DNA from: Elusimicrobia bacterium GWB2_63_22
GTDB lineage: Bacteria > Elusimicrobiota > Elusimicrobia > Elusimicrobiales > UBA9959
Assembly (NCBI GenBank): GCA_001799735.1
Contig: MGUA01000024.1
Span: forward strand, 1-64,000
Length of the DNA stretch: 64,000 nt
Direction: 5' to 3'
In this document: positions 1-64,000 of the stretch, piece by piece
Position numbering within the stretch: position 1 is the stretch's first letter
How the letters are laid out: every line of letters begins with the position of its first letter
Translations under genes and position numbers: made by a program
Notes under the pieces: generated by a model
What the model saw: the letters and a program-made list of their open reading frames with translations, nothing else
What the model was told of the DNA's origin: nothing
The model's database searches: none

Positions 1-87
1 CCTTAATGATAGGCTGTCCGCTGCGGACCTTGGCCCTGCGCCCTAAAATCGCTCGCGGGAGTCCGGTCGCGCCGGTCCCATAGCTTT

Positions 88-777
88 TTATTCGAATTTG
101 TAGCCGTGCCCGGTCACACTGGTAATATGGTCGCCTATCTCCGGGCCCAGCTTCTTGCGCAGGGAGGAAACGTGCACGCCAACAGTGTGCGGGTCGTTGT
201 AGCTGGCCGGGTCATAGCCCCAGACAGTCTCCAGCAGATAAGGAATGCCGAGCAGCCGGCCCTCCTCGGTAAGCAGAACAGTAAGCAGATCGAATTCCTT
301 GCGGGTAAGCTTGATAACCTCACCCTTAATGGCCACCGTCCGGTTCTCCGGGTCCACCACCATGCCGAACCGCGAGATCTTGGCCGTCTTCCCGGAGAAA
401 GCCTCATAGCGCTTCATCACGGCCTTCAGCTTGGCCAGCAGCACCGGGAAAGAAAAAGGTTTCAGAATATAATCGTCCGCCCCCCGGTTGTAGCCCGCCA
501 GGATATCCTCTTCGCTGATCTTGTGCCCCGAAATAATTATCACCGGCACCCCGGCGAACCCTTCCGTCTCTTTTATCGCCCGGCACAGCGCGAAGCCGTC
601 CAGCCCCTTCATCTCCGCGTCCGTGATCACCAGGTCGGGCCGCGACTCCCGGGCCACCGCCACCGCCTCGGAGCCGTTCTCCGCGCAGGCCACGGCGAAG
701 CCGCGCTCCTCCAGGTAGCGGCGCGTGGAGTTAAGCACCAGCGCGTCGTCGTCCACTAAAAGAATTTTCTTGAACAT
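88..777 (-). CDS. OmpR-family response regulator
   Basis: DNA-binding response regulator of 229 residues. An N-terminal receiver domain (about 1-118) has the acidic triad DDD at 9-11, the phosphoacceptor Asp at about 53, Ser at 83 and the conserved Lys at 106 in a KPF context. A C-terminal winged helix (about 130-229) has the OmpR/PhoB-type ending with TVGVHVSSLRKKLG and a VTGHGYKF-like wing. It should control transcription after phosphorylation by a histidine kinase, but no kinase gene is present in the window. Its ATG overlaps the stop of the upstream flavoprotein gene by one base (TGATG), so the two are probably translated together. Target genes are unknown. Confidence 0.93.
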   Translation of the reverse strand: MFKKILLVDDDALVLNSTRRYLEERGFAVACAENGSEAVAVARESRPDLVITDAEMKGLDGFALCRAIKETEGFAGVPVIIISGHKISEEDILAGYNRGADDYILKPFSFPVLLAKLKAVMKRYEAFSGKTAKISRFGMVVDPENRTVAIKGEVIKLTRKEFDLLTVLLTEEGRLLGIPYLLETVWGYDPASYNDPHTVGVHVSSLRKKLGPEIGDHITSVTGHGYKFE

Positions 778-1385
778 CAGCGCCGCGCTCCCTTGGCCAG
801 CCGGAGGCCGAGCTTTGCCGCCAGGCGCACGTCCCGCTCCGCCAGCCGGGGCTTTTTCTCCATCGAAGAGAGGCCGATGAACAGCGTGCCGGCCGGTTTG
901 GCCCCCAGGCTTTCCGCCGCCAGCTTGAGCGCGCGGATGGCGCCGGTGGCCAGGCGGCCCAGCAGGGACGGCATCGCCGAAGAAGTTATGATAACGGCTT
1001 TTTTATGCGGCCGGCGGCGCAGCGCGGGCGCCTTGGCCCCCCAGGGCCAGCAGGCGCAGGGGCCCAGCCGCTCCATGAACCGCCTGGTAACCGCGGTCAC
1101 GTTGAAAAAATTAACCGGCGCGGCCAGTATCAGCGCGTCGGCGGCGTCGGCCTGGTCCAGCAGGGCGCCCATCCCGTCGTTATGCACACAGTCGCCGCGC
1201 TTCTCACCCGGGGCCTGCATGCAGGCCCGGCAATTCAGGCAGAATTCTATATACCTTTCAGTAAGGATCACGGAAGTGGTCTCGGCGCCGGCCGCCCGGG
1301 CCGCCGCGCAGGCGGTTTCCACCGCCTGATCGATCACACCCCCGCGCCGGTAGCTGCCGTTGATCGCAAGTATCTTGTATGCCAT
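777..1385 (-). CDS. NADPH-dependent FMN reductase-like flavoprotein
   Basis: Flavodoxin-fold oxidoreductase of about 202 residues. It opens with the FMN phosphate loop ILAINGSYRRGG and has the AAPVNFFNVTA segment typical of NAD(P)H-dependent FMN reductases. A cysteine cluster (C-x2-C-x2-C-x9-C, around LNCRACM) resembles the iron-sulfur flavoprotein subgroup, so an Fe-S cluster or redox thiols are possible. The ORF is open further upstream, but the ATG at 1385 places the protein start just before the FMN loop and leaves a 5 bp gap after the phosphodiesterase gene, so I chose it. The substrate is unknown. Co-transcription with the response regulator is likely. Confidence 0.85.
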   Translation of the reverse strand: MAYKILAINGSYRRGGVIDQAVETACAAARAAGAETTSVILTERYIEFCLNCRACMQAPGEKRGDCVHNDGMGALLDQADAADALILAAPVNFFNVTAVTRRFMERLGPCACWPWGAKAPALRRRPHKKAVIITSSAMPSLLGRLATGAIRALKLAAESLGAKPAGTLFIGLSSMEKKPRLAERDVRLAAKLGLRLAKGARR

Positions 1386-1390
1386 AGGTT

Positions 1391-2134
1391 TCAGATCAGC
1401 TTCGCCGCCATCGGCACGTCGTCGGTCCACACCGCCCGCGCGCCAAGCTCCATCAGGCGGCGCACCTCCCGGGGGTGGTTGGCTATGCCCGCGGAAATTT
1501 CCACCCCGGCCAGCTCCGCATCTTCGGCCTGCCGTTTAAAATCGAAAGCCCCCGCGCCCCAGAAAAAAATCTGTTTGGCCAGCGGCAGGTCCAGCCAGCC
1601 GGCGCACACCTTGGAAGCGCCGGCGCGCCAGGCCGTCCCCAGCATATCGGAAGGGAACAGCGGCATCACGGCCGAGCCGATGCCCGGCACCGCCTCCCTG
1701 GCCGCCTCCAGGTAAGAAGTCCGGTGGGAAAAAGCCAGCAGGTAGGCCCGGTGCTGCATCCCGGCGCGCTTTATCTGCAGGGCCAGGTCCGCGGCGTCGC
1801 TCTCGCGCTCCAGGGCCAGTTCGAAATAAAAATCCGTGCCGGGCCGCAGGATCATCAGGTTGAGGATGTCGTCGAGGTGGGCTATCGGCTCCCTGTCCAG
1901 CACGCGCAGGGTCTTGAGATGGGACCAATCCGTGGCCGCGATGCGCCAGTTGCGCCCGCACACCCGCCCCGCGGCGGCGTCGTGAAAGGCCACGAACTGC
2001 CCGTCGGCCGTGCGGCGGATGTCGCATTCCACCGCGGAGGCGCCGTCCGAGAGGGCCCGCTTAAAGGCCGCCACGGTATTCTCGGGCGCGTTGTGCATGC
2101 CGCCCCGGTGCGCGTATATGGAAATCCCCGCCAT
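1391..2134 (-). CDS. glycerophosphodiester phosphodiesterase
   Basis: GDPD-family enzyme of 247 residues hydrolysing glycerophosphodiesters to glycerol-3-phosphate and an alcohol. The family signature appears at the N-terminus: YAHRGG with the catalytic His, then APENT, then ECDIRRTADGQFVAFHD supplying acidic metal ligands and the second His. There is no signal peptide, so it is probably cytosolic, acting in phospholipid headgroup recycling. The ATG lies six bases after a TAAAAT hexamer (2141-2146), so the mRNA is probably leaderless. The gene heads a likely operon with the FMN reductase-like protein and the response regulator. Confidence 0.93.
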   Translation of the reverse strand: MAGISIYAHRGGMHNAPENTVAAFKRALSDGASAVECDIRRTADGQFVAFHDAAAGRVCGRNWRIAATDWSHLKTLRVLDREPIAHLDDILNLMILRPGTDFYFELALERESDAADLALQIKRAGMQHRAYLLAFSHRTSYLEAAREAVPGIGSAVMPLFPSDMLGTAWRAGASKVCAGWLDLPLAKQIFFWGAGAFDFKRQAEDAELAGVEISAGIANHPREVRRLMELGARAVWTDDVPMAAKLI

Positions 2135-2140
2135 AGATTG

Positions 2141-2150
2141 ATTTTACAAA
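2141..2150 (-). promoter_or_regulatory. extended -10 promoter, probably leaderless
   Basis: On the minus strand TTTTTTG is followed directly by TAAAAT, then six bases (CAATCT), then the ATG of the phosphodiesterase gene. The T-run is also the T-tract of the preceding terminator, so termination and initiation signals abut. No Shine-Dalgarno fits between hexamer and ATG. Confidence 0.6.
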
Positions 2151-2179
2151 AAAGCGGCGCCCTGTTAAGGCGCCGCTTT
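2151..2179 (-). terminator. rho-independent terminator of the deacetylase gene
   Basis: Perfect 11 bp stem AAAGCGGCGCC / GGCGCCGCTTT with a 7-base loop, followed on the minus strand by TTTTTTG. It lies 21 bp beyond the stop of the polysaccharide deacetylase gene. Confidence 0.8.
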
Positions 2180-2200
2180 CAGTCCGTACCGCTTTTGGGC

Positions 2201-3307
2201 TTACTCGCCCCTGTAGGCCTTGGTCATCCTCTCGGGGGAAACCACCGTGTAGCCGTTGTCGGCCAGCCATTTCACAAGGCGTTTGGAGGCGATGCGGCTC
2301 TGGTCGTGGATGTCGTGCATCAGCACTATGCCCTTGCCGCGCTGCGCGATGAGGGCTACGGTCTTGTTAAAAAGTTCTTCGGGGTTCTTGGTGGACCAGT
2401 CCAGCGTGTCTATGGTCCAGCCCACCGGCACCAGGCCGAGCTCGGAATCCAGGGCCCTCACGGCCTCCGGGGTGATGATGCCGTACGGCGGGCGGAAGAA
2501 ACCTGGTTTGCGGCCCGCGGCTCCGGTGATGGAGGCGCTCACGCCGCCCAGCTGTTTGACGATCTCGGCGGTGGAAAAAACGGTGAAAGGCTTGCCGGCC
2601 TCGTTGGCGTGCCAGTAGCCGTGCACGGCTATCTCGTGGCCGTCGGCGGCCGCTTTTTTTACGCGCTCTTTGCCGGCGGTTCCCAGCTTGGAGCCCAGCA
2701 CAAAGAACACGGAAGGGGCGTTGGCGGCCTTCATGGCGGCGGAGACCTCTTCGGTCAGCGGGCCGGGGCCGTCGTCGAAAGTCAGTATCACTTCGCCCTT
2801 TTTCAGAAAGCTGTCGGACTGCACCAGGAAGGGCACGTTGTTCTTGACGTAGTTGATCTTGCAGTAGCCTTCCTTTATCGGGACGCCGCGCTCTTCGCGC
2901 GCCACGGTGCCGCCGTAGAAGCCGAAGGCGTCGTTGAGCTCCTCGGAGACCCGGAAAGAGACCTGCCCGCGGTCCCGCATGTCGCCGCGGTACGGCTCGC
3001 CCAGCTCGCGCGCTATGGCGCGGTTAAGGGACTGCAGCCTGGCGCGCAGGTACTGGCCGGAGGCCGAGGCCTCCAGGAACTGCGGGCTGCCCTGGGGTGA
3101 GACAAAAGCGATATCGGAATAGAGCTTCAGCGCGGAATTCACCTCGTCATGTTCCGCTATCATGCCGATCACGTCCACGGCCGGGGGATTGGCGGCGGGG
3201 ACTTCCACGGAGGCGGGCTCTTTGGGGAGCTGCAGGTCCTGGGCTGAAACCGGATTGAAAGAGGCGATCGAGAGCAGTGAGACCAAGAAGGCGAAGGGTT
3301 TGTGCAT
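2201..3307 (-). CDS. secreted polysaccharide deacetylase (NodB domain)
   Basis: Exported carbohydrate esterase family 4 protein, 368 residues, predicted to remove N- or O-acetyl groups from chitin-like or peptidoglycan polysaccharide. Residues 1-23 form a signal peptide ending near VSAQD. The NodB homology domain occupies about 170-360: motif 1 TFDDGP (catalytic Asp and metal Asp), motif 2 HGYWH (metal His pair), motif 3 RPPYG, and late motifs DTLDW and LMHDIH. The region of about 25-165 is a separate, unrecognised N-terminal domain. The ATG is preceded by CAGGAGAAAATA, a good ribosome site. A GC-rich upstream element (3365-3396) is shared with other exoenzyme genes. Confidence 0.93.
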   Translation of the reverse strand: MHKPFAFLVSLLSIASFNPVSAQDLQLPKEPASVEVPAANPPAVDVIGMIAEHDEVNSALKLYSDIAFVSPQGSPQFLEASASGQYLRARLQSLNRAIARELGEPYRGDMRDRGQVSFRVSEELNDAFGFYGGTVAREERGVPIKEGYCKINYVKNNVPFLVQSDSFLKKGEVILTFDDGPGPLTEEVSAAMKAANAPSVFFVLGSKLGTAGKERVKKAAADGHEIAVHGYWHANEAGKPFTVFSTAEIVKQLGGVSASITGAAGRKPGFFRPPYGIITPEAVRALDSELGLVPVGWTIDTLDWSTKNPEELFNKTVALIAQRGKGIVLMHDIHDQSRIASKRLVKWLADNGYTVVSPERMTKAYRGE

Positions 3308-3364
3308 TATTTTCTCCTGTAACTATATTATGCGCGTTCTGCGGGAGAAAAATAAGAGCCGAAT

Positions 3365-3396
3365 GGGCCTAAAAATCAAGTTTTTAGACCTATGCC
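3365..3396 (-). promoter_or_regulatory. GGGCC dyad element, site A
   Basis: GGGCCT and GACCTATGCC flank a nearly perfect A/T hairpin (CTAAAAA/TTTTTAG). It is the most divergent member of the GGCCCA-N8-TGGGCC family because its spacer is 15 rather than 8 bases. The proximal edge lies 33 bp upstream of a CATAAT hexamer (3327-3332) in front of the deacetylase gene. It might instead be a simple hairpin. Confidence 0.4.
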
Positions 3397-3431
3397 GCGG
3401 GGGGCCAAGTGGGAAGCTTCAGGGGGAGCGG

Positions 3432-3527
3432 TCAGCCGCCGGTGATGAAATACCAGATCAGCAGGGCGATGATAAGGGAGAGCACCTTTATCTGCCAGTT
3501 GCGCGAAAAGAGTTCGGGGATATTCAT
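3432..3527 (-). CDS. 31-residue YbbR/CdaR N-terminus-like membrane miniprotein
   Basis: Short ORF coupled to cdaA through an ATGA overlap (cdaA stop 3524-3526, this ATG 3525-3527). The 31-residue product starts MNIPELFSRN, continues WQIKVLSLIIALLIW and ends YFITGG. This matches the conserved N-terminal anchor of YbbR/CdaR proteins (NW-x-LK-LSL-x-A-LLW), the membrane regulators of the c-di-AMP synthase CdaA. It then stops, with no YbbR repeat domains and no frame continuing them. It could be a micro-regulator holding or modulating CdaA in the membrane, or the remnant of a truncated cdaR. Overlap and motif retention favour an expressed gene. Confidence 0.7.
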   Translation of the reverse strand: MNIPELFSRNWQIKVLSLIIALLIWYFITGG

Positions 3528-4345
3528 GCTTTATCCTGGGCCCGCGGCGGCTGGGCGGGAGGCGGCGCGTCGGCGCGGGGCGACTTGCGCAGCAGGGTCT
3601 TCTCCGCTTTGGAGCGGTACAGCTGGTAGAGCATGGCTTCCAGGTCCTTGGGGTCCGCGTGCTGCTGCAGCTTGCCGTTGCGGGCCACGGACAGCATGCC
3701 CGTCTCTTCGGAAACGATGATGATGATCGCGTCGGCGACCTCGCTCAGGCCAAGGGCGGCGCGGTGGCGCATGCCGAGGATCTTGGAGAGCTCCTGCTGT
3801 TCGGTCAGCGGCAGGATGCAGCCGGCGGCCACCAGCCTGTTGTTGGCGATCACGGCCGCACCGTCGTGCAGCATGGTGTTGTCGTGGAACACGGTCAGCA
3901 GCATCTCCTTGGAGACCTCGCCGTTTATCCGCACGCCGGTCTCCACGATGTCGCGCAGGGCCATGTCCTGCTCCAGCACGATGAGCATGCCCATCTTTTC
4001 GGCGGCCGCGGTGCGCACGGCCTCCATCATCTCGCCGATAAAGCGGTATTCCTGGGACACCATCACGCGGCCCAGCGGGTTGGAGCCGATGTTGGCCAGG
4101 GCGAAGCGGATCTCGGGCTGGAAGACGACGATCAGGAGGAAGATACCGGCCAGCCAGAACTGCTGCATCAGCCAGACGGTGGCGCCGAGGTGCAGGAACT
4201 TGGCCAGCGAGGTGAGCACGGCGAGGATGAACACGCCCCAGATGACCTGCATCGCCCGCGTGCCTTTGAGCAGCAGTATCAGCCGGTACACTATGTAGTA
4301 TACGGCCAGGATGTCGGCGACGGTTTTAAGGTAATGCAGGTACAA
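3524..4345 (-). CDS. cdaA: diadenylate cyclase CdaA
   Basis: Membrane-bound c-di-AMP synthase of 273 residues, joining two ATP into cyclic di-AMP, a messenger controlling potassium, osmolyte and cell-wall homeostasis. Three hydrophobic segments occupy about 10-28, 34-52 and 60-76. The DisA_N catalytic domain (about 90-240) has the DGA motif at 161-163 and the RHR motif at 193-195. An Ala/Pro-rich, charged tail follows. It lies 24 bp downstream of ftsH in the same direction, an arrangement common in other phyla. The next ORF, overlapping its stop, looks like the anchor of its usual partner CdaR. Confidence 0.95.
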   Translation of the reverse strand: MYLHYLKTVADILAVYYIVYRLILLLKGTRAMQVIWGVFILAVLTSLAKFLHLGATVWLMQQFWLAGIFLLIVVFQPEIRFALANIGSNPLGRVMVSQEYRFIGEMMEAVRTAAAEKMGMLIVLEQDMALRDIVETGVRINGEVSKEMLLTVFHDNTMLHDGAAVIANNRLVAAGCILPLTEQQELSKILGMRHRAALGLSEVADAIIIIVSEETGMLSVARNGKLQQHADPKDLEAMLYQLYRSKAEKTLLRKSPRADAPPPAQPPRAQDKA

Positions 4346-4369
4346 AGTTTCTCCCCAGGCTCAAGTTTC

Positions 4370-6175
<1,806 letters not shown>

Positions 6176-6178
6176 GTC

Positions 6179-6718
6179 TTATTTCCTTTCTATGGCGGAC
6201 TCTTTGAGCACGCCTATGTACGGCAGGTTGCGGTAGATCCCGTTGTAGTCCAGGCCGTAGCCCACCACAAACTTGTCCGGGATCTGGAAACCTGTATATT
6301 TTATCGGCACCTGGGCGCGGCGGCGGCTCGGCTTGTCGAGCAGCGTGCAGATCTCCACCGAGCGGGGCCGGCGGGTCTTGAGGTTCTGCAGCATGTACTC
6401 CATCGTCAGGCCCGAATCCACAATATCTTCAACCACTACGACGTCGCAGTCCTCTATGCTCTCCTTGAGGTCGAGCAGGATGCGCACCACGCCGGTGGAG
6501 TGCTGGCCGGAGTAGGACGAGAGCATCATGAAATCCATGCGCGTGTCCAGGGAGATGTGCTTGGCCAGGTCGGACATGAACAGCACGCAGCCCTTCAGCA
6601 CCCCTACCAGGGTGACGGTCCGGCCCGCGTAATCCGCGGAGATGCGCTCGCCCAGCTTTTTAACGCCGGCGCTCAGCTCCTCCGCGGAAAGCAGCACTTC
6701 CTGCATGTCCTTGTGCAT
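6179..6718 (-). CDS. hpt: hypoxanthine phosphoribosyltransferase
   Basis: Purine salvage enzyme of 179 residues converting hypoxanthine or guanine plus PRPP into IMP or GMP. Family features are the PPi loop around GVLKGCVLF, the PRPP-binding motif VVVVEDIVDSGLT and the purine-binding C-terminal region ending in PDKFVVGYGLDYN. It forms a tight operon with ftsH and cdaA. An upstream TAAAAT (about 6727-6732) lies eight bases from the ATG and could be a near-leaderless promoter. Confidence 0.95.
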   Translation of the reverse strand: MHKDMQEVLLSAEELSAGVKKLGERISADYAGRTVTLVGVLKGCVLFMSDLAKHISLDTRMDFMMLSSYSGQHSTGVVRILLDLKESIEDCDVVVVEDIVDSGLTMEYMLQNLKTRRPRSVEICTLLDKPSRRRAQVPIKYTGFQIPDKFVVGYGLDYNGIYRNLPYIGVLKESAIERK

Positions 6719-6764
6719 AGACGTATATTTTATGATTTTAAGGGGTGCTTTACCATATGGAAAA

Positions 6765-6797
6765 GCGGAAGCCGGGGCTGTTAACCCCGGCTTCCGC
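6765..6797 (-). terminator. terminator after the phospholipase D gene
   Basis: Long stem GCGGAAGCCGGGG / CCCCGGCTTCCGC with a short TTAACAG-type loop, followed on the minus strand by TTTTCC. It ends the phospholipase D unit immediately before hpt. Confidence 0.75.
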
Positions 6798-6811
6798 CAG
6801 AACCGGCCTTT

Positions 6812-8401
6812 TTACTTCTGCAGGCTGAGGCCGGCGGGCACGCCGGCGGGGGCGCCGAGCTGCGCGTAGAAGTAGTTGTTGGCCACCGTGCCCATGAAGG
6901 TGGGCTTGCCGTCCAGGTCGGCGGCGGTCTTCACCCTGCGGGAGTTCTGCAGGTCCTTCGCGAAAGCCGCGTCCAGCTGGGCCACGGAGGCGCGGTCGAG
7001 GATGTTGACGTTTACCTCAGTGTCGTAGCGCTCGCCGCGGGGGTGCAGGTTGTAGGAGCCGATGTCGGCGAACTCGCCGTCCACGGTCATGAATTTGCTG
7101 TGCAGCGTGTCGCCGGGGGAGCGCCAGCCGTTATAGAGGTAGATGTTGGCGCCGGCTTCGGCCAGGGGGATGAGGCATTTGTACATCGCCTCCACTATCA
7201 CCACGCCCTCGGGATCGATGCTCTCCTTGGAATTGGTCAGGATGTTAACTTCCACGCCGCGGGCGCGGGCGTCCAGCACGGCCTGGGTCACCACCGGCAG
7301 GGACACGAAGTAGGCGTTCTCTATATTGATGCGCTTGGTGGCGGCGTACATGGCCTTTATGATGCTGACCAGGATGGGGGAGCTCTGGGGCGGGTTCTGC
7401 ATCACCACGGCCACCCGGGCGCTGCCGCCCTCGTAGGGCAGGCCGGCGGTATTGCGGGCGTCTATGGTCTTAAAGCCGTTCTTGCCGGCGTAGGCGTTCC
7501 AGGTGGAGGCCAGCAGGCGCTTGGCGTCCAGCACAGCCGGGCCGGAGAAGACCACGTCGGTGTCGCGCCACAGGATGGTGCCGCCCTTATGGGAGTACAC
7601 GTCGCCGAAATTCTGGCCGCCGGCCACCGCGTACTGGTCGTCGGCTATCATCACCTTCACGTGCCAGATGTCGTTGGCGCGGGACTCCTGCACCTCCAGC
7701 ACCTCTATGCCGGCCTTCTTCATCATCTCCACTACTTTCTTGCCGTGGCCGACCTTCACCTTCTTGTCCACCATAACTTTCACGTCCAGGCCCTCGGTCT
7801 TCTTGGCGATGAGCATCCGCGCGGCCTGGTAGCCGGTGGTGTCGTCGTAGAAGGCCCAGCTGGAGACCAGCAGGCTTTTCTTAGCGCTGCGGATCAGGGC
7901 GTCCTTGACCTCGAAGGAGGCCGGGCCGTTGATCAGGAAACGGGCCGAGTTGTTGGCGGTAAAGCGGGCGCCGGTGACCTGCTCGAACTCGCGGATGAAG
8001 CCCTCTTCGGTGAACAGCGAAGGCTGGCCGGCGGGGCGGGCGGGGAAGGCCTTGGACTTGGAGGCGGCCATCACGCGGTCGGAGATGGCTTCGAAAGCGG
8101 GGGTGTTGGTCCACGGGGCGTTGTCCGTGATCTGGGCGCCCAGCGCGTACCAGAGGGTGACCGCGGTGCCGGAGTAGGACACCGGCTCGGCGCCGGAGAA
8201 TTCCTGGGGCACGCCTACCGGCTCGGCCTTGGGGTTAGGGATCGGGGAAGCTTTTACGGCGTCTATGTTGGCGCCGAAGGCCGCGGCGGAGCCGCTGTAC
8301 CTTTCAAGGATGTCCGCCTGGCGGGCGTTCTGCGCGGCGGAGAAGCCGGGCAGCATGACACAGGAAACGAGGATGGAAAGGGCGAGCTTTTTGTTGGTCA
8401 T
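6812..8401 (-). CDS. secreted phospholipase D-like protein
   Basis: Exported PLD-superfamily protein of 529 residues. A signal peptide (about 1-23, ending SAAQ) precedes two HKD catalytic motifs: H-x-K-x4-D at 247-254 (HVKVMIADD, followed by GGQNFGD) and a second near 450 (HSKFMTVDGE, followed by GSYNLHP). A full pair predicts hydrolysis or transfer at phosphodiester bonds, most likely of phospholipids; cardiolipin-synthase-like or nuclease activity cannot be excluded. The start is the ATG six bases after TATACT (8408-8413), so leaderless translation is likely. Upstream lie several GGCCCA repeats shared with other exoenzyme genes. Confidence 0.9.
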   Translation of the reverse strand: MTNKKLALSILVSCVMLPGFSAAQNARQADILERYSGSAAAFGANIDAVKASPIPNPKAEPVGVPQEFSGAEPVSYSGTAVTLWYALGAQITDNAPWTNTPAFEAISDRVMAASKSKAFPARPAGQPSLFTEEGFIREFEQVTGARFTANNSARFLINGPASFEVKDALIRSAKKSLLVSSWAFYDDTTGYQAARMLIAKKTEGLDVKVMVDKKVKVGHGKKVVEMMKKAGIEVLEVQESRANDIWHVKVMIADDQYAVAGGQNFGDVYSHKGGTILWRDTDVVFSGPAVLDAKRLLASTWNAYAGKNGFKTIDARNTAGLPYEGGSARVAVVMQNPPQSSPILVSIIKAMYAATKRINIENAYFVSLPVVTQAVLDARARGVEVNILTNSKESIDPEGVVIVEAMYKCLIPLAEAGANIYLYNGWRSPGDTLHSKFMTVDGEFADIGSYNLHPRGERYDTEVNVNILDRASVAQLDAAFAKDLQNSRRVKTAADLDGKPTFMGTVANNYFYAQLGAPAGVPAGLSLQK

Positions 8402-8407
8402 GTCTAT

Positions 8408-8413
8408 AGTATA
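8408..8413 (-). promoter_or_regulatory. -10 hexamer of the phospholipase D gene
   Basis: TATACT on the minus strand, six bases (ATAGAC) before the ATG. There is no space for a ribosome-binding site, which suggests a leaderless message. Confidence 0.55.
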
Positions 8414-8435
8414 CGGCGCGGGCCGCTTTTTCGTA

Positions 8436-8495
8436 AGGGCCGTAAAGGCCCAAAAGGCCCAAAAAAAGGCCCAGACAAATCTGGGCCCTTTGGGC
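8436..8495 (-). promoter_or_regulatory. GGCCCA repeat cluster and dyad, site B
   Basis: Three GGCCCA copies (8447-8452, 8456-8461, 8468-8473) and an exact GGCCCA-N8-TGGGCC dyad (8468-8487). The nearest GGCCCA begins 34 bp upstream of the TATACT hexamer of the phospholipase D gene. Read on the minus strand the dyad is followed by TTTTTTT, so it may also, or instead, be the terminator of the small gene ending at 8587. Confidence 0.5.
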
Positions 8496-8536
8496 TTAAT
8501 ATAGTGCGCCGGGCCTATGTACCCGCGCGCGCCCGG

Positions 8537-8586
8537 GCGTTTAAACGCGCCCCCGTCTTAATTATAATTATAAATATAATTAAGAC
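8537..8586. repeat. two adjacent perfect palindromes, one AT-only
   Basis: A 12 bp palindrome GCGTTTAAACGC (8537-8548) is followed by a 12 bp inverted repeat GTCTTAATTATA (8555-8566) / TATAATTAAGAC (8575-8586) with an 8-base loop. The second ends one base from the stop codon of the gene at 8587. The AT-only arm is very unlike the GC-rich surroundings. Function unknown; possibly a protein-binding site or a weak terminator. Confidence 0.55.
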
Positions 8587-8892
8587 CTAATCTAAATCCA
8601 GCGGATTTATGGGTTTAGAAGTATCTCCGGAATCCTCAATGCGTTTCTTTTCTTTCTCGAACTGCGCTTCCAGTTCTTTCTGCTTATCTTCCATAGACTT
8701 GCCCGCGTTTTTAAAGTAATCGTCAAGGCGGCTCTTATCGGCCTGTATCTTTTTCAGGGACTCGGCCATCAGGTCTCCCCCCTCCTTGACCTTCGGCTTC
8801 TCCCAGTGCTTAACCACCTTGCCCGTCTTCCGGTCCACCTCTATCCTCGCCTTGCAGCAAGGACAATCCACCAAAAAAGTTCCCTCTGACAT
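8587..8892 (-). CDS. small CxxC protein with charged coiled-coil tail, unknown
   Basis: Protein of 101 residues that I do not recognise. The N-terminus has a CPCC pair (DCPCCKARIEVDRKTGKV) like half of a zinc ribbon. The rest is strongly charged (Lys/Glu), with about 45-85 likely a coiled coil. It lies 8 bp downstream of queE and probably shares its transcript. It may bind a metal through the CPCC cluster, perhaps as a dimer; no function is assigned. Confidence 0.75.
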   Translation of the reverse strand: MSEGTFLVDCPCCKARIEVDRKTGKVVKHWEKPKVKEGGDLMAESLKKIQADKSRLDDYFKNAGKSMEDKQKELEAQFEKEKKRIEDSGDTSKPINPLDLD

Positions 8893-8900
8893 AAGCCCTC

Positions 8901-9599
8901 CTATTTAACGCCCCAGATCGGGTGCTGCTGCGGCAGCAGGACCACGTGCCTGAGCCGCGCCTCGGCCAGGCGGCACGCCTCCCGCAGAAAAACCGCCGCC
9001 GGCGGCTTAACCCCGCGCCTGGGAGTAGCCGGTTGTATGAAGAACGGCACCCCGTCGCACACCGAGGCCGCCAGCCTGACGGCCTTCTCTACGTCGGCCA
9101 GCCTGGTCTTCGCCGTCACCACCATCTTGATAAAAGTCTTTTCCGGCGCCGCCGCCAGGAACTTCCTGTGCCCGGCCCAGCGCGCCGCCTGCCCGGTGGC
9201 CGAAGGGAGTTTTATATCCATCGCTATCACGTCCACCAGGGGCGCCACCCGGGCCAGCTCGGCGTGGAGAACGCCGTTGGTCTCCAGGTGCAGCCGCAGG
9301 CCGGCCTTCCTCAGCAGCGGGGCCAGCGCCCGGATGAAGGCCCACCGCAGCAGCGGTTCTCCGCCCGTCAGCGAAACGTTCCCCGCCTTCCCGCAGCGGG
9401 CCAGCCGGATCACCGCGGCCGCTGCTTCTCCGGGCGTCATCGTTTCCCCCGCTGCGTCCAGCGCGGCGGGCTCGTCGCAGTAGCCGCAGCGCAGGTTGCA
9501 GCCGGCGAAGCGCAGGAACACCTGCCGCTGGCCCATATACAGGCCCTCGCCCTGCAGCGAGCAGAAGATCTCGGCGACGGGGGCGGTGAGTTGTTTCAT
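8901..9599 (-). CDS. queE: 7-carboxy-7-deazaguanine synthase
   Basis: Radical SAM enzyme of 232 residues in the queuosine pathway, converting 6-carboxytetrahydropterin to 7-carboxy-7-deazaguanine. The 4Fe-4S cluster cysteines are C34, C38 and C41 in GCNLRCGYCD, a CX3CX2C motif. The SAM-binding NVSLTGGEPLL follows, and an early SLQGEG matches QueE. It lies 9 bp after queC, which uses its product. QueD and FolE are not in the window. Confidence 0.93.
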   Translation of the reverse strand: MKQLTAPVAEIFCSLQGEGLYMGQRQVFLRFAGCNLRCGYCDEPAALDAAGETMTPGEAAAAVIRLARCGKAGNVSLTGGEPLLRWAFIRALAPLLRKAGLRLHLETNGVLHAELARVAPLVDVIAMDIKLPSATGQAARWAGHRKFLAAAPEKTFIKMVVTAKTRLADVEKAVRLAASVCDGVPFFIQPATPRRGVKPPAAVFLREACRLAEARLRHVVLLPQQHPIWGVK

Positions 9600-9608
9600 G
9601 GGGCAAAA

Positions 9609-10283
9609 TTAAAGCGCGGGGTCCGCCAGGCCGGCGTCGGCGAAGCCTTTGGCGCGCAGCTTGCAGGAATCGCAATGGCCGCAGGGCTTTTTGCCGCCGT
9701 TGTAGCAGGACCAGGTGAGCTCCAGCGGGGCGTTCAGCCTGGCGCCCAGTTTCGCTATGCCGGCCTTGCTCAGCGCGATGAGCGGGGTGAGGATCTTTAT
9801 CTTCCTGCCGCCCGCGCCGCGGCGCGTGCCGAAGGCCGCGGCCTTCTCCAGGGCCCGGTAGAACTCCGGGCGGCAGTCCGGGTAGCCGGAATAATCCACC
9901 ACGTTAGGGCCCAGCACTATGGCGTCGGCCCCCACGGCGTCGGCCAGCGAGAAGCCGACGGAGGCGAACACCAGGTTGCGGCCGGGCACGTAGGTGGACG
10001 GGATGTCCCCCTTCCGGCCTATCCTGGCCAGCTTCACGTCGGGCAGAGTCAGTTTTTTGTTCACCAGCGAGCAGGAGGCGAACCAGGGAAAAGCCAGTTT
10101 TATCTCGTAGAGCTTCACGCCCAGGCGGCGGGCTATGGCCCGCGCGGCGGCGTTCTCGCGCGAGTGGCGCTGCCCGTAGTCGAACGAGACGGCCAGGCAC
10201 TTGTAGCCTTTGGCCAGCGCCCAGGAGAGGGCGGTGGTGGAATCCAGCCCGCCGGAAAAAAGGACCACGGCCTGCTTCTTCAT
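9609..10283 (-). CDS. queC: 7-cyano-7-deazaguanine synthase
   Basis: ATP-dependent ligase of 224 residues turning 7-carboxy-7-deazaguanine into preQ0. The PP-loop SGGLDSTT is at 10-17, FDYGQRH follows, and a C-terminal zinc site has CGHCDSC preceded by CYNGG. The stop side is 9 bp from queE. The ATG overlaps the stop of the upstream ComB-like gene by four bases (ATGA). Together with queE it supplies the middle of the queuosine pathway. Confidence 0.95.
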   Translation of the reverse strand: MKKQAVVLFSGGLDSTTALSWALAKGYKCLAVSFDYGQRHSRENAAARAIARRLGVKLYEIKLAFPWFASCSLVNKKLTLPDVKLARIGRKGDIPSTYVPGRNLVFASVGFSLADAVGADAIVLGPNVVDYSGYPDCRPEFYRALEKAAAFGTRRGAGGRKIKILTPLIALSKAGIAKLGARLNAPLELTWSCYNGGKKPCGHCDSCKLRAKGFADAGLADPAL

Positions 10284-10978
10284 ACGGCGTTCTCCACCAG
10301 GCCGGCCCCGGCCTTGAACTTGATGCGCGGGACAGACTTCATCCAGCCCTTCTTGAGCACCAGCTCCATATCGCGCTTGCCGGTCTCCGGCCTGAAAGCC
10401 ATGAAATCCAGCACGCGCCCGCTGGAGTGGATCTCGCCCAGGGCGTCGGGGAAGGCGTCGCGCCCTTCCAGCTCACCCACCAGGGCGCGCGCGCAGATCA
10501 TGTCCTCGACGTGCTTCATGTCGTAGAACAGGCAGGCGGGCACTATCAGCGTCGGCTTGGGGTTGGCCCGGCAGTAGGCGGCCAGCGCCGGGAAATTGGC
10601 GAAACAGGCCACCAGCACCTCTTCGGCCAGCAGCAGCGAGGCCGCGGCGGGCGAGCCCGAATTGGTAACGGACAGGGCCGGCCTGGCGGGGTCCGAGCCG
10701 TAAAGGGCGGTGTAGGGCGAGTTGTCGTACTGCTCCACGCCCAGGTTTATTTCGGAGAACAGGTCCGCGTCCTTCACCAGGCGCCGGGCGGCCAGCGCCA
10801 TGGCGGGGGTCGGGTACACCCTGACGTCGCGGCGGCCGCTCTCTACGAGCGCGCAGATGGTGTTGGAGAACCGGAACAGGTCGATTACGATGCCGCGGCC
10901 GCGCCAGGTCCTGGCTTCGGCGGCGTCGAGCGCGATGGAAACTTTATTTTGCGGAAGGGGTAGAGACGTCGGTGACAT
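10280..10978 (-). CDS. ComB-like 2-phosphosulfolactate phosphatase family protein
   Basis: Protein of 232 residues in the ComB family, whose founding members dephosphorylate 2-phosphosulfolactate in coenzyme M synthesis; many bacterial homologues have unknown substrates. Family features are IVIDLFRFSNTICALVESG, an acidic patch ending in NLGVEQYDNSPY, VTNSGSPAA and a Cys/Asn-containing CFANFPA. No other coenzyme M gene is nearby, so a different substrate is likely. It overlaps the upstream lipoprotein gene by 35 bp; no later start codon is available in its first 15 residues, so I kept this ATG. Confidence 0.8.
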   Translation of the reverse strand: MSPTSLPLPQNKVSIALDAAEARTWRGRGIVIDLFRFSNTICALVESGRRDVRVYPTPAMALAARRLVKDADLFSEINLGVEQYDNSPYTALYGSDPARPALSVTNSGSPAAASLLLAEEVLVACFANFPALAAYCRANPKPTLIVPACLFYDMKHVEDMICARALVGELEGRDAFPDALGEIHSSGRVLDFMAFRPETGKRDMELVLKKGWMKSVPRIKFKAGAGLVENAV

Positions 10979-11336
10979 ATTTTATAGCGAGAGCGCTGAG
11001 AAAGAGCTCTCCCTCCTGGTAGACGCCCATCTGCGGGCCGGTAGGCACCGAATCCACAGTCATTATGACGGCGTCGGCGCCCATGTCGGCCGCGTCGCGG
11101 CGGGCCTGCCGCTTAAGGCGTTCCAGCTGCGCGGCGCCGCTCTCGGCGCTGACGCGGGGACTGTGCAGTATGCCTATCCCGCCCCAGGGACGTTTTGTCT
11201 GCTCGCGGGAAGTGAACACCTCCACCTCGCGCCAGTCGCGCGGCGAGAACCACGGGCCTACCTGTATGACGTCGAGCCTGGCGGAGGCGCAGGCCCCCAG
11301 CAGCAGCAGGGCGGCGACGAGGAGCCGCCGGGTCAA
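10944..11336 (-). CDS. predicted lipoprotein, unknown
   Basis: Protein of 130 residues with a lipobox at about 12-16 (LLGAC-A), implying lipidation at Cys16 and membrane anchoring. The central part contains LKRQARRDAADMGADAVIMTVDSV, like small envelope proteins related to YbjQ/Rcs-type lipoproteins that bind metals or sense stress. The start is a TTG overlapping the upstream stop (TTGA). It is probably co-transcribed with the HicA-like gene and the ComB-like gene. Exact role unknown. Confidence 0.75.
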   Translation of the reverse strand: MTRRLLVAALLLLGACASARLDVIQVGPWFSPRDWREVEVFTSREQTKRPWGGIGILHSPRVSAESGAAQLERLKRQARRDAADMGADAVIMTVDSVPTGPQMGVYQEGELFLSALAIKYVTDVSTPSAK

Positions 11337-11518
11337 GGCTGGTCTACTCCCAGGTCGCGGCAGATCTTGCGTACGGTGAAATCGGCGATTTCGTTATGGC
11401 GGGTCACCGGCACTTCCTTGTTGGAAACCGGGTTGAGGAAGACCGAGTACTTGCCGCCCTCGCGGTTGAGCACGCAGCCTTTGCTGATGAGATGTCTAAC
11501 CAGATCCTTGCGTTTCAT
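11333..11518 (-). CDS. HicA-like protein lacking the catalytic histidine
   Basis: Protein of 61 residues with the HicA (YcfA) dsRBD-like fold: MKRKDLVRHLISKGCVLNREGG, then TRHNEI and KICRDLG. In active HicA mRNA interferases the strand after REGG carries the catalytic His (GGSH-type). Here the sequence is GGKYSVF, with Tyr in its place. No HicB antitoxin gene lies on either side. It is therefore probably not an active toxin; an RNA-binding or vestigial role is more plausible. Good ribosome site AAGAGG; a plausible extended -10 (TGCTAAAAT) lies about 50 bp upstream. Confidence 0.8.
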   Translation of the reverse strand: MKRKDLVRHLISKGCVLNREGGKYSVFLNPVSNKEVPVTRHNEIADFTVRKICRDLGVDQP

Positions 11519-11607
11519 ATATACCTCTTGCGGGCCGCGGGTAAAACAACGGCCCGTGGATATATTTTAGCACTTCAGGGGGGCCCGGGGTAAGCCCCGG
11601 GGCGGCG

Positions 11608-12069
11608 TCAGTCCGCGCTGCGCGGGATGCGGTCCAGCAGTTTCCAGGAGGCCTTACCCTTGCCCAGGACCAGCTGCACCAGGGAAATAGCCCCGTCATC
11701 GGAGTTCTCGAAGACCAGGACGGACCGCCCGGCTTCGGTGATCACGCCCTTGCACTGGCCGTAGGAGGACGGCAGGCCGCCGGGCACTACCGGCTCCTCC
11801 TGCTCGCCCCCGAAGGCGCCGGCGGAGTAGCGCCCGCCCGCTTCGGGCTCGGCGTCCGCCTTGGAATCTATCATCACCACCGACTCCTCCGCCTCTTCGG
11901 CCGGCCTGGCGGGAGCGGGTTTGGCGGGCGCGGGCTTGACGGCCTTCGGGGCCGCCGCTGTTTCCACGGCCGCCGTTTTAGCTGCAGCGGCCTTTTTCTG
12001 CGCCGGGGTCTGGGCGACGGCCAAAGCGCCGCAGACGGCCAGCAGCAGTACGGTTAAGCTAATTTTCAT
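11608..12069 (-). CDS. secreted Ala/Pro-rich protein, unknown
   Basis: Protein of 153 residues with a signal peptide (about 1-19, MKISLTVLLLAVCGALAVAQ). A low-complexity Ala/Lys/Pro segment (about 20-60) is followed by a compact C-terminal part (about 85-150) with CKGVITEAGRSVLVFENSDDGA and LVLGKGKASWKLLDRIPR. The second part may be a small beta domain. I do not recognise a family. The ribosome site is AGGAGGGG. The gene stands alone between the HicA-like unit and murI. Confidence 0.75.
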   Translation of the reverse strand: MKISLTVLLLAVCGALAVAQTPAQKKAAAAKTAAVETAAAPKAVKPAPAKPAPARPAEEAEESVVMIDSKADAEPEAGGRYSAGAFGGEQEEPVVPGGLPSSYGQCKGVITEAGRSVLVFENSDDGAISLVQLVLGKGKASWKLLDRIPRSAD

Positions 12070-12279
12070 ATCCCCTCCTACTGTCGCACCCCTCGCTACC
12101 GCTCGGGGCGATTAACGCCGGGCCTTTAAAGGTGCCGGCCCGGTGCTTGAACACTGAATTGTGTCGCGTGCTTCGCCCGCTCCACCCCACAAGGGGAACC
12201 TAAGGTTCCCCGTTTCATCGTCGCTCGGCCTTTCGCCTTTAGGCGACGGCCTCGCTGAACCCCTCCTAAGAGGAGTTCC
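12070..12279. other. intergenic region with several hairpins
   Basis: A 210 bp gap between murI and a secreted-protein gene. It contains four dyads: CCGGGCC/GGCCCGG (around 12119-12145), GGGGAACC-TAA-GGTTCCCC (around 12193-12211), GTCGCCTAAAGGCGA (around 12232-12247), and GAACCCCTCCTAAGAGGAGTTCC near the murI stop. No coding potential was seen. It might hold a murI terminator or a small RNA; no strong T-tract is present. Confidence 0.45.
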
Positions 12280-13134
12280 TTAAAATCTCTTAACTGCGAC
12301 TTTGCCGGTTTTTATGCCGAGCAGGCGGCCGGCGAGCGAAGAAAACTTTTCAGGGGCGTCGCTGACGATGAACTCGGACCGGCCCCGCCGAGCCGGGTTC
12401 AACAGCCCGCGGGCCGCCAGCTCCGCCTTGGCGCCCAGCGCCGCCACGCGGGCGGAGTCCACTATCCGGGTGCGGGGCCCCATCACCCCGGCTATTACTT
12501 TCTTGAGCAGCGGGTAATGGGTGCAGCCCAGGATCAGCGCGTCTATCTTCCGCTTGCGGAAAGGGGCCAGGTACTCACGGGCCACCGCCGCGGCCAGGGG
12601 CTTGGCGCACCACCCCTCCTCCACCAGCGGCACAAAAAGCGGGCAGGCCTTCTCTATCACGCGGGCGCCGGAATGCGCCGCGGCCAGCGCCTTGGAGTAG
12701 GCCCGGCTCTTAACCGTGGCGGCGGTACCGGTGACCAGGATGCGCCCGCCGCGCGGCGCCGCCTTCAGCGCGGCCTCCACGCCGGGGGCGATCACGCCCA
12801 TCACCGGCACGGGCGAATCACGGCGCACCGCGGCCAGCGCCAGCGACGAGGCGGTATTGCAGGCCACCACCAGCAGCTTTATTTTTTTCTCAAAGAGGAA
12901 GTGCGCTATCTCCCGGGAGAACGCCACCACGGCCTCCGGGGATTTGGTGCCGTACGGCACCCGCGCCGTGTCGCCGAAGTAGATCAGGTTCTCCCCGGGC
13001 AGCAGCCGGCGGAGCTCCTTAAAGACCGTCAGCCCGCCCAGCCCGGAGTCGAAGATGCCTATCGGCCGCTGAGCAGGCCGGGGACATACATTCCTAACTT
13101 CAGCCTTTTTTAACGGTTCAGTCTTTCTTCGCAT
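12280..13134 (-). CDS. murI: glutamate racemase
   Basis: Converts L- to D-glutamate for peptidoglycan. The protein is 284 residues as an ORF. The core starts at about residue 22 with PIGIFDSGLGGLTV, then YFGDTARVPYGTK. The two catalytic cysteines lie in VACNTASS and LILGCTHYP. The first 20 or so codons are unlike other MurI proteins because they are read through one arm of a palindromic repeat (13080-13157). The only in-frame ATG lies in that repeat's loop and has no clear ribosome site. The element may therefore have replaced the native start. Confidence 0.93.
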   Translation of the reverse strand: MRRKTEPLKKAEVRNVCPRPAQRPIGIFDSGLGGLTVFKELRRLLPGENLIYFGDTARVPYGTKSPEAVVAFSREIAHFLFEKKIKLLVVACNTASSLALAAVRRDSPVPVMGVIAPGVEAALKAAPRGGRILVTGTAATVKSRAYSKALAAAHSGARVIEKACPLFVPLVEEGWCAKPLAAAVAREYLAPFRKRKIDALILGCTHYPLLKKVIAGVMGPRTRIVDSARVAALGAKAELAARGLLNPARRGRSEFIVSDAPEKFSSLAGRLLGIKTGKVAVKRF

Positions 13135-13157
13135 AGAAGTTAGGAATGTGTGTCCCC
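13080..13157. repeat. 78 bp palindromic element (22 bp arms) at the murI start
   Basis: Left arm 13080-13101 (GGGGACATACATTCC...) and right arm 13136-13157 (...GGAATGTGTGTCCCC) are inverted repeats matching at 21 of 22 positions, with a 34 bp loop. The right arm ends two bases from the stop codon of the amidase gene. The GGGGAC...CATTCCTAACTTC form resembles REP-like palindromes mobilised by RAYT/Y1 transposases; that resemblance is from memory. No transposase is in the window. Confidence 0.75.
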
Positions 13158-13159
13158 AG

Positions 13160-14743
13160 TTATTTCCAGTTCTTCATCTCCGCGTACTTCAGGACGCCCC
13201 TGTAGATGGAGGCCGCTATCCTGGCGCGGACCTTCTTGTCGTTCATGTTCTTCTGGTCGTGGGAATTGGACATGAAGCCCATCTCCACCAGGATGCCGGG
13301 GGCGTAGGTCCCGCGCAGCACATAGAAGGCGGCCTGCTTCACGCCGCGGTTGGCGAACGGCGTGCGCCGCTCCATCTCCGCGCTCACCAGGCCGGCCAGG
13401 CGGCTGCCCTCGTTGAGGTACTCGTTGCGGGCCATCGAATGCAGCAGCATCGCGGTCGGGTCGGCCTGCACGGAGCCGTCCTCCAGCCCGACCACGGAGT
13501 TTTCGTAGTCGGCCACTTCGGCGGCCCAGGGATCGGAGGCCTTCTCCGACATGAAATAGATCTCAAAGCCCTTCTCCCTGCGGTCGCGGGAGGCGTTGGC
13601 GTGGATGGAGATGAAGATGTCGGCCTTGAAATTATTGGCGGCGATGGAGCGGTCCGCCAGCGGGACGAACTCGTCGGTGCTCCGCGTCAGCAGCACGTCG
13701 AACATTTCCTCGCCCTTGAGCTGCTCGTAGAGCTCCTTGGCCACCAGAAGGTTGAGCTCCTTCTCCTTGTAGCCGAAAAGTTTTCTGCCGCCCGGGTCCT
13801 TGCCGCCGTGGCCCGCGTCGATCACTATCTTCTTGCGGCCGGAGGCCTCCACCGTCATCTTGTCGGGGATGTTGGGCGCGGCCATGGTGGAAGCGGCCAC
13901 CGCGGCGCTGGCCGCGGCCAGCTCGAAGCCGCCGGAGGGAGCTATGACAGTGATGTCTTCGGCGCCCGCGCCGGGGGCCGGCGCGCCTATGCCCTGCCGG
14001 ACGCTGCTCCTGAGCTTGGTCACGTCGAGCACCAGCCGGTCGGGGTCCGACAGGCGGAACACGTTGACGCTGCCGAAATTGTCGTCCGGGTTGACGACCA
14101 GGCGGGCCATCTTGTTCTCCTGGATCATGTCGAGGTTGCGGACCACTCCGTCGCCGATGTTTATCTTCTCCTCGCCGCCGATCACGCCGCCCATGATGGT
14201 GATCCGGTAAAGGTTGTTCTCTCTCTGCGAGGCCTGCCACTCGAGCGGCTCCTCCATGTAGACCACGATGCGGGTCTTGTCCTGGTAGGAGAAGAAGTTG
14301 ACCGAGGTGATGTTGACCTCGCGCTGCGCCGCCAGCGCGCCGGTCTTCTGGTTGTAATCCAGCCGGAAACCGAAGGCGTCGGAGAAGTGCTTGGAGATAA
14401 AGAAGTCCAGCGCCAGGTAGGCCTTGCCGCCGCGCACGATGAGCGGGTTGGGGAACTGCTCCTTCTCGTCGTTGATCATCACCGAGTCGGACTTCATGAA
14501 GAAGACGACCTTGTTGCCTTTGATCTGCAGCAGCAGCTTGCCCGACACGGGGTACCAGTAGATCTTGCCGCCGATAAGCCTGGCGGACTCGGAGGCGTTA
14601 AGGTAGGTCTTCCCGCTCAGGCTGTAGGTGTTTATTTTCCCGGCGTAGACGCCGTTCTTCAGGTAGGTCACCTGGTCCACCCTGGCCTGGGCCGGCGCGG
14701 CCAGCGCCGCCAGCAGCAGCAATACCGATAAGCGTTTGAACAT
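13160..14743 (-). CDS. N-acetylmuramoyl-L-alanine amidase (AmiC type) with AMIN domain
   Basis: Periplasmic cell-wall hydrolase of 527 residues cutting the bond between MurNAc and the stem peptide. A signal peptide (about 1-20) is followed by a copper-amine-oxidase-like stalk domain (about 25-140), an AMIN domain (about 150-250, targeting to septum or cell wall) and the Amidase_3 catalytic domain (about 300-525). Zinc ligands and catalytic residues are visible: DAGHGG, KELNL, SIHANAS and VEMGFMSN. It may act in daughter-cell separation. Upstream TATAAA plus GAGAGG give a conventional promoter and ribosome site. Confidence 0.93.
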   Translation of the reverse strand: MFKRLSVLLLLAALAAPAQARVDQVTYLKNGVYAGKINTYSLSGKTYLNASESARLIGGKIYWYPVSGKLLLQIKGNKVVFFMKSDSVMINDEKEQFPNPLIVRGGKAYLALDFFISKHFSDAFGFRLDYNQKTGALAAQREVNITSVNFFSYQDKTRIVVYMEEPLEWQASQRENNLYRITIMGGVIGGEEKINIGDGVVRNLDMIQENKMARLVVNPDDNFGSVNVFRLSDPDRLVLDVTKLRSSVRQGIGAPAPGAGAEDITVIAPSGGFELAAASAAVAASTMAAPNIPDKMTVEASGRKKIVIDAGHGGKDPGGRKLFGYKEKELNLLVAKELYEQLKGEEMFDVLLTRSTDEFVPLADRSIAANNFKADIFISIHANASRDRREKGFEIYFMSEKASDPWAAEVADYENSVVGLEDGSVQADPTAMLLHSMARNEYLNEGSRLAGLVSAEMERRTPFANRGVKQAAFYVLRGTYAPGILVEMGFMSNSHDQKNMNDKKVRARIAASIYRGVLKYAEMKNWK

Positions 14744-14777
14744 ATGAGGCCTCTCTAATTTATAGCAAACTTGGCGC

Positions 14778-16226
14778 CTACTCCAGGACGATCCGGTAGT
14801 CCTCCCAGGTCAGCTGGGGGTCGGCCGAAACCTTCACCGCGCGGTGCACGTTCTTTTCTATCATGGACAGCTTCTTCTTAAGCACTTCGGCCAGGATAGG
14901 GTGCGTCACGATGCGCAGGTTGCCGCCGGGGCGGCCCATGGTGATATTGTGGATCTCGCGCTGGATCTTGATGCGGATGCTCTCGCTGGAGAGCACGCGG
15001 CCGCAGCCGTGGCATTCCGGGCACTCCTCGGTCAGCAGGCTCACCGTGCTGACGCGCTTGCGCTCGCGGGTCATCTCCACCAGGCCCAGGCGGGTGATCG
15101 GCAGGATGCGGATCTTGGCGCGGTCGCGGGAGACGGCTCCCTCGAGGGCCTGCACCACCTTGTGCCGGTTGGAGGCCTTCTTCATGTCGATGAAGTCGAT
15201 GACGATGATGCCGCCGATGTTGCGCAGGCGCAGCTGGCGGGCCACCTCGCCCGCGGCCTCGATGTTGGTGGCGGTCACGGTCTCTTCCTGCGACTTGTTG
15301 CCCGTGAAGCGGCCTGTGTTCACGTCTATCGCGCAGAGCGACTCCGCCTCCTGGATGATGATCGAGCCCCCGTTAGGGAGCGGCACCTTCACCCGGCGCA
15401 GCTCGTCTATGTCCTTCTCTATGTTGAAGGCCTTGAAGACCGGGGTCTTGCTGTCGTAGAACTTGATCTTGTCCTTGAGGTCCGGCGAGATCTTGGCGGC
15501 GAATTCCTGCACGTTATGGAAGTCGTCCTTGTTGTCGAGCATGTAGATCGTGGTATCCTCGGAGAGGATGTCGCGCGCGACCTGCATGGTCATGTCCATG
15601 TCCTTATGCAGCAGCGCCGGCGGGCGGGAGGTGTCGTAGCGGGCCTGGATGGTGTCCCACATCTTGAGCAGGTACTCCACCTCGCGCTTGAGCTCGGCCT
15701 CGCTGGCCCCCTCGGCCTCGGTGCGCACGATGCAGCCCTTGGTGCCCAGCATTTTGGAATCGGCGATCTTGCGCATGATCTCGGAGAGGCGCTTGCGCTC
15801 GGTGTCGTCCTCTATGCTCTTGGACACGCCCACGAAGTCCTGGAACGGGGTCAGCACCAGGTAGCGGCCGGGCAGGGAGACGTCCATCGTCACTTTCATG
15901 CCCTTGGTGCTGATGGCGTCCTTGGTGACCTGCACCATCACTTCCTGGTCCTTCCTGAGCAGCTTGTCGATCGGCTCCTTCTGGTTGCCGAGCACGTCGG
16001 AGATGTAGATGTAGGCGTTCTTGTCGAGGCCGATGTTCATGAACGCGCTCGAGATGCCGGGCAGCACGTTCTCGACGACGGCCTTGTAGATGTTGCCCAC
16101 GATGTTGCCGGAGCTCCGGCGTTCCCAGAACAGCTCGCTGAGCTTGCCGTCCTCCAGGATCGCTATGCGCGTCTCCTCGAACGAGGTGTTCGCGAAAATT
16201 TCCTTCTTAAACTTTGCGTTTGCCAT
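14778..16226 (-). CDS. rng: ribonuclease E/G family endoribonuclease
   Basis: Endoribonuclease of 482 residues processing rRNA and initiating mRNA decay, with RNase G-like length and no long RNase E scaffold tail. An S1 domain (about 35-120) contains GNIYKAVVENVLPGISSAFMNIG. The catalytic DNase I-like part has EAESLCAIDVNTGRFTG with the metal-binding Asp and NIGGIIVIDFIDM with the second. A zinc-link CPECHGCG at about 410 would support dimer formation. It lies 25 bp after the DUF2344 gene. Confidence 0.94.
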   Translation of the reverse strand: MANAKFKKEIFANTSFEETRIAILEDGKLSELFWERRSSGNIVGNIYKAVVENVLPGISSAFMNIGLDKNAYIYISDVLGNQKEPIDKLLRKDQEVMVQVTKDAISTKGMKVTMDVSLPGRYLVLTPFQDFVGVSKSIEDDTERKRLSEIMRKIADSKMLGTKGCIVRTEAEGASEAELKREVEYLLKMWDTIQARYDTSRPPALLHKDMDMTMQVARDILSEDTTIYMLDNKDDFHNVQEFAAKISPDLKDKIKFYDSKTPVFKAFNIEKDIDELRRVKVPLPNGGSIIIQEAESLCAIDVNTGRFTGNKSQEETVTATNIEAAGEVARQLRLRNIGGIIVIDFIDMKKASNRHKVVQALEGAVSRDRAKIRILPITRLGLVEMTRERKRVSTVSLLTEECPECHGCGRVLSSESIRIKIQREIHNITMGRPGGNLRIVTHPILAEVLKKKLSMIEKNVHRAVKVSADPQLTWEDYRIVLE

Positions 16227-16251
16227 ATGACTCTCCTTAAAACCTTTCTTT

Positions 16252-16926
16252 CTAGAATACTTCCAGCCTGCCGCCGGAGTCGAACCAATAAAGCTCTTTC
16301 CTCACTATCCGCCTGAAAACAGGTTTGCAGCCGCACATCAGCTCCGCCACGGTCTCGGGTTTTACGTTCTTCCCCGGGATCAGCCGCAGCGTCGTTTTGA
16401 GCAGCATGGACGCCGGGTCGAAAGAGGCCGCCAGGACCGGCGCGCGCGCGTCCAGCGTCTTGCGTTCCCCGGAAGGCTTGACCTTCTCCCAGTCCAGCTT
16501 TTTGAGCGCCATAAAGGCGTCTACCGCCTGCACCCCGAAGGAGGCCGGGAACTCCCCCTCCAGGAAATATTCCGCCGCGTTCACCGCCGCCTCAATGGAC
16601 GGGAAAAAGACCGGGATCCGGCGCGCCGAGATCAGGCGGAAACTGGCGTCGTCGAGGCGGTGCAGGCTGTCGGCCGCCTCCCCCTCCCCGGCGAACTCCT
16701 CCAGGTAGAGGTCGGCGTACTCGCAGAGGCTCTCGTGCCCCACCGAGACCGCCGGCCCGAAAGCCATCTTGGGAATACCCTTCCCGCCGGCGGCCGGCCA
16801 GAATTTCAGGCCGCAGGCAGCGGCGCGGGCGCGCAGCGTCTTGATCTGCTCCAAATGGCTCAACTCTTTCGCCGGGGCCAGCCGGGCGAACTTGAGCCTG
16901 ATGCGTGACTTGGGTCCTTCGTTCAT
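16252..16926 (-). CDS. TIGR03936/DUF2344 radical SAM-linked protein
   Basis: Protein of 224 residues matching the DUF2344 family: IRLKFARLAPAKELSHLEQIKTLRARA near the N-terminus, MAFGPAVSVGHES and a C-terminal TVAELMCGCKP. In other bacteria this domain is fused to, or lies beside, a B12-binding-type radical SAM protein and often precedes rng. Here rng follows, but the radical SAM partner is missing from the window and rodA lies upstream instead. Role unknown; RNA modification has been suggested by its association with RNase E/G. Confidence 0.87.
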   Translation of the reverse strand: MNEGPKSRIRLKFARLAPAKELSHLEQIKTLRARAAACGLKFWPAAGGKGIPKMAFGPAVSVGHESLCEYADLYLEEFAGEGEAADSLHRLDDASFRLISARRIPVFFPSIEAAVNAAEYFLEGEFPASFGVQAVDAFMALKKLDWEKVKPSGERKTLDARAPVLAASFDPASMLLKTTLRLIPGKNVKPETVAELMCGCKPVFRRIVRKELYWFDSGGRLEVF

Positions 16927-16928
16927 AA

Positions 16929-18269
16929 TTAAACCAGCGCGTACCTGCGCGCGTAGACCGACTCCGCTATGCCCAGGGCCATCAGGGTGGCCACCATGTT
17001 GGAGCCGCCATACGAGACCAGCGGCAGCGGCACGCCTGCCACGGGCGCGAACCCCAGCAGCATGCCGAAATTTATGCAGAAATAGACCAGGAACATCGCG
17101 AAGATGCCGCAGTTGACCAGGTAGCCGAACCGGTCCCGCGCCAGGCGCGCCCCCTGCATGATCCGGCCCATCAAGATCACGTACAGCCCGGTGACCAGCA
17201 GCATTCCCCAGAAGCCCATCTCCTCGCCGACTACCGCGAGGATGAAATCGGTATGCCGCTCGGGCACGAAGCCGAGCCGCGACTGCGTGCCGGAGAAGAC
17301 GCCGCGGCCCAGGATGCCGCCGGAGCCTATCGCGATGCGCGCCTGCAGCAGGTTATAGCCCGCGCCGCGCGGGTCGGTTTCCGGCGAGAGGAACACCTCC
17401 AGCCGCTTCTGCTGGTAATCCTTCATCTGGTTCTTCACCATGACCCCGGAGAAGAACCCCAGGATCAGCACCAGCGCCGCGCCGGCGAAATAGACGCCGG
17501 TGACGTTGGCGTAAAGCTTCACGGACAGCCGCCACAGGGCCCAGGCGCCAGCGGCGGTCAGGCCCACGAACGAGGCCGCGCTCCAGCCGGAATCGGAAAG
17601 GCGGAAGAAATAATTCACCAGCCCGTTGTCGAGCAGCTCCGGGTTCAGCGTTATCACGCTCCATAGCACCGGGAACAGGGCCGAGATGAAAGCGTAGCCA
17701 AGGATGATGGACAGGTGGAAGACGCTCGCTCCGGAGGCGAAGAGCATGATGAGCGCCACGGGGAACGTGATCAGGATGGCGGAGAAATCCGGCTGCTTGA
17801 TGAGCAGCAGGAAGACCGGCACGCACAGCGCGAAGGCGCCGAGCACGGTCTCCAGCTCCTTGATCTTGCCGATGCGCTTGTCGAGGAAATTGGCCAGCAC
17901 CAGGATCAGCCCCACCCGGGCGAACTCCGAAGGCTGGATGGAGAAGAACGGCAGGCGGTACCAGGAGCGGGCGCCTTTGTCCATCACCCCGAAGAACAGC
18001 ACCCCGGCGAGGAAGATCAGCAGGATGGCGTAAACGTATTTCCACTGGTCCTGGTAGATCTGGTAGTTGAGGCTCCAGGCCGCGGCGAAGGCCAGCAGGC
18101 CCAGCGGGATGGCCATGAACTGCACGCGCACGATGCGGGCCTGGGCGGGCAGCACGGCCACCGAGGACAGCACCGCGACGGTGCCGATGGCGAGCAGCAG
18201 CAGCACGCTCAGGAACAGGACCCAGTCCATGCGGCTCTTCTTCAGCCCTGCCTGCGGGGTGAATATCAT
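16929..18269 (-). CDS. rodA: rod-shape SEDS glycosyltransferase RodA
   Basis: SEDS-family peptidoglycan polymerase of 446 residues working with PBP2 in lateral wall elongation. About ten hydrophobic segments are visible. Signature regions include SWYRLPFFSIQPSEFARVGLIL, QPDFSA and the C-terminal LGFAPVAGVPLPLVSYGGSN motif. It is longer than E. coli RodA (370) because of an extended middle loop and extra membrane segments (about 200-280). It overlaps the PBP2 gene by four bases (ATGA), a strong sign of coupled expression. Confidence 0.95.
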   Translation of the reverse strand: MIFTPQAGLKKSRMDWVLFLSVLLLLAIGTVAVLSSVAVLPAQARIVRVQFMAIPLGLLAFAAAWSLNYQIYQDQWKYVYAILLIFLAGVLFFGVMDKGARSWYRLPFFSIQPSEFARVGLILVLANFLDKRIGKIKELETVLGAFALCVPVFLLLIKQPDFSAILITFPVALIMLFASGASVFHLSIILGYAFISALFPVLWSVITLNPELLDNGLVNYFFRLSDSGWSAASFVGLTAAGAWALWRLSVKLYANVTGVYFAGAALVLILGFFSGVMVKNQMKDYQQKRLEVFLSPETDPRGAGYNLLQARIAIGSGGILGRGVFSGTQSRLGFVPERHTDFILAVVGEEMGFWGMLLVTGLYVILMGRIMQGARLARDRFGYLVNCGIFAMFLVYFCINFGMLLGFAPVAGVPLPLVSYGGSNMVATLMALGIAESVYARRYALV

Positions 18270-20224
18270 ATGGCTCCCCCGGGCGCAGGCTGGGTTGACG
18301 CGATGACCGGGACCGCCGGGGAGAGTGAAACGAAGGAAAAGGTAGAGACGGCCGGGCCGCGGGCGGCGACCGGGACGGTCGATATGACCGGGGCGCGGGC
18401 GGCGACCGGGGCGGTGGATATTGCCGGGACGCGCGGCGCGGGCGCGGCTTTCCTGGCGGGCAGGTCGGCGCGCAGCGCCGCCTCTATCACGGCCTTGGCT
18501 ATCGGGGCGGCGGCCGAAGCCCCGTGCTCGCCGTGCTCCACCAGCACCGCGACGGCTATCTTGGCCGGTTGGTCGCCCACCGTGGCGTACGCCACGAACC
18601 AGGCGTGGTCCTTGCCCTGCGGGTTCTGGGCGGTGCCGGTCTTGCCATAGATCTCGGCGCCCTGTATCTTGGCGGCCTGGCCGGTGCCTTCCGACACCAC
18701 GCTGCGCAGGCCCTCGCGGATCAGCGCCCAGGTAGAATCTTTAAGTTGCACGGAGCTTATCGCCAGGGAACGGCCCCTGTAGAGGAACTGCCCGTCGCTC
18801 CTGACGATGCGGTTCACGTAGTACGGCTTGTGAAAGGTCCCGCCGTTGGCCACCGCGGCTATCTCCCCGGCGGCCTGCATCGGGGTCATCAGCGTCTCGC
18901 CCTGGCCTATGGCCAGGTTCAGCGTATCCCCGATGAACCAGTAACTCTTCTTGGCGGCCCGCGCGCTGGGCCCGAAAACGTTGCCGCTCCTCTCGTCGGG
19001 CAGGGCTATCCCGGAGGGCCGCCCCAGGCGGAAGGCCCTGGCGTATTTCTCTATGGTAAGCGCGCCCGCCCTCTGGCTCGTGTGATAAAAGTACACGTCG
19101 CAGGACTTGGCCAGGCCGTCGATAAATGAAATGTCGCCGTGCCCGCGCTTCTCCCAGCATTTAAAAACCCGGCTGCCGGCGTCGTACCAGCCGGGGCAGT
19201 GGAATTTTTCCGAAGGGGGCACGCGGCCGGACTCCAGCAGGGCGGCGGCGGTGATGATCTTGAAGATGGACCCCGGCGGGTAGCTGCCCTGCAGCGCCAC
19301 GTTGAATTCCGGCAGGATCTTGCCGGGGGGCAGGCCCTCCCGCTCCGAACCGGAGAGGACGAACATGTTGGGGTCGTAGTCCGGGGACGAGGCAAAAGCC
19401 AGCACCGCGCCGGTGCGCGGGTCCAGCGCCACTACCGCGCCCTTGCCGGTGGCGGACTTCGCGAGCCCTTCTTCGGCGGCGGCCTGCGCCTTTGAATCGA
19501 TCGTCAGGAAAATGTCCGCGCCGGGCACCCATTTACGGCTCTCGAGCACGCGGTTGAGTTTGCCGCGGGAGTCCACCTCCAGGTAGATCCCCCCGTCCTT
19601 GCCTTTCAGTTCTTTCTCGTACATCTTCTCGAGACCGGCTTTGCCGATGCGCGAGTCCATGGAATAGTTCTTGTCCCTGGAGAGCGCCGACCAGTCCTTC
19701 GCGTCCATCTTGCCGATGTAGCCGACGAGGTGGCTCAGGTAGGGGCCGAAAGGGTAGTAGCGCCGGGCCTCCACGATGATGTCGATGCCGGGGTACACGG
19801 CCTTTAACTCGGAAAGGGAGAGCATGATCTTCGGCGGCAGGTTCTCGGCCAGGCGCACCGGCTTCTCCCTGGAGGCGGCCCGGTAGATGCTCTTGCGCAG
19901 CGCGTCGTAGTCCGCGCTGAGCGGCCGGGAGAGGGCCCGGGCCATGCGGTCCAGCTCCGCGTTGGTCCTGGCCTGGCCGGGAAAATAGATGAGGCTGAAG
20001 GAGGGCTTGCTGGTGGCGATGGCCGTTTCGTCGGAGGAGAAGATGCGGCCGCGCGGGGAAGCCTGGGCTATGACCTGGGTGCGGTTCTTTTCGGCGATCT
20101 CGCGGTAGTGCGCGGCGTTAAGCACCTGCAGGTTCACCAGCCGCAGGATGAACAGCAGCGCTGCGCCGTAGGCCAGTATCCACAGCAGTTCCAGGCGCTC
20201 CTGCGGGATCTGGCGGTCTATCAT
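18266..20224 (-). CDS. mrdA: penicillin-binding protein 2, elongation transpeptidase
   Basis: Class B PBP of 652 residues that cross-links peptidoglycan in the elongasome. One N-terminal membrane segment (about 15-33), a dimerisation domain, then the transpeptidase with SxxK at 319-322 (SIFK), SCD at 374-376 and KTG at 528-530. A Cys pair near 345-360 resembles the zinc loop of PBP2. The last 60 residues are an Ala/Pro/Val/Thr-rich tail with an imperfect PVAARxPxxST repeat, absent from standard PBP2. It overlaps both mreD and rodA by four bases. Confidence 0.95.
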   Translation of the reverse strand: MIDRQIPQERLELLWILAYGAALLFILRLVNLQVLNAAHYREIAEKNRTQVIAQASPRGRIFSSDETAIATSKPSFSLIYFPGQARTNAELDRMARALSRPLSADYDALRKSIYRAASREKPVRLAENLPPKIMLSLSELKAVYPGIDIIVEARRYYPFGPYLSHLVGYIGKMDAKDWSALSRDKNYSMDSRIGKAGLEKMYEKELKGKDGGIYLEVDSRGKLNRVLESRKWVPGADIFLTIDSKAQAAAEEGLAKSATGKGAVVALDPRTGAVLAFASSPDYDPNMFVLSGSEREGLPPGKILPEFNVALQGSYPPGSIFKIITAAALLESGRVPPSEKFHCPGWYDAGSRVFKCWEKRGHGDISFIDGLAKSCDVYFYHTSQRAGALTIEKYARAFRLGRPSGIALPDERSGNVFGPSARAAKKSYWFIGDTLNLAIGQGETLMTPMQAAGEIAAVANGGTFHKPYYVNRIVRSDGQFLYRGRSLAISSVQLKDSTWALIREGLRSVVSEGTGQAAKIQGAEIYGKTGTAQNPQGKDHAWFVAYATVGDQPAKIAVAVLVEHGEHGASAAAPIAKAVIEAALRADLPARKAAPAPRVPAISTAPVAARAPVISTVPVAARGPAVSTFSFVSLSPAVPVIASTQPAPGGAI

Positions 20225-20700
20225 AGTATCCCGGACCGCCGCTTCAGCCAGTAGAAGACCTGGAACACCACCGGCACCGCCAGGGCGTTCAGGAAAGGTT
20301 CCACCAGGAAAATCTTAAGGCCGGCGGGGTTGATGCTGGCGAAGACCAGGCTCAGGCCCTGGTAAAAAAGAAGGCAGCCCCACGAAAGCGCGAGCGCCGC
20401 CACCAGCTGCGAGAAAGGGCTGGCCATGTCGAAGTGGCGCTTTATGACGTAGACCACGTAGCCCATCAGGGAATAAACCAGCGCCCAGCCGCCGAAAACC
20501 CCGGAGCCCAGCATGTCCGCGTAAAGCCCCAGCATGAAGCACCAGGCGATGCCTTTTACGGGCCCGGCCAGGATGGCCGCGCTGAGGGCGGCCGCGAAGA
20601 GCAGGTTGGGCGCGAGCCCGAAAACCGTGAGGTTCTGCGTCCACCACCAGTAAAAACCGCCGGAGGCCAGGTAAAGAAGAGGTTCCAGGATCAGGCTCAT
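20221..20700 (-). CDS. mreD: rod shape-determining protein MreD
   Basis: Inner-membrane elongasome protein of 159 residues with about five hydrophobic segments. Similarity to MreD is low in general; position between mreC and mrdA, length and topology support the call. The motif KGIAWCFMLGLYADMLGSGVFGG fits the family's conserved middle section. It overlaps mreC and mrdA by four bases at each end. Confidence 0.88.
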   Translation of the reverse strand: MSLILEPLLYLASGGFYWWWTQNLTVFGLAPNLLFAAALSAAILAGPVKGIAWCFMLGLYADMLGSGVFGGWALVYSLMGYVVYVIKRHFDMASPFSQLVAALALSWGCLLFYQGLSLVFASINPAGLKIFLVEPFLNALAVPVVFQVFYWLKRRSGIL

Positions 20701-21554
20701 TTAGCGGGCTCCTGCGGCCCGGCCAGTTCCCTGGGGAGGTTGCGGCGCAACACGAAAACCTCCTCGAGGGTGTTGACGTTCACCGCCGGGGCCACGTCGG
20801 CGGTGATGAAATTCATGAACGATTCCCGGGGGTAGACCTTGCGGACCTTGCCCACGTAGACGCCCGGCGGGAACAGCAGGCCGCCGGGAGCGGTGGTGAT
20901 CTCCGCGCCCTCGGCCATCTCGGCGTCCTCGGGCACGTAGTTCACCTTCAGCAGCCAGGTGCCCTTACCCTCCACCAGCGCCTGCATGCCCGACGGGGCT
21001 ATGGAGCAGACCGCCGAGGCCGCGCTGTTGGTCAGCAGCAGCACCTTGGAAAATTTGGGATACACCTCGAACACGCGCCCGGCCAGGCCAGCCCGGTCGT
21101 CCTGCATGCCGAGCACGGTGTCGTTGACGGTGATGCCATGCTCGGAGCCTTTGTCGATATAGAAAGAGCCGTACCAGTCGGCCGGCGTCTTGTTGACGAT
21201 CCTGGCCCAGGAGCCCGCCCAGGGCAGCATGCGCGACAGCCGCATCTCGCGGGCGAGCCGCTCGTTCTCCGAGGTCATGGCCGCGGATTCCTGCAGCTTC
21301 ATCTCCAGGGCGCGCACTTTCTCCTTGAGGCCCCGGTTCTCCTGGTCGGTCTCCAGCAGGGCCACGAAGTTAGCGGGCACGTTGCGGACAAAATAGCTGT
21401 ACCTCGCCCCGTAATGCAGGGACGGGTAAAGGCTGTAGCTCACGGCGATCCTGGCCGTGTGCGCAATTTTAGATGCGGGGGATATAAGGAAGATTACCGA
21501 AAGGGCGACAAAAAAGACTATCGCGTAATTAGCTGCGTCTTTCTCTCTGCTCAT
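20697..21554 (-). CDS. mreC: rod shape-determining protein MreC
   Basis: Periplasmic scaffold of the elongasome, 285 residues, activating PBP2 and RodA. One membrane segment (about 10-27), a coiled coil (about 68-105, with LKEKVRALEMKLQE) and a beta-rich C-terminal MreC domain containing YIDKGSEHGI and TNSAASAVCSI. It sits 53 bp after mreB and overlaps mreD by four bases. Confidence 0.95.
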   Translation of the reverse strand: MSREKDAANYAIVFFVALSVIFLISPASKIAHTARIAVSYSLYPSLHYGARYSYFVRNVPANFVALLETDQENRGLKEKVRALEMKLQESAAMTSENERLAREMRLSRMLPWAGSWARIVNKTPADWYGSFYIDKGSEHGITVNDTVLGMQDDRAGLAGRVFEVYPKFSKVLLLTNSAASAVCSIAPSGMQALVEGKGTWLLKVNYVPEDAEMAEGAEITTAPGGLLFPPGVYVGKVRKVYPRESFMNFITADVAPAVNVNTLEEVFVLRRNLPRELAGPQEPAK

Positions 21555-21607
21555 CGCCGTCCCTGTTGAGACCGCCTGAAACTCCTACCGCGCCTGCCGG
21601 GAGCAGG

Positions 21608-22651
21608 TCAGCGGTACGACTTCAGGAACTCGGGCCTCTGCTGGATCTTGTCAAGTTCTTCAAGATACTTACCGCAGCCCAAGGCGACACAGCTTAAAGG
21701 ATCGGCGGCCCTGTGGACGGGCAGTTCAGTTTCCTGCCGGATGAGCTCGGGGAAGCCGCGGAGCAGCGACCCGCCTCCAGCCAGCACCATCCCGCGGTCC
21801 ACTAGGTCCGAGGAAAGTTCCGGCGGCGTCTCTTCCAGCACCTGCTTGATCACGTCCACTATGAGCTGGACAGGCTCCATCAGGGCCTGCCTTATCTCTT
21901 CAGAAGTCACAAGAATCGTCTTGGGCAGCCCCTTGGCCTGGTCTCTGCCTTTAACTTCAATGGTCTTTTCTTCTTTTAAAGGGAAAACCGATCCTATCTG
22001 TATCTTAACCTCTTCCGCGGTAGTCTCGCCTATGACTAAATTGTGCTTGCGCCGGAAATACTGCACTATGCAGTCGTCCATCTCGTCGCCGGCCACGTCG
22101 AGGGACTTCGCCACCACCATGCCGCCGAGGGAAATAACAGCCACCTCGGTGGTGCCGCCGCCTATGTCGCAGATCATGCTCGCGTGCGGCTCCGAAACCG
22201 GCAGGTCGGAACCTATGGCGGCCGCCATCGGTTCCTCTATGAGCGCCACTTCGCGGGCGCCCGCCTGTTCGGCGGATTCCTGCACGGCGCGCTTCTCCAC
22301 TTCGGTTATGCCTGACGGGATGCCTATCACTATGCGGGGGTGCAGGAGGCTGCGCCTGTTGTGCACCTTGCGGATGAAATACTTGATCATTTCCTGCGTC
22401 ACTTCGAAATCGGCGATCACGCCGTTGCGCAGCGGCCTGACGGCCGTAATGTTCGACGGGGTGCGGCCCAGCATCAGCTTGGCCTCTGCGCCCACCGCCA
22501 GCACCTTCCGCCTGTTCTTGTCTATGGCGACCACGGACGGCTCGCGCAGCACGATACCCTTGCCTTTAACGTATACAAGGGTATTCGCGGTGCCGAGGTC
22601 TATTCCGATATCGTTCGAGAACAGGCTGAAGAAATAGTCGAACATTCCCAT
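21608..22651 (-). CDS. mreB: rod shape-determining protein MreB
   Basis: Bacterial actin of 347 residues forming membrane-bound filaments that direct lateral wall synthesis. ATP-binding elements are clear: [19 protein letters not shown] (phosphate 1), [19 protein letters not shown] (phosphate 2) and [12 protein letters not shown] (adenosine). It follows rplQ by 10 bp, so the mre-mrd-rod genes may be partly expressed from the ribosomal cluster. Confidence 0.98.
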
Positions 22652-22661
22652 TGGATCCTAT

Positions 22662-23003
22662 TTAGACCAGTTTTACCAGAGCCGTTTCAGTCGCGTCGCC
22701 GCGGCGGGCGCCGAGCTTCAGGATGCGGGTGAAACCGCCGTTGCGCTCTTTATAGCGCGGGGCGAGGACGTCGAACACCTTGTGATAGACGGCCTTGTCC
22801 TTGATGACGCGGCGGACTTCCACCCAGCGGTTGTTCTTGGCGTCGGCGATCACGCGCTCGGCCACCTTTACCAGCTCCTTCGCCTTCGGGAGGGTGGTCT
22901 CCACCTTCTCGTGCAGCAGCAGGCTGGTCGCCATGTTGGAGAACATCGCGCGGCGGTGAGAGCCGGTCCTGGAAAGTTTCCTTGCGCCTAAGTTTCTTAT
23001 CAT
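22662..23003 (-). CDS. rplQ: 50S ribosomal protein L17
   Basis: L17 of 113 residues, near the exit-tunnel side of the large subunit. Characteristic start MIRNLGARKLSRTGSHRRAM and the end RNGGFTRILKLGARRGDATETALVKL. It is the last gene of the alpha-operon segment, 21 bp after rpoA, followed by mreB. Confidence 0.98.
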   Translation of the reverse strand: MIRNLGARKLSRTGSHRRAMFSNMATSLLLHEKVETTLPKAKELVKVAERVIADAKNNRWVEVRRVIKDKAVYHKVFDVLAPRYKERNGGFTRILKLGARRGDATETALVKLV

Positions 23004-23024
23004 AGCTGTTTCCTTGGAAAGTAA

Positions 23025-23999
23025 TTAGTCTATCTTCATCCCGAGGTCGAGGCCCATTTCCTTCAGCTTCTCTTTGATCTCGTCCAGGGATTTCTGCCCG
23101 AAATTCTTCACGGCCAGCAGGTCGTCTTCCGACTTGCGGACCAGCTCGCCTATCGTGCGGATGCCGGCCACTTTCAGGCAGTTGGAGGCGCGGGAGGAGA
23201 GCTCTATCATCTCCACGCCCTGCTCCAGCTTGCCGGCCATCTCGCCGGCGGGCTCGGACTTCGCGGCCTCGGCCTTCAGGGGTTCCTTGGCGGCTTCTTC
23301 GGCCGGCAGGAACGGGGTGATCGAGCGGCGCAGCAGCGCGGCGGTGTTCTTAACCGCGTCGTCGGGGCTCATCGTCCCGTCGGTCCAGACCTCGAGCACG
23401 AGCTTGTCGTAGTCGGTGCGCTGGCCCACGCGGGCGTTCTCCACGGTGTAGTGAACTTTCTGGATAGGGGAGAAGATGGCGTCCATCGGGATGAACTCCA
23501 TCGGCAGGTTCACGCGGGCGCGGATCTCTTCGGAGGTCAGGTAGCCCGATCCGCGGGCGATCTCAAGTTCCACTTCGAACTCGGCGCCGCTCTCCACGTG
23601 GGCTATCACGAGGTCCTTGTTGATGATCTCGACGTTGGCGTTCTCCTTTATGTCGGAGGCCGTCACTTCTTTCTTGCCCTTCAGGGAGATCATGACGGTC
23701 TCGGGGCCCTCGCCCTTGAGGCGCACGCGCAGCTTTTTGAGGTTCAGCACGATGTTGACCACGTCTTCCTGCACGCCGTTGATGGCGGCGTATTCGTGCC
23801 TGGCGCCCTTGATGCGCACGGCCACCACGGCCGCGCCCTCGATGCTCGAGAGCAGGATGCGGCGCAGCGAGTTGCCTATCGTGTGGCCGTAACCCTTTTC
23901 GTAGGGCTCGGCGGTGAACTTCGCGTAGTTGTCCGTCTTCGACTTGTCGTCGATATTAAGGCCTTCGGGAATAACGAGCTGTTTTGAGAAAGTAGCCAT
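23025..23999 (-). CDS. rpoA: RNA polymerase subunit alpha
   Basis: Alpha subunit of 324 residues. The N-terminal assembly domain (about 1-230) includes TIGNSLRRILLSSIEG. The C-terminal domain (about 255-320) has LSSRASNCLKVAGIRTIGELV and KNFGQKSLDEI, used for UP-element and activator contacts. Preserved alphaCTD residues mean that upstream activator sites near -45 to -65 could work here. It lies 15 bp after rpsD. Confidence 0.98.
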   Translation of the reverse strand: MATFSKQLVIPEGLNIDDKSKTDNYAKFTAEPYEKGYGHTIGNSLRRILLSSIEGAAVVAVRIKGARHEYAAINGVQEDVVNIVLNLKKLRVRLKGEGPETVMISLKGKKEVTASDIKENANVEIINKDLVIAHVESGAEFEVELEIARGSGYLTSEEIRARVNLPMEFIPMDAIFSPIQKVHYTVENARVGQRTDYDKLVLEVWTDGTMSPDDAVKNTAALLRRSITPFLPAEEAAKEPLKAEAAKSEPAGEMAGKLEQGVEMIELSSRASNCLKVAGIRTIGELVRKSEDDLLAVKNFGQKSLDEIKEKLKEMGLDLGMKID

Positions 24000-24014
24000 T
24001 AAGAACCTCTTTTT

Positions 24015-24653
24015 TTACTTGGAATAGAATTCGACGATGAGCTGCTCGTCGGCGTTGATGCTGGACTCGGCGCGGTCGGGCCAGCGCACGAGCTTGCCGG
24101 TCTTCGTGCCGGAGTCCCAGGCCAGGAAGCTGGGGCGCTGGGTGGTCTTCTCGGCGTGCTCCATGCCCTGCTTGACGAGCGGGGTCTCGGAGGTCTTCGC
24201 GTTCATCGTCACCTCGTCGCCGGGCTTGAGCATGGCGGACGGGATGGAGAGGACGCGGCCGTTAACCTTTACGTGGCCGTGGTTGACCAGCTGGCGGGCG
24301 GCTTTGAGCGACACCGCGAAGCCGAGGCGGCGGGTGATGTTGTCAAGGCGGACTTCCAGGAAGCGCAGCAGCGCCGCGCCGGTCTGGCCCTTGTCCTTGG
24401 AAGCCTTGGTGAAGAAGCGCTTGAACTGCGTCTCGGTCACCTGGGCCGTCAGACGGGCGATCTGCTTTTCGCGCAGGTGTTTGCCGTAGTCGGAGATCTT
24501 GTTGGGGCGCTTGCCGCCGCCAAAGCGCTTTTCTTTTTCAGCGCGCTGGGCTTTATCAACCTGGCAGTTGGTGTGGCACTTGGTTCCCTTGAGGAACAGT
24601 TTCTGGCTCACTTTCGTGCATTTTTTGCAGCTGGGTCCGGTATATCTCGACAT
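24015..24653 (-). CDS. rpsD: 30S ribosomal protein S4
   Basis: S4 of 212 residues, a primary 16S rRNA binder. The N-terminal section has four cysteines (CKKCTKVSQKLFLKGTKCHTNC), the zinc-binding C+ form. The S4 RNA-binding domain has RRLGFAVSLKAARQLVNHGHVKVNGR. In other bacteria S4 represses its own operon; no such site was identified. Confidence 0.98.
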   Translation of the reverse strand: MSRYTGPSCKKCTKVSQKLFLKGTKCHTNCQVDKAQRAEKEKRFGGGKRPNKISDYGKHLREKQIARLTAQVTETQFKRFFTKASKDKGQTGAALLRFLEVRLDNITRRLGFAVSLKAARQLVNHGHVKVNGRVLSIPSAMLKPGDEVTMNAKTSETPLVKQGMEHAEKTTQRPSFLAWDSGTKTGKLVRWPDRAESSINADEQLIVEFYSK

Positions 24654-24682
24654 TGTAAAAGTCTCCTTCGTTCTCTCTGGTG

Positions 24683-25114
24683 TTAGACGCGGCGGGCTTT
24701 AGGGGGCCTGCAGCCGTTGTGCGGGATCGGGGTGACGTCCTTGATGGACACCACGTGTATGCCGCTCTGCGCTACCGCGCGGATGGCGGTCTCGCGGCCG
24801 GGGCCGGGGCCGCTGACAAAAACCATGGCCTGCCGGACGCCGTACTCGGCCGCCTTGGCGGCCGCCTTGGAGGCGGTGATCTGCGCGGCGAAGGGGGTGC
24901 CCTTCTTGGTGCCGCGGAAACCGTTGCCACCCGACGTGGACCAGGCGATCACGCCGCCCTTCTCGTCGGTAAAGGTTACGATCGTGTTGTTGAACGAGCA
25001 GTTCACGTACACGCGGGCGAAAGCCACGGTGCGCACGCGGCGCCGGGGGGCCGCCTTCTGCTCGGGTTTCTTGGCCCCGTCCTGGGGCTGCTGGGTCTTG
25101 TTTTCTTCTGCCAT
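24683..25114 (-). CDS. rpsK: 30S ribosomal protein S11
   Basis: S11 of 143 residues on the small-subunit platform. The first 28 residues are a Lys/Gln-rich extension. The core has [21 protein letters not shown] and ends with [15 protein letters not shown], a typical S11 C-terminus. It sits 53 bp after rpsM and 29 bp before rpsD. Confidence 0.98.
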
Positions 25115-25167
25115 ATTAAATCATCCTCCGTAGTTTTTCCCCTCCGCCGTGGCGGAGGGGCTGCGCC

Positions 25168-25566
25168 TTACGCCTTCGGCGCGGCGGCGGCTGCCTTCGA
25201 GGAGGCGCCGACGGTCCGTCTGCGGCCTCTGCGGGTGCGACCGTTGGTGCGGGTGCGCTGACCGCGCACCGGCAGGTTCCGGCGGTGCCGGTAACCGCGG
25301 TAGCTGTTGATCTCGACGTACCGCTTCAGGTTGGCGGTGATCTCCCTGCGGAGCTCGCCCTCCACCTTGTACTCTTTCTGGATGGTGGTATTGATAAGAC
25401 CGATCTGGTCTTCGGTCAGGTCCTTAACCCGGGTATCGGGGCTGACCTGATTCACGAGACCGGCCAGGATCTTCTTGGCCATCGGGCGCCCTATGCCGTA
25501 AACATAGGCTAAAGCGATGCTGATTTTTTTGTCTCTCGGTAAGTCTACGCCTGCTATACGTGCCAT
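25168..25566 (-). CDS. rpsM: 30S ribosomal protein S13
   Basis: S13 of 132 residues, contacting tRNA and L5 in the intersubunit bridge. Start [22 protein letters not shown] and the [25 protein letters not shown] signature are present. An Ala-rich C-terminal tail adds a few residues. Confidence 0.98.
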
Positions 25567-25632
25567 ACTTTCTCCTTGGGATTCTGCTGTAATCGGTTAC
25601 CAGGGCTGTCGCCGCCAGTCACCAGCCGGGGC

Positions 25633-25746
25633 TTAACCCTGGCGCTGCTTGTGGCGGGGGTCGCCGCAAATTACGCGGACGACGCCCTTGCGCTTTACGA
25701 TCTTGCACTTTACGCAAATTTTTTTAACGCTCGCTCTGACTTTCAT
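25633..25746 (-). CDS. rpmJ: 50S ribosomal protein L36
   Basis: L36 of 37 residues: [21 protein letters not shown], then [15 protein letters not shown]. Its C-x2-C...C-x4-H set is the zinc-binding form. The position between infA and rpsM is the standard one. Confidence 0.96.
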
Positions 25747-25789
25747 TGAAGCACCTCTTGCTGGTTCCTGCCGTCGGGGGACGGCTGGT

Positions 25790-26011
25790 TTATTTTTCCC
25801 TGTACACTATCCGGCCCTTGCTCAGGTCATAAGGCGAAAGTTCCATCTTCACCTTATCGCCCGGGAGTATCTTTATGTGGTGAATGCGCATCTTGCCGGA
25901 GATGATGCCCAGTATGGTCTTGCCCGGGGCTATTTCAACTTTAAAAGTGGCGTTCGGAAGGGACTCTTTTACTATCCCTTCGATCTCTATTTTTTCACTG
26001 TTTTCTGACAT
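25790..26011 (-). CDS. infA: translation initiation factor IF-1
   Basis: S1-like OB-fold factor of 73 residues binding the 30S A-site. Core: [33 protein letters not shown] and [16 protein letters not shown]. An upstream TTG also opens the frame, but MSENSEK at 26011 is the family-like start. TTTTGTATAAT lies nine bases before this ATG, so infA may have its own nearly leaderless promoter inside the cluster. Confidence 0.97.
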
Positions 26012-26020
26012 ATTTAATAT

Positions 26021-26031
26021 ATTATACAAAA
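26021..26031 (-). promoter_or_regulatory. internal promoter upstream of infA
   Basis: TTTTGTATAAT on the minus strand between map and infA, with the ATG nine bases later. It matches the TTTTG-TAnAAT pattern seen at many other starts in this window. It would let infA, rpmJ, rpsM, rpsK, rpsD, rpoA and rplQ be transcribed separately from the long upstream cluster. Confidence 0.55.
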
Positions 26032-26035
26032 TAAA

Positions 26036-26788
26036 CTAGCCGCACGAACTCAGTATGTCGCAGCCGTCCTCCGTGACGGCTACCGTATGTTCGTAGTGGG
26101 CGGAGAGGCTGCCGTCCGCGGAAACCGCGGTCCAGCCGTCGTTCTTCACTATCACGTCCGCCTTGCCCAGGCACAACATCGGCTCTATCGCCAGCGTCAT
26201 GCCCGCCTTCAGGAGCGGCCCGGTGCCGGGGCGCCCGAAGTTCGGTATGGAGGGTTCCTCGTGCAGGCGCCGGCCTATGCCGTGCCCCGTGAACTCCCGC
26301 ACCACCGACATGCCGTTCTCCACGGCGTATTTTTCCACGGCGTGGGAAACGTCTCCCAGCCTGGCGCCCGCCTTTACGGCCGAGAGCGCCCTCTCCAGAG
26401 AAACCCGCGTAACGTCCATCAGCCGCTTCGCCGGCGCCGAGATCTCCCCGGCGGCCACGGTGACGGCGGCGTCGCCGTAAAAACCTTCGCAGACCGCGCC
26501 CATGTCCAGGCTCACGATGTCGCCTTCCCGCACCACGCGCTTCGGGCTGGGTATCCCGTGCACGATCTCCTCGTTGATGGAAACGCAGAGCGTTGCCGGG
26601 TATCCCCGGTAACCGAGGAAGGCCGGAACGGCGCCGAGTTCCCTCACGCGCTGTTCCGCAAATTTGTCAAGTTCCGCCGTGGTGGCCCCGGGTTTGACCC
26701 GGGCCTTGAGCTGCGCCAGCACCTCGGCGACTACGCGCGAAGCCCTGCGCATGCTCTCAATTTCCGCGGCGGTCTTTATCTCTATCAC
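26036..26788 (-). CDS. map: methionine aminopeptidase type I
   Basis: Removes the initiator methionine from nascent proteins; 250 residues. The five metal ligands fit: SLDMGAVCEGFYGDAAVT (two Asp), EFTGHGIGRRLHEEP (His), MTLAIEPML (Glu) and the late YEHTVAVTEDG (Glu). It overlaps adk by four bases (ATGA). Confidence 0.97.
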   Translation of the reverse strand: MIEIKTAAEIESMRRASRVVAEVLAQLKARVKPGATTAELDKFAEQRVRELGAVPAFLGYRGYPATLCVSINEEIVHGIPSPKRVVREGDIVSLDMGAVCEGFYGDAAVTVAAGEISAPAKRLMDVTRVSLERALSAVKAGARLGDVSHAVEKYAVENGMSVVREFTGHGIGRRLHEEPSIPNFGRPGTGPLLKAGMTLAIEPMLCLGKADVIVKNDGWTAVSADGSLSAHYEHTVAVTEDGCDILSSCG

Positions 26789-27429
26789 GGCTTGGCGTGC
26801 AGCAGTGTCAGCACGTCCTTCGTAACGGCGTCCGGCGTCTTCCCTCCGTCGGCTTCCACGAAAGTGCCGGAGGACCGGTAATAGGCCAGCAGCGGCTCGG
26901 TCTGGTCCTTGTAAACCTGTATGCGCCGGGCGATCACTTCGGTCTTGTCGTCCTCGCGCGTCATCAGCGGCTTGCCGCAGGCGTCGCAGACGCCTTCTTT
27001 GGCCGGCGCGTTGGAGATCACGTTATAGATCTTGCCGCAGCCGGTGCAGGTGCGCCGGGAACCCAGGCGGGCCATCACCACGGCCTCGGCCACGTTAAGG
27101 AACACCACGGAATCTATCTCCTGCCCTCGCGTCCCGAACCAGGCGTCCAGCGCCTCGGCCTGAGCCACGGTGCGCGGGAATCCGTCGAACAGCAGCCCGC
27201 GCGTCTCGGCGCCCAGGCGGACCTTCAGCATGTCCATCACCAGGCGGTCCGGCACCAGGCGGCCGCCGGCCATATAGGACGAAGCCTCCAGGCCCAGCGG
27301 CGTTTTTTTCGCCATCTCGTCGCGGAGGATATCCCCGGTGGAGACGTGGATCATGTCCAGCGATTTAGAAAGATCTTTAGCGAGGGTACCCTTTCCGGAA
27401 CCGGGATACCCCAAAAGAATAATGTTCAT
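26785..27429 (-). CDS. adk: adenylate kinase
   Basis: Converts AMP and ATP into two ADP; 214 residues. P-loop GYPGSGKGT at 7-15, the NMP-binding DGFPRT, and a long LID with four cysteines (CTGCGKIYN and CDACGKPL), the zinc-binding LID form. It stands 52 bp after secY and overlaps map. Confidence 0.98.
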   Translation of the reverse strand: MNIILLGYPGSGKGTLAKDLSKSLDMIHVSTGDILRDEMAKKTPLGLEASSYMAGGRLVPDRLVMDMLKVRLGAETRGLLFDGFPRTVAQAEALDAWFGTRGQEIDSVVFLNVAEAVVMARLGSRRTCTGCGKIYNVISNAPAKEGVCDACGKPLMTREDDKTEVIARRIQVYKDQTEPLLAYYRSSGTFVEADGGKTPDAVTKDVLTLLHAKP

Positions 27430-27481
27430 AAGCGATCTCTCAGCGGATCCGCAGGGGGTTCCGCCGCCGCGCGCGGCGGCC

Positions 27482-28807
27482 TTAAGACCCGACGTTGAAC
27501 CAGCGCCCCTTGATCTTGGAGTTCTTGTAGAACCCCTCGTAGTTGCGCATCACCAGGTGCGCTTCGGTCTGGGCTATGGTGTCGAGCGCGACGCCCACGA
27601 CTATCAGCAGCGAGGTGCCGCCGAAATAGAACGGGACGTTGAATTTGGCCCGCAGGTAGTCGGGCAGCACCGCTATGGCGGAGACGAACAGCGCGCCGCC
27701 GAGCGTGATGCGGTTGAGCACCCACTCGATGTGGTTGGCCGTCGGCTCGCCCGGGCGGATGCCGGGGATGAAACCGCCCCACTTCTTCATGTTCTCGGCC
27801 AGGTCCTTGGGGTTGATGCTGACGGAGTTGTAGAAGTAGCAGAAGAAGACGATCAGCGCCACGTAGACGAGCTGGTAGATGATGCTGGTGTGGTTCATCA
27901 GCGACATCAGCTTCTGCGCCCAGGCGGCGTTAGGGTTGAAAGAGCCTATCGTGTAGGGCACGGAGAGCAGCGACACCGCGAAAATAACCGCGATAACGCC
28001 GCTCTGGTCCACCTTGAGGGGCAGGAACGTGGAGGCGCCGCCCATCATCTTGCGGCCCACCATGCGCTGCGCGTACTGCACGGGGATCTTGCGCTGGGCG
28101 GTCTCCACCCAGATAACGAAAGCTACGATCGCGAGCACCATGGCGAAGATGAGGATGCCGGAGATCAGGCTGATTTCGTCCACGCGGATCAGCTCTATCA
28201 TGCCCATCACGGCCGAGGGGAGCCCCCCCACGATGCCGGCGAAGATGATCAGCGAGATGCCGTTGCCGATGCCGCGCTCGGTGATCTGTTCGCCCAGCCA
28301 CATCACGAAGATGGTGCCGGTGACCAGGGTCAGCACGGTGACGAAATAGAAGCCGAACGTCGGGTTGGTGACGATGGCGGGGCCGCTGGTGTCCATCCGG
28401 GTCAGCGCCATGGTGAGGCCCAGGGACTGGAAGGCCGCCAGGAACAGCGTGAACACGCGGGTGAACTGCGTGATCTTCTTGCGGCCGGACTCGCCCTCTT
28501 TCTGGAGGCGGTCGAGGACCGGGAAGATATGCGCGCCCTGCACCAGGCTCATGATGATAGACGCGTTGATGTAAGGCATCACGCCCATCGAAAAGATGGA
28601 GAACCTGCCGAGCGCGCCGCCCGAGAAGATGTCCAGGAAGCCCAGCAGCGAGCCTTTCTGGGACTCGAACAGGGCCTGCAGCGCGGCGGTGTTGATGCCG
28701 GGTATCGGAATGGAGGCACCAAGCCGGTACACGGCCAGCGCCCCGAGGACGAAGAATATCCGTTTCTTAAGATCCTGTATCTTAAAAATGTCGGTGATTT
28801 GCTGCAT
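27482..28807 (-). CDS. secY: protein translocase subunit SecY
   Basis: Channel subunit of the Sec translocon, 441 residues with ten membrane segments. Signature regions are the N-terminal KKRIFFVLGALAVYRLGASIPIPGIN, the plug region and GGFIPGIRPGEPTANHIE in a cytosolic loop. The many exported proteins in this window depend on it. Its ATG overlaps the rplO stop (TAATG). Confidence 0.98.
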   Translation of the reverse strand: MQQITDIFKIQDLKKRIFFVLGALAVYRLGASIPIPGINTAALQALFESQKGSLLGFLDIFSGGALGRFSIFSMGVMPYINASIIMSLVQGAHIFPVLDRLQKEGESGRKKITQFTRVFTLFLAAFQSLGLTMALTRMDTSGPAIVTNPTFGFYFVTVLTLVTGTIFVMWLGEQITERGIGNGISLIIFAGIVGGLPSAVMGMIELIRVDEISLISGILIFAMVLAIVAFVIWVETAQRKIPVQYAQRMVGRKMMGGASTFLPLKVDQSGVIAVIFAVSLLSVPYTIGSFNPNAAWAQKLMSLMNHTSIIYQLVYVALIVFFCYFYNSVSINPKDLAENMKKWGGFIPGIRPGEPTANHIEWVLNRITLGGALFVSAIAVLPDYLRAKFNVPFYFGGTSLLIVVGVALDTIAQTEAHLVMRNYEGFYKNSKIKGRWFNVGS

Positions 28808-29331
28808 TATTTCTTGCCCGTTTTAGCTTTTTTCTTGGCGGCGGCCTGCGCTATCACCGCGGCGGCCTTGGCGGCCTTCGCGCCGACGAGCTCTTCGATC
28901 TTGCCGCCGGCTTTCTCTATCTTTTCCTTGGCGGAAGCGGAGAACCCGTGGGCTTTCACGGTCAGGGCTTTCGTCAGTTCGCCGTCGCCGAGGATCTTTA
29001 TCAGGGTGACGTGCTTGACCAGGCGGGCTTTGACCAGGGAATCCGGGGTCACTTCCGCGCCGGCTTTAAAGCATTTCTCGAGCGAGGAGATGTTGACCCA
29101 CTCGTACTTGGTGCGGAAGCGCACGTTGCTGAAGCCGCTCTTGGGGATGCGCCGCAGCAGCGGGATCTGGCCGCCCTCGAAACCGTCCGGCTTGGCGCCG
29201 CCCGAGGTGGCGTTCTGGCCCTTCTGGCCGCGGGTAGAGGTCTGGCCGTGGCCGGAACCCTGGCCGGTGCCGAGGCGCTTGCGCTTGTGGATAGAACCCC
29301 ACTTGGGCTTGAGATTGTTCAGTGAGACCAT
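28807..29331 (-). CDS. rplO: 50S ribosomal protein L15
   Basis: L15 of 174 residues, longer than usual because of an Ala/Lys-rich C-terminal tail (about 150-174). Signature RLGTGQGSGHGQTSTRGQKGQ and GGQIPLLRRIPKSGF are present. It directly follows rpsE with 43 bp between; rpmD (L30), normally in this gap, is absent. Confidence 0.98.
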   Translation of the reverse strand: MVSLNNLKPKWGSIHKRKRLGTGQGSGHGQTSTRGQKGQNATSGGAKPDGFEGGQIPLLRRIPKSGFSNVRFRTKYEWVNISSLEKCFKAGAEVTPDSLVKARLVKHVTLIKILGDGELTKALTVKAHGFSASAKEKIEKAGGKIEELVGAKAAKAAAVIAQAAAKKKAKTGKK

Positions 29332-29374
29332 AGTTTTTCTCCTGTGTCCTAAGAATCTGTCCGGACCGACGGCG

Positions 29375-29929
29375 TTATTCCTTGCCGCGGATCTTGTTGA
29401 CTTCTTCCCTGCTCTTGAGCCTCTTGAGGGCGTCGAGCGTGGCGTAAACCGTATTAAAGGCGTTGCGGGTGCCGAGGTTCTTGGTGAGGACGTTCTTCAC
29501 GCCGGCCGCTTCGAGCACGGCGCGGACGCCGCCGCCGGCGATAAGGCCGGTGCCGTCCACGGCGGGCTTCATCCAGACCTTGCCGGCGCCGAAGCGGCCT
29601 TCCACTTCGTGCGGGATGGTCGTTTTCTCCAGCGGGAACTGGAACATTTCCTTGCGGGCGCCGGCGGTGCCTTTCTGTATGGCCCCCTGCACCTCGTTGG
29701 ACTTGCCCAGGCCTACGCCGACCTTGCCGTTGCTGTCGCCCACTACGACGAGGGCGTTGAAGGAGAAGCGCTTTCCGCCCTTGACGACCTTGGTGACGCG
29801 GTTGATCACCACGGTAACGACTTTCTCTTCCTTGGCGCCGGTCAGGTCGAGCTCCATCGAATCGCCGGGGGTCTTGCCCTGGGCGCTGAGTTCTTTGCTG
29901 GTCTTAAGCTGTTTCTGGTTTCTGAGCAT
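29375..29929 (-). CDS. rpsE: 30S ribosomal protein S5
   Basis: S5 of 184 residues, important for decoding accuracy. Core: [39 protein letters not shown] and [16 protein letters not shown]. The first 30 residues form a polar extension. It lies 15 bp after rplR. Confidence 0.98.
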
Positions 29930-29944
29930 TTTGTGGCGTCTCCC

Positions 29945-30307
29945 TTAGAATTTCAGTCCGGCTTCGCGGGCCGCGTCGGCCAGGGCCTTGATGCGGCCGT
30001 GGTATATCCTGCCGCCGCGGTCGAAGCAGACCTCGGTCACGCCCTTGGCGACGGCGCGCTTGGCGAGCAGGGCCCCGACCACTTTGGCGGAGGCGATGCT
30101 TTTGCCGGACTTCAGCTTGCCCTTCAGTTCCTTGTCGCAGCTCGAGGCGGCGGCGAGGGTGGCGCCCTTCAGGTCGTCGACGACCTGGGCGTAGAGGTGT
30201 TTGGAGCCCCGGTAGACGCTCAGGCGCGGCCTTTTAATGCCGTTATCGAACAGTCTGTTCCTTGAGCGGACCTTGCGGAATTCGTAGCGTTCCTGTTTGC
30301 TTATCAT
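29945..30307 (-). CDS. rplR: 50S ribosomal protein L18
   Basis: L18 of 120 residues, a 5S rRNA binder. It includes RRxRxR-like [33 protein letters not shown] and the end [27 protein letters not shown]. Standard position between rplF and rpsE. Confidence 0.98.
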
Positions 30308-30343
30308 AGTGTATCCTTCTCCTGGTTTGTGCTGCGCACGCCG

Positions 30344-30919
30344 TTACTTCTTGGCCGCGCCGCCGCTGGTGGCGCCGGCTCCGGCGGCCGTCTTGCCGGC
30401 CTTGCGGATAATGTGTTCGCCCTGGTACTTTATGCCCGTGCCCTTATAAGGCTCGGGGCGCTTGATCCTCTTGATCTGGGCGGCCAGGTTGCCGACCACT
30501 TCGCGGTCTATACCCTTTATGGTAAGGACCACCTGCTTGGGATCGAAGGACATCTTTATGCCCTGCGGTATGTCCACCAGCACGGGGTGCGAGAAGCCGA
30601 GCTGCATGGAGACGCGGTTGCCTTCCACGGCGCCCTTAAAACCGACGCCGCTGATCTCCAGCACCTTTTCAAATTCTTTGACCACGCCGGTCACCATGTT
30701 GTTGATGCGGGCGCGGCAAGTGCCGAACAGCGCGCCCTTGTCGGTGGCGCCCTGGGCGATGCTGACGTTGATGACGCTTCCGGCCACGACGGCGTCTATG
30801 CCGTCGGGCAGGTGATAGGCCAGCTTGCCCAGCGGGCCTTCCACGTGGACGTTCCTGCCGTCGACGCGGGCTTTCACCTTGTCAGGCATATTGATAGGCA
30901 TTTTTCCAATTCGGCTCAT
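30344..30919 (-). CDS. rplF: 50S ribosomal protein L6
   Basis: L6 of 191 residues near the factor-binding site. It opens MSRIGKMPINMPDKVKARV and has the C-terminal signature RIKRPEPYKGTGIKYQGEHIIRKAGK, followed by a Gly/Ala tail. Spacing to rpsH is 26 bp. Confidence 0.98.
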   Translation of the reverse strand: MSRIGKMPINMPDKVKARVDGRNVHVEGPLGKLAYHLPDGIDAVVAGSVINVSIAQGATDKGALFGTCRARINNMVTGVVKEFEKVLEISGVGFKGAVEGNRVSMQLGFSHPVLVDIPQGIKMSFDPKQVVLTIKGIDREVVGNLAAQIKRIKRPEPYKGTGIKYQGEHIIRKAGKTAAGAGATSGGAAKK

Positions 30920-30945
30920 GTTTTTTACCTCTTAAATAGCTTTTC

Positions 30946-31353
30946 TTACCACACCTGGCAGAGCACTTCGCCGCCGAGCCGCTGCTTCTTGGCTTCGGCG
31001 TCGGTCAGCAGGCCCTTGGAGGTGGACACAATGGTCACGCCGAAGGCGGCGCGCACCTTGGGCATTTCGTCGTGGCTGCGGTACACGCGCAGGCCGGGCT
31101 TGGATACGCGGCGGATGCCGTTTATCACCGGCTGCTTGTCCAGCGTGTACTTCAGCGTGATGCGGATCACGCCGCGCCGGTCTATGGTCTTGTCCAGCTT
31201 GGGATCAAGCACCTTGAAATTCGAAACAAAGCCCTCGTCCTTGAGGAGCTTCACCAGGCCGGCCTTAATGCCGGAGAAGGGCACATCCACCCGTTCTTTT
31301 TTCTTGGTTGTGGCGTTCTTTATCGCGCACAGCATGTTAGATATAGGGTCCAT
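30946..31353 (-). CDS. rpsH: 30S ribosomal protein S8
   Basis: S8 of 135 residues. It starts MDPISNMLCAIKNATTKKKERVDVPFS and ends STSKGLLTDAEAKKQRLGGEVLCQVW, the standard S8 terminus. In other bacteria S8 controls the spc operon by binding mRNA; no site was recognised here. Confidence 0.98.
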   Translation of the reverse strand: MDPISNMLCAIKNATTKKKERVDVPFSGIKAGLVKLLKDEGFVSNFKVLDPKLDKTIDRRGVIRITLKYTLDKQPVINGIRRVSKPGLRVYRSHDEMPKVRAAFGVTIVSTSKGLLTDAEAKKQRLGGEVLCQVW

Positions 31354-31392
31354 TCTTTTCTCTCCTTACTCTCTAAAACTTTATCGCAGCGG

Positions 31393-31578
31393 TTACCAGC
31401 TGGACTTCTTCAGGCCCGGGATCAGACCCTCGTGGGCCATCTTCCTCAGGCAGATCCTGCAGAGACCGAAGTCCCGGTAGTAGCCGCGCGGTCTGCCGCA
31501 AATCTGGCAGCGGTTGCGGAAGCGCGTGGAGAACTTCTGGGGTTTGCGCATCTTCGCCATCCAAGCGTATGTAGCCAT
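31393..31578 (-). CDS. rpsN: 30S ribosomal protein S14, zinc type
   Basis: Short S14 (type Z) of 61 residues. Four cysteines in CQICGRP and CRICLRK bind zinc, and the end [11 protein letters not shown] is typical. A first Met six residues upstream of MAKM is in the frame; MATYAW or MAKMRKP could be the true start. Confidence 0.97.
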
Positions 31579-31605
31579 TTCTTTCTCCTGTTAACTTTAG
31601 AATCT

Positions 31606-32301
31606 TTACTTGTTCGCCTGCTTGACTTCGGGCTTCTTGAACGGCATGCCCATGTATTCCAGCAGGGCCTTGCCCTTTTTGTCGTCGCCGGCGGTGGTCA
31701 CGAACGTGATGTTCATGCCGCGGGCTTTAGGAGACTTCTCCATGTTGACCTCGGGGAAAATGTGGTGTTCCTTGAGGCCGATGTTCAGGTTGCCGCGCCC
31801 GTCGAAGAACCGGGGGTCGACGCCCTGGAAGTCGCGGATGCGGGGCACCGAGATGGAGACGAACCTGTCGAAGAACTCGTACATCCGGATGCCGCGCAGC
31901 GTCACGCGCACGGCTATCGGCATACCCTCGCGCAGCTTGAAGTTCGAAATGGACTTCTTGGCCTTGCGCACCTGCGGGTTCTGGCCGGAGATGACCGTAA
32001 GGTCTTCCTTGGCCATATCGAGCGCCTGGATGTTCTCCTTGGCCTCGGACACGCCGATGTTGATGACGATCTTGGTCATCTTCGGGGCGGCCATAGGGGA
32101 GGTCAGGTTGAAATCCTTCATCAGCGCCGGCTGCACCGTGGTCCGGTACAGCTCGCTCATGCGCACCTTGTAGCCTTTCGGCAGCGGCGCCACGGGCCCC
32201 TTGCGGGCCTCGGTCACCTGCACCTTCTGCGCCTGGTGTTCCTTCTTGTTGGCAGCCTTGTGCTGCTCTTTCGTGTTCTCTTTCGGGTTTTCCTTCGCCA
32301 T
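31606..32301 (-). CDS. rplE: 50S ribosomal protein L5 with N-terminal extension
   Basis: L5 binds 5S rRNA and contacts P-site tRNA. The family core (about 50-225) has KIVINIGVSEAKENIQAL, GRGNLNIGLKEHHIFPEV and the end ALLEYMGMPFKK. The first 45 residues are a Lys/Glu/Gln-rich, disorder-prone extension, taking the length to 231 against about 180 usually. No internal start codon with a better site was seen, so the extension is probably real. Confidence 0.97.
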   Translation of the reverse strand: MAKENPKENTKEQHKAANKKEHQAQKVQVTEARKGPVAPLPKGYKVRMSELYRTTVQPALMKDFNLTSPMAAPKMTKIVINIGVSEAKENIQALDMAKEDLTVISGQNPQVRKAKKSISNFKLREGMPIAVRVTLRGIRMYEFFDRFVSISVPRIRDFQGVDPRFFDGRGNLNIGLKEHHIFPEVNMEKSPKARGMNITFVTTAGDDKKGKALLEYMGMPFKKPEVKQANK

Positions 32302-32314
32302 TTAAATTACCTCT

Positions 32315-32623
32315 TTAAACTATGACTTCGCCGCATTTTTTGCAGGCGCGCATCTTCTCGCCGCCCTGCACGGTCACCTTCACGCGGGCCGGCTTGCCGC
32401 ACTTGGGGCACACCAGCTGCACGTTGGAGATGTCCATGGGGGCTTCCACCTTGTGAATGCCGCCGGGCTTGGCCTTGGTGGTCTTCTTGTGCTTGGAGAC
32501 TATGTTGATCCCCATAACCACGACCTTGCGGTCGGAAGGGATGATCTCTTTGACCTCGCCTTTCTTGCCCTTGTCTTTGCCGGCGAGCACTATAATCGTG
32601 TCTTTTTTCTTTAGTTTCAGCAT
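32315..32623 (-). CDS. rplX: 50S ribosomal protein L24
   Basis: L24 of 102 residues, an assembly initiator. KOW motif in DTIIVLAGKDKGKKGEV. The C-terminal section has CPKCGKPARVK and CKKCGE, a zinc-ribbon form. It lies 13 bp from both rplN and rplE. Confidence 0.98.
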   Translation of the reverse strand: MLKLKKKDTIIVLAGKDKGKKGEVKEIIPSDRKVVVMGINIVSKHKKTTKAKPGGIHKVEAPMDISNVQLVCPKCGKPARVKVTVQGGEKMRACKKCGEVIV

Positions 32624-32636
32624 AATTTCCGCCTTA

Positions 32637-33005
32637 TTAAATTACTTCGGGAGCGAGCGAGACGATCTTGAGGAAGTTCTTGCCGCGCAGTTCGCGGGCC
32701 ACCGGGCCGAACACGCGCGTACCCTTGGGCTCGCCGTTGTCGTCGATCACGCAGACGGCGTTGTCGTCGAAGCGGATATAGGAGCCGTCGGGGCGGCGCA
32801 CTTCTTTGGCCACGCGCACCACCACGGCTTTCACCACGTCGCCTTTCTTGATGGCGCCGTGCGGGATGGCGTCGCGCACCGAGGCGACGATGGTGTCGCC
32901 AAGGAAAGCGTACTTGCGGTAGCTGCCGCCGTTGACGTGAAAGCACTGCAGCTTGCGGGCGCCGGAATTGTCGGCGACGTTAAGTATGGTTCTGAGCTGT
33001 ATCAT
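32637..33005 (-). CDS. rplN: 50S ribosomal protein L14
   Basis: L14 of 122 residues, forming bridge B8. It opens [22 protein letters not shown] and carries [23 protein letters not shown] at its end. Canonical length and position. Confidence 0.98.
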
Positions 33006-33030
33006 GTTCTTTCTCCGTTATTGCGGGCCG

Positions 33031-33312
33031 TTACCTGTTGGCCTTCTCGACTATGCGGCTGATGCGCCAGCGCTTCAGCGCTGACAGGGGGCGGGTGCTG
33101 ACTATCTCCACCAGGTCCCCGCTCTTGGATTCGTTGGCCTCGTCGTGCGCGTAGAACTTGCGGTGGCGCCGGAGGGTTTTGCTGTAGACCTTGTGGCTGA
33201 TCACGTGGTCCACGCTGATCACGCGGGTCTTGGTCATCTTGTCGGAGACGACTACGCCGCGCAGCACTTTGCGCTTGGCTCTGGACTCGGTCTTTTCGGT
33301 ATTTTCGGTCAT
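33031..33312 (-). CDS. rpsQ: 30S ribosomal protein S17
   Basis: S17 of 93 residues, a 16S rRNA binder. Core: KVLRGVVVSDKMTKTRVISVDHVISHKVYSK and DLVEIVSTRPLSALKRWRI. Its ATG overlaps the rpmC stop by four bases. Confidence 0.97.
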   Translation of the reverse strand: MTENTEKTESRAKRKVLRGVVVSDKMTKTRVISVDHVISHKVYSKTLRRHRKFYAHDEANESKSGDLVEIVSTRPLSALKRWRISRIVEKANR

Positions 33313-33536
33313 TTTTTAGCCTCGGCGGTCTTGGATTTAGCGAGCTCGCGCTGTCTGAGCCAGGTATTGATCATGGCTATCTTGCGGCGGGCGGTGCGCA
33401 GAACCAGCGGGTTCTCCACCGGCGCGGTGATGCGCTTGAAGTTGATCTGGAAGATCTGCTTCTTCAGGTCGGACGCCTGGATCCTAAGCTCGGCGTCGGA
33501 CATGTTGCTGAGCGTTTCCTTTTCTTTTCTTTTCAT
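33309..33536 (-). CDS. rpmC: 50S ribosomal protein L29
   Basis: L29 of 75 residues near the tunnel exit, where SRP and trigger factor dock. NMSDAELRIQASDLKKQIFQINFKR and the RTARRKIAMINTWLRQRE signature are present. It overlaps rpsQ (ATGA). Confidence 0.97.
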   Translation of the reverse strand: MKRKEKETLSNMSDAELRIQASDLKKQIFQINFKRITAPVENPLVLRTARRKIAMINTWLRQRELAKSKTAEAKK

Positions 33537-33554
33537 AAATCAGCGGCTCCTTGC

Positions 33555-33968
33555 TTAATTCTCGCGGCTTATAAACTTGGTCTTTATCGGCAGCTTGTGG
33601 CTGGCGCGGGTGAAAGCTTCCTTGGCGGTCGCGAGGTCAAGACCCTCTACTTCGAACATAATGCGGCCCGGCCTCACTACGGCGACCCAGAATTCCGGGG
33701 CGCCCTTACCCTTACCCATGCGGGTTTCGGCGGGATGCTTGGTTATGGCCTTGTCGGGGAAGATGCGGACCCAGATCTTGCCTTTCTTGCGGAGGTAGCG
33801 GACGATGGTCACGCGGCAGGCTTCTATCTGGCGGGCGGTGATCCAGCGGGGCTCGAGGGCCTTCAGGCCGTATTCGCCGAAAGCCAGCGTGAAGCCGCGC
33901 TTGGCCGGGCCCTTTATGCGGGCCGCGGTGTGCGTCTTGCGGTACTTTACTCTCTTAGGCATCAACAT
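33555..33968 (-). CDS. rplP: 50S ribosomal protein L16
   Basis: L16 of 137 residues, at the A-site side of the peptidyl transferase centre. It starts [25 protein letters not shown] and has [31 protein letters not shown] and [16 protein letters not shown]. The frame also allows MPKRVKYRK, the usual start, two codons in. Confidence 0.98.
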
Positions 33969-33991
33969 AATTATCGCTCCTTAAAGGATCT

Positions 33992-34732
33992 TCAGGCGCT
34001 GGGGTTAGCGTCCCTGCGGGCGGCGGCGGACTCGTCCATCACCGGTATCTCGCTCGGGTTTTCGGCTTCCATCTTAACCAGCTGCTCGCGCAGCTCGCGG
34101 GGGGTCTTCGCGAAGAACAGCTTCTTGAAGATCCAGACCTTTATACCGATCTTGCCCATCGAGGTGTGCGCCTCGGTTAAGCCGTAATCGATGTCGGCGG
34201 AAATGGTCTGCAGCGGCACGCGGCCCAGGCGGAACCACTCGCGGCGGGCGATCTCGGCGCCGCCGAGGCGGCCGGAGGCCATGACCTTTATGCCGAGGGC
34301 GCCGGAGCCCATCGTGCGCTCCATGGCGCGCTTGATGGCGCGCTTGAAGGAGATGCGCTTCTCGAGCTGCTGCGCCACGTTCTGGCCGACCAGGCGGGGG
34401 TCAAGCTCGGGGATCTTGATCTCGGAAACGTTGATGAAAACCTTGCGCTTCGTGAGGCGCTCCACGTCTTTCTTGAGGTTCTCGATGTCGGCGCCCTTGC
34501 GGCCGATCACCACGCCGGGACGGGCGGTATGAATGGTCACCTTCAGGTAGGCGCCGGCGCGTTCGATGTCCACCCAGCTGACGGAGGCCATCGCGAACCG
34601 CTCGGTCACCATGAGCCGGATCTCGAAATCTTCGCGGATCAGTTCCGGCATCTTCTTGGGGGAGAACCAGCGGGAACGCCAGTCCTGGATGTAGCCGAGC
34701 CTTAAGCCACGGGGATGAATTTTTTGACCCAT
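33992..34732 (-). CDS. rpsC: 30S ribosomal protein S3
   Basis: S3 of 246 residues at the mRNA entry channel. It starts MGQKIHPRGLRLGYIQDWRS, has the KH domain with VVIGRKGADIENLKKDVERL, and the C-terminal GALGIKVMASGRLGGAEIARREW. The last 35 residues form an acidic/polar tail. It begins 1 bp after rplV ends. Confidence 0.98.
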   Translation of the reverse strand: MGQKIHPRGLRLGYIQDWRSRWFSPKKMPELIREDFEIRLMVTERFAMASVSWVDIERAGAYLKVTIHTARPGVVIGRKGADIENLKKDVERLTKRKVFINVSEIKIPELDPRLVGQNVAQQLEKRISFKRAIKRAMERTMGSGALGIKVMASGRLGGAEIARREWFRLGRVPLQTISADIDYGLTEAHTSMGKIGIKVWIFKKLFFAKTPRELREQLVKMEAENPSEIPVMDESAAARRDANPSA

Positions 34733-34733
34733 A

Positions 34734-35090
34734 TTATTTCCGCTCCTTGGTGTCGGACACAGCCACGTGGATGTGGCACATCTTGCGCTTGAACGGCATC
34801 GCGCGGCCCTGGGGGCCGGGCTGCACGCGGCGCAGGAACTTCATCGGGCCCTGGTCGGCGAAACACTCGACGACCCAGACCTGCTTGAGGTCCAGCTTCT
34901 TGCCGAGTTTCACCGACAGGTTGGCGCCCGCGGACTGGATAGCCTTGCCGACGATGTCGGTGGCTATGCGGGGCACGGAGGCCAGGATATACTGGGCCTC
35001 CCAAAGGGACTTACCCCTGACCGCGTCTAACAGCTGGGCAACCTTGCGGCGGCCGAAGCGCTGATATTTGAGATCGCATTTAGCTTCCAT
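34734..35090 (-). CDS. rplV: 50S ribosomal protein L22
   Basis: L22 of 118 residues lining the exit tunnel. It includes KVAQLLDAVRGKSLWEAQYIL and the tunnel loop region PMKFLRRVQPGPQGRAMPFKRKMCHI. Conventional length and position. Confidence 0.98.
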   Translation of the reverse strand: MEAKCDLKYQRFGRRKVAQLLDAVRGKSLWEAQYILASVPRIATDIVGKAIQSAGANLSVKLGKKLDLKQVWVVECFADQGPMKFLRRVQPGPQGRAMPFKRKMCHIHVAVSDTKERK

Positions 35091-35130
35091 AAATTTCTCC
35101 GTTCAGTTTTAACCTGGATCCGTCACCCTC

Positions 35131-35418
35131 TTAGGTGAGGTCCGTAGCTTCCTTGGTATGCGACTGGCCGTGGCCCTTGAAGAGCCGCGGGAAAGAGAAC
35201 TCGCCGAGCTTGTGGCCGACCATGCGCTCGGTGCAGAACACCGGCAGGAACTTGCGGCCGTTGTGCACCATCAGGGTCTGCCCGACGAATTCGGGGGTTA
35301 TGGTGCAGGCGCGGGCCCAGGTCTTGATCTGGACTTTGGCGCCGCTAGCCGCTGCGGCCTGTACCTTGGCCAGAAGTTTCTGGTCTACGAAAGGGCCTTT
35401 TTTAGAAGATCTGCTCAT
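35131..35418 (-). CDS. rpsS: 30S ribosomal protein S19
   Basis: S19 of 95 residues in the small-subunit head. It starts [19 protein letters not shown] and contains [25 protein letters not shown] and [16 protein letters not shown]. Confidence 0.98.
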
Positions 35419-35436
35419 TTATATTCCTCCGTATCG

Positions 35437-36276
35437 TCAGGCGTTGGTCGACTTGCGCCTGTCCTGCACTATCATCCAGCCCCAGATCTTGGATTTGGTC
35501 CTGGTCTTGAAGCCCTTGGAAGGCTGGTTCCACGGCGAGCGCGGAACGTTGTTGCCCTTCGAGTGGCCGCGGCCGCCGCCGAGCGGGTGGTCGCAGGCGT
35601 TCATCGCGGCGCCGCGCACGGTCGGCTTCACGCCGATGTGGCGCTGGCGGCCGGCTTTGCCGAGGGTGATCGTATTGTGCTCGATATTGCCTACCTGGCC
35701 GATGGTGGCCATGCAGTTCTTAAGCACTTTGCGGATTTCGCCGGACGGCATCTTGACGAGGGCGTAGTCGCCCTCTTTGGCCATCAGCTGCGCCTGGGTG
35801 CCGGCGGCGCGCACGAACTGGGCGCCCTTGCCGGGGATCATTTCAATGGCGTGGATAAAGGTACCGTCGGGGATGTTGGCCATCGGGAGGGCGTTGCCCA
35901 GCCGGATCTCGGACTTCGGGCCGCTCACCACGGAGGCGCCTACGCCCAGGCCCAGGGGGGCCGGGATGTAGCGCTTGTCGCCGTCCGCGTAAACGAGGAG
36001 GGCGATGCGGGCGTTCCTGTTGGGGTCGTACTCTATGGCCGACACCTTGGCGGGCACGCCGTATTTCTCGCGCTTGAAATCTATGATGCGGTAGCGCCGG
36101 CGGTGGCCGCCGCCGTGGTGGCGGACCATGACCATGCCGGTGTTATTGCGGCCGCCGTGCTTGCGCATGCCGGTCGTCAGTTTCTTCTCGGGGTCCAGCT
36201 TGGTGATCTCCGAGAAATCGGCGATCTGCATGGTGCGCCGCGAGGGGGTGTAGGGTCTGTATGATTTTATAGGCAT
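35437..36276 (-). CDS. rplB: 50S ribosomal protein L2
   Basis: L2 of 279 residues, needed for peptidyl transfer. Core: [33 protein letters not shown] and the C-terminal [16 protein letters not shown], which includes the conserved His. Ends with [18 protein letters not shown]. Confidence 0.98.
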
Positions 36277-36297
36277 ATTTCTTTCCTGTTTATCGCC

Positions 36298-36588
36298 TTA
36301 TTTCGGCAGGTCGGTCATGTCTATCTTCTGACCGGCCTTCACGGTGACCACCGCTTTTTTCCAATCGGAGCGGTAGCCCTCGTAGCGGCCCACTTTGTGC
36401 AGCTTGCCGGGGAGGTTGGCGGTGCGGACCGCCGTGACCTTGACCTTGAAGAGGGTCTCGATGGCCTTCCTGATCTCGGGCTTGGTGGACTTCGGGTTCA
36501 CGCGGAAGGTGTAGCGGTTCTGCTCGTCCTTCGTTATGACGCTCTTCTCGCTGAGGATGGGGGCTATCAGCACTTCGGTAAAGTTCAT
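36298..36588 (-). CDS. rplW: 50S ribosomal protein L23
   Basis: L23 of 96 residues at the tunnel exit. LIAPILSEKSVITKDEQNRYTFRVNPKSTKPEIRKAIETLFKV is the family core. It overlaps rplD by four bases. Confidence 0.97.
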   Translation of the reverse strand: MNFTEVLIAPILSEKSVITKDEQNRYTFRVNPKSTKPEIRKAIETLFKVKVTAVRTANLPGKLHKVGRYEGYRSDWKKAVVTVKAGQKIDMTDLPK

Positions 36589-37211
36589 TTTGCCTCCTTG
36601 ACGCTGTCGGCCAGGGCTTTAAGCGCGGCCGAGGTGAAAACGAGCTTGCTGTTGCGCATCGCCTCGTAGGCGTTCAGGTTGGACGCCAGGCACCAGCCGA
36701 AATCGGCGATGTTCTTGGCGGCGACCCGGAAGTTCTTGTCCATCTTGTCGGTCACGAACAGCACGCTCTTGGTGCCCAGGCCTTTGTGGAGGGCGTTGAG
36801 GGAGCTGGTCTTGGGGAGCTCGAGGCCGAGGTTCTCTATCACCAGCACGGCGCCGTCGGCGGCGCGGGCGGAGAGGGCCTCGATCAGGGCTTTCTGGAGC
36901 TTCTGGATGGGCAGGTACTGGCGGAAAGAGCGCGGCTGGGGGCCGAAGCACACGCCGCCCTTGCGCCAGATCGGCGAGCGGGTGGAACCGGCGCGGGCGC
37001 GGCCCGTGCCCTTCTGCTTCCACGGCTTCTTGCCGCCGCCGGACACTTCGGAACGCGTCTTGGTGGAGGCGGTGCCGCGGTGCTTGTTGGCCAGGTAGTA
37101 CTTCATCACTTCGTGGATGAAGTGCTGGTCGGGCTTTACGGAGAAAAGGACCTCGGGCAGGTCTACTTTGCCTACTTCCTGTCCTTTAAGGTTCAAAAGT
37201 TTCGTTTCCAT
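36585..37211 (-). CDS. rplD: 50S ribosomal protein L4
   Basis: L4 of 208 residues; in enterobacteria it represses the S10 operon. Signature TASTKTRSEVSGGGKKPWKQKGTGRARAGSTRSPIWRKGGVCFGP is intact. It overlaps rplW and lies 20 bp after rplC. Confidence 0.98.
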   Translation of the reverse strand: METKLLNLKGQEVGKVDLPEVLFSVKPDQHFIHEVMKYYLANKHRGTASTKTRSEVSGGGKKPWKQKGTGRARAGSTRSPIWRKGGVCFGPQPRSFRQYLPIQKLQKALIEALSARAADGAVLVIENLGLELPKTSSLNALHKGLGTKSVLFVTDKMDKNFRVAAKNIADFGWCLASNLNAYEAMRNSKLVFTSAALKALADSVKEAK

Positions 37212-37231
37212 GTTTTATCCTCGCTCAGGTC

Positions 37232-38002
37232 TTATTTCTTGGCGGCCGGTTTCTTGGAGGCGTCGGCCTTGACCTTGTTCTTGGAGACCTTGTTGGCCTT
37301 CGGGGTCGGGACTTTCTTGTTGGTGAGGGTGACGTACACCACGCTGCCGGTGGCGCCGGGGATGCCGCCGCCGATAAGCAGCAGGTTCTCCTCGGGGATC
37401 ACCTTCAGGAGCTTCATCTTCTGCACGGAGACGGTCTCTACGCCCCAGTGGCCGGCCATGCGCTGGCCGGGAAGCACGCGGCCCAGGGAGCGGCGGGAAC
37501 CCAGCGAACCGGGAGCGCGCTCGCGGTCGGAGGCGCCGTGGGAGGCGGGGCCGCCGGAGAAGTTATGGCGCTTCATGCCGCCGGCGAAGCCGTGGCCCTT
37601 GGAGATGCCCTGCAGGTCCAGGTACTCGCCCTCGGTGAAACGTTCCACGCCGGCCGTCTGGCCCTGCGCGGCGCCGGCCAGGTCGGCCACGCGGAATTCG
37701 CGCAGGTGCTTAAGCGGGGCGGAAGAAAGTTTTTTGGCCAGGCCTTTTTCGGCGGCGTTGGCGCGCTGTTCTTTCTTGTGCCCGAAGCCGAGGCAGACGG
37801 CCTGGTAGCCGTCCTTTTCCTTGGTGCGGGTATAAGCCACGCGGCACGGGCCGGCCTGCACGACGGTGACGGCGTGCAGCGAGCCTGCGGCGTCGAAGAG
37901 CTGGGTCATGCCCATCTTCTGGCCTATCAGAAATTTATGCGAGTTCGGCAGAGCCTGAATTTCGGGCTTGGCCTCGGCGTTAGTTTTATTTTCTTCAGTC
38001 AT
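37232..38002 (-). CDS. rplC: 50S ribosomal protein L3
   Basis: L3 of 256 residues, longer than the usual 210 because of a 24-residue polar N-terminal extension and a Lys-rich tail (about 225-256). Core features: LIGQKMGMTQLFDAAG, the loop KGHGFAGGMKRHNFSGGPASHGASDRERAPGSLG and GQRMAGHWG. A strong ribosome site AAGGAG lies before the ATG. It is the first gene of the cluster here; rpsJ, normally upstream, is missing. Confidence 0.98.
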   Translation of the reverse strand: MTEENKTNAEAKPEIQALPNSHKFLIGQKMGMTQLFDAAGSLHAVTVVQAGPCRVAYTRTKEKDGYQAVCLGFGHKKEQRANAAEKGLAKKLSSAPLKHLREFRVADLAGAAQGQTAGVERFTEGEYLDLQGISKGHGFAGGMKRHNFSGGPASHGASDRERAPGSLGSRRSLGRVLPGQRMAGHWGVETVSVQKMKLLKVIPEENLLLIGGGIPGATGSVVYVTLTNKKVPTPKANKVSKNKVKADASKKPAAKK

Positions 38003-38290
38003 GTCAGTCCGCTCCTTATCGTTCTCTCCCGACGGGAAACGCCCGGTTTTAGCCGGGTTTTCCTCGGTTCTCCGGGGAAGAAACGAACAAACCTCACCGG
38101 GACCTTTCGGCTCCGGTTATGGTGAAACGATATTTTTAGTTTCTATGATTAAGCCCGCAGGTGAAGGGAATCAAGGCCGCTTCATCTATAGGGCCGCCGT
38201 CCGTATTCTTTCGAACGCGACAGCGTAATAAAAACTGCATTTTCAAAGAAACCGCAGCGTTGCCGCGATTAACTACAGGATTATTATAAC
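38003..38290 (-). promoter_or_regulatory. promoter and long structured leader of the ribosomal cluster
   Basis: An extended -10, TTTTGTTATAAT (hexamer 38283-38288), lies about 280 bp before the rplC ATG, giving a leader of about 270 nt. Within it are hairpins AAACCCGG-CTAAAA-CCGGGCGTTT (around 38037-38060), TTCCCCGGAGAACCGAGG, and a GGTCCCGG/CCGGAGCC region. They could form a ribosomal-protein autoregulatory or attenuation structure. A 34-codon ORF (38136-38240) has no ribosome site and is probably not coding. The remaining bases to 38319 hold nothing else. Confidence 0.55.
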
Positions 38291-38319
38291 AAAAGGTCCC
38301 GGCCGTGTAAAGCGGATTC

Positions 38320-38697
38320 TTAAAGCCGGGCCGCGAAGGCCAGCACATGGCCGTCCGGGTCAAGACTGTAGGCCGCCTTGTCCCCCCAATCCCTGGGGCC
38401 CAGCGGGCTGAGTTCCCGCGCCCCGGCCGCCAGCGCCCGGGCATGGCAGGCCGCGGGGTCCGGCACCGTAAGGTAGACCTCGGCCCTGGGGGTGCCGCCG
38501 GCCAGCTCCGGGTCCGGCATGGAGGGCAGCAGCCTCTTTATCCCCTTTTCGGGCATCAGCCCCAGCACGCAGCCGGGGGCCAGCTCAAATTCCGTCATCC
38601 CGGGCACGTCCAGCCGGGGCGGGATCCCCAACGCTATAGCGTAGAACCCCCGGCTCTCCGCCTGGTCCCTTACGTAAAGGATGAAATTTATATTCAT
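38320..38697 (-). CDS. glyoxalase/VOC superfamily protein
   Basis: Protein of 125 residues with the vicinal oxygen chelate fold: MNINFILYVRDQAESRGFY (first beta-alpha unit), DVPGMTEFELAPGCVLGLMPE, then AEVYLTVPDPAACHARALAAGARELSPLGPRDWGDKAAYSLDPDGHVLAFA. Members are lyases, dioxygenases or antibiotic-binding proteins; the substrate here cannot be told. The ORF extends upstream, but the ATG at 38697 is 12 bases after TATAAT and begins at the family's usual first residue. Confidence 0.87.
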   Translation of the reverse strand: MNINFILYVRDQAESRGFYAIALGIPPRLDVPGMTEFELAPGCVLGLMPEKGIKRLLPSMPDPELAGGTPRAEVYLTVPDPAACHARALAAGARELSPLGPRDWGDKAAYSLDPDGHVLAFAARL

Positions 38698-38702
38698 AAT
38701 GA

Positions 38703-38748
38703 TATCTATATTATAACAAAAAAAGAGCCCGGCCTGGGCCGGGCTCTT
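38703..38748 (-). terminator. terminator running into the VOC promoter
   Basis: A perfect 12 bp stem AAGAGCCCGGCC/GGCCGGGCTCTT (38723-38748) with a two-base loop ends the protease gene upstream. Its T-run (TTTTTTTG) leads straight into TTATAAT (from about 38715), the promoter of the VOC gene. Terminator and promoter share the T-tract. Confidence 0.75.
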
Positions 38749-38767
38749 CCTTAACAAGGGGGGGCGC

Positions 38768-39619
38768 TTATTTCGCGGTCTTGTTGATCCAGTCAAGCGC
38801 GCCGTTCACTTTTGCGTAAACGCCGTACTTGTTGGGGCGGGCGCAGCCTTCGCCCCAGCTCACCACGCCCGCGAGGGCCATGTTGGAGCCGGTGCCGACG
38901 ATAAGCGGGCCGCCGCTGTCGCCCTGGCAGGAGTCCTTGCCGCCTTCCTTGTAGCCGGCGCAGATCATGCTGTCGGTCACGCCGTCGTAGGCCGCGGAGC
39001 AGACCGCGTTGTCGACGAAGGGCACGGTGACCTTCATCAGGATCTTGGAGACGCCGCCGCCCTCGCTGGTGGTGCCCCAGCCGGCGGTCACGAAGTCCAC
39101 CTTGGAGGTGATCTCTTTGGCGTTGAGCGCTATGGGCGCGAACTTGGAATCGCCGGAGAGCTTGACCAGCGCGAAGTCGTTGTCCATCGTGTTGGTGTCC
39201 CAGCCGGGGTTCTTGATGATCTCGAGAACGGTGAACTTCTCTATGCCGGCGGTGTCGGCCTGGTTGTGCAGGCCGATGGTGACGCCCTTAAGGTAGCCGC
39301 CCTCGACGCAATGCGCCGCGGTCAGCACCCAGTTCTTCTTGATCAGCGAGCCGCCGCAGAAGTGGCTGCCGTAGGAGCTCTTCAGCGAGACGATGAAGGG
39401 GAATTCGCCCTTGGTCGCCTGCACGCCGCCTACTATCTTTTCGGCGGAGAAGCGCTCGAAAGGATTTACCGCCTCGGGCACGAGGGCCGGGCGGGCGGGA
39501 ACGTTTATATTGTTTATGGCGGGCAGCATGCTGCGCCCGGGGGCGTCGAAACTGACGTTAGCCGCATTGGCCGGCACCATGGCGAGAGCCATTACCAGCG
39601 TCGCAATCATCTTTATCAT
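38768..39619 (-). CDS. secreted trypsin-like serine protease (S1A)
   Basis: Animal-like S1A protease of 283 residues. A signal peptide (about 1-20) and a 40-residue propeptide precede the zymogen cleavage point EK-IVGG (61-65). The triad is His103 (LTAAHC), Asp148 (DNDFALVKL) and Ser235 (GDSGGP). Asp229, six residues before the Ser, and VSWGEGC predict cleavage after Arg/Lys, so activation at K61 could be autocatalytic. Several Cys pairs suggest disulfides. I chose the ATG at 39619 because GGAG lies six bases before it. An upstream GGCCCA-N8-TGGGCC dyad is shared with other exoenzyme genes. Confidence 0.94.
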   Translation of the reverse strand: MIKMIATLVMALAMVPANAANVSFDAPGRSMLPAINNINVPARPALVPEAVNPFERFSAEKIVGGVQATKGEFPFIVSLKSSYGSHFCGGSLIKKNWVLTAAHCVEGGYLKGVTIGLHNQADTAGIEKFTVLEIIKNPGWDTNTMDNDFALVKLSGDSKFAPIALNAKEITSKVDFVTAGWGTTSEGGGVSKILMKVTVPFVDNAVCSAAYDGVTDSMICAGYKEGGKDSCQGDSGGPLIVGTGSNMALAGVVSWGEGCARPNKYGVYAKVNGALDWINKTAK

Positions 39620-39711
39620 GCACAACTCCTGATCCACCGCGTAGGATTTAACTTCTTATAGTGAATTGTGCAAAATCAATTGATGGAAGTCAACGAATAT
39701 TTTTCCCTTAA

Positions 39712-39739
39712 GGCCCAAGCCCCCCTGGGCCCTACTGCC
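39712..39739 (-). promoter_or_regulatory. GGCCCA-N8-TGGGCC dyad, site C
   Basis: Exact dyad GGCCCA (39712-39717), eight bases, TGGGCC (39726-39731), then CTACTGCC. It lies 52 bp upstream of a TATAAG hexamer (39655-39660) of the trypsin-like gene. The upstream gene has its own terminator at 39760-39785, so this dyad is not needed as one. Confidence 0.55.
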
Positions 39740-39759
39740 TACGACGGAGGTCAATAAAA

Positions 39760-39785
39760 AAGCCGCCGGGGCTGCCCGGCGGCTT
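39760..39785 (-). terminator. terminator of the second serine protease gene
   Basis: Stem AAGCCGCCGGG / CCCGGCGGCTTT with a GCTG loop, followed on the minus strand by TTTTTATT. It is one of a family of CCGCCGGG-stem terminators in this window. Confidence 0.8.
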
Positions 39786-39804
39786 TCTGCGCGGGAGCTC
39801 GCGT

Positions 39805-40848
39805 CTAGGGGATGTACTTCTCCACCGCGGAGATCTTGGTCACCGCTTCCCCCCTGCCGCCGTTCTGCGGCATGGTGGTGGTGATGTTGCAGCCGGCGGG
39901 GCCGGGCTCGAAGTCGCGGTCGCCGCGCACGAGGATGCCCTCTATCAGGCTGGTGCGGGCGTTGAACACGGCGGAACCGGAGTTGCCGCCGAAGGTGTCG
40001 AGGTCGGCCAGGTAGAAATACTTGGCCTTGGTGTCGCGCACCTTGGCGCTGCCGGCCACTTTGACCGGCAGGCCCACGGGGTGGCCGATCACGAACAGCG
40101 GGTCGCCCACGGCGACCCTGCCGCCCTTGTTGATGGGCAGCGGCTTGCGGCCGGTCACCTTGCGGTCCAGCTGGATCACGGCGTAGTCGGGGCCGGGACC
40201 GCCGCTGACGTAGTTATGGAACAGCGAGGACAGGAACCCGTCGGTCAGGTCGCGCTTTATGATCTTTTTGCAGGTATAAACGTCGCCCTGCGGCACGGAA
40301 TTGGGATACTGCCCGGCGGCCTTGACGGCGAAACCGAAGACCAGTTTGGTGTCGGCGCACTTGGCCTCGTCGGTGATGCAGTGCCCGGCGGTCATCACCA
40401 GGTCCTCGCCCACCAGCGTGCCGGAGCAGAAAGCGCCCACCGGCTGCTTGCCGAACTTCTGCCCGGGGCAGAGGCCCATGGCGTTCTCGAGGGAAGCGGT
40501 GAACAGGTTGGCCTTGCCGGCGTTGACTTTGACCCAGCGGGAAGACCAGAGCGAGACCACGGATTCGGCCAGCGCTTTTTTGTCGGCGGCGGCCTCAAAA
40601 TAGTCCAGGCGGTCGTCCGCGCCGTAAATAGACTTGCCGTCGTCGGGCAGCATTTCACCGGGCATCGGCTCCGGCACGTCGGGCAGGATAGAAGCCCCGG
40701 AGGAACCGGCCGGCAGGTCGCCAATGGCCCCGTCCGCGACCGCGTCGCGCAGGTCGGAAGGGATGTGGTTTTCGGCAACAGGGGGCGTAAGCAGGTAATA
40801 GGCGGGGACGAACGCTGTGAGCAGCAGGGCGAAAGACCGTATTTTCAT
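39805..40848 (-). CDS. secreted V8/glutamyl endopeptidase-like serine protease
   Basis: S1-family protease of 347 residues, bacterial type. A signal or anchor segment (about 5-20) precedes an acidic N-terminal region (about 25-95). The triad is His156 (VMTAGHC), Asp221 (GPDYAVIQLD) and Ser290 (FGGNSGSAVF). The GHPVGLP segment before the Ser matches V8-like enzymes, so Glu/Asp specificity is possible. The ORF is open further upstream, but GGAGG four bases before the ATG at 40848 decides the start. Upstream site D resembles elements of other exoenzyme genes. It lies downstream of the trypsin-like gene's opposite end and is independently terminated. Confidence 0.9.
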   Translation of the reverse strand: MKIRSFALLLTAFVPAYYLLTPPVAENHIPSDLRDAVADGAIGDLPAGSSGASILPDVPEPMPGEMLPDDGKSIYGADDRLDYFEAAADKKALAESVVSLWSSRWVKVNAGKANLFTASLENAMGLCPGQKFGKQPVGAFCSGTLVGEDLVMTAGHCITDEAKCADTKLVFGFAVKAAGQYPNSVPQGDVYTCKKIIKRDLTDGFLSSLFHNYVSGGPGPDYAVIQLDRKVTGRKPLPINKGGRVAVGDPLFVIGHPVGLPVKVAGSAKVRDTKAKYFYLADLDTFGGNSGSAVFNARTSLIEGILVRGDRDFEPGPAGCNITTTMPQNGGRGEAVTKISAVEKYIP

Positions 40849-40910
40849 GTTTCCTCCGTAACTGTACCTTGATATCTTAGCAGGCGCCTGGCCGGCCCGC
40901 AAGTTCCTAC

Positions 40911-40948
40911 AGGGCCAATCCCGCGTAGGCCCTATGGCCCTAGATGCC
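40911..40948 (-). promoter_or_regulatory. GGGCC dyad element, site D
   Basis: GGGCCA (40912-40917), eight bases, TAGGCCCT (40926-40933), then ATGGCCCTAGATGCC. Its proximal edge is 32 bp upstream of a TAAGAT hexamer (40874-40879) for the V8-like protease. It overlaps the last codons of the gene ending at 40940. No T-run follows, so it is not a terminator. Confidence 0.5.
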
Positions 40949-41662
40949 TTCCGGAAAAAGGTCGGCGCTGCCCTCGCAGACGGCCACGGAATACTCGGCC
41001 GGCGTCCCCGGCCCGAAGTCGCACACCGCCAGGGCGACTACCTCCAGCGAAGCGGCGTCCACGCTGAAAGGGAAAGCGCGCCGGCGCTCCCCGGCCACCG
41101 CTTCCATGACAAAAACGTTATGCCTGTCCCCGCCGGCGGGAGCGCGCTGCGAGAACATCTGCAGTTCCATGCCCGGCTTGCCCTTGGCGCGGGACATCTC
41201 GTAGAGCTGCAGGTATTCCGCCCAGAACTGCCGCATCGTCTTACCCTTCTCCTCCCCCTTGCGTATCTTGTAGGCGTAAAAAACGTCCAGCGCGGCGGGC
41301 CCGGTTTCCGCGGAAACGGCCTGCGCCTCGGGCGCCCGCCCGGGCTCCTTGTTGGAAATGGCGTAAAGCAGGAACACTCCGCCCACCCCGACGGCCAGGG
41401 TGATGACATAGTCTTTAATGGAGCGCAGCCAGCCGGCGAAGCGGGCGGAAGACTCGGCTTTCTTGAGCTGCTCTTTGGAAGGCGGCGGCGGGGGCGGCCT
41501 GTTGGCGGCTTCGGTGACCGCGGGCATGGTCACCAGTTCCTTGGCCACGGGGACCCGGCGGATGTCCGCGCCGCAATAGGCGCACTCTTCCGTATCGGGC
41601 TTGTTCTTATGACCGCAGCCGGGGCAGTTGCGCACCTCTACCATTTCCTGGAAATCCATCAT
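40940..41662 (-). CDS. zinc-ribbon single-pass membrane protein, unknown
   Basis: Protein of 240 residues. An N-terminal zinc ribbon (CPGCGHKN...CAYCGAD, about 13-33) is followed by a Pro-rich segment (PPPPPP), a membrane helix (about 88-106) and a C-terminal domain (about 125-240) with no family I recognise. The zinc ribbon should be cytosolic and the C-terminal part periplasmic. TTTTGCTAGAAT ends seven bases before the first of two consecutive ATGs, so the transcript is probably leaderless. It is divergent from the M15-like gene with only 69 bp between starts. Confidence 0.8.
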   Translation of the reverse strand: MMDFQEMVEVRNCPGCGHKNKPDTEECAYCGADIRRVPVAKELVTMPAVTEAANRPPPPPPSKEQLKKAESSARFAGWLRSIKDYVITLAVGVGGVFLLYAISNKEPGRAPEAQAVSAETGPAALDVFYAYKIRKGEEKGKTMRQFWAEYLQLYEMSRAKGKPGMELQMFSQRAPAGGDRHNVFVMEAVAGERRRAFPFSVDAASLEVVALAVCDFGPGTPAEYSVAVCEGSADLFPEGI

Positions 41663-41669
41663 GTGGGAT

Positions 41670-41724
41670 ATTCTAGCAAAACCCCCGCCGCGGAGCACTC
41701 CGCCCCCCGCTACTTTGATAGAAT
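41670..41724. promoter_or_regulatory. divergent pair of leaderless-type promoters
   Basis: Minus strand: TTTTGCTAGAAT (hexamer 41670-41675), seven bases before the ATG at 41662. Plus strand: TTTGATAGAAT (hexamer 41719-41724), seven bases before the ATG at 41732. Both are extended -10 elements (TGnTAGAAT). There is no room for ribosome sites. Confidence 0.65.
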
Positions 41725-41731
41725 ATTTCCG

Positions 41732-42448
41732 ATGCTGCGCCCGGCCCTCCTTACACTGCTCCTGCTGCCCCTGGCGGCGCCCCCCGCGCGCGCCGGACAG
41801 GGCGAACTGACGGCCGAGGAGTTTCTCAGCAGCCTGCCCGCCCTGCTGGACACCGCGCCCGAACCGCCGGAGGTGAGCGAGGCCGATGTGGTGGAGCTGG
41901 AGGAAGGCGACCCGGAAACCTATATCTTCGTGCGGGGGGCCAAGGCGCACCCGCCGGCGCCGGTCAACCTGGGCGGCGACGGCTCCCTTTCGCTGTACCG
42001 CCCCGCCAGCGGCGAGCGGGTCACCGCCGTCTACCGCGGCAAGGACGGCGCCTACGCGCAGGCGGGGATAGCAAAAATAAACCGCCTGCTCCGCTGCAGC
42101 CGCACGGGCAAAGAGACCGATATCTCGGTGAAACTGCTGGAAATAATGGACGCGGTGGAAGACGCCGCCGGGAAGGGCGGCCTCACCGTACTGAGCGGCT
42201 ACCGCACCCCCAGGTACAATAAGACCCTGCCCGGCGCCGCGCGCTGGAGCCTGCACATGCTGGGCTGGGCCGTCGACATCAGGGTCCCCGGCCGGACGCC
42301 CGCGGAAGTGGCGGAGCTCGCCGGCCGGCTTAACTCCGGGGGCGTCGGCTATTACCCGGCCGCGGCCTTCGTGCACCTGGACTCCGGGCGCCCCAGGCGC
42401 TGGGAAGCGAAGCCCCCCCGCCGCAAACCCTCCTCCCCCAAAAAATAA
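41732..42448 (+). CDS. secreted DUF882/M15-like peptidase
   Basis: Exported protein of 238 residues. A signal peptide (about 1-21, ending ARAG) is followed by an acidic region and a C-terminal DUF882/peptidase M15 domain (about 130-225). Metal-binding residues appear in SLHMLGWAVDI (His, Asp) and FVHLDSG (His); LSGYRTPRYN is the family's N-terminal signature. Relatives are murein D,D- or L,D-carboxypeptidases acting on stem peptides. The tail is Lys/Pro-rich. The ATG follows TAGAAT by seven bases. A CCGCCGGG terminator follows. Confidence 0.87.
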   Translation: MLRPALLTLLLLPLAAPPARAGQGELTAEEFLSSLPALLDTAPEPPEVSEADVVELEEGDPETYIFVRGAKAHPPAPVNLGGDGSLSLYRPASGERVTAVYRGKDGAYAQAGIAKINRLLRCSRTGKETDISVKLLEIMDAVEDAAGKGGLTVLSGYRTPRYNKTLPGAARWSLHMLGWAVDIRVPGRTPAEVAELAGRLNSGGVGYYPAAAFVHLDSGRPRRWEAKPPRRKPSSPKK

Positions 42449-42473
42449 AACCGCCGGGTCGCCCCGGCGGTTC
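42449..42473. terminator. bidirectional terminator
   Basis: AACCGCCGGG-TCG-CCCCGGCGGTT between two convergent genes, with A-rich sequence on the left and TTCC on the right. It may serve the M15-like gene (plus) and the nitronate monooxygenase-like gene (minus). Confidence 0.7.
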
Positions 42474-42491
42474 CATTACAGGTCGGGCGAA

Positions 42492-44006
42492 CTAAGCCTT
42501 GGCCCGCAGATAGCCCAGCACCTTGCCTATCGTATAGGTTTCCTGTCCCTCGGGCAGCTGCGCCAGCAGCTCCCTGGCCGACTCCAGGTCTTCGCCCAGC
42601 GTCACAATGGGCGGCTCCACGTAGCCGCCCGCGCAGACCTGCGGGAAACCGGTAGCGGCCAGCAGGGCGTTGCACAGGCAGCCGCGCCCCTCGGCGTTCT
42701 TGGCCCTGCCGCCCTTGGCCACAAAAACGTCCACGGGCTCGGCGGGGCAGCGGTAGCCCAGCTCCCCTTCGGGAGTGACATAATTTACCTGCAGCAGGCC
42801 GATGTCGCAGCGGCGCGGGCGGGCGTTAAAGACGGCCTCTTCGGAAATCGTGCCAGGCACGCTGGCCACCTTGAACGGGAAGCCGGTAGGCGACACAATG
42901 GAATTGGAAACCTTGAGCTCGCCCGCGGCGAGCATTTTTAAAACCCGGGAACGCAGGCCCGGCTCCATGCCGGACTGGCCCGACAGCGCGGCCAGCGTGC
43001 CGAATTGGATACCCTTGGCGCCCCTCGCCTGGGCCGCGGCCACGCCGCCGCGTTTGGCGCTGGCCCCGGCCAGCCAGAAAGGCAGGCCCAGGCCGGCTAT
43101 GGCATCAATATCGGCCCGGTCGGCTTCGGTGTACACGTAGAGCGGCCGGCCGGCGGCGTCGAAACGCATCTTCGCGGGCGGCGCGTTATGGCCACCGGCG
43201 TCGGACCCCTCGACCACAAAACCGTAAGGCCTGGTGGCGGGATTGGAGGCCAGCTCTTTGGCCAGGCCGTAGGAGGAAACGATGGCCAGGAATTTGGGCA
43301 CCGGCAGGGCCTCGCCGCCGGCATTGATCTCGGACGGCCGCACGGCCGCGTAGTAGCCGCCGGAATCGGAACGCTCGCCGTAAACCTTGAGCGACATTTC
43401 CGCCGGCTCATGCCTGGAAAGCTTCTCTATCATCGAGGGCAGCTCGTCGGGGCTGCCCGCCCCCACCAGCACGTAGGCCGCGCCGGCCAGCATGGCGCCG
43501 TAAAGCGCCCAGGGCAGAGGCCGCTCCACCTTGCGCAGGAAATTTATCCCCACCGGCTTGTCGTGCCCTTCGTTGGCCAGCCAGACCTCGGCGAAATTGG
43601 CCGCCAGCACCAGCACCTGCATCTCCCGGGGCAGTTCCCAGAAAGAATCGGGGCCGGGCTTGAAATTCTCTATGCGCGTCAGGCGGCAGGGAGGCACGTG
43701 CTTGTAGGGCGTGCCGGGAGCCCGGCCGCCTTCGATATAGTATTTATTGAAAATTTCCCAGACCGGGCCCGAGAGGGCCGGCTGGCGGCGCACCAGTTCG
43801 GTGAAGGCGCGGTGCACATGGCCGCCGGGGTCGCCGTCCTGCAGCAGGCGCGGGTAGATGATCTCCAGGCCGGTGCCTGACACTACGCCCAGCCCGCCCA
43901 TCATGGAAACGATGCGCGACATCACCCACCAGGAGATGCGCACGCCCATACCGCCGGAAATTACGGAAGGATCGGTGTTGTTGTAAGGTGGCTTGGTCTC
44001 GGTCAC
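42492..44006 (-). CDS. 2-nitropropane dioxygenase/nitronate monooxygenase family protein
   Basis: FMN-dependent TIM-barrel protein of 504 residues, longer than classical nitronate monooxygenases (about 330). FMN-site features include GGMGVRIS near the start, VVEGSDAGGHNAP in the middle and AKGIQFGTLAALS. The C-terminal part (about 390-490) has several Cys (RRCDIGLLQ, GRGCLCNALLA). The layout resembles long PfaD-like or enoyl-reductase-like members, so nitronate need not be the substrate. It begins with GTG after CAGGAG. It stands alone with its own terminator and a TAAGAT promoter region. Confidence 0.83.
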   Translation of the reverse strand: MTETKPPYNNTDPSVISGGMGVRISWWVMSRIVSMMGGLGVVSGTGLEIIYPRLLQDGDPGGHVHRAFTELVRRQPALSGPVWEIFNKYYIEGGRAPGTPYKHVPPCRLTRIENFKPGPDSFWELPREMQVLVLAANFAEVWLANEGHDKPVGINFLRKVERPLPWALYGAMLAGAAYVLVGAGSPDELPSMIEKLSRHEPAEMSLKVYGERSDSGGYYAAVRPSEINAGGEALPVPKFLAIVSSYGLAKELASNPATRPYGFVVEGSDAGGHNAPPAKMRFDAAGRPLYVYTEADRADIDAIAGLGLPFWLAGASAKRGGVAAAQARGAKGIQFGTLAALSGQSGMEPGLRSRVLKMLAAGELKVSNSIVSPTGFPFKVASVPGTISEEAVFNARPRRCDIGLLQVNYVTPEGELGYRCPAEPVDVFVAKGGRAKNAEGRGCLCNALLAATGFPQVCAGGYVEPPIVTLGEDLESARELLAQLPEGQETYTIGKVLGYLRAKA

Positions 44007-44120
44007 TGCTTCTCCTGTGGCCCTGATTCGCGGCTTACGGCTGCTGTTAGTAATATCTTACCTTTTACTGAAGGCTTTTTGCCGCTTTTTTCCGGAAAAA
44101 CGCGGCGCCGCGGCCATAGG

Positions 44121-44573
44121 TCAGCCCGGGGCTTTCTCCCCCAGCTTAAACCTTATCCGCAGCACGCCTTCGGCGAAGCCGGTGGAAATGATCCTGAAAA
44201 CGCCTATTTCGCCGGTACTGGCCACGTGCGGACCTATGCAGGGGCAGGCGTCGAAATCGCCCACCTTTACAACTCGCAGGCTGCTGCCGGCCGCCTCGCC
44301 CGGCAGGCGGGCCAGGTCGAACTTCTCCCTGGCCTCGGCCAGCGGGACGAACACCTCGCTCACCGGCAGGTCGGCCTGTATGGTTTCGTTCACCAGCGCC
44401 TCAAGCCCGGCCCGTTCCTCCGGAGTCAGGTCCCTGGGGAACCGGTAATCGCATTTGGACTTCTTTTTTTCTATATGCGAGCTGAAGGCCCGCCCGCAGC
44501 CCAACAGGCGCACCATGCTCCGGTTGAGCAGATGTTCGGCTGTGTGCATACTCAAGTCCGCGTAGTCTTTCAT
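44121..44573 (-). CDS. alanyl-tRNA editing (AlaX-like) domain protein
   Basis: Protein of 150 residues like the second additional domain of alanyl- and threonyl-tRNA synthetases, which hydrolyses mischarged tRNA. Zinc ligands: His10 and His14 in MHTAEHLLN, then Cys and His in CPCIGPHV. The middle contains a KCDYRFP strand. It may remove Ser or Gly from tRNA-Ala in trans. The last residues are variable. It follows a membrane-protein gene by 16 bp. Confidence 0.85.
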   Translation of the reverse strand: MKDYADLSMHTAEHLLNRSMVRLLGCGRAFSSHIEKKKSKCDYRFPRDLTPEERAGLEALVNETIQADLPVSEVFVPLAEAREKFDLARLPGEAAGSSLRVVKVGDFDACPCIGPHVASTGEIGVFRIISTGFAEGVLRIRFKLGEKAPG

Positions 44574-44589
44574 TATAAAGTCCCGGTTT

Positions 44590-44967
44590 TTACACGGCCC
44601 GGAATACCCAGAGGGAAAGTCCGGCCAGCAGCAGCACCGCCCCGACCACCACCATCAGCCCCAGCGTCAGCCCCCGGCCCAGGTAGGACTGGTCCGCCGC
44701 GGCCGGCGTGCCGTCTCCCCGCCGCCTGTTCCGACGCCACAACAGGGCCCCGGCCGCTGCCCCGATGCCCAGCACCACGAACAGGGCGATATAACCGCCG
44801 AAGAAAAAAAGGTAGATGGCGTTGTCCGGACCCCGGCCCAGGAAGAAGGAGAAGATGCCGCCGGTCAGCAGCCTGAACGCCAGCCAGGCGGCCGCCACCG
44901 CCAGCGCTATGCCGGCCAGCTTTTCACCCAGCCCCCGGGTCTCTTTTTCCTTGTCCGGTTGTTCCAT
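44590..44967 (-). CDS. small membrane protein with three helices, unknown
   Basis: Protein of 125 residues with hydrophobic segments at about 17-38, 50-74 and 97-120. A basic loop (RRNRRRGDG) sits between the second and third. No family is recognised. TTTTGTAGAAT lies about 40 bp upstream and GCGGAAG precedes the ATG, so unlike several neighbours it has a leader. It is divergent from the pseudouridine synthase gene. Confidence 0.75.
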   Translation of the reverse strand: MEQPDKEKETRGLGEKLAGIALAVAAAWLAFRLLTGGIFSFFLGRGPDNAIYLFFFGGYIALFVVLGIGAAAGALLWRRNRRRGDGTPAAADQSYLGRGLTLGLMVVVGAVLLLAGLSLWVFRAV

Positions 44968-45074
44968 GGTTCTTCCGCTCCGCCCGCAAAACTTTCTCGG
45001 TTTATTCTACAAAACAGCGGGGCCGCCGCGCCGCCGGGAGGGAACGGCCTCCCCGATTTCCTATAATTGGGCTT

Positions 45075-45905
45075 ATGTCCGCCTCAGACACGCCCCCCGC
45101 CTCAGCCGGCCTCAACCCGCGGCTGGCCAGCGCCTGGCCGCGCCCGCCCCGGCAGGTGCGCGTGCGCCTGATCACCCCGGAGGAACTTAAGGGCTGGATC
45201 CTGTTCCAAGACGAGCGGGTGGTGGTCATAGATAAACCCGGCGACGTGGTCTGCCACCCGTCCAAGGCGGGGCCCGCCTCCAGCCTGGCAGGCGCCGTGC
45301 GCGAATTCCTGGGCCTGGCCGCGGCCCACCTGGTCTTCCGCCTGGACCGCGAGACCAGCGGCGTGATGGTGTTCGCCAAGGACCCTGTCACGGCCAACCT
45401 CCTGCAGAGGGCCCTGCGGCTGCGCCAGGCCGGCAAGGCCTACCTCGCCATCCTGACCGGAGAACTTAAAGGGGAGGTCACGGTGGACCAGCCCCTCGGG
45501 CCCGACGAAAGCAGCCCGGTGCTGGCCAAAAGCGCCGTGCGCCCCTACGGCCAGGCCGCGGTCACCCGATTCATCCCGCTCACCCGGGGAGGCGGCTTTA
45601 CGCTGGCCCGCGTGGTCACGGAAACCGGCCGCAAGCACCAGATCAGGGCCCACGCCCAGTGGCTGGGGCACAGCCTGGCCGGCGACAAGATCTACGGCCC
45701 CGACGCGCGCCTCTTCCTGGAATTCATAGACACGGGCTGGACCCCCGGGCTGGAGAAAAAACTTCTGCTGCCGCGCCAGGCCCTGCATTGCCTGGAGATA
45801 GACTTCAGGCCGGCGGGCCTGGACCGGATCTTCACCGCACCGCTGCCGCCCGACCTGCGCGCCTTCTGCGCCGCCCGCGGCCTCCCCGTCCCCGAAGGCC
45901 TCTAA
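45075..45905 (+). CDS. RluA-family pseudouridine synthase
   Basis: Converts uridine to pseudouridine in rRNA or tRNA; 276 residues. Catalytic Asp in FRLDRETSGVMVFA (the usual His is Phe), substrate-loop TETGRKHQIRAHAQWLGHSLAGDKIYG. It lacks an S4 domain. Which RNA site it modifies cannot be told. The ATG lies seven bases after TATAAT (45062-45067), so a leaderless mRNA is likely. Confidence 0.93.
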   Translation: MSASDTPPASAGLNPRLASAWPRPPRQVRVRLITPEELKGWILFQDERVVVIDKPGDVVCHPSKAGPASSLAGAVREFLGLAAAHLVFRLDRETSGVMVFAKDPVTANLLQRALRLRQAGKAYLAILTGELKGEVTVDQPLGPDESSPVLAKSAVRPYGQAAVTRFIPLTRGGGFTLARVVTETGRKHQIRAHAQWLGHSLAGDKIYGPDARLFLEFIDTGWTPGLEKKLLLPRQALHCLEIDFRPAGLDRIFTAPLPPDLRAFCAARGLPVPEGL

Positions 45906-45908
45906 ATA

Positions 45909-45935
45909 AAAAACCGCCGGGACTCCCCGGCGGCG
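45909..45935. terminator. CCGCCGGG-stem terminator
   Basis: AACCGCCGGG-act-CCCCGGCGG between the convergent pseudouridine synthase and NamZ-like genes. The A-rich left flank supplies a T-tract for the minus-strand gene. Confidence 0.7.
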
Positions 45936-45955
45936 TCAACCCCAGAAAAAACTTT

Positions 45956-47167
45956 TCAGTAAAGCAGGTAGCGGCTCCGCAACTTGTCGAACTCTACGCA
46001 CTGCTCCCGGAAGGACGCTATGATCTTTTCCGGCGAATCTTTGGACTCGAAGATGGCCTTGTAGACGTTGTTGCCCGCCGTCAGCCGCAGCGCGGCCTCG
46101 TCGAACCTGAACTCCCGGTAATACTGTTTCTCCCGCAGCGCGCACACGGCCCGCACAAAAATATCCATGGGCCGCACGGCCGCCCGGTCCGTTATCTCCA
46201 TCCTCACGCCGTGGCAGAGCTTGCCGGCGTAAATATCCTTCTCGGGGGTCTTGCTCTCCGCGCGGAAGCGCACGCCCGGCAGCCCCGCGGCGTTAAGCGT
46301 GGCCACCAGCCGCTGGGCGTCCAGCCACGGCGCGCCGAACCACAGGAACGGCGCGTCGGTGCCGCGGCCCACGGCCATATTGGTGGACTCGAAGCCCCCG
46401 ATGCCCGGGTACATTATGGCGGCGTCCACGCCCCGGATGTTGGGGGAAGGGTTCACCCAGGCCAGGCCTGTGTCGCCGTGAAAAGAGGCCCTGTCCCAGC
46501 CCCGCAGTTTAACTATGCTGAGGTCCATGGCCAGGCCGCGGATGTCCTTATGCAGCAGCGCCACCTCGCCGGCCGTCATGGCGTGGCGCACCGGCACGGG
46601 GAAATAGCCGGTGAAATCCTGTATGGTCTTGGCCAGCACCGGCCCCTCCAGCACGCTCCCGCTTATCGGGTTGGGCCGGTCCAGCACCACAAAGGGTATC
46701 CCGCGCTTGGCGGCCTCCTCCATGCAGAGGGCCATGGTGGTGAGGTAGGTGTAGAAACGCGCGCCGATGTCCTGGATGTCGAACACCAGCACGTCTATGC
46801 CGGCCAGCATGGCGGAGGTGGGCCGGTGGGTCTTGCCGTACAGGCTGTAGATCGGCAGGCCGGTCACCGGGTCGGTGGAGTTGGAGATCTGCTCGCCGTC
46901 GGCGGCGTTGCCGCGGAAGCCGTGCTCCGGGCTGAAGATGGCCACAAGTTTGGCGTTGCGCGAGGCGAACAGCGCGTCCACCGCGCTGCGGCCCGCGGCG
47001 TCCACGCCGGTCTGGTTGGTGATAATGCCCACGCGCCGGCCGGCGAACTGCGCAAAATCCGTCTCCTCCGCCGCGTCCAGGCCGGTGACCACCAGGGCGC
47101 GCGCGTACCCGGCGCAGGCCAGCACGGCCGCGAGCGCGAGGGTGAGCTGTTTTAAATTTTTCCTCAT
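45956..47167 (-). CDS. secreted DUF1343 protein, NamZ-type exo-N-acetylmuramidase
   Basis: Exported protein of 403 residues. A signal peptide (about 1-23) precedes the DUF1343 core: VGIITNQTGVD, FSPEHGFRG, SLYGKTHRPT, FDIQDIGARFYTYLTTM and LDRPNPISG. Characterised relatives (NamZ) remove terminal MurNAc from peptidoglycan fragments, aiding wall recycling or use of foreign wall as food. Full length and all blocks are present. It starts 6 bp after the GYF-domain gene, so both are one operon controlled from near site E. Confidence 0.9.
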   Translation of the reverse strand: MRKNLKQLTLALAAVLACAGYARALVVTGLDAAEETDFAQFAGRRVGIITNQTGVDAAGRSAVDALFASRNAKLVAIFSPEHGFRGNAADGEQISNSTDPVTGLPIYSLYGKTHRPTSAMLAGIDVLVFDIQDIGARFYTYLTTMALCMEEAAKRGIPFVVLDRPNPISGSVLEGPVLAKTIQDFTGYFPVPVRHAMTAGEVALLHKDIRGLAMDLSIVKLRGWDRASFHGDTGLAWVNPSPNIRGVDAAIMYPGIGGFESTNMAVGRGTDAPFLWFGAPWLDAQRLVATLNAAGLPGVRFRAESKTPEKDIYAGKLCHGVRMEITDRAAVRPMDIFVRAVCALREKQYYREFRFDEAALRLTAGNNVYKAIFESKDSPEKIIASFREQCVEFDKLRSRYLLY

Positions 47168-47173
47168 CAGGTT

Positions 47174-47728
47174 TTACTTCCCGGCGCCCGGCAGCAGCAG
47201 CGCCTTCATTTCCGCCACGGCGCTTTCCACGCGGCCCAGTCTTTCCAGCAGCTGCGACTGGCCGTTGGCGAGAGAGACCATCATGGCGATCATCTGCTCC
47301 TTCTGGGCCGCCGGCTCGGGCTGCGGAGCCGTTTGCTGAACCGCGGGGGCCGGCTCGGCCGGGGCGGGCTGCCTGGCGGCCGGGGCGGGCTCGGGAGCCG
47401 GCTGCGGCGCCGCCGCGGGCTGGGCGACAGGCATATCGATAATGGTCCCCCGCATCGTCATCATCAGCGGGGATTCCGCGGCGGGAGCGCGCTGCGCCAC
47501 GGGCGCGGGGGCGGGCGCCGGGGCCGGGGCGGGGGCCGGAGACGGCGCCGGGGTCAGGGCGACCAGCACTTCCGGGTAGGTGGAAGCCGCTTTCCAGGCT
47601 GCGGCCTCCCCGCCGGCCGGCGTTTCGGGGCAGATCAGCGTGGCCAGCGTAAAGGTGGCTAATTCGGGCAGTTTTTCTTTTTCCACGGGACCGCAGACCT
47701 GATTATTTATATATGCCCAGTATCTCAT
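47174..47728 (-). CDS. GYF_2-like domain protein with Ala/Pro linker
   Basis: Protein of 184 residues. The N-terminal 60 residues resemble the GYF_2/DUF4339 fold (RYWAYINNQVCGPVEKEKLPEL). A long Ala/Pro linker (about 62-135, APAPAP runs) leads to a short C-terminal helix (about 140-180, SLANGQSQLLERLGRVESAVAEMK) that may form a coiled coil. There is no signal peptide, so it is probably cytosolic and mediates contacts. It heads the operon with the NamZ-like gene. Ribosome site GGGAG. TTTTTGGTATTAT lies about 45 bp upstream. Confidence 0.75.
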   Translation of the reverse strand: MRYWAYINNQVCGPVEKEKLPELATFTLATLICPETPAGGEAAAWKAASTYPEVLVALTPAPSPAPAPAPAPAPAPVAQRAPAAESPLMMTMRGTIIDMPVAQPAAAPQPAPEPAPAARQPAPAEPAPAVQQTAPQPEPAAQKEQMIAMMVSLANGQSQLLERLGRVESAVAEMKALLLPGAGK

Positions 47729-47810
47729 AAAGCTCTCCCAATGCTTGCCTTGCCGCGCCGCTTAAAACTAATAATACCAAAAAGAGCTTCCCACAAAAAC
47801 CTCAAAAAGA

Positions 47811-47838
47811 GGGCCTACGACATTTGGGCCATGATGCC
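47811..47838 (-). promoter_or_regulatory. GGGCC dyad element, site E
   Basis: GGGCCT (47811-47816), eight bases, TGGGCC (47825-47830), then ATGATGCC. It lies 35 bp upstream of TATTAT (47771-47776), the likely -10 of the GYF/NamZ operon. The gene on the other side is divergent, so no transcript needs terminating here. Confidence 0.5.
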
Positions 47839-47987
47839 TATATACCTTTTACTGAAATAATGTCATACTGTATGAGTAGTCAAACCAGAACTCAAGTTTT
47901 TGAAGCCTATTCCTCCGAGCAACATTTAGGATAGATAGAGCAAAGAGAGTTGAGTCAGGTAATTAAAGTTGCCAGGAGAATAATACA
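47839..47987 (+). promoter_or_regulatory. promoter and long leader of the RNA-binding protein gene
   Basis: AT-rich region before the RRM gene. TGTCATACT (around 47861-47869) could be the -10 region; the same word precedes the zinc protease at about 51871. The leader of about 110 nt contains TCAAGTTTTTGAAGCCTATTCC, similar to TCAAGTTTTTAGACCTATGCC in site A. AGGAG lies nine bases before the ATG. Long leaders are typical of cold-induced RRM genes, but no thermosensor is identified. Confidence 0.45.
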
Positions 47988-48320
47988 ATGAGCAAGAGAA
48001 TATACGTGGGCGGCCTGCCCTTCAAAACCACCGAAGAGGAAATGAACACCCTTTTCGCAACCTACGGTCAGGTTACCAGCGCTAAGCTGATCACCGATAG
48101 GGATTCCGGTCAGTCTCGCGGCTTCGGCTTCGTCGAGATGGCTAATGACGCGGAAGCTGTTACCGCGATGGAAAAGCTGAACGGCTCCGATTTCGGCGGC
48201 CGCAAGCTGACCATTAACGAAGCCCGCCCGATGGAAGCCCGTTCCACCGGTGGCGACCGCGGTGGTCGCGGCGGTGGCGATCGCGGTGGCCGCGGCGGCT
48301 ACGGCGGCGGCAAGTGGTAA
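47988..48320 (+). CDS. glycine-rich RRM RNA-binding protein
   Basis: RNA-binding protein of 110 residues. One RRM (about 3-80) has RNP2 IYVGGL and RNP1 SRGFGFVEM, with three aromatic contacts. The C-terminal 25 residues are a Gly/Arg tail (GGDRGGRGG). Cyanobacterial and other bacterial relatives bind U-rich mRNA and are often cold-induced. Its codon usage is less GC-biased in the first half, consistent with high expression. A strong terminator follows. Confidence 0.94.
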   Translation: MSKRIYVGGLPFKTTEEEMNTLFATYGQVTSAKLITDRDSGQSRGFGFVEMANDAEAVTAMEKLNGSDFGGRKLTINEARPMEARSTGGDRGGRGGGDRGGRGGYGGGKW

Positions 48321-48339
48321 TCTAAAATCCTTTAACGGT

Positions 48340-48376
48340 TTTAAACCGCCGCTCTGCAAAGAGCGGCGGTTTTTTA
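48340..48376 (+). terminator. terminator of the RRM gene
   Basis: Stem AACCGCCGCTCT / AGAGCGGCGGTT with a short GCAA loop, followed by TTTTTTATT. Confidence 0.85.
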
Positions 48377-48405
48377 TTGCCCCCCCGCGGGGGCCAGGCG
48401 AAGGG

Positions 48406-50076
48406 TTAAGCTTTTTCGTTCTTCCAGCCGGAGATCCTGCGGATGAGGAAGCCGGAACCGTAAAGCGCCGCGCCGGTCAGCAGCAGGCACAGTATGCGCA
48501 CGGTGGTAGGGGCCGAAGCCGCGTCGTAGAGCAGGGCCTTGCCGGCCGCGAAGCCGAGCACCAGCATGGCGGACTTGGCCATCACCTCGTCCTTGCGCTC
48601 GAAAGCCAGGGCGATCACGCCCACGGCGTAGACCAGCCAGGACGCCGAAACCGCCAGCGAGCCGGTCTCCGTGGTCAGCCGGTACAGGCCGCTCACGGCC
48701 AGCAGATGCGCGGCCCCCAGCAGCGGGCCGTGCCCGTCCTTCCCCGCAAAATCCGCTCCCCGGGCGTAGATGAGCGCCCAGAGGCTGACCACGGAGGCCA
48801 GCGAAACCGCCAGCCAGGCCGTATCGTTCCCCGACAGCAGGTGCGACACCATGGCCACGTACTCTATCAGCAGCACCGCCAGCACGGCCAGGGCCGGGAT
48901 GCGCAGCGGGCCGTCCTTTTGAGAATCGCCCAGCCTGACAGGGCTGAAGGCGGCGGCCAGCGCTATCGCCACGAACAGCCAGGGCTTGCCGACCGCGGGC
49001 ATCAGCTCCAGGTAGAAAGAGTGGAAGCAGACCAGCGAGACAAAAGCGAACACCATGCCCTGGCTGCCGATCTTCGCCTCGGGGAACAATTTCCTGGCCG
49101 ACAGGTACAGCCCCAGCAGCAGGCCGGCGAAGCCCAGCGACAGCCACGGCGCCAGGCCCGGCTGGATGCGGTCGATGTAATAGTATTCCATCGCGTAGAA
49201 GAACAGCAGCAGCGGCAGGAAGCTCGACGACTCGCTTTCGGTGAGGGGCTTGAGGTACTGCCGGGTGTAAAGGTAAGTGCCGGCCGCGAACACCAGGAAG
49301 TTAAGGGCCAGCATGCCGGCTATCAGCGGGTTCTGCCCGAGCCTCAGGCCCGTCAGGGCGGTCAGCATGATGGCGAGGTACGCCGCTACCAGCGTGAGCG
49401 TGCGGGACTTGACCCAGACGGAGATGCTGGCGAAAGCCGTGGAGCAGAGCAGGAAATAATAGAGGCTGAACGTGGAGGACGAGCCCAGCGACAGCACTAC
49501 CGGCGCGCAGTAGGAGCCCAGCGCCGCCGTTACCGGGTACCAGTCCTCCCTGATGCGCGTGTACAGCCAGACGCAGGCCATGGAAACCAGGCTGATCAGC
49601 GAGATGGCGCTCTCGAAAGTTATGAGCGCGTACAGCCGGTGGGCGGCGAACACGGTGAGATAGAGGACTATGATGCCGGCGCCCGGCAGCAGGCTGGAAT
49701 ATTCCCGGTCCGCCTCCAGCAGCGCAAAGCCGGCCGCTATCAGGCCGACGCCCAGCAGCACCGCCAGCCCGATCTGCCGCTCCGGCGTAAGCCAGCCGGA
49801 ATCTATGGAGAGTTTTATTATGAAAGCGGCGGCGAACACGAAGCAGATGCTGGCCACTATGCCCAGCCAGTTGCCGGAGCGTTCGCGCGGCGCGGCGGCG
49901 GGCGCCTGGGCGCGCAGCAGCGTCTGCAGCTTCGGCGGGGGCGGCGGCACCGGCACGGGGACGGCCGGCGGCAGCGGCGCGGCCGGGGCCTGGGCGGCCT
50001 TCATCAGCGCGCCCTCCACCCGCGCCAGCCGCTGCTCCAGGGCGGTTATTTTGTTTTCCAGTTCTAAAGGTTCCAT
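48406..50076 (-). CDS. DUF2339 multi-pass membrane protein
   Basis: Integral membrane protein of 556 residues. A short coiled coil (about 5-27, ENKITALEQRLARVEGAL) and a Pro-rich segment precede about fourteen to sixteen hydrophobic segments. Blocks such as ADREYSSLLPGAGIIVLYLTVFAAHRLY fit DUF2339. Function is unknown; polytopic relatives are often near envelope genes. It probably shares a transcript with the response regulator 19 bp upstream. Confidence 0.85.
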   Translation of the reverse strand: MEPLELENKITALEQRLARVEGALMKAAQAPAAPLPPAVPVPVPPPPPKLQTLLRAQAPAAAPRERSGNWLGIVASICFVFAAAFIIKLSIDSGWLTPERQIGLAVLLGVGLIAAGFALLEADREYSSLLPGAGIIVLYLTVFAAHRLYALITFESAISLISLVSMACVWLYTRIREDWYPVTAALGSYCAPVVLSLGSSSTFSLYYFLLCSTAFASISVWVKSRTLTLVAAYLAIMLTALTGLRLGQNPLIAGMLALNFLVFAAGTYLYTRQYLKPLTESESSSFLPLLLFFYAMEYYYIDRIQPGLAPWLSLGFAGLLLGLYLSARKLFPEAKIGSQGMVFAFVSLVCFHSFYLELMPAVGKPWLFVAIALAAAFSPVRLGDSQKDGPLRIPALAVLAVLLIEYVAMVSHLLSGNDTAWLAVSLASVVSLWALIYARGADFAGKDGHGPLLGAAHLLAVSGLYRLTTETGSLAVSASWLVYAVGVIALAFERKDEVMAKSAMLVLGFAAGKALLYDAASAPTTVRILCLLLTGAALYGSGFLIRRISGWKNEKA

Positions 50077-50095
50077 GCGCGCCTCCGGCCGGGAG

Positions 50096-50467
50096 CTATT
50101 TTTTCAGCAGGGCTTCCACCTTCTGCTGCAGGGCGGCCAGCGCCACGGGCTTGCCGAGGAAGCCCTTGAAGTTCCGCTCCTGGTTGAACAGGTCGGACAT
50201 GGCCGGGTCGCAATATTTGCCGCTGACGATTATCACCGGGATGTCGGAGGTTTCGTCGCCCGCCTGCAGCTCGCGCAGCACCTCTATCCCGTTGAGGCCC
50301 GGCATCATTATGTCCAGAAAAATGATGTCCGGCTTAAGCACGGCGGCCTTGGCCAGGCCCTCTTTCCCGTCGTAAGTCAGCTCCACCGTGTAGCCCTGCC
50401 CGGTAAAATGGGCGGCCGCAAGGCCGCTGAAGTCCTTGTCGTCGTCTATCATCAGTATCGCAGGCAT
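50096..50467 (-). CDS. single-domain response regulator
   Basis: CheY-like receiver of 123 residues without an output domain. Acidic pair IDDDKD at about 8-10, phosphoacceptor Asp52 in IIFLDIMMPG, IIVSG and the Lys in LGKPV. Signalling must be through protein contact. I chose the ATG at 50467 because GGGGGGA lies five bases upstream. No kinase is nearby. Confidence 0.9.
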   Translation of the reverse strand: MPAILMIDDDKDFSGLAAAHFTGQGYTVELTYDGKEGLAKAAVLKPDIIFLDIMMPGLNGIEVLRELQAGDETSDIPVIIVSGKYCDPAMSDLFNQERNFKGFLGKPVALAALQQKVEALLKK

Positions 50468-50503
50468 TTTAATCCCCCCCGGGTTCAACCGGCCGCGGCA
50501 GCC

Positions 50504-51775
50504 TTATTTCGCCAGTTCCACGGCGTAGGCTACGCCCAACCTGGCGAATTTGAAGGCGTGCTCGGCCCGGCCGCCGGTCTGCAGCAGCAGGTCGGTGGCC
50601 TTGTGGATAAAAGGGTTATGCTCGTTGAACAGCGACTCGAAAGGCAGCGAGGCCGCATAGCCGTTCTTGGTCCACGAGGCGTGGTCCGAGCAGCCGTAGC
50701 CGCATTTGAAGCTGCCCCACTTGTACTCCGTATAGGTGTCGAGCAGCCGGCCCAGGAAGGCGTTCTGGGCGGCGCTGGTATTGTCCGAGACGAAGTAGAT
50801 GTCCAGCGCCGAGCCCTTGTAGTTGGCCATGTCGAGGTTGAGCATCCCTTCCACGGCCACGTTGCCCTTATTGAAGGCGGCGGCCACGTCGCCGGAGCCG
50901 CGCAGGCCCACCTCTTCCGCCGCGAAAGCGATGAACTTTATGGTCTTGGCCGGCCTGAAGCCGCCCTCTACCAGGGTCCGGATGATCTCGTGGGTAACGG
51001 CCACGCCCGAGGCGTTGTCGTCGGCGCCCGGGGCCGGGTTGTCGCCGTAGCCGGCCACGCAGTCCAGGTGGCCGCCTATCACTATCACCTTCTCCGGCTC
51101 GGTGGTGCCGCGCATGGTGAGGATCACCGACTCCTGCGCGAAAGCGGCGTGCTTGAAGGGCGCCACGGAAATGTCGGGGCGGTTAGCGGCGAACCTGGCC
51201 CATTCCTGCTGCAGCCACTTGGAAGCGTCCACGCCGGTGGCGCTGGTGTAGTACCTGTTCTTGAAAGAGGACAGCCGGGAGATGGCGGCCACGATGGGCT
51301 CTTCCTTCACCAGCGCCAGCAGCTGCGCTACGCGAGGCCCCTGGTCTATGGTATAGGCGCGGGACGGCGGGGCAGGCGGCGCTTTAAGGTCCTCCAGCGC
51401 GGCCTCCAGGGTGTCGTGGGCGAAATAGCCCGGGTCCCTGCGGAAGGCGCGGTACATGCCGTCGGCCAGCGAATCCAGGTCGGCGGGTTCGAATTCGTAA
51501 ATGGCGACGCGCTTATTCTGGGCCACCGGGGCGCGCTTGAACAGGGCGCCGTCCAGGGCGCCTACGTCGCTCTTCTCCATGCTCACCCACACGGTGCGCT
51601 GCGGCGCCGGCACTGCCGGCAGCAGCCCGCCCGCGCTGGCCGCGGACTCTATGGCCGCCTGTATGGCCAGCCGCACGTCCACGCCGTTGTCGAAATCAGG
51701 GGTATAAGAGGCCCCGGCGGAGGCGGCAGAGCCCAGGCAGACAGCCGCAGCCAGAAAACAGTTGATCATGCGCAT
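50504..51775 (-). CDS. secreted M28 family metallopeptidase
   Basis: Zinc aminopeptidase-like enzyme of 423 residues. A signal peptide (about 1-20) precedes an N-terminal domain (about 25-165). The catalytic domain has the M28 ligands: His in GGHLDC, Asp in GADDNASG, the Glu pair in FAAEEVGL, Asp in LNLDMANYK and His in CSDHASW. It probably removes N-terminal residues from peptides outside the cytoplasm. GGAG lies five bases before the ATG. It is divergent from the zinc protease gene at 51891. Confidence 0.92.
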   Translation of the reverse strand: MRMINCFLAAAVCLGSAASAGASYTPDFDNGVDVRLAIQAAIESAASAGGLLPAVPAPQRTVWVSMEKSDVGALDGALFKRAPVAQNKRVAIYEFEPADLDSLADGMYRAFRRDPGYFAHDTLEAALEDLKAPPAPPSRAYTIDQGPRVAQLLALVKEEPIVAAISRLSSFKNRYYTSATGVDASKWLQQEWARFAANRPDISVAPFKHAAFAQESVILTMRGTTEPEKVIVIGGHLDCVAGYGDNPAPGADDNASGVAVTHEIIRTLVEGGFRPAKTIKFIAFAAEEVGLRGSGDVAAAFNKGNVAVEGMLNLDMANYKGSALDIYFVSDNTSAAQNAFLGRLLDTYTEYKWGSFKCGYGCSDHASWTKNGYAASLPFESLFNEHNPFIHKATDLLLQTGGRAEHAFKFARLGVAYAVELAK

Positions 51776-51890
51776 AAATTCTCCGTGAAAGCCGGCTCCG
51801 CTCTATTTTCGCTTTGCAAAGCGGCTTAGGTAAGGTTATAATACCTTAAATATTGACATTTGTCATACTCCCCGGACCCAAGGAAAGAAC
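51776..51890. promoter_or_regulatory. divergent promoter region between two exported peptidases
   Basis: Plus strand: TTGACATTTGTCATACT (around 51854-51870) gives a possible promoter for the metalloprotease, with AAGGAAAG before its ATG. Minus strand: GGTATTATAACC (around 51833-51844) may be the -10 region for the M28 peptidase. CGCTTTGCAAAGCG (51810-51823) is a perfect 14 bp palindrome. No GGCCCA-N8-TGGGCC dyad is present here. Confidence 0.45.
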
Positions 51891-52880
51891 ATGAAAAGAA
51901 ACCTGCTGCTTACCGCCATCTCCGCCCTGCTGCTGGGCGCGGCCCTTATCCCCGCCTCCGCCTCCGACTGCGACGGCTTCCTGCCCCCGAACGACCTGAA
52001 GATCCCCGTGGACTCCGTCCTGGCCAAGGGCATCGTAGAGGCCCAGTTCAACGAAGTCCTCGGCGCCATAGAAAATATCTACAAACCCATAGTCTCGGCG
52101 CAGGGCAAGGTCCTGGAGATACGCCGGCTCTGGACCAACGACACCGTTAACGCCTCGGCCCAGCAGATCGGCAACCGCTACGTCCTTAACATGTACGGCG
52201 GCCTGGCCCGCCACGAGGCCATCACTATGGACGGCATGGCGCTGGTAGCCTGCCACGAACTTGGCCACCACCTGGGCGGCGCGCCCAAGGTGTCCAGCTG
52301 GGCCTCCAACGAGGGCCAGAGCGACTATTACGCCAATATGAAATGCCTCAAGATGGTGTTCGCCGACGAAGCCGCCGCGACTTTCACCCGCCTGTCTGTA
52401 GGCGACGAAGTGGCCGAGAAAGGCTGCGAGGCCATGTACTCCGACCCCCTGGACCGCGCCGTCTGCGTGCGGGCCGCCATGGCCGGCAAATCCGTGGCCT
52501 ACCTCTTCAAGGCCCTGCGCAACGAGACCGTCACCCCCCGCTACGACACGCCCTCCCCCGTGGTGGTGACCAGCATGATGACCACGCATCCGCCCACGCA
52601 GTGCCGCATGGACACCTACCTGGCCGGCTCTCTGTGCACCCAGCCCGTAACGGCCCCGCTGAGCCCCACCAATCCCGCGGTCGGCACCTGCACCCGCTCC
52701 GCCGGGTTCCAGGCCGGGTTCCGCCCGCTGTGCTGGTACAAACCGGCCAACGCCGCCGAGCTGCTGCCGCCGGCCAACACCCCCACCTTCGGCTACGGCG
52801 AAGGGATAAAAGTCACCGGCCCGGCCTTCACCGTGCTCCAGTCCGCCAGCCCGTGGGACAGCTTCCGCGTCGCTCCCTGA
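51891..52880 (+). CDS. secreted HExxH zinc metalloprotease, unclassified
   Basis: Exported protein of 329 residues. A signal peptide (about 1-24) is followed by a region leading to HELGHHLGG (about 123-131), a zinc-binding HExxHxxxG motif; EGQSDYYA about 15 residues later supplies a probable third ligand and resembles M48/M56-like glutamate. The C-terminal part has six or more cysteines likely in disulfides (CRMDTYL, CTRS, CWY). The exact peptidase family is uncertain. A terminator follows. Confidence 0.83.
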   Translation: MKRNLLLTAISALLLGAALIPASASDCDGFLPPNDLKIPVDSVLAKGIVEAQFNEVLGAIENIYKPIVSAQGKVLEIRRLWTNDTVNASAQQIGNRYVLNMYGGLARHEAITMDGMALVACHELGHHLGGAPKVSSWASNEGQSDYYANMKCLKMVFADEAAATFTRLSVGDEVAEKGCEAMYSDPLDRAVCVRAAMAGKSVAYLFKALRNETVTPRYDTPSPVVVTSMMTTHPPTQCRMDTYLAGSLCTQPVTAPLSPTNPAVGTCTRSAGFQAGFRPLCWYKPANAAELLPPANTPTFGYGEGIKVTGPAFTVLQSASPWDSFRVAP

Positions 52881-52900
52881 CCTGAGCCGCCGCAGCAAAA

Positions 52901-52936
52901 CGAAAACCGCCGGGATCTCCCGGCGGTTTCGTTTTT
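52901..52936. terminator. bidirectional CCGCCGGG-stem terminator
   Basis: AAACCGCCGGGA-TC-TCCCGGCGGTTT, flanked by CGAAA and TTTCG, so it can work both ways between the convergent metalloprotease and acetyltransferase genes. Confidence 0.8.
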
Positions 52937-52951
52937 GGCGGAGGTATGCGC

Positions 52952-53488
52952 CTAGGTAACTTCGTGGAAGGCGCGCGGGTAAACCACTTCGCCATGCACG
53001 CCGGCCAAAGCGCCGGGGACCAGCTCCAGCGCCATAAAAACCTCGTCCTGGGCTTCGAAGGGCAGTTTAAGTCCCTTCTCGCCGGCCTTAACAAAACCGA
53101 AGCGCGGGTAATATTCCGGGTGCCCCACCACAACTACTATTTTGTGTCCGGCGCGCCCGGCCTCCGCCAGCCCGCGCTTAACGAGGGCGGCGCCTATCCC
53201 CTGGCCCTGGAACTCCGGCAGCACGGCCATCGGCGCCAGCGCCAGGGCCGGGGTCTCCCCGGCCTGGTCTTTAATTTTCACCGGCGAGAAGAGGATATGC
53301 CCGACCACCACCCCGTCCTTTTCCGCCACCAGCGAAAGCGCCGGGATAAAATCATCCGCCTCGCGCAGCGCGTCCACCAGCTTGGATTCGCTGTTGCCTT
53401 TGAACGCCTTTTTGTTGAGCTTGCGCACCGGGCCGTAATCCGCCGTCGCCTCGGGCCGTATCGCCACGGGGCTTGTTATGTCGTTCAT
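52952..53488 (-). CDS. GNAT family N-acetyltransferase
   Basis: Acetyl-CoA-dependent transferase of 178 residues. The GNAT core has LAPMAVLPEFQGQGIGAALVKRGL (acetyl-CoA loop) and VVVGHPEYYPRFGFVKAGEKGL, typical of the YhbS-like subgroup. Substrate unknown. It lies 12 bp downstream of the ribonuclease gene in the same direction; it is not a barstar-type inhibitor. Confidence 0.9.
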   Translation of the reverse strand: MNDITSPVAIRPEATADYGPVRKLNKKAFKGNSESKLVDALREADDFIPALSLVAEKDGVVVGHILFSPVKIKDQAGETPALALAPMAVLPEFQGQGIGAALVKRGLAEAGRAGHKIVVVVGHPEYYPRFGFVKAGEKGLKLPFEAQDEVFMALELVPGALAGVHGEVVYPRAFHEVT

Positions 53489-53500
53489 ATATTAAGATCC

Positions 53501-54070
53501 TCAGCGGACTATGGCCAGGTAGATGAAAGTGGTGTAGTGGTCCGGGGTGTAATAGACCTCGCGGTGATTGCCTATCATCAGGCGCTCGGCTCCGCGGGCG
53601 CTCAGCACGGCGCCGGTCATGTAGGTGACCCCGCCGATGACCACGGGTTCGGGTTTGGCGCCGGTGGGGCGGTTGGGAACTATAAGGGTGTACTCCAGGT
53701 AATAGCCGGCGGGCTTCTTGGGCAGGCCCGCGTGGGGCTTGCTGTGGACGTTGCCGTCGTTGCTGTACGGCATGGGCTTGCAGACGGCGATCCTGGCCAG
53801 CAGGTCGTTAATGGCCCGCATGCGGCGCTCGTCGCTGACCACCGGGGAGAAGGTCTTGCCGGGGAGGATGGCCTGGCTGGGCACGCAGGGCGGATTGTCG
53901 TACCCGCGGTCTTCGGTCTCTACGGCGGCGGGAGACGAGACCGCGACGTCAAAGGCCGGGATCTCGGTCAGTTCTGAAAGATAATCGTAGACCGGGGCGG
54001 CGGCAAAGACCGGGCCCAGGCCGGAGAGAAACAGCGCGGAGAGCAGCAAAGGAAGTTTAATTTTTCTCAT
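53501..54070 (-). CDS. secreted guanyl-type ribonuclease (RNase Sa/barnase superfamily)
   Basis: Exported nuclease of 189 residues. A signal peptide (about 1-24) precedes a 60-residue unassigned segment. The C-terminal half (about 85-189) aligns with RNase Sa: PYSNDG, then YYLEYT with catalytic Glu126, ARGAERLM with Arg159 and Arg163, and YYTPDHYTTF with catalytic His178. It should cleave single-stranded RNA after G through a cyclic phosphate. An insert of about 20 residues separates Glu126 from Arg159. No barstar gene adjoins. The ATG is seven bases after CATAAT, so the mRNA is likely leaderless. Dyad site F lies upstream. Confidence 0.85.
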   Translation of the reverse strand: MRKIKLPLLLSALFLSGLGPVFAAAPVYDYLSELTEIPAFDVAVSSPAAVETEDRGYDNPPCVPSQAILPGKTFSPVVSDERRMRAINDLLARIAVCKPMPYSNDGNVHSKPHAGLPKKPAGYYLEYTLIVPNRPTGAKPEPVVIGGVTYMTGAVLSARGAERLMIGNHREVYYTPDHYTTFIYLAIVR

Positions 54071-54077
54071 TAATATA

Positions 54078-54083
54078 ATTATG
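54078..54083 (-). promoter_or_regulatory. -10 hexamer of the ribonuclease gene
   Basis: CATAAT on the minus strand, seven bases before the ATG at 54070. No Shine-Dalgarno is present. Confidence 0.5.
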
Positions 54084-54114
54084 CCGAAAAATCGCGCCGG
54101 CCGTAAGGGCAAAA

Positions 54115-54136
54115 GGACCCACCCCGCCCTGGGCCC
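54115..54136 (-). promoter_or_regulatory. GGCCCA-N8-TGGGCC-type dyad, site F
   Basis: GGACCCA (54115-54121), eight bases, TGGGCCC (54130-54136). Its proximal edge is 32 bp upstream of the CATAAT hexamer. On the minus strand AGGGCCCAGGG-N5-TGGGTCC is almost the same as site C. TTTTG follows, so it could also terminate rsgA. Confidence 0.5.
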
Positions 54137-54162
54137 TTGGCTCGGCCCGGCGGTTTTAGTGT

Positions 54163-55197
54163 TCAGCCGCCGCGCAGGCGGCGCTTTTCCTCGTCAATAT
54201 TGCGCACCATGCGGCCGAAGCTTTTTTGTTTGCGCTTGGCCTCCAGGCGCTTCTTCAGGTCGGTGCGCAGCTCCTGCCGCTCTATCTCGCGCCGCAGCTT
54301 GTGATAGTTCTCCAGCCGCTCCGCCGGCAGCGTGCCGGCCTCTATGGCCGCGGCCACGGCGCAGCCTGGCTCCCCGGTGTGCAGGCAGTCCGCAAAACGG
54401 CAGCCCTCGGCCAGGACGCCGATGTCCTTAAAAGAAACCGCCAGGCCTTCGCCGGAATACTCCACCCCGAACTCCCTTATGCCGGGCGTATCTATTACCT
54501 GGCCGCCGCAAGGCAGGAGGTAGAGCTGGCGGGACGTGGTGGTGTGCCGGCCGCGGGCGTCGTCCTCGCGCACCGCGCCGGTCTGGGCGGCTTCGCGCCG
54601 GGCCAGGCGGTTGAGCAGCGTGCTCTTGCCCGCCCCGGAGGACCCCACAAAACAGCAGCGCGCGCCGCCGGCCAGCTCCGCCTCCACTTCCGGCAGGCCG
54701 TCCCCGGTTAAAGACGACAGGCACAGCACCCGCGCGCCCGGCGCGGCCAGCACGGCGGCGGCCAGCCTGGCCTCCAGCTCCCCGGCCGGGCACAGGTCCT
54801 TCTTGGTCAGCACCACCACCGGCAGCGCGCCGCTGTCCCAGGCGGCCACCAGCACGCGCTCCAGCCGGGCGATATTGTAGTTGCCGTCCAGCCCCATCAC
54901 TATGAAGACTTTATCTATGTTGGCCGCCAGCGGCTGCGCTTCGCCGCTGCCGTCCAGCCCTTTGCGCAGCAATATGGTGCGCCGCGGCAGCACGCGGTGG
55001 ATCACGGCCTTCAGCCCGCCGTCGTGCAGCGACACTTCCGCGTCGTCGCCCACCACGGGGAAGTCCAGCCGCGAAGCGGCCTCGCCGACAAGCTTGCCGG
55101 CGGCCGTGGCCGGCAGCTCCCTGCCGTCCACCAGCACGGTAAACATCCCTCGCTGCTCGGAAGTAACCAGCGCTACGGAAAGTTTCTGTTCAGTCAT
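54163..55197 (-). CDS. rsgA: ribosome small subunit GTPase RsgA
   Basis: Circularly permuted GTPase checking late 30S assembly; 344 residues from the chosen start. An N-terminal OB fold (about 25-90) includes RGMFTVLVDG. The GTPase motifs come in permuted order: TKKDL (G4), GSSGAGKST (G1), DTPGIREFG (G3). A zinc finger CRFADCLHTGEPGC follows, and the tail is Lys/Arg-rich. The ORF opens earlier, but MTEQKLS at 55197 fits the family start. TTTTGTTTGGTAAAAT (around 55255-55270) is a likely promoter. Confidence 0.94.
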   Translation of the reverse strand: MTEQKLSVALVTSEQRGMFTVLVDGRELPATAAGKLVGEAASRLDFPVVGDDAEVSLHDGGLKAVIHRVLPRRTILLRKGLDGSGEAQPLAANIDKVFIVMGLDGNYNIARLERVLVAAWDSGALPVVVLTKKDLCPAGELEARLAAAVLAAPGARVLCLSSLTGDGLPEVEAELAGGARCCFVGSSGAGKSTLLNRLARREAAQTGAVREDDARGRHTTTSRQLYLLPCGGQVIDTPGIREFGVEYSGEGLAVSFKDIGVLAEGCRFADCLHTGEPGCAVAAAIEAGTLPAERLENYHKLRREIERQELRTDLKKRLEAKRKQKSFGRMVRNIDEEKRRLRGG

Positions 55198-55389
55198 TGT
55201 CTTCTTATTGCCCCTGTGCGGTCGGCGCCTGCCGCAGACCATCAGCCCGCCCCATATTTTACCAAACAAAACCGGCGTCCCCGCCTTTCGGCCCCGCCAT
55301 TAAATGTGCGAAAATATAGCATGCCCGCTTTCAAAAGCGCAGCCGCGCCAAAGACACAACCCGGAATGCTCCAGAGAGGCACTACTTCC

Positions 55390-56328
55390 ATGAACTCAGA
55401 CAGACATCACCGCGAGATCATCCTGCTGGGCCTGCCGCCCGTCACCCCCGAAGTAAAAGGCATGTGGCACAAAGGCTACCCGGTGCACAAGGGCGAGACC
55501 GAGTCCAGCGTGAACTTTGCCACCCTCTACGCCAAGGAGCACAACATCGTCCCGGACCAGGACCTGCTCCGCCGCGAATGGCTGAACTTCGTGGACACCC
55601 TGCTGCTCGCCGGGTTCCACCTGCACATCATCCCTTTCCCCGAAGGGCTCAACCGCCCCGACAGCCTGTACCACGACGCCGTCTTCATCCGCGACGGCGG
55701 CATGATCTTCCGCAGCATCTGGATCAAGGGCCGCTTCTCCGTAAAGGACCGCAGCGTCGAGGGCGAGTACCACTCCCGGCTGATCTCCACCAAGCTCAAG
55801 AAGACCGTGATCACCCCGCCCAGGGACGCCTTCCTGGAAGGCGGCGACATTAATTTCATAAAGACCGACAGCGGCAGCTACTATTTCGGCGGCCTGTCGC
55901 GCTCCAACAAGATAGGCCACGACTTTGTGCGCGACATCGTGCGCCCCGATAACTATATCCTGGTCGAGTCCGAAGGCTACCACCTGGACACGGTCTTCAC
56001 GCCCGTGCTCTCCGCAGACAACAGCCTGGCGGCGCTCATCATCGCCGCCGACAGCATAAAAGCCAGGAGCATGGCGCAGATCCGGGCGCTGGGGATCCCG
56101 GTCATAGAGGTGTCGGCGCAGGACTCCTCCGGCGACGGCGACACCCTGGGCGATTACGCCGTAAACGCGCTGGTCGCGCCTGGCGTGATGGTGAACTGCA
56201 GCCGCTTCTCCACGCCCGGCGTGGAAAAGAAGCTAAAGCAGCTGGGGATACAGCGCTTCGTGGCCCCGCTGACCAGCTTCAAATACGCCGGCGGCTCCGT
56301 GCACTGCCTCACCAACGAGATCTACTGA
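55390..56328 (+). CDS. amidinotransferase/dimethylarginine hydrolase family protein
   Basis: Protein of 312 residues with the pentein fold of DDAH, arginine deiminase and amidinotransferases. Features are FIRDGGMIF, LEGGDINFI, GYHLDTVFTPV (catalytic His) and a C-terminal YAGGSVHCLTNEI, where Cys is the nucleophile. It probably hydrolyses a guanidino compound such as methylarginine or arginine. I chose 55390 because GAGAGG precedes it; an in-frame ATG at 55321, five bases after GAAAAT, is an alternative leaderless start adding 23 residues. Confidence 0.87.
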   Translation: MNSDRHHREIILLGLPPVTPEVKGMWHKGYPVHKGETESSVNFATLYAKEHNIVPDQDLLRREWLNFVDTLLLAGFHLHIIPFPEGLNRPDSLYHDAVFIRDGGMIFRSIWIKGRFSVKDRSVEGEYHSRLISTKLKKTVITPPRDAFLEGGDINFIKTDSGSYYFGGLSRSNKIGHDFVRDIVRPDNYILVESEGYHLDTVFTPVLSADNSLAALIIAADSIKARSMAQIRALGIPVIEVSAQDSSGDGDTLGDYAVNALVAPGVMVNCSRFSTPGVEKKLKQLGIQRFVAPLTSFKYAGGSVHCLTNEIY

Positions 56329-56353
56329 GCCGGGGGCAGCCCCCGCCAAAAAC

Positions 56354-56382
56354 AAAACCGCCGGGAGCTCCCGGCGGTTTTT
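56354..56382. terminator. bidirectional CCGCCGGG-stem terminator
   Basis: AAACCGCCGGGAGC/GCTCCCGGCGGTTT type palindrome, with TTTTTTT on the right and AAAAACAAA on the left, serving convergent genes. Confidence 0.85.
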
Positions 56383-56407
56383 TTGCGGCGGAGCGGCGTT
56401 CCGTGCG

Positions 56408-57247
56408 CTACTGCTTCAGGGCGTCGGAGGCATACTCCAGCCTGGTGCGGTAGGCGGCGGCCTTGGTCTCCTTCAGGCAACCCACCCAGATGTCCCAGGT
56501 GTCCCTGTTGCGGTCCTCCGCCGCCAGCTTGGCTGCCCCCAGCTGCCCGGCAGGCGGCGCCTGGAACTTCTTATTGCTCTGCGCCAGCGCCATCATCCCC
56601 GCAAAGTCGCCCTGGGCCTTGAGCTCCTTCATCTTTTTCTTCAATTCTTTGGCTTCGGCCTTGTCGTCCGCCGAGACCTTGTTCTTTTTGCCGGCGGCCT
56701 TCAGCCTGGCCTCGTCGGGATGCGCCTGCTTGTGCGCGCCCGCGAGGATCTGGTCGGCCTCGTCCCCCCGGCCGCCCGCCGCGCCCCGGCGGAAATAGGC
56801 GAGGTCGATCTCGCCGTACTCTTTGAGCAGCGCCTGCAGCTCAGGCTCCTTGTGCCGGCCGGCGCTGACCTGCGCGTTCAGCTCGCCGAACGCCTGGTGG
56901 GGCGGCCGCTTTTCGGTCCTGGCGGCCACGCGCACCTGCAGCACGGTCAGGTTCCGGGACCCCACCTTCTTGGTGTACATCACGTTGAAGCCGGCCTCGC
57001 CATCCCCGGTGAAAGCCTTTATGCTGTCGCCCGGCTGCAGGTTCGCCTCGAAATATTTTTTAACCGCGGCCAGGCTGTCCTTGGTCAGGCGGTTCAGGCC
57101 GTTGTCCTCGTCAACCTGCACGCTCCCCGGGTACACGGGCATCGGGTGCGGCAGGAGTATCTCCTCGCCGCCGTCGGCCAGCAGCGTCCCCGGCCCCTGC
57201 ACGGCAAAACAGAGCGCCGCGGCCGCGAATAAGTTTTTAATTTTCAT
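56408..57247 (-). CDS. secreted protein with Lys/Glu-rich coiled region, unknown
   Basis: Exported protein of 279 residues with a signal peptide (about 1-24). The N-terminal domain (about 30-125) contains PHPMPVYPGSVQVDE, LAAVKKYFEANLQPGD and VRVAARTEKRPPHQAFGE. The pattern resembles small periplasmic ligand-binding or DUF-type domains that start with a pro-rich PVYPG. A charged, helical section (about 165-230, KELKKKMKELKAQGD) follows. No family call. GAAAGGA lies before the ATG and TTTTGTAGAAT about 35 bp upstream. Confidence 0.75.
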   Translation of the reverse strand: MKIKNLFAAAALCFAVQGPGTLLADGGEEILLPHPMPVYPGSVQVDEDNGLNRLTKDSLAAVKKYFEANLQPGDSIKAFTGDGEAGFNVMYTKKVGSRNLTVLQVRVAARTEKRPPHQAFGELNAQVSAGRHKEPELQALLKEYGEIDLAYFRRGAAGGRGDEADQILAGAHKQAHPDEARLKAAGKKNKVSADDKAEAKELKKKMKELKAQGDFAGMMALAQSNKKFQAPPAGQLGAAKLAAEDRNRDTWDIWVGCLKETKAAAYRTRLEYASDALKQ

Positions 57248-57289
57248 ATCGTTATCCTTTCCCCCTCAACTATTATCCCTAAATTCTAC

Positions 57290-57322
57290 AAAACAAAACC
57301 GCCGGTTTTCCCCCGGCGGCTT
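57290..57322 (-). terminator. terminator fused to a TTTTGTAGAAT promoter
   Basis: Stem CCGCCGG/CCGGCGG (57299-57319) ends the OmpA-like gene on the minus strand. Its T-tract GGTTTTGTTTTG continues into TAGAAT (from about 57289), the likely promoter of the gene starting at 57247. Confidence 0.75.
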
Positions 57323-57342
57323 CAGCCCGGCCGACGCCGGGC

Positions 57343-58206
57343 TTAAATAGCAAGAAGCGTCTCCCCGCCCTCCCGCTTAAGGACCAACACCTCCACGCGG
57401 CGGTTGCGGCTGCGCCCGGCTTCGGTGCTGTTGGAGGCTACCGGGTTCGCCGGCCCGAGGCCCAGGTAGGACATCCTGCTGCCCTCTATGCCGTTCTCCG
57501 CCAGGAAGCGGCAGACGCGCGCGGCCCTCTCCCCGGACAGGGCGAGGTTGAACCGCAGGGAGCCGAGGTCGTCGCTGTGGCCGCGCACCACTATCCTGTT
57601 GCGCCGGGCGCCCTTGAGGAACTCGGAAAGTTCCAGCAGCGCGGGCAGGGCCTCCGGCTTGATCCGGCTTTCGCCCGGCTTAAAAATTACGCTTTCCGGG
57701 AAAGTGACGGCGAGGCCCTCCGGGGTGTAGGCCACCCGCAGGCGCGCCGCCAGCAGCCGGTGCAGCTCCAGCGGGGTGGACAAACTGACCATTATGGAAG
57801 GGGTGGCGCGGGGTTTCTTGTCGCGGCCCAGCCAGGCGAATTTGGCTTTATAAAAACCGTCGGGCAGCGGCTCGGCGCCGGACGAGGCGCCGGTCCAGAG
57901 CACGCCGCCCGCCGGCGGGCGGCCCTTGCCCTGGATAAAGCCCACCTTGCGGCCGGCCAGGTCTATTACCTGTATCTGCCAGGCCGTTACGGCGGCCAGC
58001 CCCTCTTCCGGGTCGGCGAACGGGTCCGGGTTTTCTTTGACGGAGAACAGCACCGGCGCCGCGGCGGGATCCGAGGTCATTATAACTTCGGCCGCCAGCT
58101 CCACGCCACCGGGCTTTTCGCCGAAAGCGGTGTTGGCCGGCCGCGCCTGCAGCGTCAGCAGCAGCGCCGCCGCCTGAATGATTATTAACCGCCCCCTGAA
58201 CTTCAT
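57343..58206 (-). CDS. exported protein with OmpA-like C-terminal domain
   Basis: Protein of 287 residues. A signal peptide (about 1-25) is followed by a beta-rich N-terminal part (about 30-165) containing DLAGRKVGFIQGKGRPPAGGVLWTG, like FlgD-Ig or gliding-type Ig domains. The C-terminal OmpA domain (about 190-285) has VVRGHSDDLGSLRFNLALSGERAARV and NRRVEVLVL, which bind peptidoglycan. This indicates an outer-membrane or periplasmic tether in a diderm. The ATG at 58206 lies six bases after GAAAAT with TTTTGG upstream, so the mRNA may be leaderless. Confidence 0.88.
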   Translation of the reverse strand: MKFRGRLIIIQAAALLLTLQARPANTAFGEKPGGVELAAEVIMTSDPAAAPVLFSVKENPDPFADPEEGLAAVTAWQIQVIDLAGRKVGFIQGKGRPPAGGVLWTGASSGAEPLPDGFYKAKFAWLGRDKKPRATPSIMVSLSTPLELHRLLAARLRVAYTPEGLAVTFPESVIFKPGESRIKPEALPALLELSEFLKGARRNRIVVRGHSDDLGSLRFNLALSGERAARVCRFLAENGIEGSRMSYLGLGPANPVASNSTEAGRSRNRRVEVLVLKREGGETLLAI

Positions 58207-58284
58207 ACCAATATTTTCCAAAATACGCGGCCGCCGCGCCATGCTATTGGTCAACAGCGCCCGCTATCCCCGGGCGGGGCCGCT

Positions 58285-58836
58285 TCAATCTATATAGGTC
58301 ACCGTGTCTGCCCTTCTGGGCAGTGCCTTGGCGGGGCGCTGGCCTTTGTAGCCGAACGTCACGGCGTAGCACGGCTCATAGCCCTCCGGCAGGTTCAGGC
58401 GCGCCACCTCTTCCTTCAGGGAGAACCAGAACCGGGACAGGCCTATCCAGCAGGAGCCGATATCCAGGGACTCGGCGGCCAGCAGCATATTCTCAATGGC
58501 GGCCGAGCAGTCCACCAGCGGCGAGATGGCGTTCTTGCGCATGGAGACCACCACCACCACCGGGGCGTTGTAAAAGATATGGAGCTTCTCGTTGGCGCCC
58601 ATCTCGCGCATCCAGTCCACCTCGCTCTTGAGCATGAGCTCCTTGGAGAGCCGGCTGATGCGGTCCAGCAGCGCGGTGTCGCGGATAACGGTGAAATGCC
58701 AGGACTGGTCGTTATGCGCGCTGGGCGCGTACAGCCCCGCCTCCAGGATGGCGTCCAGCTCCCCCTGCTTAAGCTGCTCCGGCAGATATTTCCGTATGCT
58801 GCGCCGGCTTTTGATAACCTCAAGAACTTTATTCAT
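58285..58836 (-). CDS. nitroreductase family protein
   Basis: FMN-dependent oxidoreductase of 183 residues. Start VIKSRRSIRKYLPEQL is the FMN-phosphate region; APSAHNDQSWHF and IENMLLAAESLDIGSCWIG are family blocks. It probably reduces nitro or quinone compounds using NAD(P)H. Its ATG overlaps the stop of the membrane-protein gene (ATGA), so they form one operon. Confidence 0.93.
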   Translation of the reverse strand: MNKVLEVIKSRRSIRKYLPEQLKQGELDAILEAGLYAPSAHNDQSWHFTVIRDTALLDRISRLSKELMLKSEVDWMREMGANEKLHIFYNAPVVVVVSMRKNAISPLVDCSAAIENMLLAAESLDIGSCWIGLSRFWFSLKEEVARLNLPEGYEPCYAVTFGYKGQRPAKALPRRADTVTYID

Positions 58837-59141
58837 TTTTCGCCCTTCTCCCCCTGCTGAAAATATTTAACGACGTCTATGCCCTCGCCCAGGGCTATCC
58901 GGTAGGACGCCCTCTTAAGCAGGTTCCCCGTCGTAAAAATAGCGGCCATCAGGAGCAGCAGCACAAAGAACAGCAGCCCCGCGTCGCTGATCCTGAAATA
59001 GAAAACCACGGGCCAGACGATAAGCAGCAGGACGATGCCCAGTATGCCCGTGTAAGACAGCCAGCTGCCTATGCGCCAGAACCAGCGCCCCCGCGAGCCC
59101 CGGCGCACCATCTCCTCGTAAAGCGGATAATCCTGTTGCAT
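58833..59141 (-). CDS. small membrane protein with two helices, unknown
   Basis: Protein of 102 residues with hydrophobic segments at about 28-48 and 52-70. An amphipathic C-terminal part follows (YRIALGEGIDVVKYFQQGEKGEK). No family recognised. The ATG lies nine bases after TTTTGTAGAAT, with GGAG in between, so the leader is very short. It heads the operon with the nitroreductase. Confidence 0.72.
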   Translation of the reverse strand: MQQDYPLYEEMVRRGSRGRWFWRIGSWLSYTGILGIVLLLIVWPVVFYFRISDAGLLFFVLLLLMAAIFTTGNLLKRASYRIALGEGIDVVKYFQQGEKGEK

Positions 59142-59242
59142 ATACTCCGTATTCTACAAAACAAAACTTTCGGTGACTGAAACTTTCAGGCGCCGGCCGC
59201 ATCTAAAGGTGGAAGGTAAAATAAACCCCTGAAAGAGGACCC

Positions 59243-59596
59243 ATGAACCTGGAAACTTTGCAGCCGTACCTGTTGCCCGCCGGAGTCGCCGCCTACCTGC
59301 TGTTCCGCCATTTCCGCTACAGGGCCGTTAAAGGGAAGTTGCCGGGCCTGGCCGCGGCGGGAGCCGTCTTCGTGGATGTGCGCTCCCCGGGAGAGTTCGC
59401 CGCCGGCAACAGGCCGGGCAGCCTGAATATCCCGCTCGACGGGATAACAAAGGGGGCGGCCTCGCTGGACAAGAATAAGCCTGTCATCCTCTGCTGCGCC
59501 TCCGGGGCCCGCAGCGGCATAGCCGCCGGCATACTGAGGGGGCTGGGCTTCAAGAACGTCACCAACGCCGGCCCCTGGCAGAACACACTCTCATAA
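59243..59596 (+). CDS. membrane-anchored rhodanese-like sulfurtransferase
   Basis: Protein of 117 residues. A short N-terminal hydrophobic stretch (about 6-20) may anchor it. The rhodanese domain (about 32-115) has VDVRSPGEFAAG, SLNIPLD and active-site Cys in CCASGARSG. It transfers sulfane sulfur to a thiol or cyanide. GAAAGAGGA precedes the ATG. The last six bases overlap the convergent DTW gene. Confidence 0.9.
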   Translation: MNLETLQPYLLPAGVAAYLLFRHFRYRAVKGKLPGLAAAGAVFVDVRSPGEFAAGNRPGSLNIPLDGITKGAASLDKNKPVILCCASGARSGIAAGILRGLGFKNVTNAGPWQNTLS

Positions 59597-60280
59597 ACCC
59601 GGCCGCGCAGTCCGCCTTTTGCCCTTCCCGTTCTCATAGCTGAGCTGGGTGTCCACCATTTCCTTAAAGATGGACATCAGGATCTCGGCCTGGGCGTTGG
59701 GCTTTTCATAGCCTGCCGCCTCGGCCTCTTTGTATAAATAATAAATGGCTTCAATGGTGGAAACGCAGTGTTCCTTCGGCTGCTTTTTAATTTTGAATTG
59801 GGAGAGATAGCTGCCCGCGAAAGAAAGCCGGGGCAAGGCGAGGATATTGCGGCTTTTGTTCAAAAGGCTCCTGGCGCCGCGCCAGGTGCCGTCTACGACG
59901 AAGACCAACAGGGTTTTCCCGTCCTGCAGCGGCGCGCTCCCCAGGGTTTTAAAATTCACAGCCTGCGGCCCCGGGTACAGCACATAAGGGCTGTAGACCG
60001 GGTCATGGAGCAGGGCGTTGACCCGCTCATTATTGGAGAAATCTTTCCCTGTTAAAAGTTCCGCGTTCGTCAGGCACAGCCTGGCAAGCCGGGCCGTTCC
60101 CGTTCTCTGCTTATGGGCTTCCTTGGTATGCATGAGGATAACGAAGCGCATCCGCGTGGCGAAAGGCTTTGCGCTGCCGCACAGGCAGTTCTGTTTCGCC
60201 CGCCGGCAGGTATAGCACTCCTCGCGGTGAGGGGCGTCGGCGGCTTCTGGCGACTCGGTCTTTTTTATCATGGAAGTCAC
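59591..60280 (-). CDS. DTW domain protein, probable tRNA acp3U transferase
   Basis: Protein of 229 residues. N-terminal cysteines CYTCRRAKQNCLCG, MHTKEAHK, then the DTW-type motif VVDGTWRGARSLL and a C-terminal helical end. Relatives (TapT/Tsr3-like superfamily) transfer the aminocarboxypropyl group of SAM to uridine in tRNA. The start may be GTG (60280) or the ATG three codons later (60271); TTTGGTAGAAT lies nine bases before the GTG. Confidence 0.88.
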   Translation of the reverse strand: MTSMIKKTESPEAADAPHREECYTCRRAKQNCLCGSAKPFATRMRFVILMHTKEAHKQRTGTARLARLCLTNAELLTGKDFSNNERVNALLHDPVYSPYVLYPGPQAVNFKTLGSAPLQDGKTLLVFVVDGTWRGARSLLNKSRNILALPRLSFAGSYLSQFKIKKQPKEHCVSTIEAIYYLYKEAEAAGYEKPNAQAEILMSIFKEMVDTQLSYENGKGKRRTARPGL

Positions 60281-60368
60281 GGCAATATAATTCTACCAAA
60301 CCCGCCGGGCTGTCGCCGAGGCAGGAATATTATGTATCCTTTGTTTAAGGCCGACAGCCTGCAAGCCT

Positions 60369-60758
60369 ATGCCAAAAAGAGACATCATACTGGTTGAAGA
60401 CGACCACCTTGTCGGGGAGATAGCGCGCGACATACTGACCGGCGCCGGCTACTCCGTGACCTGGGTGCAGCACCCGTGCGAAGCCGTAGCGGCCGTAAAG
60501 AAAGCCCACCCCCGGCTGGTCATCACCGATCTCATGATGCCCGGGATAAGCGGCCTGGACCTCTGCAAAGCGCTCTCCGCGGACCCCGACCTGAAAGGCC
60601 TGAAGATCATGGTCATGTCGGCCAAGAATTTTGAAATAGAAAGACGGCGCGCCCAGATGTTCGGCGCGGCGCACTTCCTGCCCAAGCCGTTCACCGAAGC
60701 CTGCCTGTTAAAAGCCGTAAAAGACCTGCTGCACGGCCCCGCGGCCCACCCGCACTAA
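60369..60758 (+). CDS. single-domain response regulator
   Basis: CheY-like receiver of 129 residues. Acidic pair VEDDH at about 9-11, phosphoacceptor Asp in VITDLMMPG (about 54), and the Lys in LPKPF (about 107). There is no output domain and no adjacent kinase. It is divergent from the DTW gene; TATTAT (around 60328-60333) may be its -10. Confidence 0.9.
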   Translation: MPKRDIILVEDDHLVGEIARDILTGAGYSVTWVQHPCEAVAAVKKAHPRLVITDLMMPGISGLDLCKALSADPDLKGLKIMVMSAKNFEIERRRAQMFGAAHFLPKPFTEACLLKAVKDLLHGPAAHPH

Positions 60759-60787
60759 AAAATCACCGCCAGGCGTTGCCTGTCCCG

Positions 60788-61849
60788 CTAAAGCCGCGCG
60801 CCGAGAAAAGCGGCCAGGCGGGCCGTCTCCGCCTCCAGCTCGCGCTTGAAGGCGGCGCCGGCAGGCCGCGCCCCGGCAAAACCGGTCTCCACGGCCAGCC
60901 GCCCGTCGCGCACGGAGGCGTTGGCCCAACCCACAACCGTATCTCCCCACAGCAGCGGCATGGCGTAATAACCGCGCACGCGCTTTGCCGCCGGGGTGTA
61001 GGCTTCGAACCGGTAGTCCCAGCCCCAGAACTGTTTAAAGCGGCCCCTGTCCCAGACCAGCGGGTCGAACGGGGCCAGGAAACTTACCCGGCGCGGCGCC
61101 TCGGCGGCGGGGGCGCAGCCGGGGAGCAGCGCGTACTCCTCGCCGCCGGCCTTCACCACCTCCAACTCCCCTTCTTTTATCATGGCGGCCAGAAAAGCCG
61201 GCGCCGCGCCCAGGCCCGGGAAATACCGGCGCAGGGGCCGCGCGGCCATGGCCCGCAGCTGGCGCAGGGGCACGGGGGCCAGGATATTCACCAGCGCCAG
61301 CACGCGCGCCCGCATGCGCTGGGCCGGCGGCAGGGCTTCCGCTATAGGCCGGGCCGCCGCGAACACGCGTATGCCGTTCTCGCGCCGGGCCACCCGCAGC
61401 AGGCCGCGGTAATGCAGCCAGTCCAGCGCCTGCGTGGTGGCCTTGGACAGGCCGCCCCAGGCGTTGGTCAAGCGCCGGGCGCCCAGGAGCGCCTCCAGCG
61501 CGGCCGGGTGGGCCTCGCCCTGAGCAGCCACCGCCGCCAGCACCTTCTTTTCAAAAGCTCCTGGCGCGACGCCGCCGCGCGGATGCAGCAGGCGCCACAC
61601 TTCGCGAGAGACAAAACCGTAGGCGTAAAGGTAATCTTCTTCTATATCCAGCCGCGGGTAGAGGCGCTCCAGGTCCCCGGCCCGGTAGCCGGCCACCCGG
61701 TGGCGCAGTATCAGGTCCTGCGCGCGCGCCGGAGCGCGGATGGGATCCGCCTGCACAAAGCCCAGGCGGTCCACCGCCTGCTGCAGCGTGGGGGTTTGCA
61801 ACAGCGAGCGCGCCGCCGCCAGCGCGCGCAATTTGCGCAGATCTTTCAT
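60788..61849 (-). CDS. YcaQ/AlkZ-family DNA glycosylase
   Basis: HTH_42 superfamily protein of 353 residues. Relatives (AlkX/YcaQ, AlkZ) unhook interstrand crosslinks or remove alkylated bases. The catalytic Q-x-D type motif is seen in LGFVQADPIRAPARAQDLILRHR. Other blocks: YPRLDIEEDYLYAYGFVSREVWRLLHPR and the late VSFLAPFDPLVWDRGRFKQFWGWDYRFE. The ATG lies six bases after TAGAAT (61856-61861). Confidence 0.9.
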   Translation of the reverse strand: MKDLRKLRALAAARSLLQTPTLQQAVDRLGFVQADPIRAPARAQDLILRHRVAGYRAGDLERLYPRLDIEEDYLYAYGFVSREVWRLLHPRGGVAPGAFEKKVLAAVAAQGEAHPAALEALLGARRLTNAWGGLSKATTQALDWLHYRGLLRVARRENGIRVFAAARPIAEALPPAQRMRARVLALVNILAPVPLRQLRAMAARPLRRYFPGLGAAPAFLAAMIKEGELEVVKAGGEEYALLPGCAPAAEAPRRVSFLAPFDPLVWDRGRFKQFWGWDYRFEAYTPAAKRVRGYYAMPLLWGDTVVGWANASVRDGRLAVETGFAGARPAGAAFKRELEAETARLAAFLGARL

Positions 61850-61855
61850 GTTTAA

Positions 61856-61890
61856 ATTCTACCAAACAAAACCGCCGGGAGCGCCCGGCG
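61856..61890 (-). terminator. terminator fused to a leaderless promoter
   Basis: Stem CGCCGGG-cgct-CCCGGCG (61873-61890) ends the small hydrophobic-protein gene. Its tail GGTTTTGTTTGG leads into TAGAAT (61856-61861), six bases before the next ATG. Confidence 0.8.
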
Positions 61891-61896
61891 TCTTTG

Positions 61897-62112
61897 CTAT
61901 CGGGCCGGAGCCGGCCCGGAGGTCCGGCGGCGCAAAATATTGGCCGGCAGCATCACCACGGCCCAAAGCAGAGCCAGCACCCCGCCGACGGCTATCCCCA
62001 CCAGCCGGAAGGGCAGCAGCACAAGCCACAACAGCGGGTAAAGCAGCAGGGCCAACAGCGCCAGCGGCCAGCAGAGCAGCAGCAGGATAAGCCACAGAAG
62101 GAAAGTCAGCAT
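61897..62112 (-). CDS. small Leu-rich membrane protein, unknown
   Basis: Protein of 71 residues, almost wholly hydrophobic: two helices at about 3-30 and 35-58, then RRRTSG and a Pro/Ala tail. No family recognised. TTTTGATAGAAT ends six bases before its ATG, the same geometry as adjacent genes, and a terminator follows, supporting that it is real. Confidence 0.7.
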   Translation of the reverse strand: MLTFLLWLILLLLCWPLALLALLLYPLLWLVLLPFRLVGIAVGGVLALLWAVVMLPANILRRRTSGPAPAR

Positions 62113-62136
62113 GATCTTATTCTATCAAAACAGTTT

Positions 62137-62643
62137 TCAAGGCAGCAGGCGGTAGAGCGGGTGCAGCAGGCCGGTGGGCGGGTAGAGCTCTTCGCGCAGG
62201 TAGACGAAGCCGGCCTTGGCCAGCGTGCCCCGCGAGGCGGCGTTCTGCGGGTGATGGCCGGCGTAGAGCTCTTTCACCTTCAGCGTGCCGAAGGCGTAGC
62301 CCGCAACCGCGCGCGCGGCCTCGGTGGCGTAGCCTTTGCCCTGGCAGGCCGGCTTCAGGTAGAAGCCCAGCTCGTAAGCGCCCGGTTCGGGCCGCGGCTT
62401 CAGCCCGCAGCAGCCCGCAAACTCCCCGCCTTCCAGCGTGAACATGGGCCAGTACTGCACCCCGTGACCCTCCTGCCAGGCCATGTGGTTCTGTATCGTC
62501 TGCCGCACCGCCTCGCGCGTAAAAGGCCCGCCCACAAATTTAGACACCGCCGGGTCTCCGAACAGTTCCCAGGCGAGTTCCATATCAGCTGCGGCCCACC
62601 GCCTGAACCCCAGCCGCTCGCTCTTAAGAAAATAGTCGCCCAT
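62137..62643 (-). CDS. RimJ/RimL-type GNAT acetyltransferase
   Basis: Acetyltransferase of 168 residues. Family blocks: SERLGFRRWAAADMELAWELF, CCGLKPRP, YELGFYLKPACQGKGYATEAARAV (acetyl-CoA loop) and HHPQNAASRGTLAKAGFVYL. Such enzymes modify protein N-termini or small amines. Two ATGs lie two codons apart; the second (62643) is six bases after TAGAAT (62650-62655), matching the local leaderless spacing, so I chose it. Confidence 0.9.
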   Translation of the reverse strand: MGDYFLKSERLGFRRWAAADMELAWELFGDPAVSKFVGGPFTREAVRQTIQNHMAWQEGHGVQYWPMFTLEGGEFAGCCGLKPRPEPGAYELGFYLKPACQGKGYATEAARAVAGYAFGTLKVKELYAGHHPQNAASRGTLAKAGFVYLREELYPPTGLLHPLYRLLP

Positions 62644-62735
62644 CCGCATATTCTATATTTTCCCCGCCCCGGACTCCATCTGCGCGGCATCCTCAATTTT
62701 GTAATATATTTTTGAAGGGCTAACAGGAGAAAATC

Positions 62736-64000
62736 ATGAAATCATATTTTATCGCGGCGGCGGCTTTGTGCTGCGTTCTTTCCGCGCCGGCCGGCGCCAA
62801 GGGATTTAATGAGGCCTGCGACCACACCCTGTCCGGCAGCAAGGATTGCGAAGGGGACCTGGTCTGCCGCAATACCCTCAGCGACTACAAGGGAGAAGAC
62901 TACCGCTGCGTAGGCCACGGCAAGGCCGGCGACCCCTGCGCCTACGATGACGCCAACGCCGGCAGCAAAACCTGCTCGGGCGATTTGCTGTGCCGCGCCG
63001 ACGCTAGCGGGGCTTACAAATGCATAGCGCCCGGGTCCAACGGGCAGGACGCCCCTTGCGACGACGGCGAGGCCGGCCACGGCAGCCAGAGCTGCGCGGG
63101 CAAGCTTGTCTGCCGGAACACCGGAGCCGCAAACAATGATTTCCACTGCGTCGGGCGCGGCCAGCTTAACGACTTATGCGCCGCGGACGACGCCAACGCC
63201 GGCAGCCAGAGCTGCACCGGAAAATTACTCTGCCGCAACGTCGGCGGGCAATACAAATGTATCGCGCCCCTGTCCAACCAGCAGAACGACAATTGCGACG
63301 AGGACGAAGCCGGCCACGGCAGCCAGAGCTGCGCGGGCAAACTCACCTGCCACGACACCCGGGTCCGGACCAGCATAAAGGACAAGTACGAGAACAAAAA
63401 GGATTTCCGCTGCGTGGGCCGCGGCCAGGTAGGCGACTACTGCAACGCTTCGGACGTCAACTCCGGCAGCGCAAGCTGCGCGGGCGACTCTTTATGCCGC
63501 AACAGGGACGGCTTCGCCAAATGCGTGGCGGCAAAGCACCAGGGCGACGCTTGCGATGGCAACGATTGCGCGCAGGGGCTCTCGTGCAAGAACGCGGGCT
63601 CCGGCCCCGGCTCCGTCTGCGTGGGCAGGGGACAGCTTAACGACCTGTGCGCCAAAGCCGACGTGAACGCCGGCAGCAAAAGCTGCGGCGGCGACCGCCT
63701 GTGCCGCATGGTAGGCTCCTCGTCGCGGTGCGTGGCCCGCAACCAGCAGGGAGCCGGCTGCTCCAGGGACAGCGACTGCGCCACCGGTCTCTCCTGCTCC
63801 GGCACCGGCTCCGGCTCCCGCTGCGTGGGCCGCGGCCAGGCCAACGACCTGTGCGCCAAAGCCGACGACGGCCATGGCAGCAAAAGCTGCGGCGGCAGCC
63901 TGGAGTGCAGGAACGCCGGCAACTCCCAGTGGAATTGCGTGGGCCGGGGCAACAAGAACGATCTTTGTCCCTCCGACGACCAGAAACACGGCAGCAAGCA
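62736..64000 (+). CDS. secreted Cys-rich tandem-repeat protein, incomplete at the window end
   Basis: Open frame of more than 421 codons running off the end. A signal peptide (about 1-21, ending AGAKG) precedes ten complete repeats of 31-49 residues plus the start of an eleventh. Each unit has four Cys in the pattern DLCA-x-DD-x-AGS-x-SC-x-GKLLCRN...CVGRGQ. Two units (about 7 and 9) are short, C-x4-C-x5-C type. Units tend to alternate between endings VGRGQ-x-N and IAP/VA. The layout suggests a rod of small disulfide-knotted modules, perhaps an adhesin or surface fibre. TTTTGTAATAT lies upstream and ACAGGAG precedes the ATG. Confidence 0.85.
   Translation, partial: MKSYFIAAAALCCVLSAPAGAKGFNEACDHTLSGSKDCEGDLVCRNTLSDYKGEDYRCVGHGKAGDPCAYDDANAGSKTCSGDLLCRADASGAYKCIAPGSNGQDAPCDDGEAGHGSQSCAGKLVCRNTGAANNDFHCVGRGQLNDLCAADDANAGSQSCTGKLLCRNVGGQYKCIAPLSNQQNDNCDEDEAGHGSQSCAGKLTCHDTRVRTSIKDKYENKKDFRCVGRGQVGDYCNASDVNSGSASCAGDSLCRNRDGFAKCVAAKHQGDACDGNDCAQGLSCKNAGSGPGSVCVGRGQLNDLCAKADVNAGSKSCGGDRLCRMVGSSSRCVARNQQGAGCSRDSDCATGLSCSGTGSGSRCVGRGQANDLCAKADDGHGSKSCGGSLECRNAGNSQWNCVGRGNKNDLCPSDDQKHGSK

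Follow-up and report, generated by a model that had tools for sequence, protein, structure and literature searches.

A 31-codon open reading frame directly behind cdaA is a real gene in Elusimicrobia bacterium GWB2_63_22, and purifying selection acts on its amino-acid sequence. The gene lies on the reverse strand at 3432..3527 of the window, i.e. the 64,000-nucleotide stretch of contig MGUA01000024.1 analysed here. As judged by sequence comparison, its product, which we refer to as micro-CdaR, is probably a one-helix subunit of the diadenylate cyclase CdaA, a homologue of the N-terminal segment that anchors the CdaA partner CdaR (YbbR) in the membrane, and would set how CdaA assembles or how active it is, with no extracytoplasmic sensor domain.

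The cdaA gene itself (3524..4345, reverse strand; 273 aa) encodes a membrane diadenylate cyclase (c-di-AMP synthase): the protein scores 214.5 bits against TIGR00159 (cut-off 188.8) and also matches PF02457 (DAC) and PF19293 (CdaA_N). Micro-cdaR starts within the cdaA stop codon, its ATG (3527-3525) and the cdaA TGA (3526-3524) forming the ATGA overlap (3524..3527, reverse strand) that the initial annotation had read there, and it ends with a TGA at 3434-3432. The translation, MNIPELFSRNWQIKVLSLIIALLIWYFITGG (from the ORF list and window sequence), is predicted to comprise a single transmembrane helix and a short positively charged N-terminal stretch. A Shine-Dalgarno-like AGGA, read in the sequence 6 nt 5' of the ATG (3534..3537, reverse strand), is weak evidence for initiation, with such matches present in 26 of the 39 distinct relatives described below. 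Neither Pfam nor NCBIfam holds a model covering micro-CdaR, and comparison of the 31 residues with Pfam, NCBIfam and the PDB yielded no meaningful match.

The mini-ORF is present directly behind cdaA, with its stop at 31–33 codons, in 69 of 69 related loci collected through CdaA, namely 30 from the window genus and 39 public records, mostly titled Elusimicrobia, the two sets overlapping; together they amount to 39 distinct DNA sequences and 36 distinct proteins. The start position shifts between relatives, with the -1 overlap found in 12 of the 39 distinct sequences and the other starts located 4–115 nt past the cdaA stop, while the protein stays the same. Within the window genus a profile search recovered one convincing copy per genome, adjoining cdaA, and the ORF is intact wherever the cdaA locus is intact and fully sequenced; the sole genome of the genus lacking a match (G004) has a cdaA that ends at the contig end. 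For the same 30 window-genus sequences, the codon-aligned dN/dS of micro-CdaR is 0.114 (codon bootstrap 0.06-0.20) and that of CdaA is 0.116, with overall values for micro-CdaR of 0.11–0.13. The conservation and purifying selection that the initial annotation had proposed to look for are thus both present, selection being as strong as on the cyclase.

Two readings that would deprive the ORF of a protein function were weighed against these data. The conserved element could be RNA or DNA – an operator, a leader or a coupling hairpin – with the ORF incidental, and the ATGA overlap, which suggests coupled translation, is compatible with this. However, identity at codon positions 1, 2 and 3 is 82, 93 and 58% across relatives, pN/pS in the two other forward frames is above 1 (1.1 and 2.9), and in distant lineages the protein segment turns up again, fused in frame; this coding signature refutes the RNA/DNA reading, to which we give practically no credence. 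It is hardly more probable that micro-CdaR is a functionless, decaying remnant of a truncated cdaR, as might be supposed from Firmicutes relatives in which the segment is followed by several YbbR domains, absent here. The 93 nt past the stop are 26% identical, which is background level, as compared to 78% within the ORF; the downstream sequence is therefore unrelated between species and holds no remains of YbbR. Simulated neutral drift gives P < 1e-7 for 38 such ORFs staying open. The dN/dS of 0.11, the near-invariant length and retention across the whole phylum, with decay only where cdaA decays too, refute the remnant reading.

The YbbR domains were looked for in the rest of the genome as well. 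PF07949 detected none in the window genome at E<=10, nor any within the ORF. As PF07949 missed several YbbR fusions, a phylum-specific YbbR profile (A3) was built; its positive controls reached 1e-30 to 1e-37 in seven genomes, and it matched neither the window genome nor the relatives tested. By both models, then, the earlier proposal of an anchor without periplasmic YbbR domains stands. Loss or frame disruption of the ORF in close relatives, or a full cdaR elsewhere in the genome combined with decay of the ORF, had been named as the outcomes that would speak against it; what we found was no YbbR domain with either PF07949 or A3, and an ORF intact in every window-genus relative whose cdaA locus is itself intact and fully sequenced.

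The segment itself carries the motif N-W-x-x-K-x-x-[AS]-x3-[AS]-x3-W, which agrees with the membrane segment at the N terminus of Firmicutes CdaR; the corresponding segment of Acetoanaerobium CdaR, LLNQNFKMKIFAVIFAFFMWIYV, follows the same pattern. Among 133 distinct separate and fused sequences the core residues are N in 125, W in 96, K in 128, A/S in 133, A/S in 133 and W in 128, counts that are partly built in at positions 1, 5, 8, 12 and 16, which the core-picking pattern limited to small residue sets. Of 114 distinct separate segments, 99 carry the strict form N-x3-K-x2-[AS]-x3-[AS]-x3-W, which none of 193 CdaA bodies contains. When a profile made from the short proteins only was run with 1813 decoy frames, the top matches from outside the phylum were the CdaR N-termini of Acetoanaerobium, Listeria and Anoxybacillus, individually weak (E 0.04-0.3) and yet at the expected N-terminal residues. 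In natural fusions to CdaA the DAC domain is immediately followed by this motif, its register unchanged. These weak but well-placed matches, along with the shared register, agree with the initial assignment of the ORF to the CdaR-type N-terminal membrane segments, and we consider homology with the CdaR/YbbR anchor, as part of our overall explanation, to be likely.

To place the window in the context of its phylum, we sampled 295 Elusimicrobiota genomes: DAC domains are present in 194 and Pfam YbbR domains in five, the latter figure resting on PF07949, which by itself underestimates the YbbR fusions of the phylum. A total of 151 cdaA loci were then classed by profile hit and by reading every locus. 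The anchor is a separate gene with nothing further attached in 109 loci (median length about 32 aa, counted from the closest Met), the C-terminal tail of CdaA in 22, and the middle part of a CdaA-helix-one-YbbR-domain fusion in eight; ten loci have cdaA without any anchor (families f5, f10 and f22, and one of f15), and in two a decaying micro-CdaR lies beside a broken cdaA. Twenty of the tail fusions belong to family f7 (among L166-L190), and two to genus g6 of family f1, the window's own family (L133 and L164). Given the different linkers and the distance between these families, the fusion apparently arose at least twice independently. Genome G063 has two CdaA genes, of which one is fused to helix and YbbR domain and one precedes a separate micro-CdaR (L100, L130). 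At four of the anchorless loci, in families f5 and f10 (L139, L147, L148, L193), glmM comes directly after cdaA and the partner gene is absent, i.e. these are natural deletions. Retention of cdaA without an anchor in f5, f10 and f22 means that micro-CdaR is not indispensable everywhere.

Is micro-CdaR dedicated to CdaA, or is it an independent small membrane protein merely co-transcribed with it? We regard the latter as improbable. Binding to CdaA is made probable by the natural fusions and by published contacts between CdaR and CdaA, which are reported to lie between the membrane domains of the two proteins (PMC10243994, PMC6368335, PMC8573169). Against an independent protein stand the fusions themselves, as well as co-loss and co-decay with cdaA. 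In the sister family f2 of the same order, 24 listed genomes (G037-G060) show no cdaA match, and no convincing micro-CdaR match was found by profile there either. In G140 and G145, cdaA is frameshifted and micro-CdaR stops at or beside the conserved Trp, and these bacteria seem to be losing c-di-AMP synthesis. These two genomes (L192, L194; family f15) are reduced, at about 0.7-0.8 Mb.

The genes 3' of the cdaA–micro-cdaR pair also vary among genera while the pair stays constant, which again argues against mere co-transcription. In the window the next ORF (2201..3307, reverse strand), as read from the sequence in the ORF list, is polysaccharide-deacetylase-like, and neither glmM nor a YbbR protein. 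The glmM gene of this genome is on a different contig, and no glmM turned up at a distance of up to 900 nt among the window-genus loci, so the cdaA–cdaR–glmM operon is not seen there. Outside the window genus glmM comes after the pair in 41 of 82 separate loci, giving cdaA / micro-cdaR / glmM, which is the Firmicutes order.

Returning to micro-CdaR as a CdaA subunit, the fusions suggest how the two might be arranged: the same-register motif behind the DAC domain would place the partner helix beside CdaA, and the cytosolic location of that domain would orient the helix with its N terminus inside. In 75% of the separate micro-CdaRs the N-terminal side carries the higher net charge. An AlphaFold2 model of CdaA and micro-CdaR from a close relative (L022), in which the cdaA stop was read as Trp solely to join the chains in silico, with no readthrough claimed, places a helix at 287-306 (pLDDT about 70-80), its information being limited to the helix and its confidence; a fold search with this model gave only the DAC domains of solved CdaA/DacA structures among the best hits. 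No enrichment for the membrane region emerged when mutual information was computed for micro-CdaR against CdaA, at an effective depth of 42 that is too shallow for this purpose.

Small residues every four positions suit helix–helix packing. In what we regard as the most likely mechanism, micro-CdaR would be translated from the cdaA mRNA by coupling and enter the membrane in the N-in orientation; its A/S face (every fourth position), with the N-W...K end cytoplasmic and the final W at the outer side, would pack on the membrane helices of CdaA. Packing could fix the arrangement of CdaA protomers in the membrane, and hence how readily two DAC domains meet face to face to make c-di-AMP. In this scheme we infer expression, topology of the separate form, binding to the CdaA membrane domain and the effect on CdaA assembly or activity.

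The strongest rival to this proposal is that of a structural or biogenesis subunit, in which CdaA requires the helix for its insertion, stability or obligate assembly while activity is never varied. The constant 1:1 linkage, the 22 fusions to CdaA, the lack of a sensor domain and a constraint equal to that of CdaA are all compatible with such a role, which we consider possible, though doubtful. CdaA persists without the helix in f5, f10 and f22, however, and CdaR mutants of Firmicutes and Bacteroidota have altered c-di-AMP levels with CdaA not abolished (PMC11520302, PMC9259658). Sequence alone cannot separate regulation from pure biogenesis. The initial annotation had suggested a minimal transmembrane regulator: the minimal form is upheld by a conserved anchor-only gene and the failure to find YbbR, while 'regulator' expresses a presumed role.

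Published work describes the mode of action of CdaR on CdaA as unknown (PMC8573169, PMC10243994), and CdaR is reported as an activator or a repressor depending on species and conditions (PMC10243994, PMC6368335, PMC8573169). One study in S. aureus saw no conclusive effect of YbbR on DacA (PMC6368335). CdaRs bear several extracytoplasmic YbbR domains (PMC10243994). Like CdaR/YbbR of Listeria, Bacillus and Staphylococcus, micro-cdaR directly follows cdaA, often precedes glmM and encodes the N-terminal membrane pattern seen in Acetoanaerobium; unlike the CdaRs compared, which are 400-452 aa long, it ends right after the helix. Streptococcal CdaA-CdaR fusions (PMC10243994) similarly unite cyclase and partner in a single chain, but these are large, whereas the Elusimicrobiota fusions add a bare helix (22 loci) or a helix with one YbbR domain (eight loci). 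The conservation of micro-CdaR, as strict as that of CdaA, suggests that the membrane helix is the essential part of CdaR. More tentatively, in a generalisation that we doubt slightly more than we believe, the helix may be the functional core of CdaR and belong to the CdaA machine as an integral fourth helix, with YbbR domains as optional add-ons that lineages gained or lost, and this phylum mostly making c-di-AMP with the bare helix, as a microprotein or as the CdaA C-terminal tail.

KdpF, CydX and AcrZ exemplify very short proteins of one helix that serve membrane enzymes or transporters as subunits. Micro-CdaR would resemble this type as a very short, predicted one-helix protein accompanying a membrane protein; it differs in that the partner is a second-messenger cyclase, and we claim no sequence relation. 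We found no description of an anchor-only micro-CdaR in the open-access literature searched, within which it is new as a variant of the known partner CdaR. Having no Pfam or NCBIfam model, this small-protein family would be useful for annotation of Elusimicrobiota, and structural studies of full-length CdaA gain a minimal partner in micro-CdaR. Finally, one phylum offers a natural series (helix with a single YbbR domain, bare helix, fused helix, none) in which helix and sensor domains come apart, making it testable whether the helix alone changes CdaA assembly and output.

Directly 5' of cdaA in the window is an ORF that, as read from the sequence in the ORF list, encodes an FtsH-type protease (4370..6175, reverse strand). 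FtsH is among the DacA partners in a 2026 S. mutans interactome (PMC13289029), and the adjacency may be a coincidence. As for c-di-AMP turnover, the candidate phosphodiesterase of the window genome is a DHH-family protein; a search for PgpH-type 7TM-HD proteins gave none. The genome also contains a c-di-AMP riboswitch (RF00379, 58.8 bits; L203, G000:C23:4730-4889) directly 5' of a long multi-helix permease/transporter-like ORF, an arrangement which indicates that c-di-AMP is probably in use as a signal in this bacterium.
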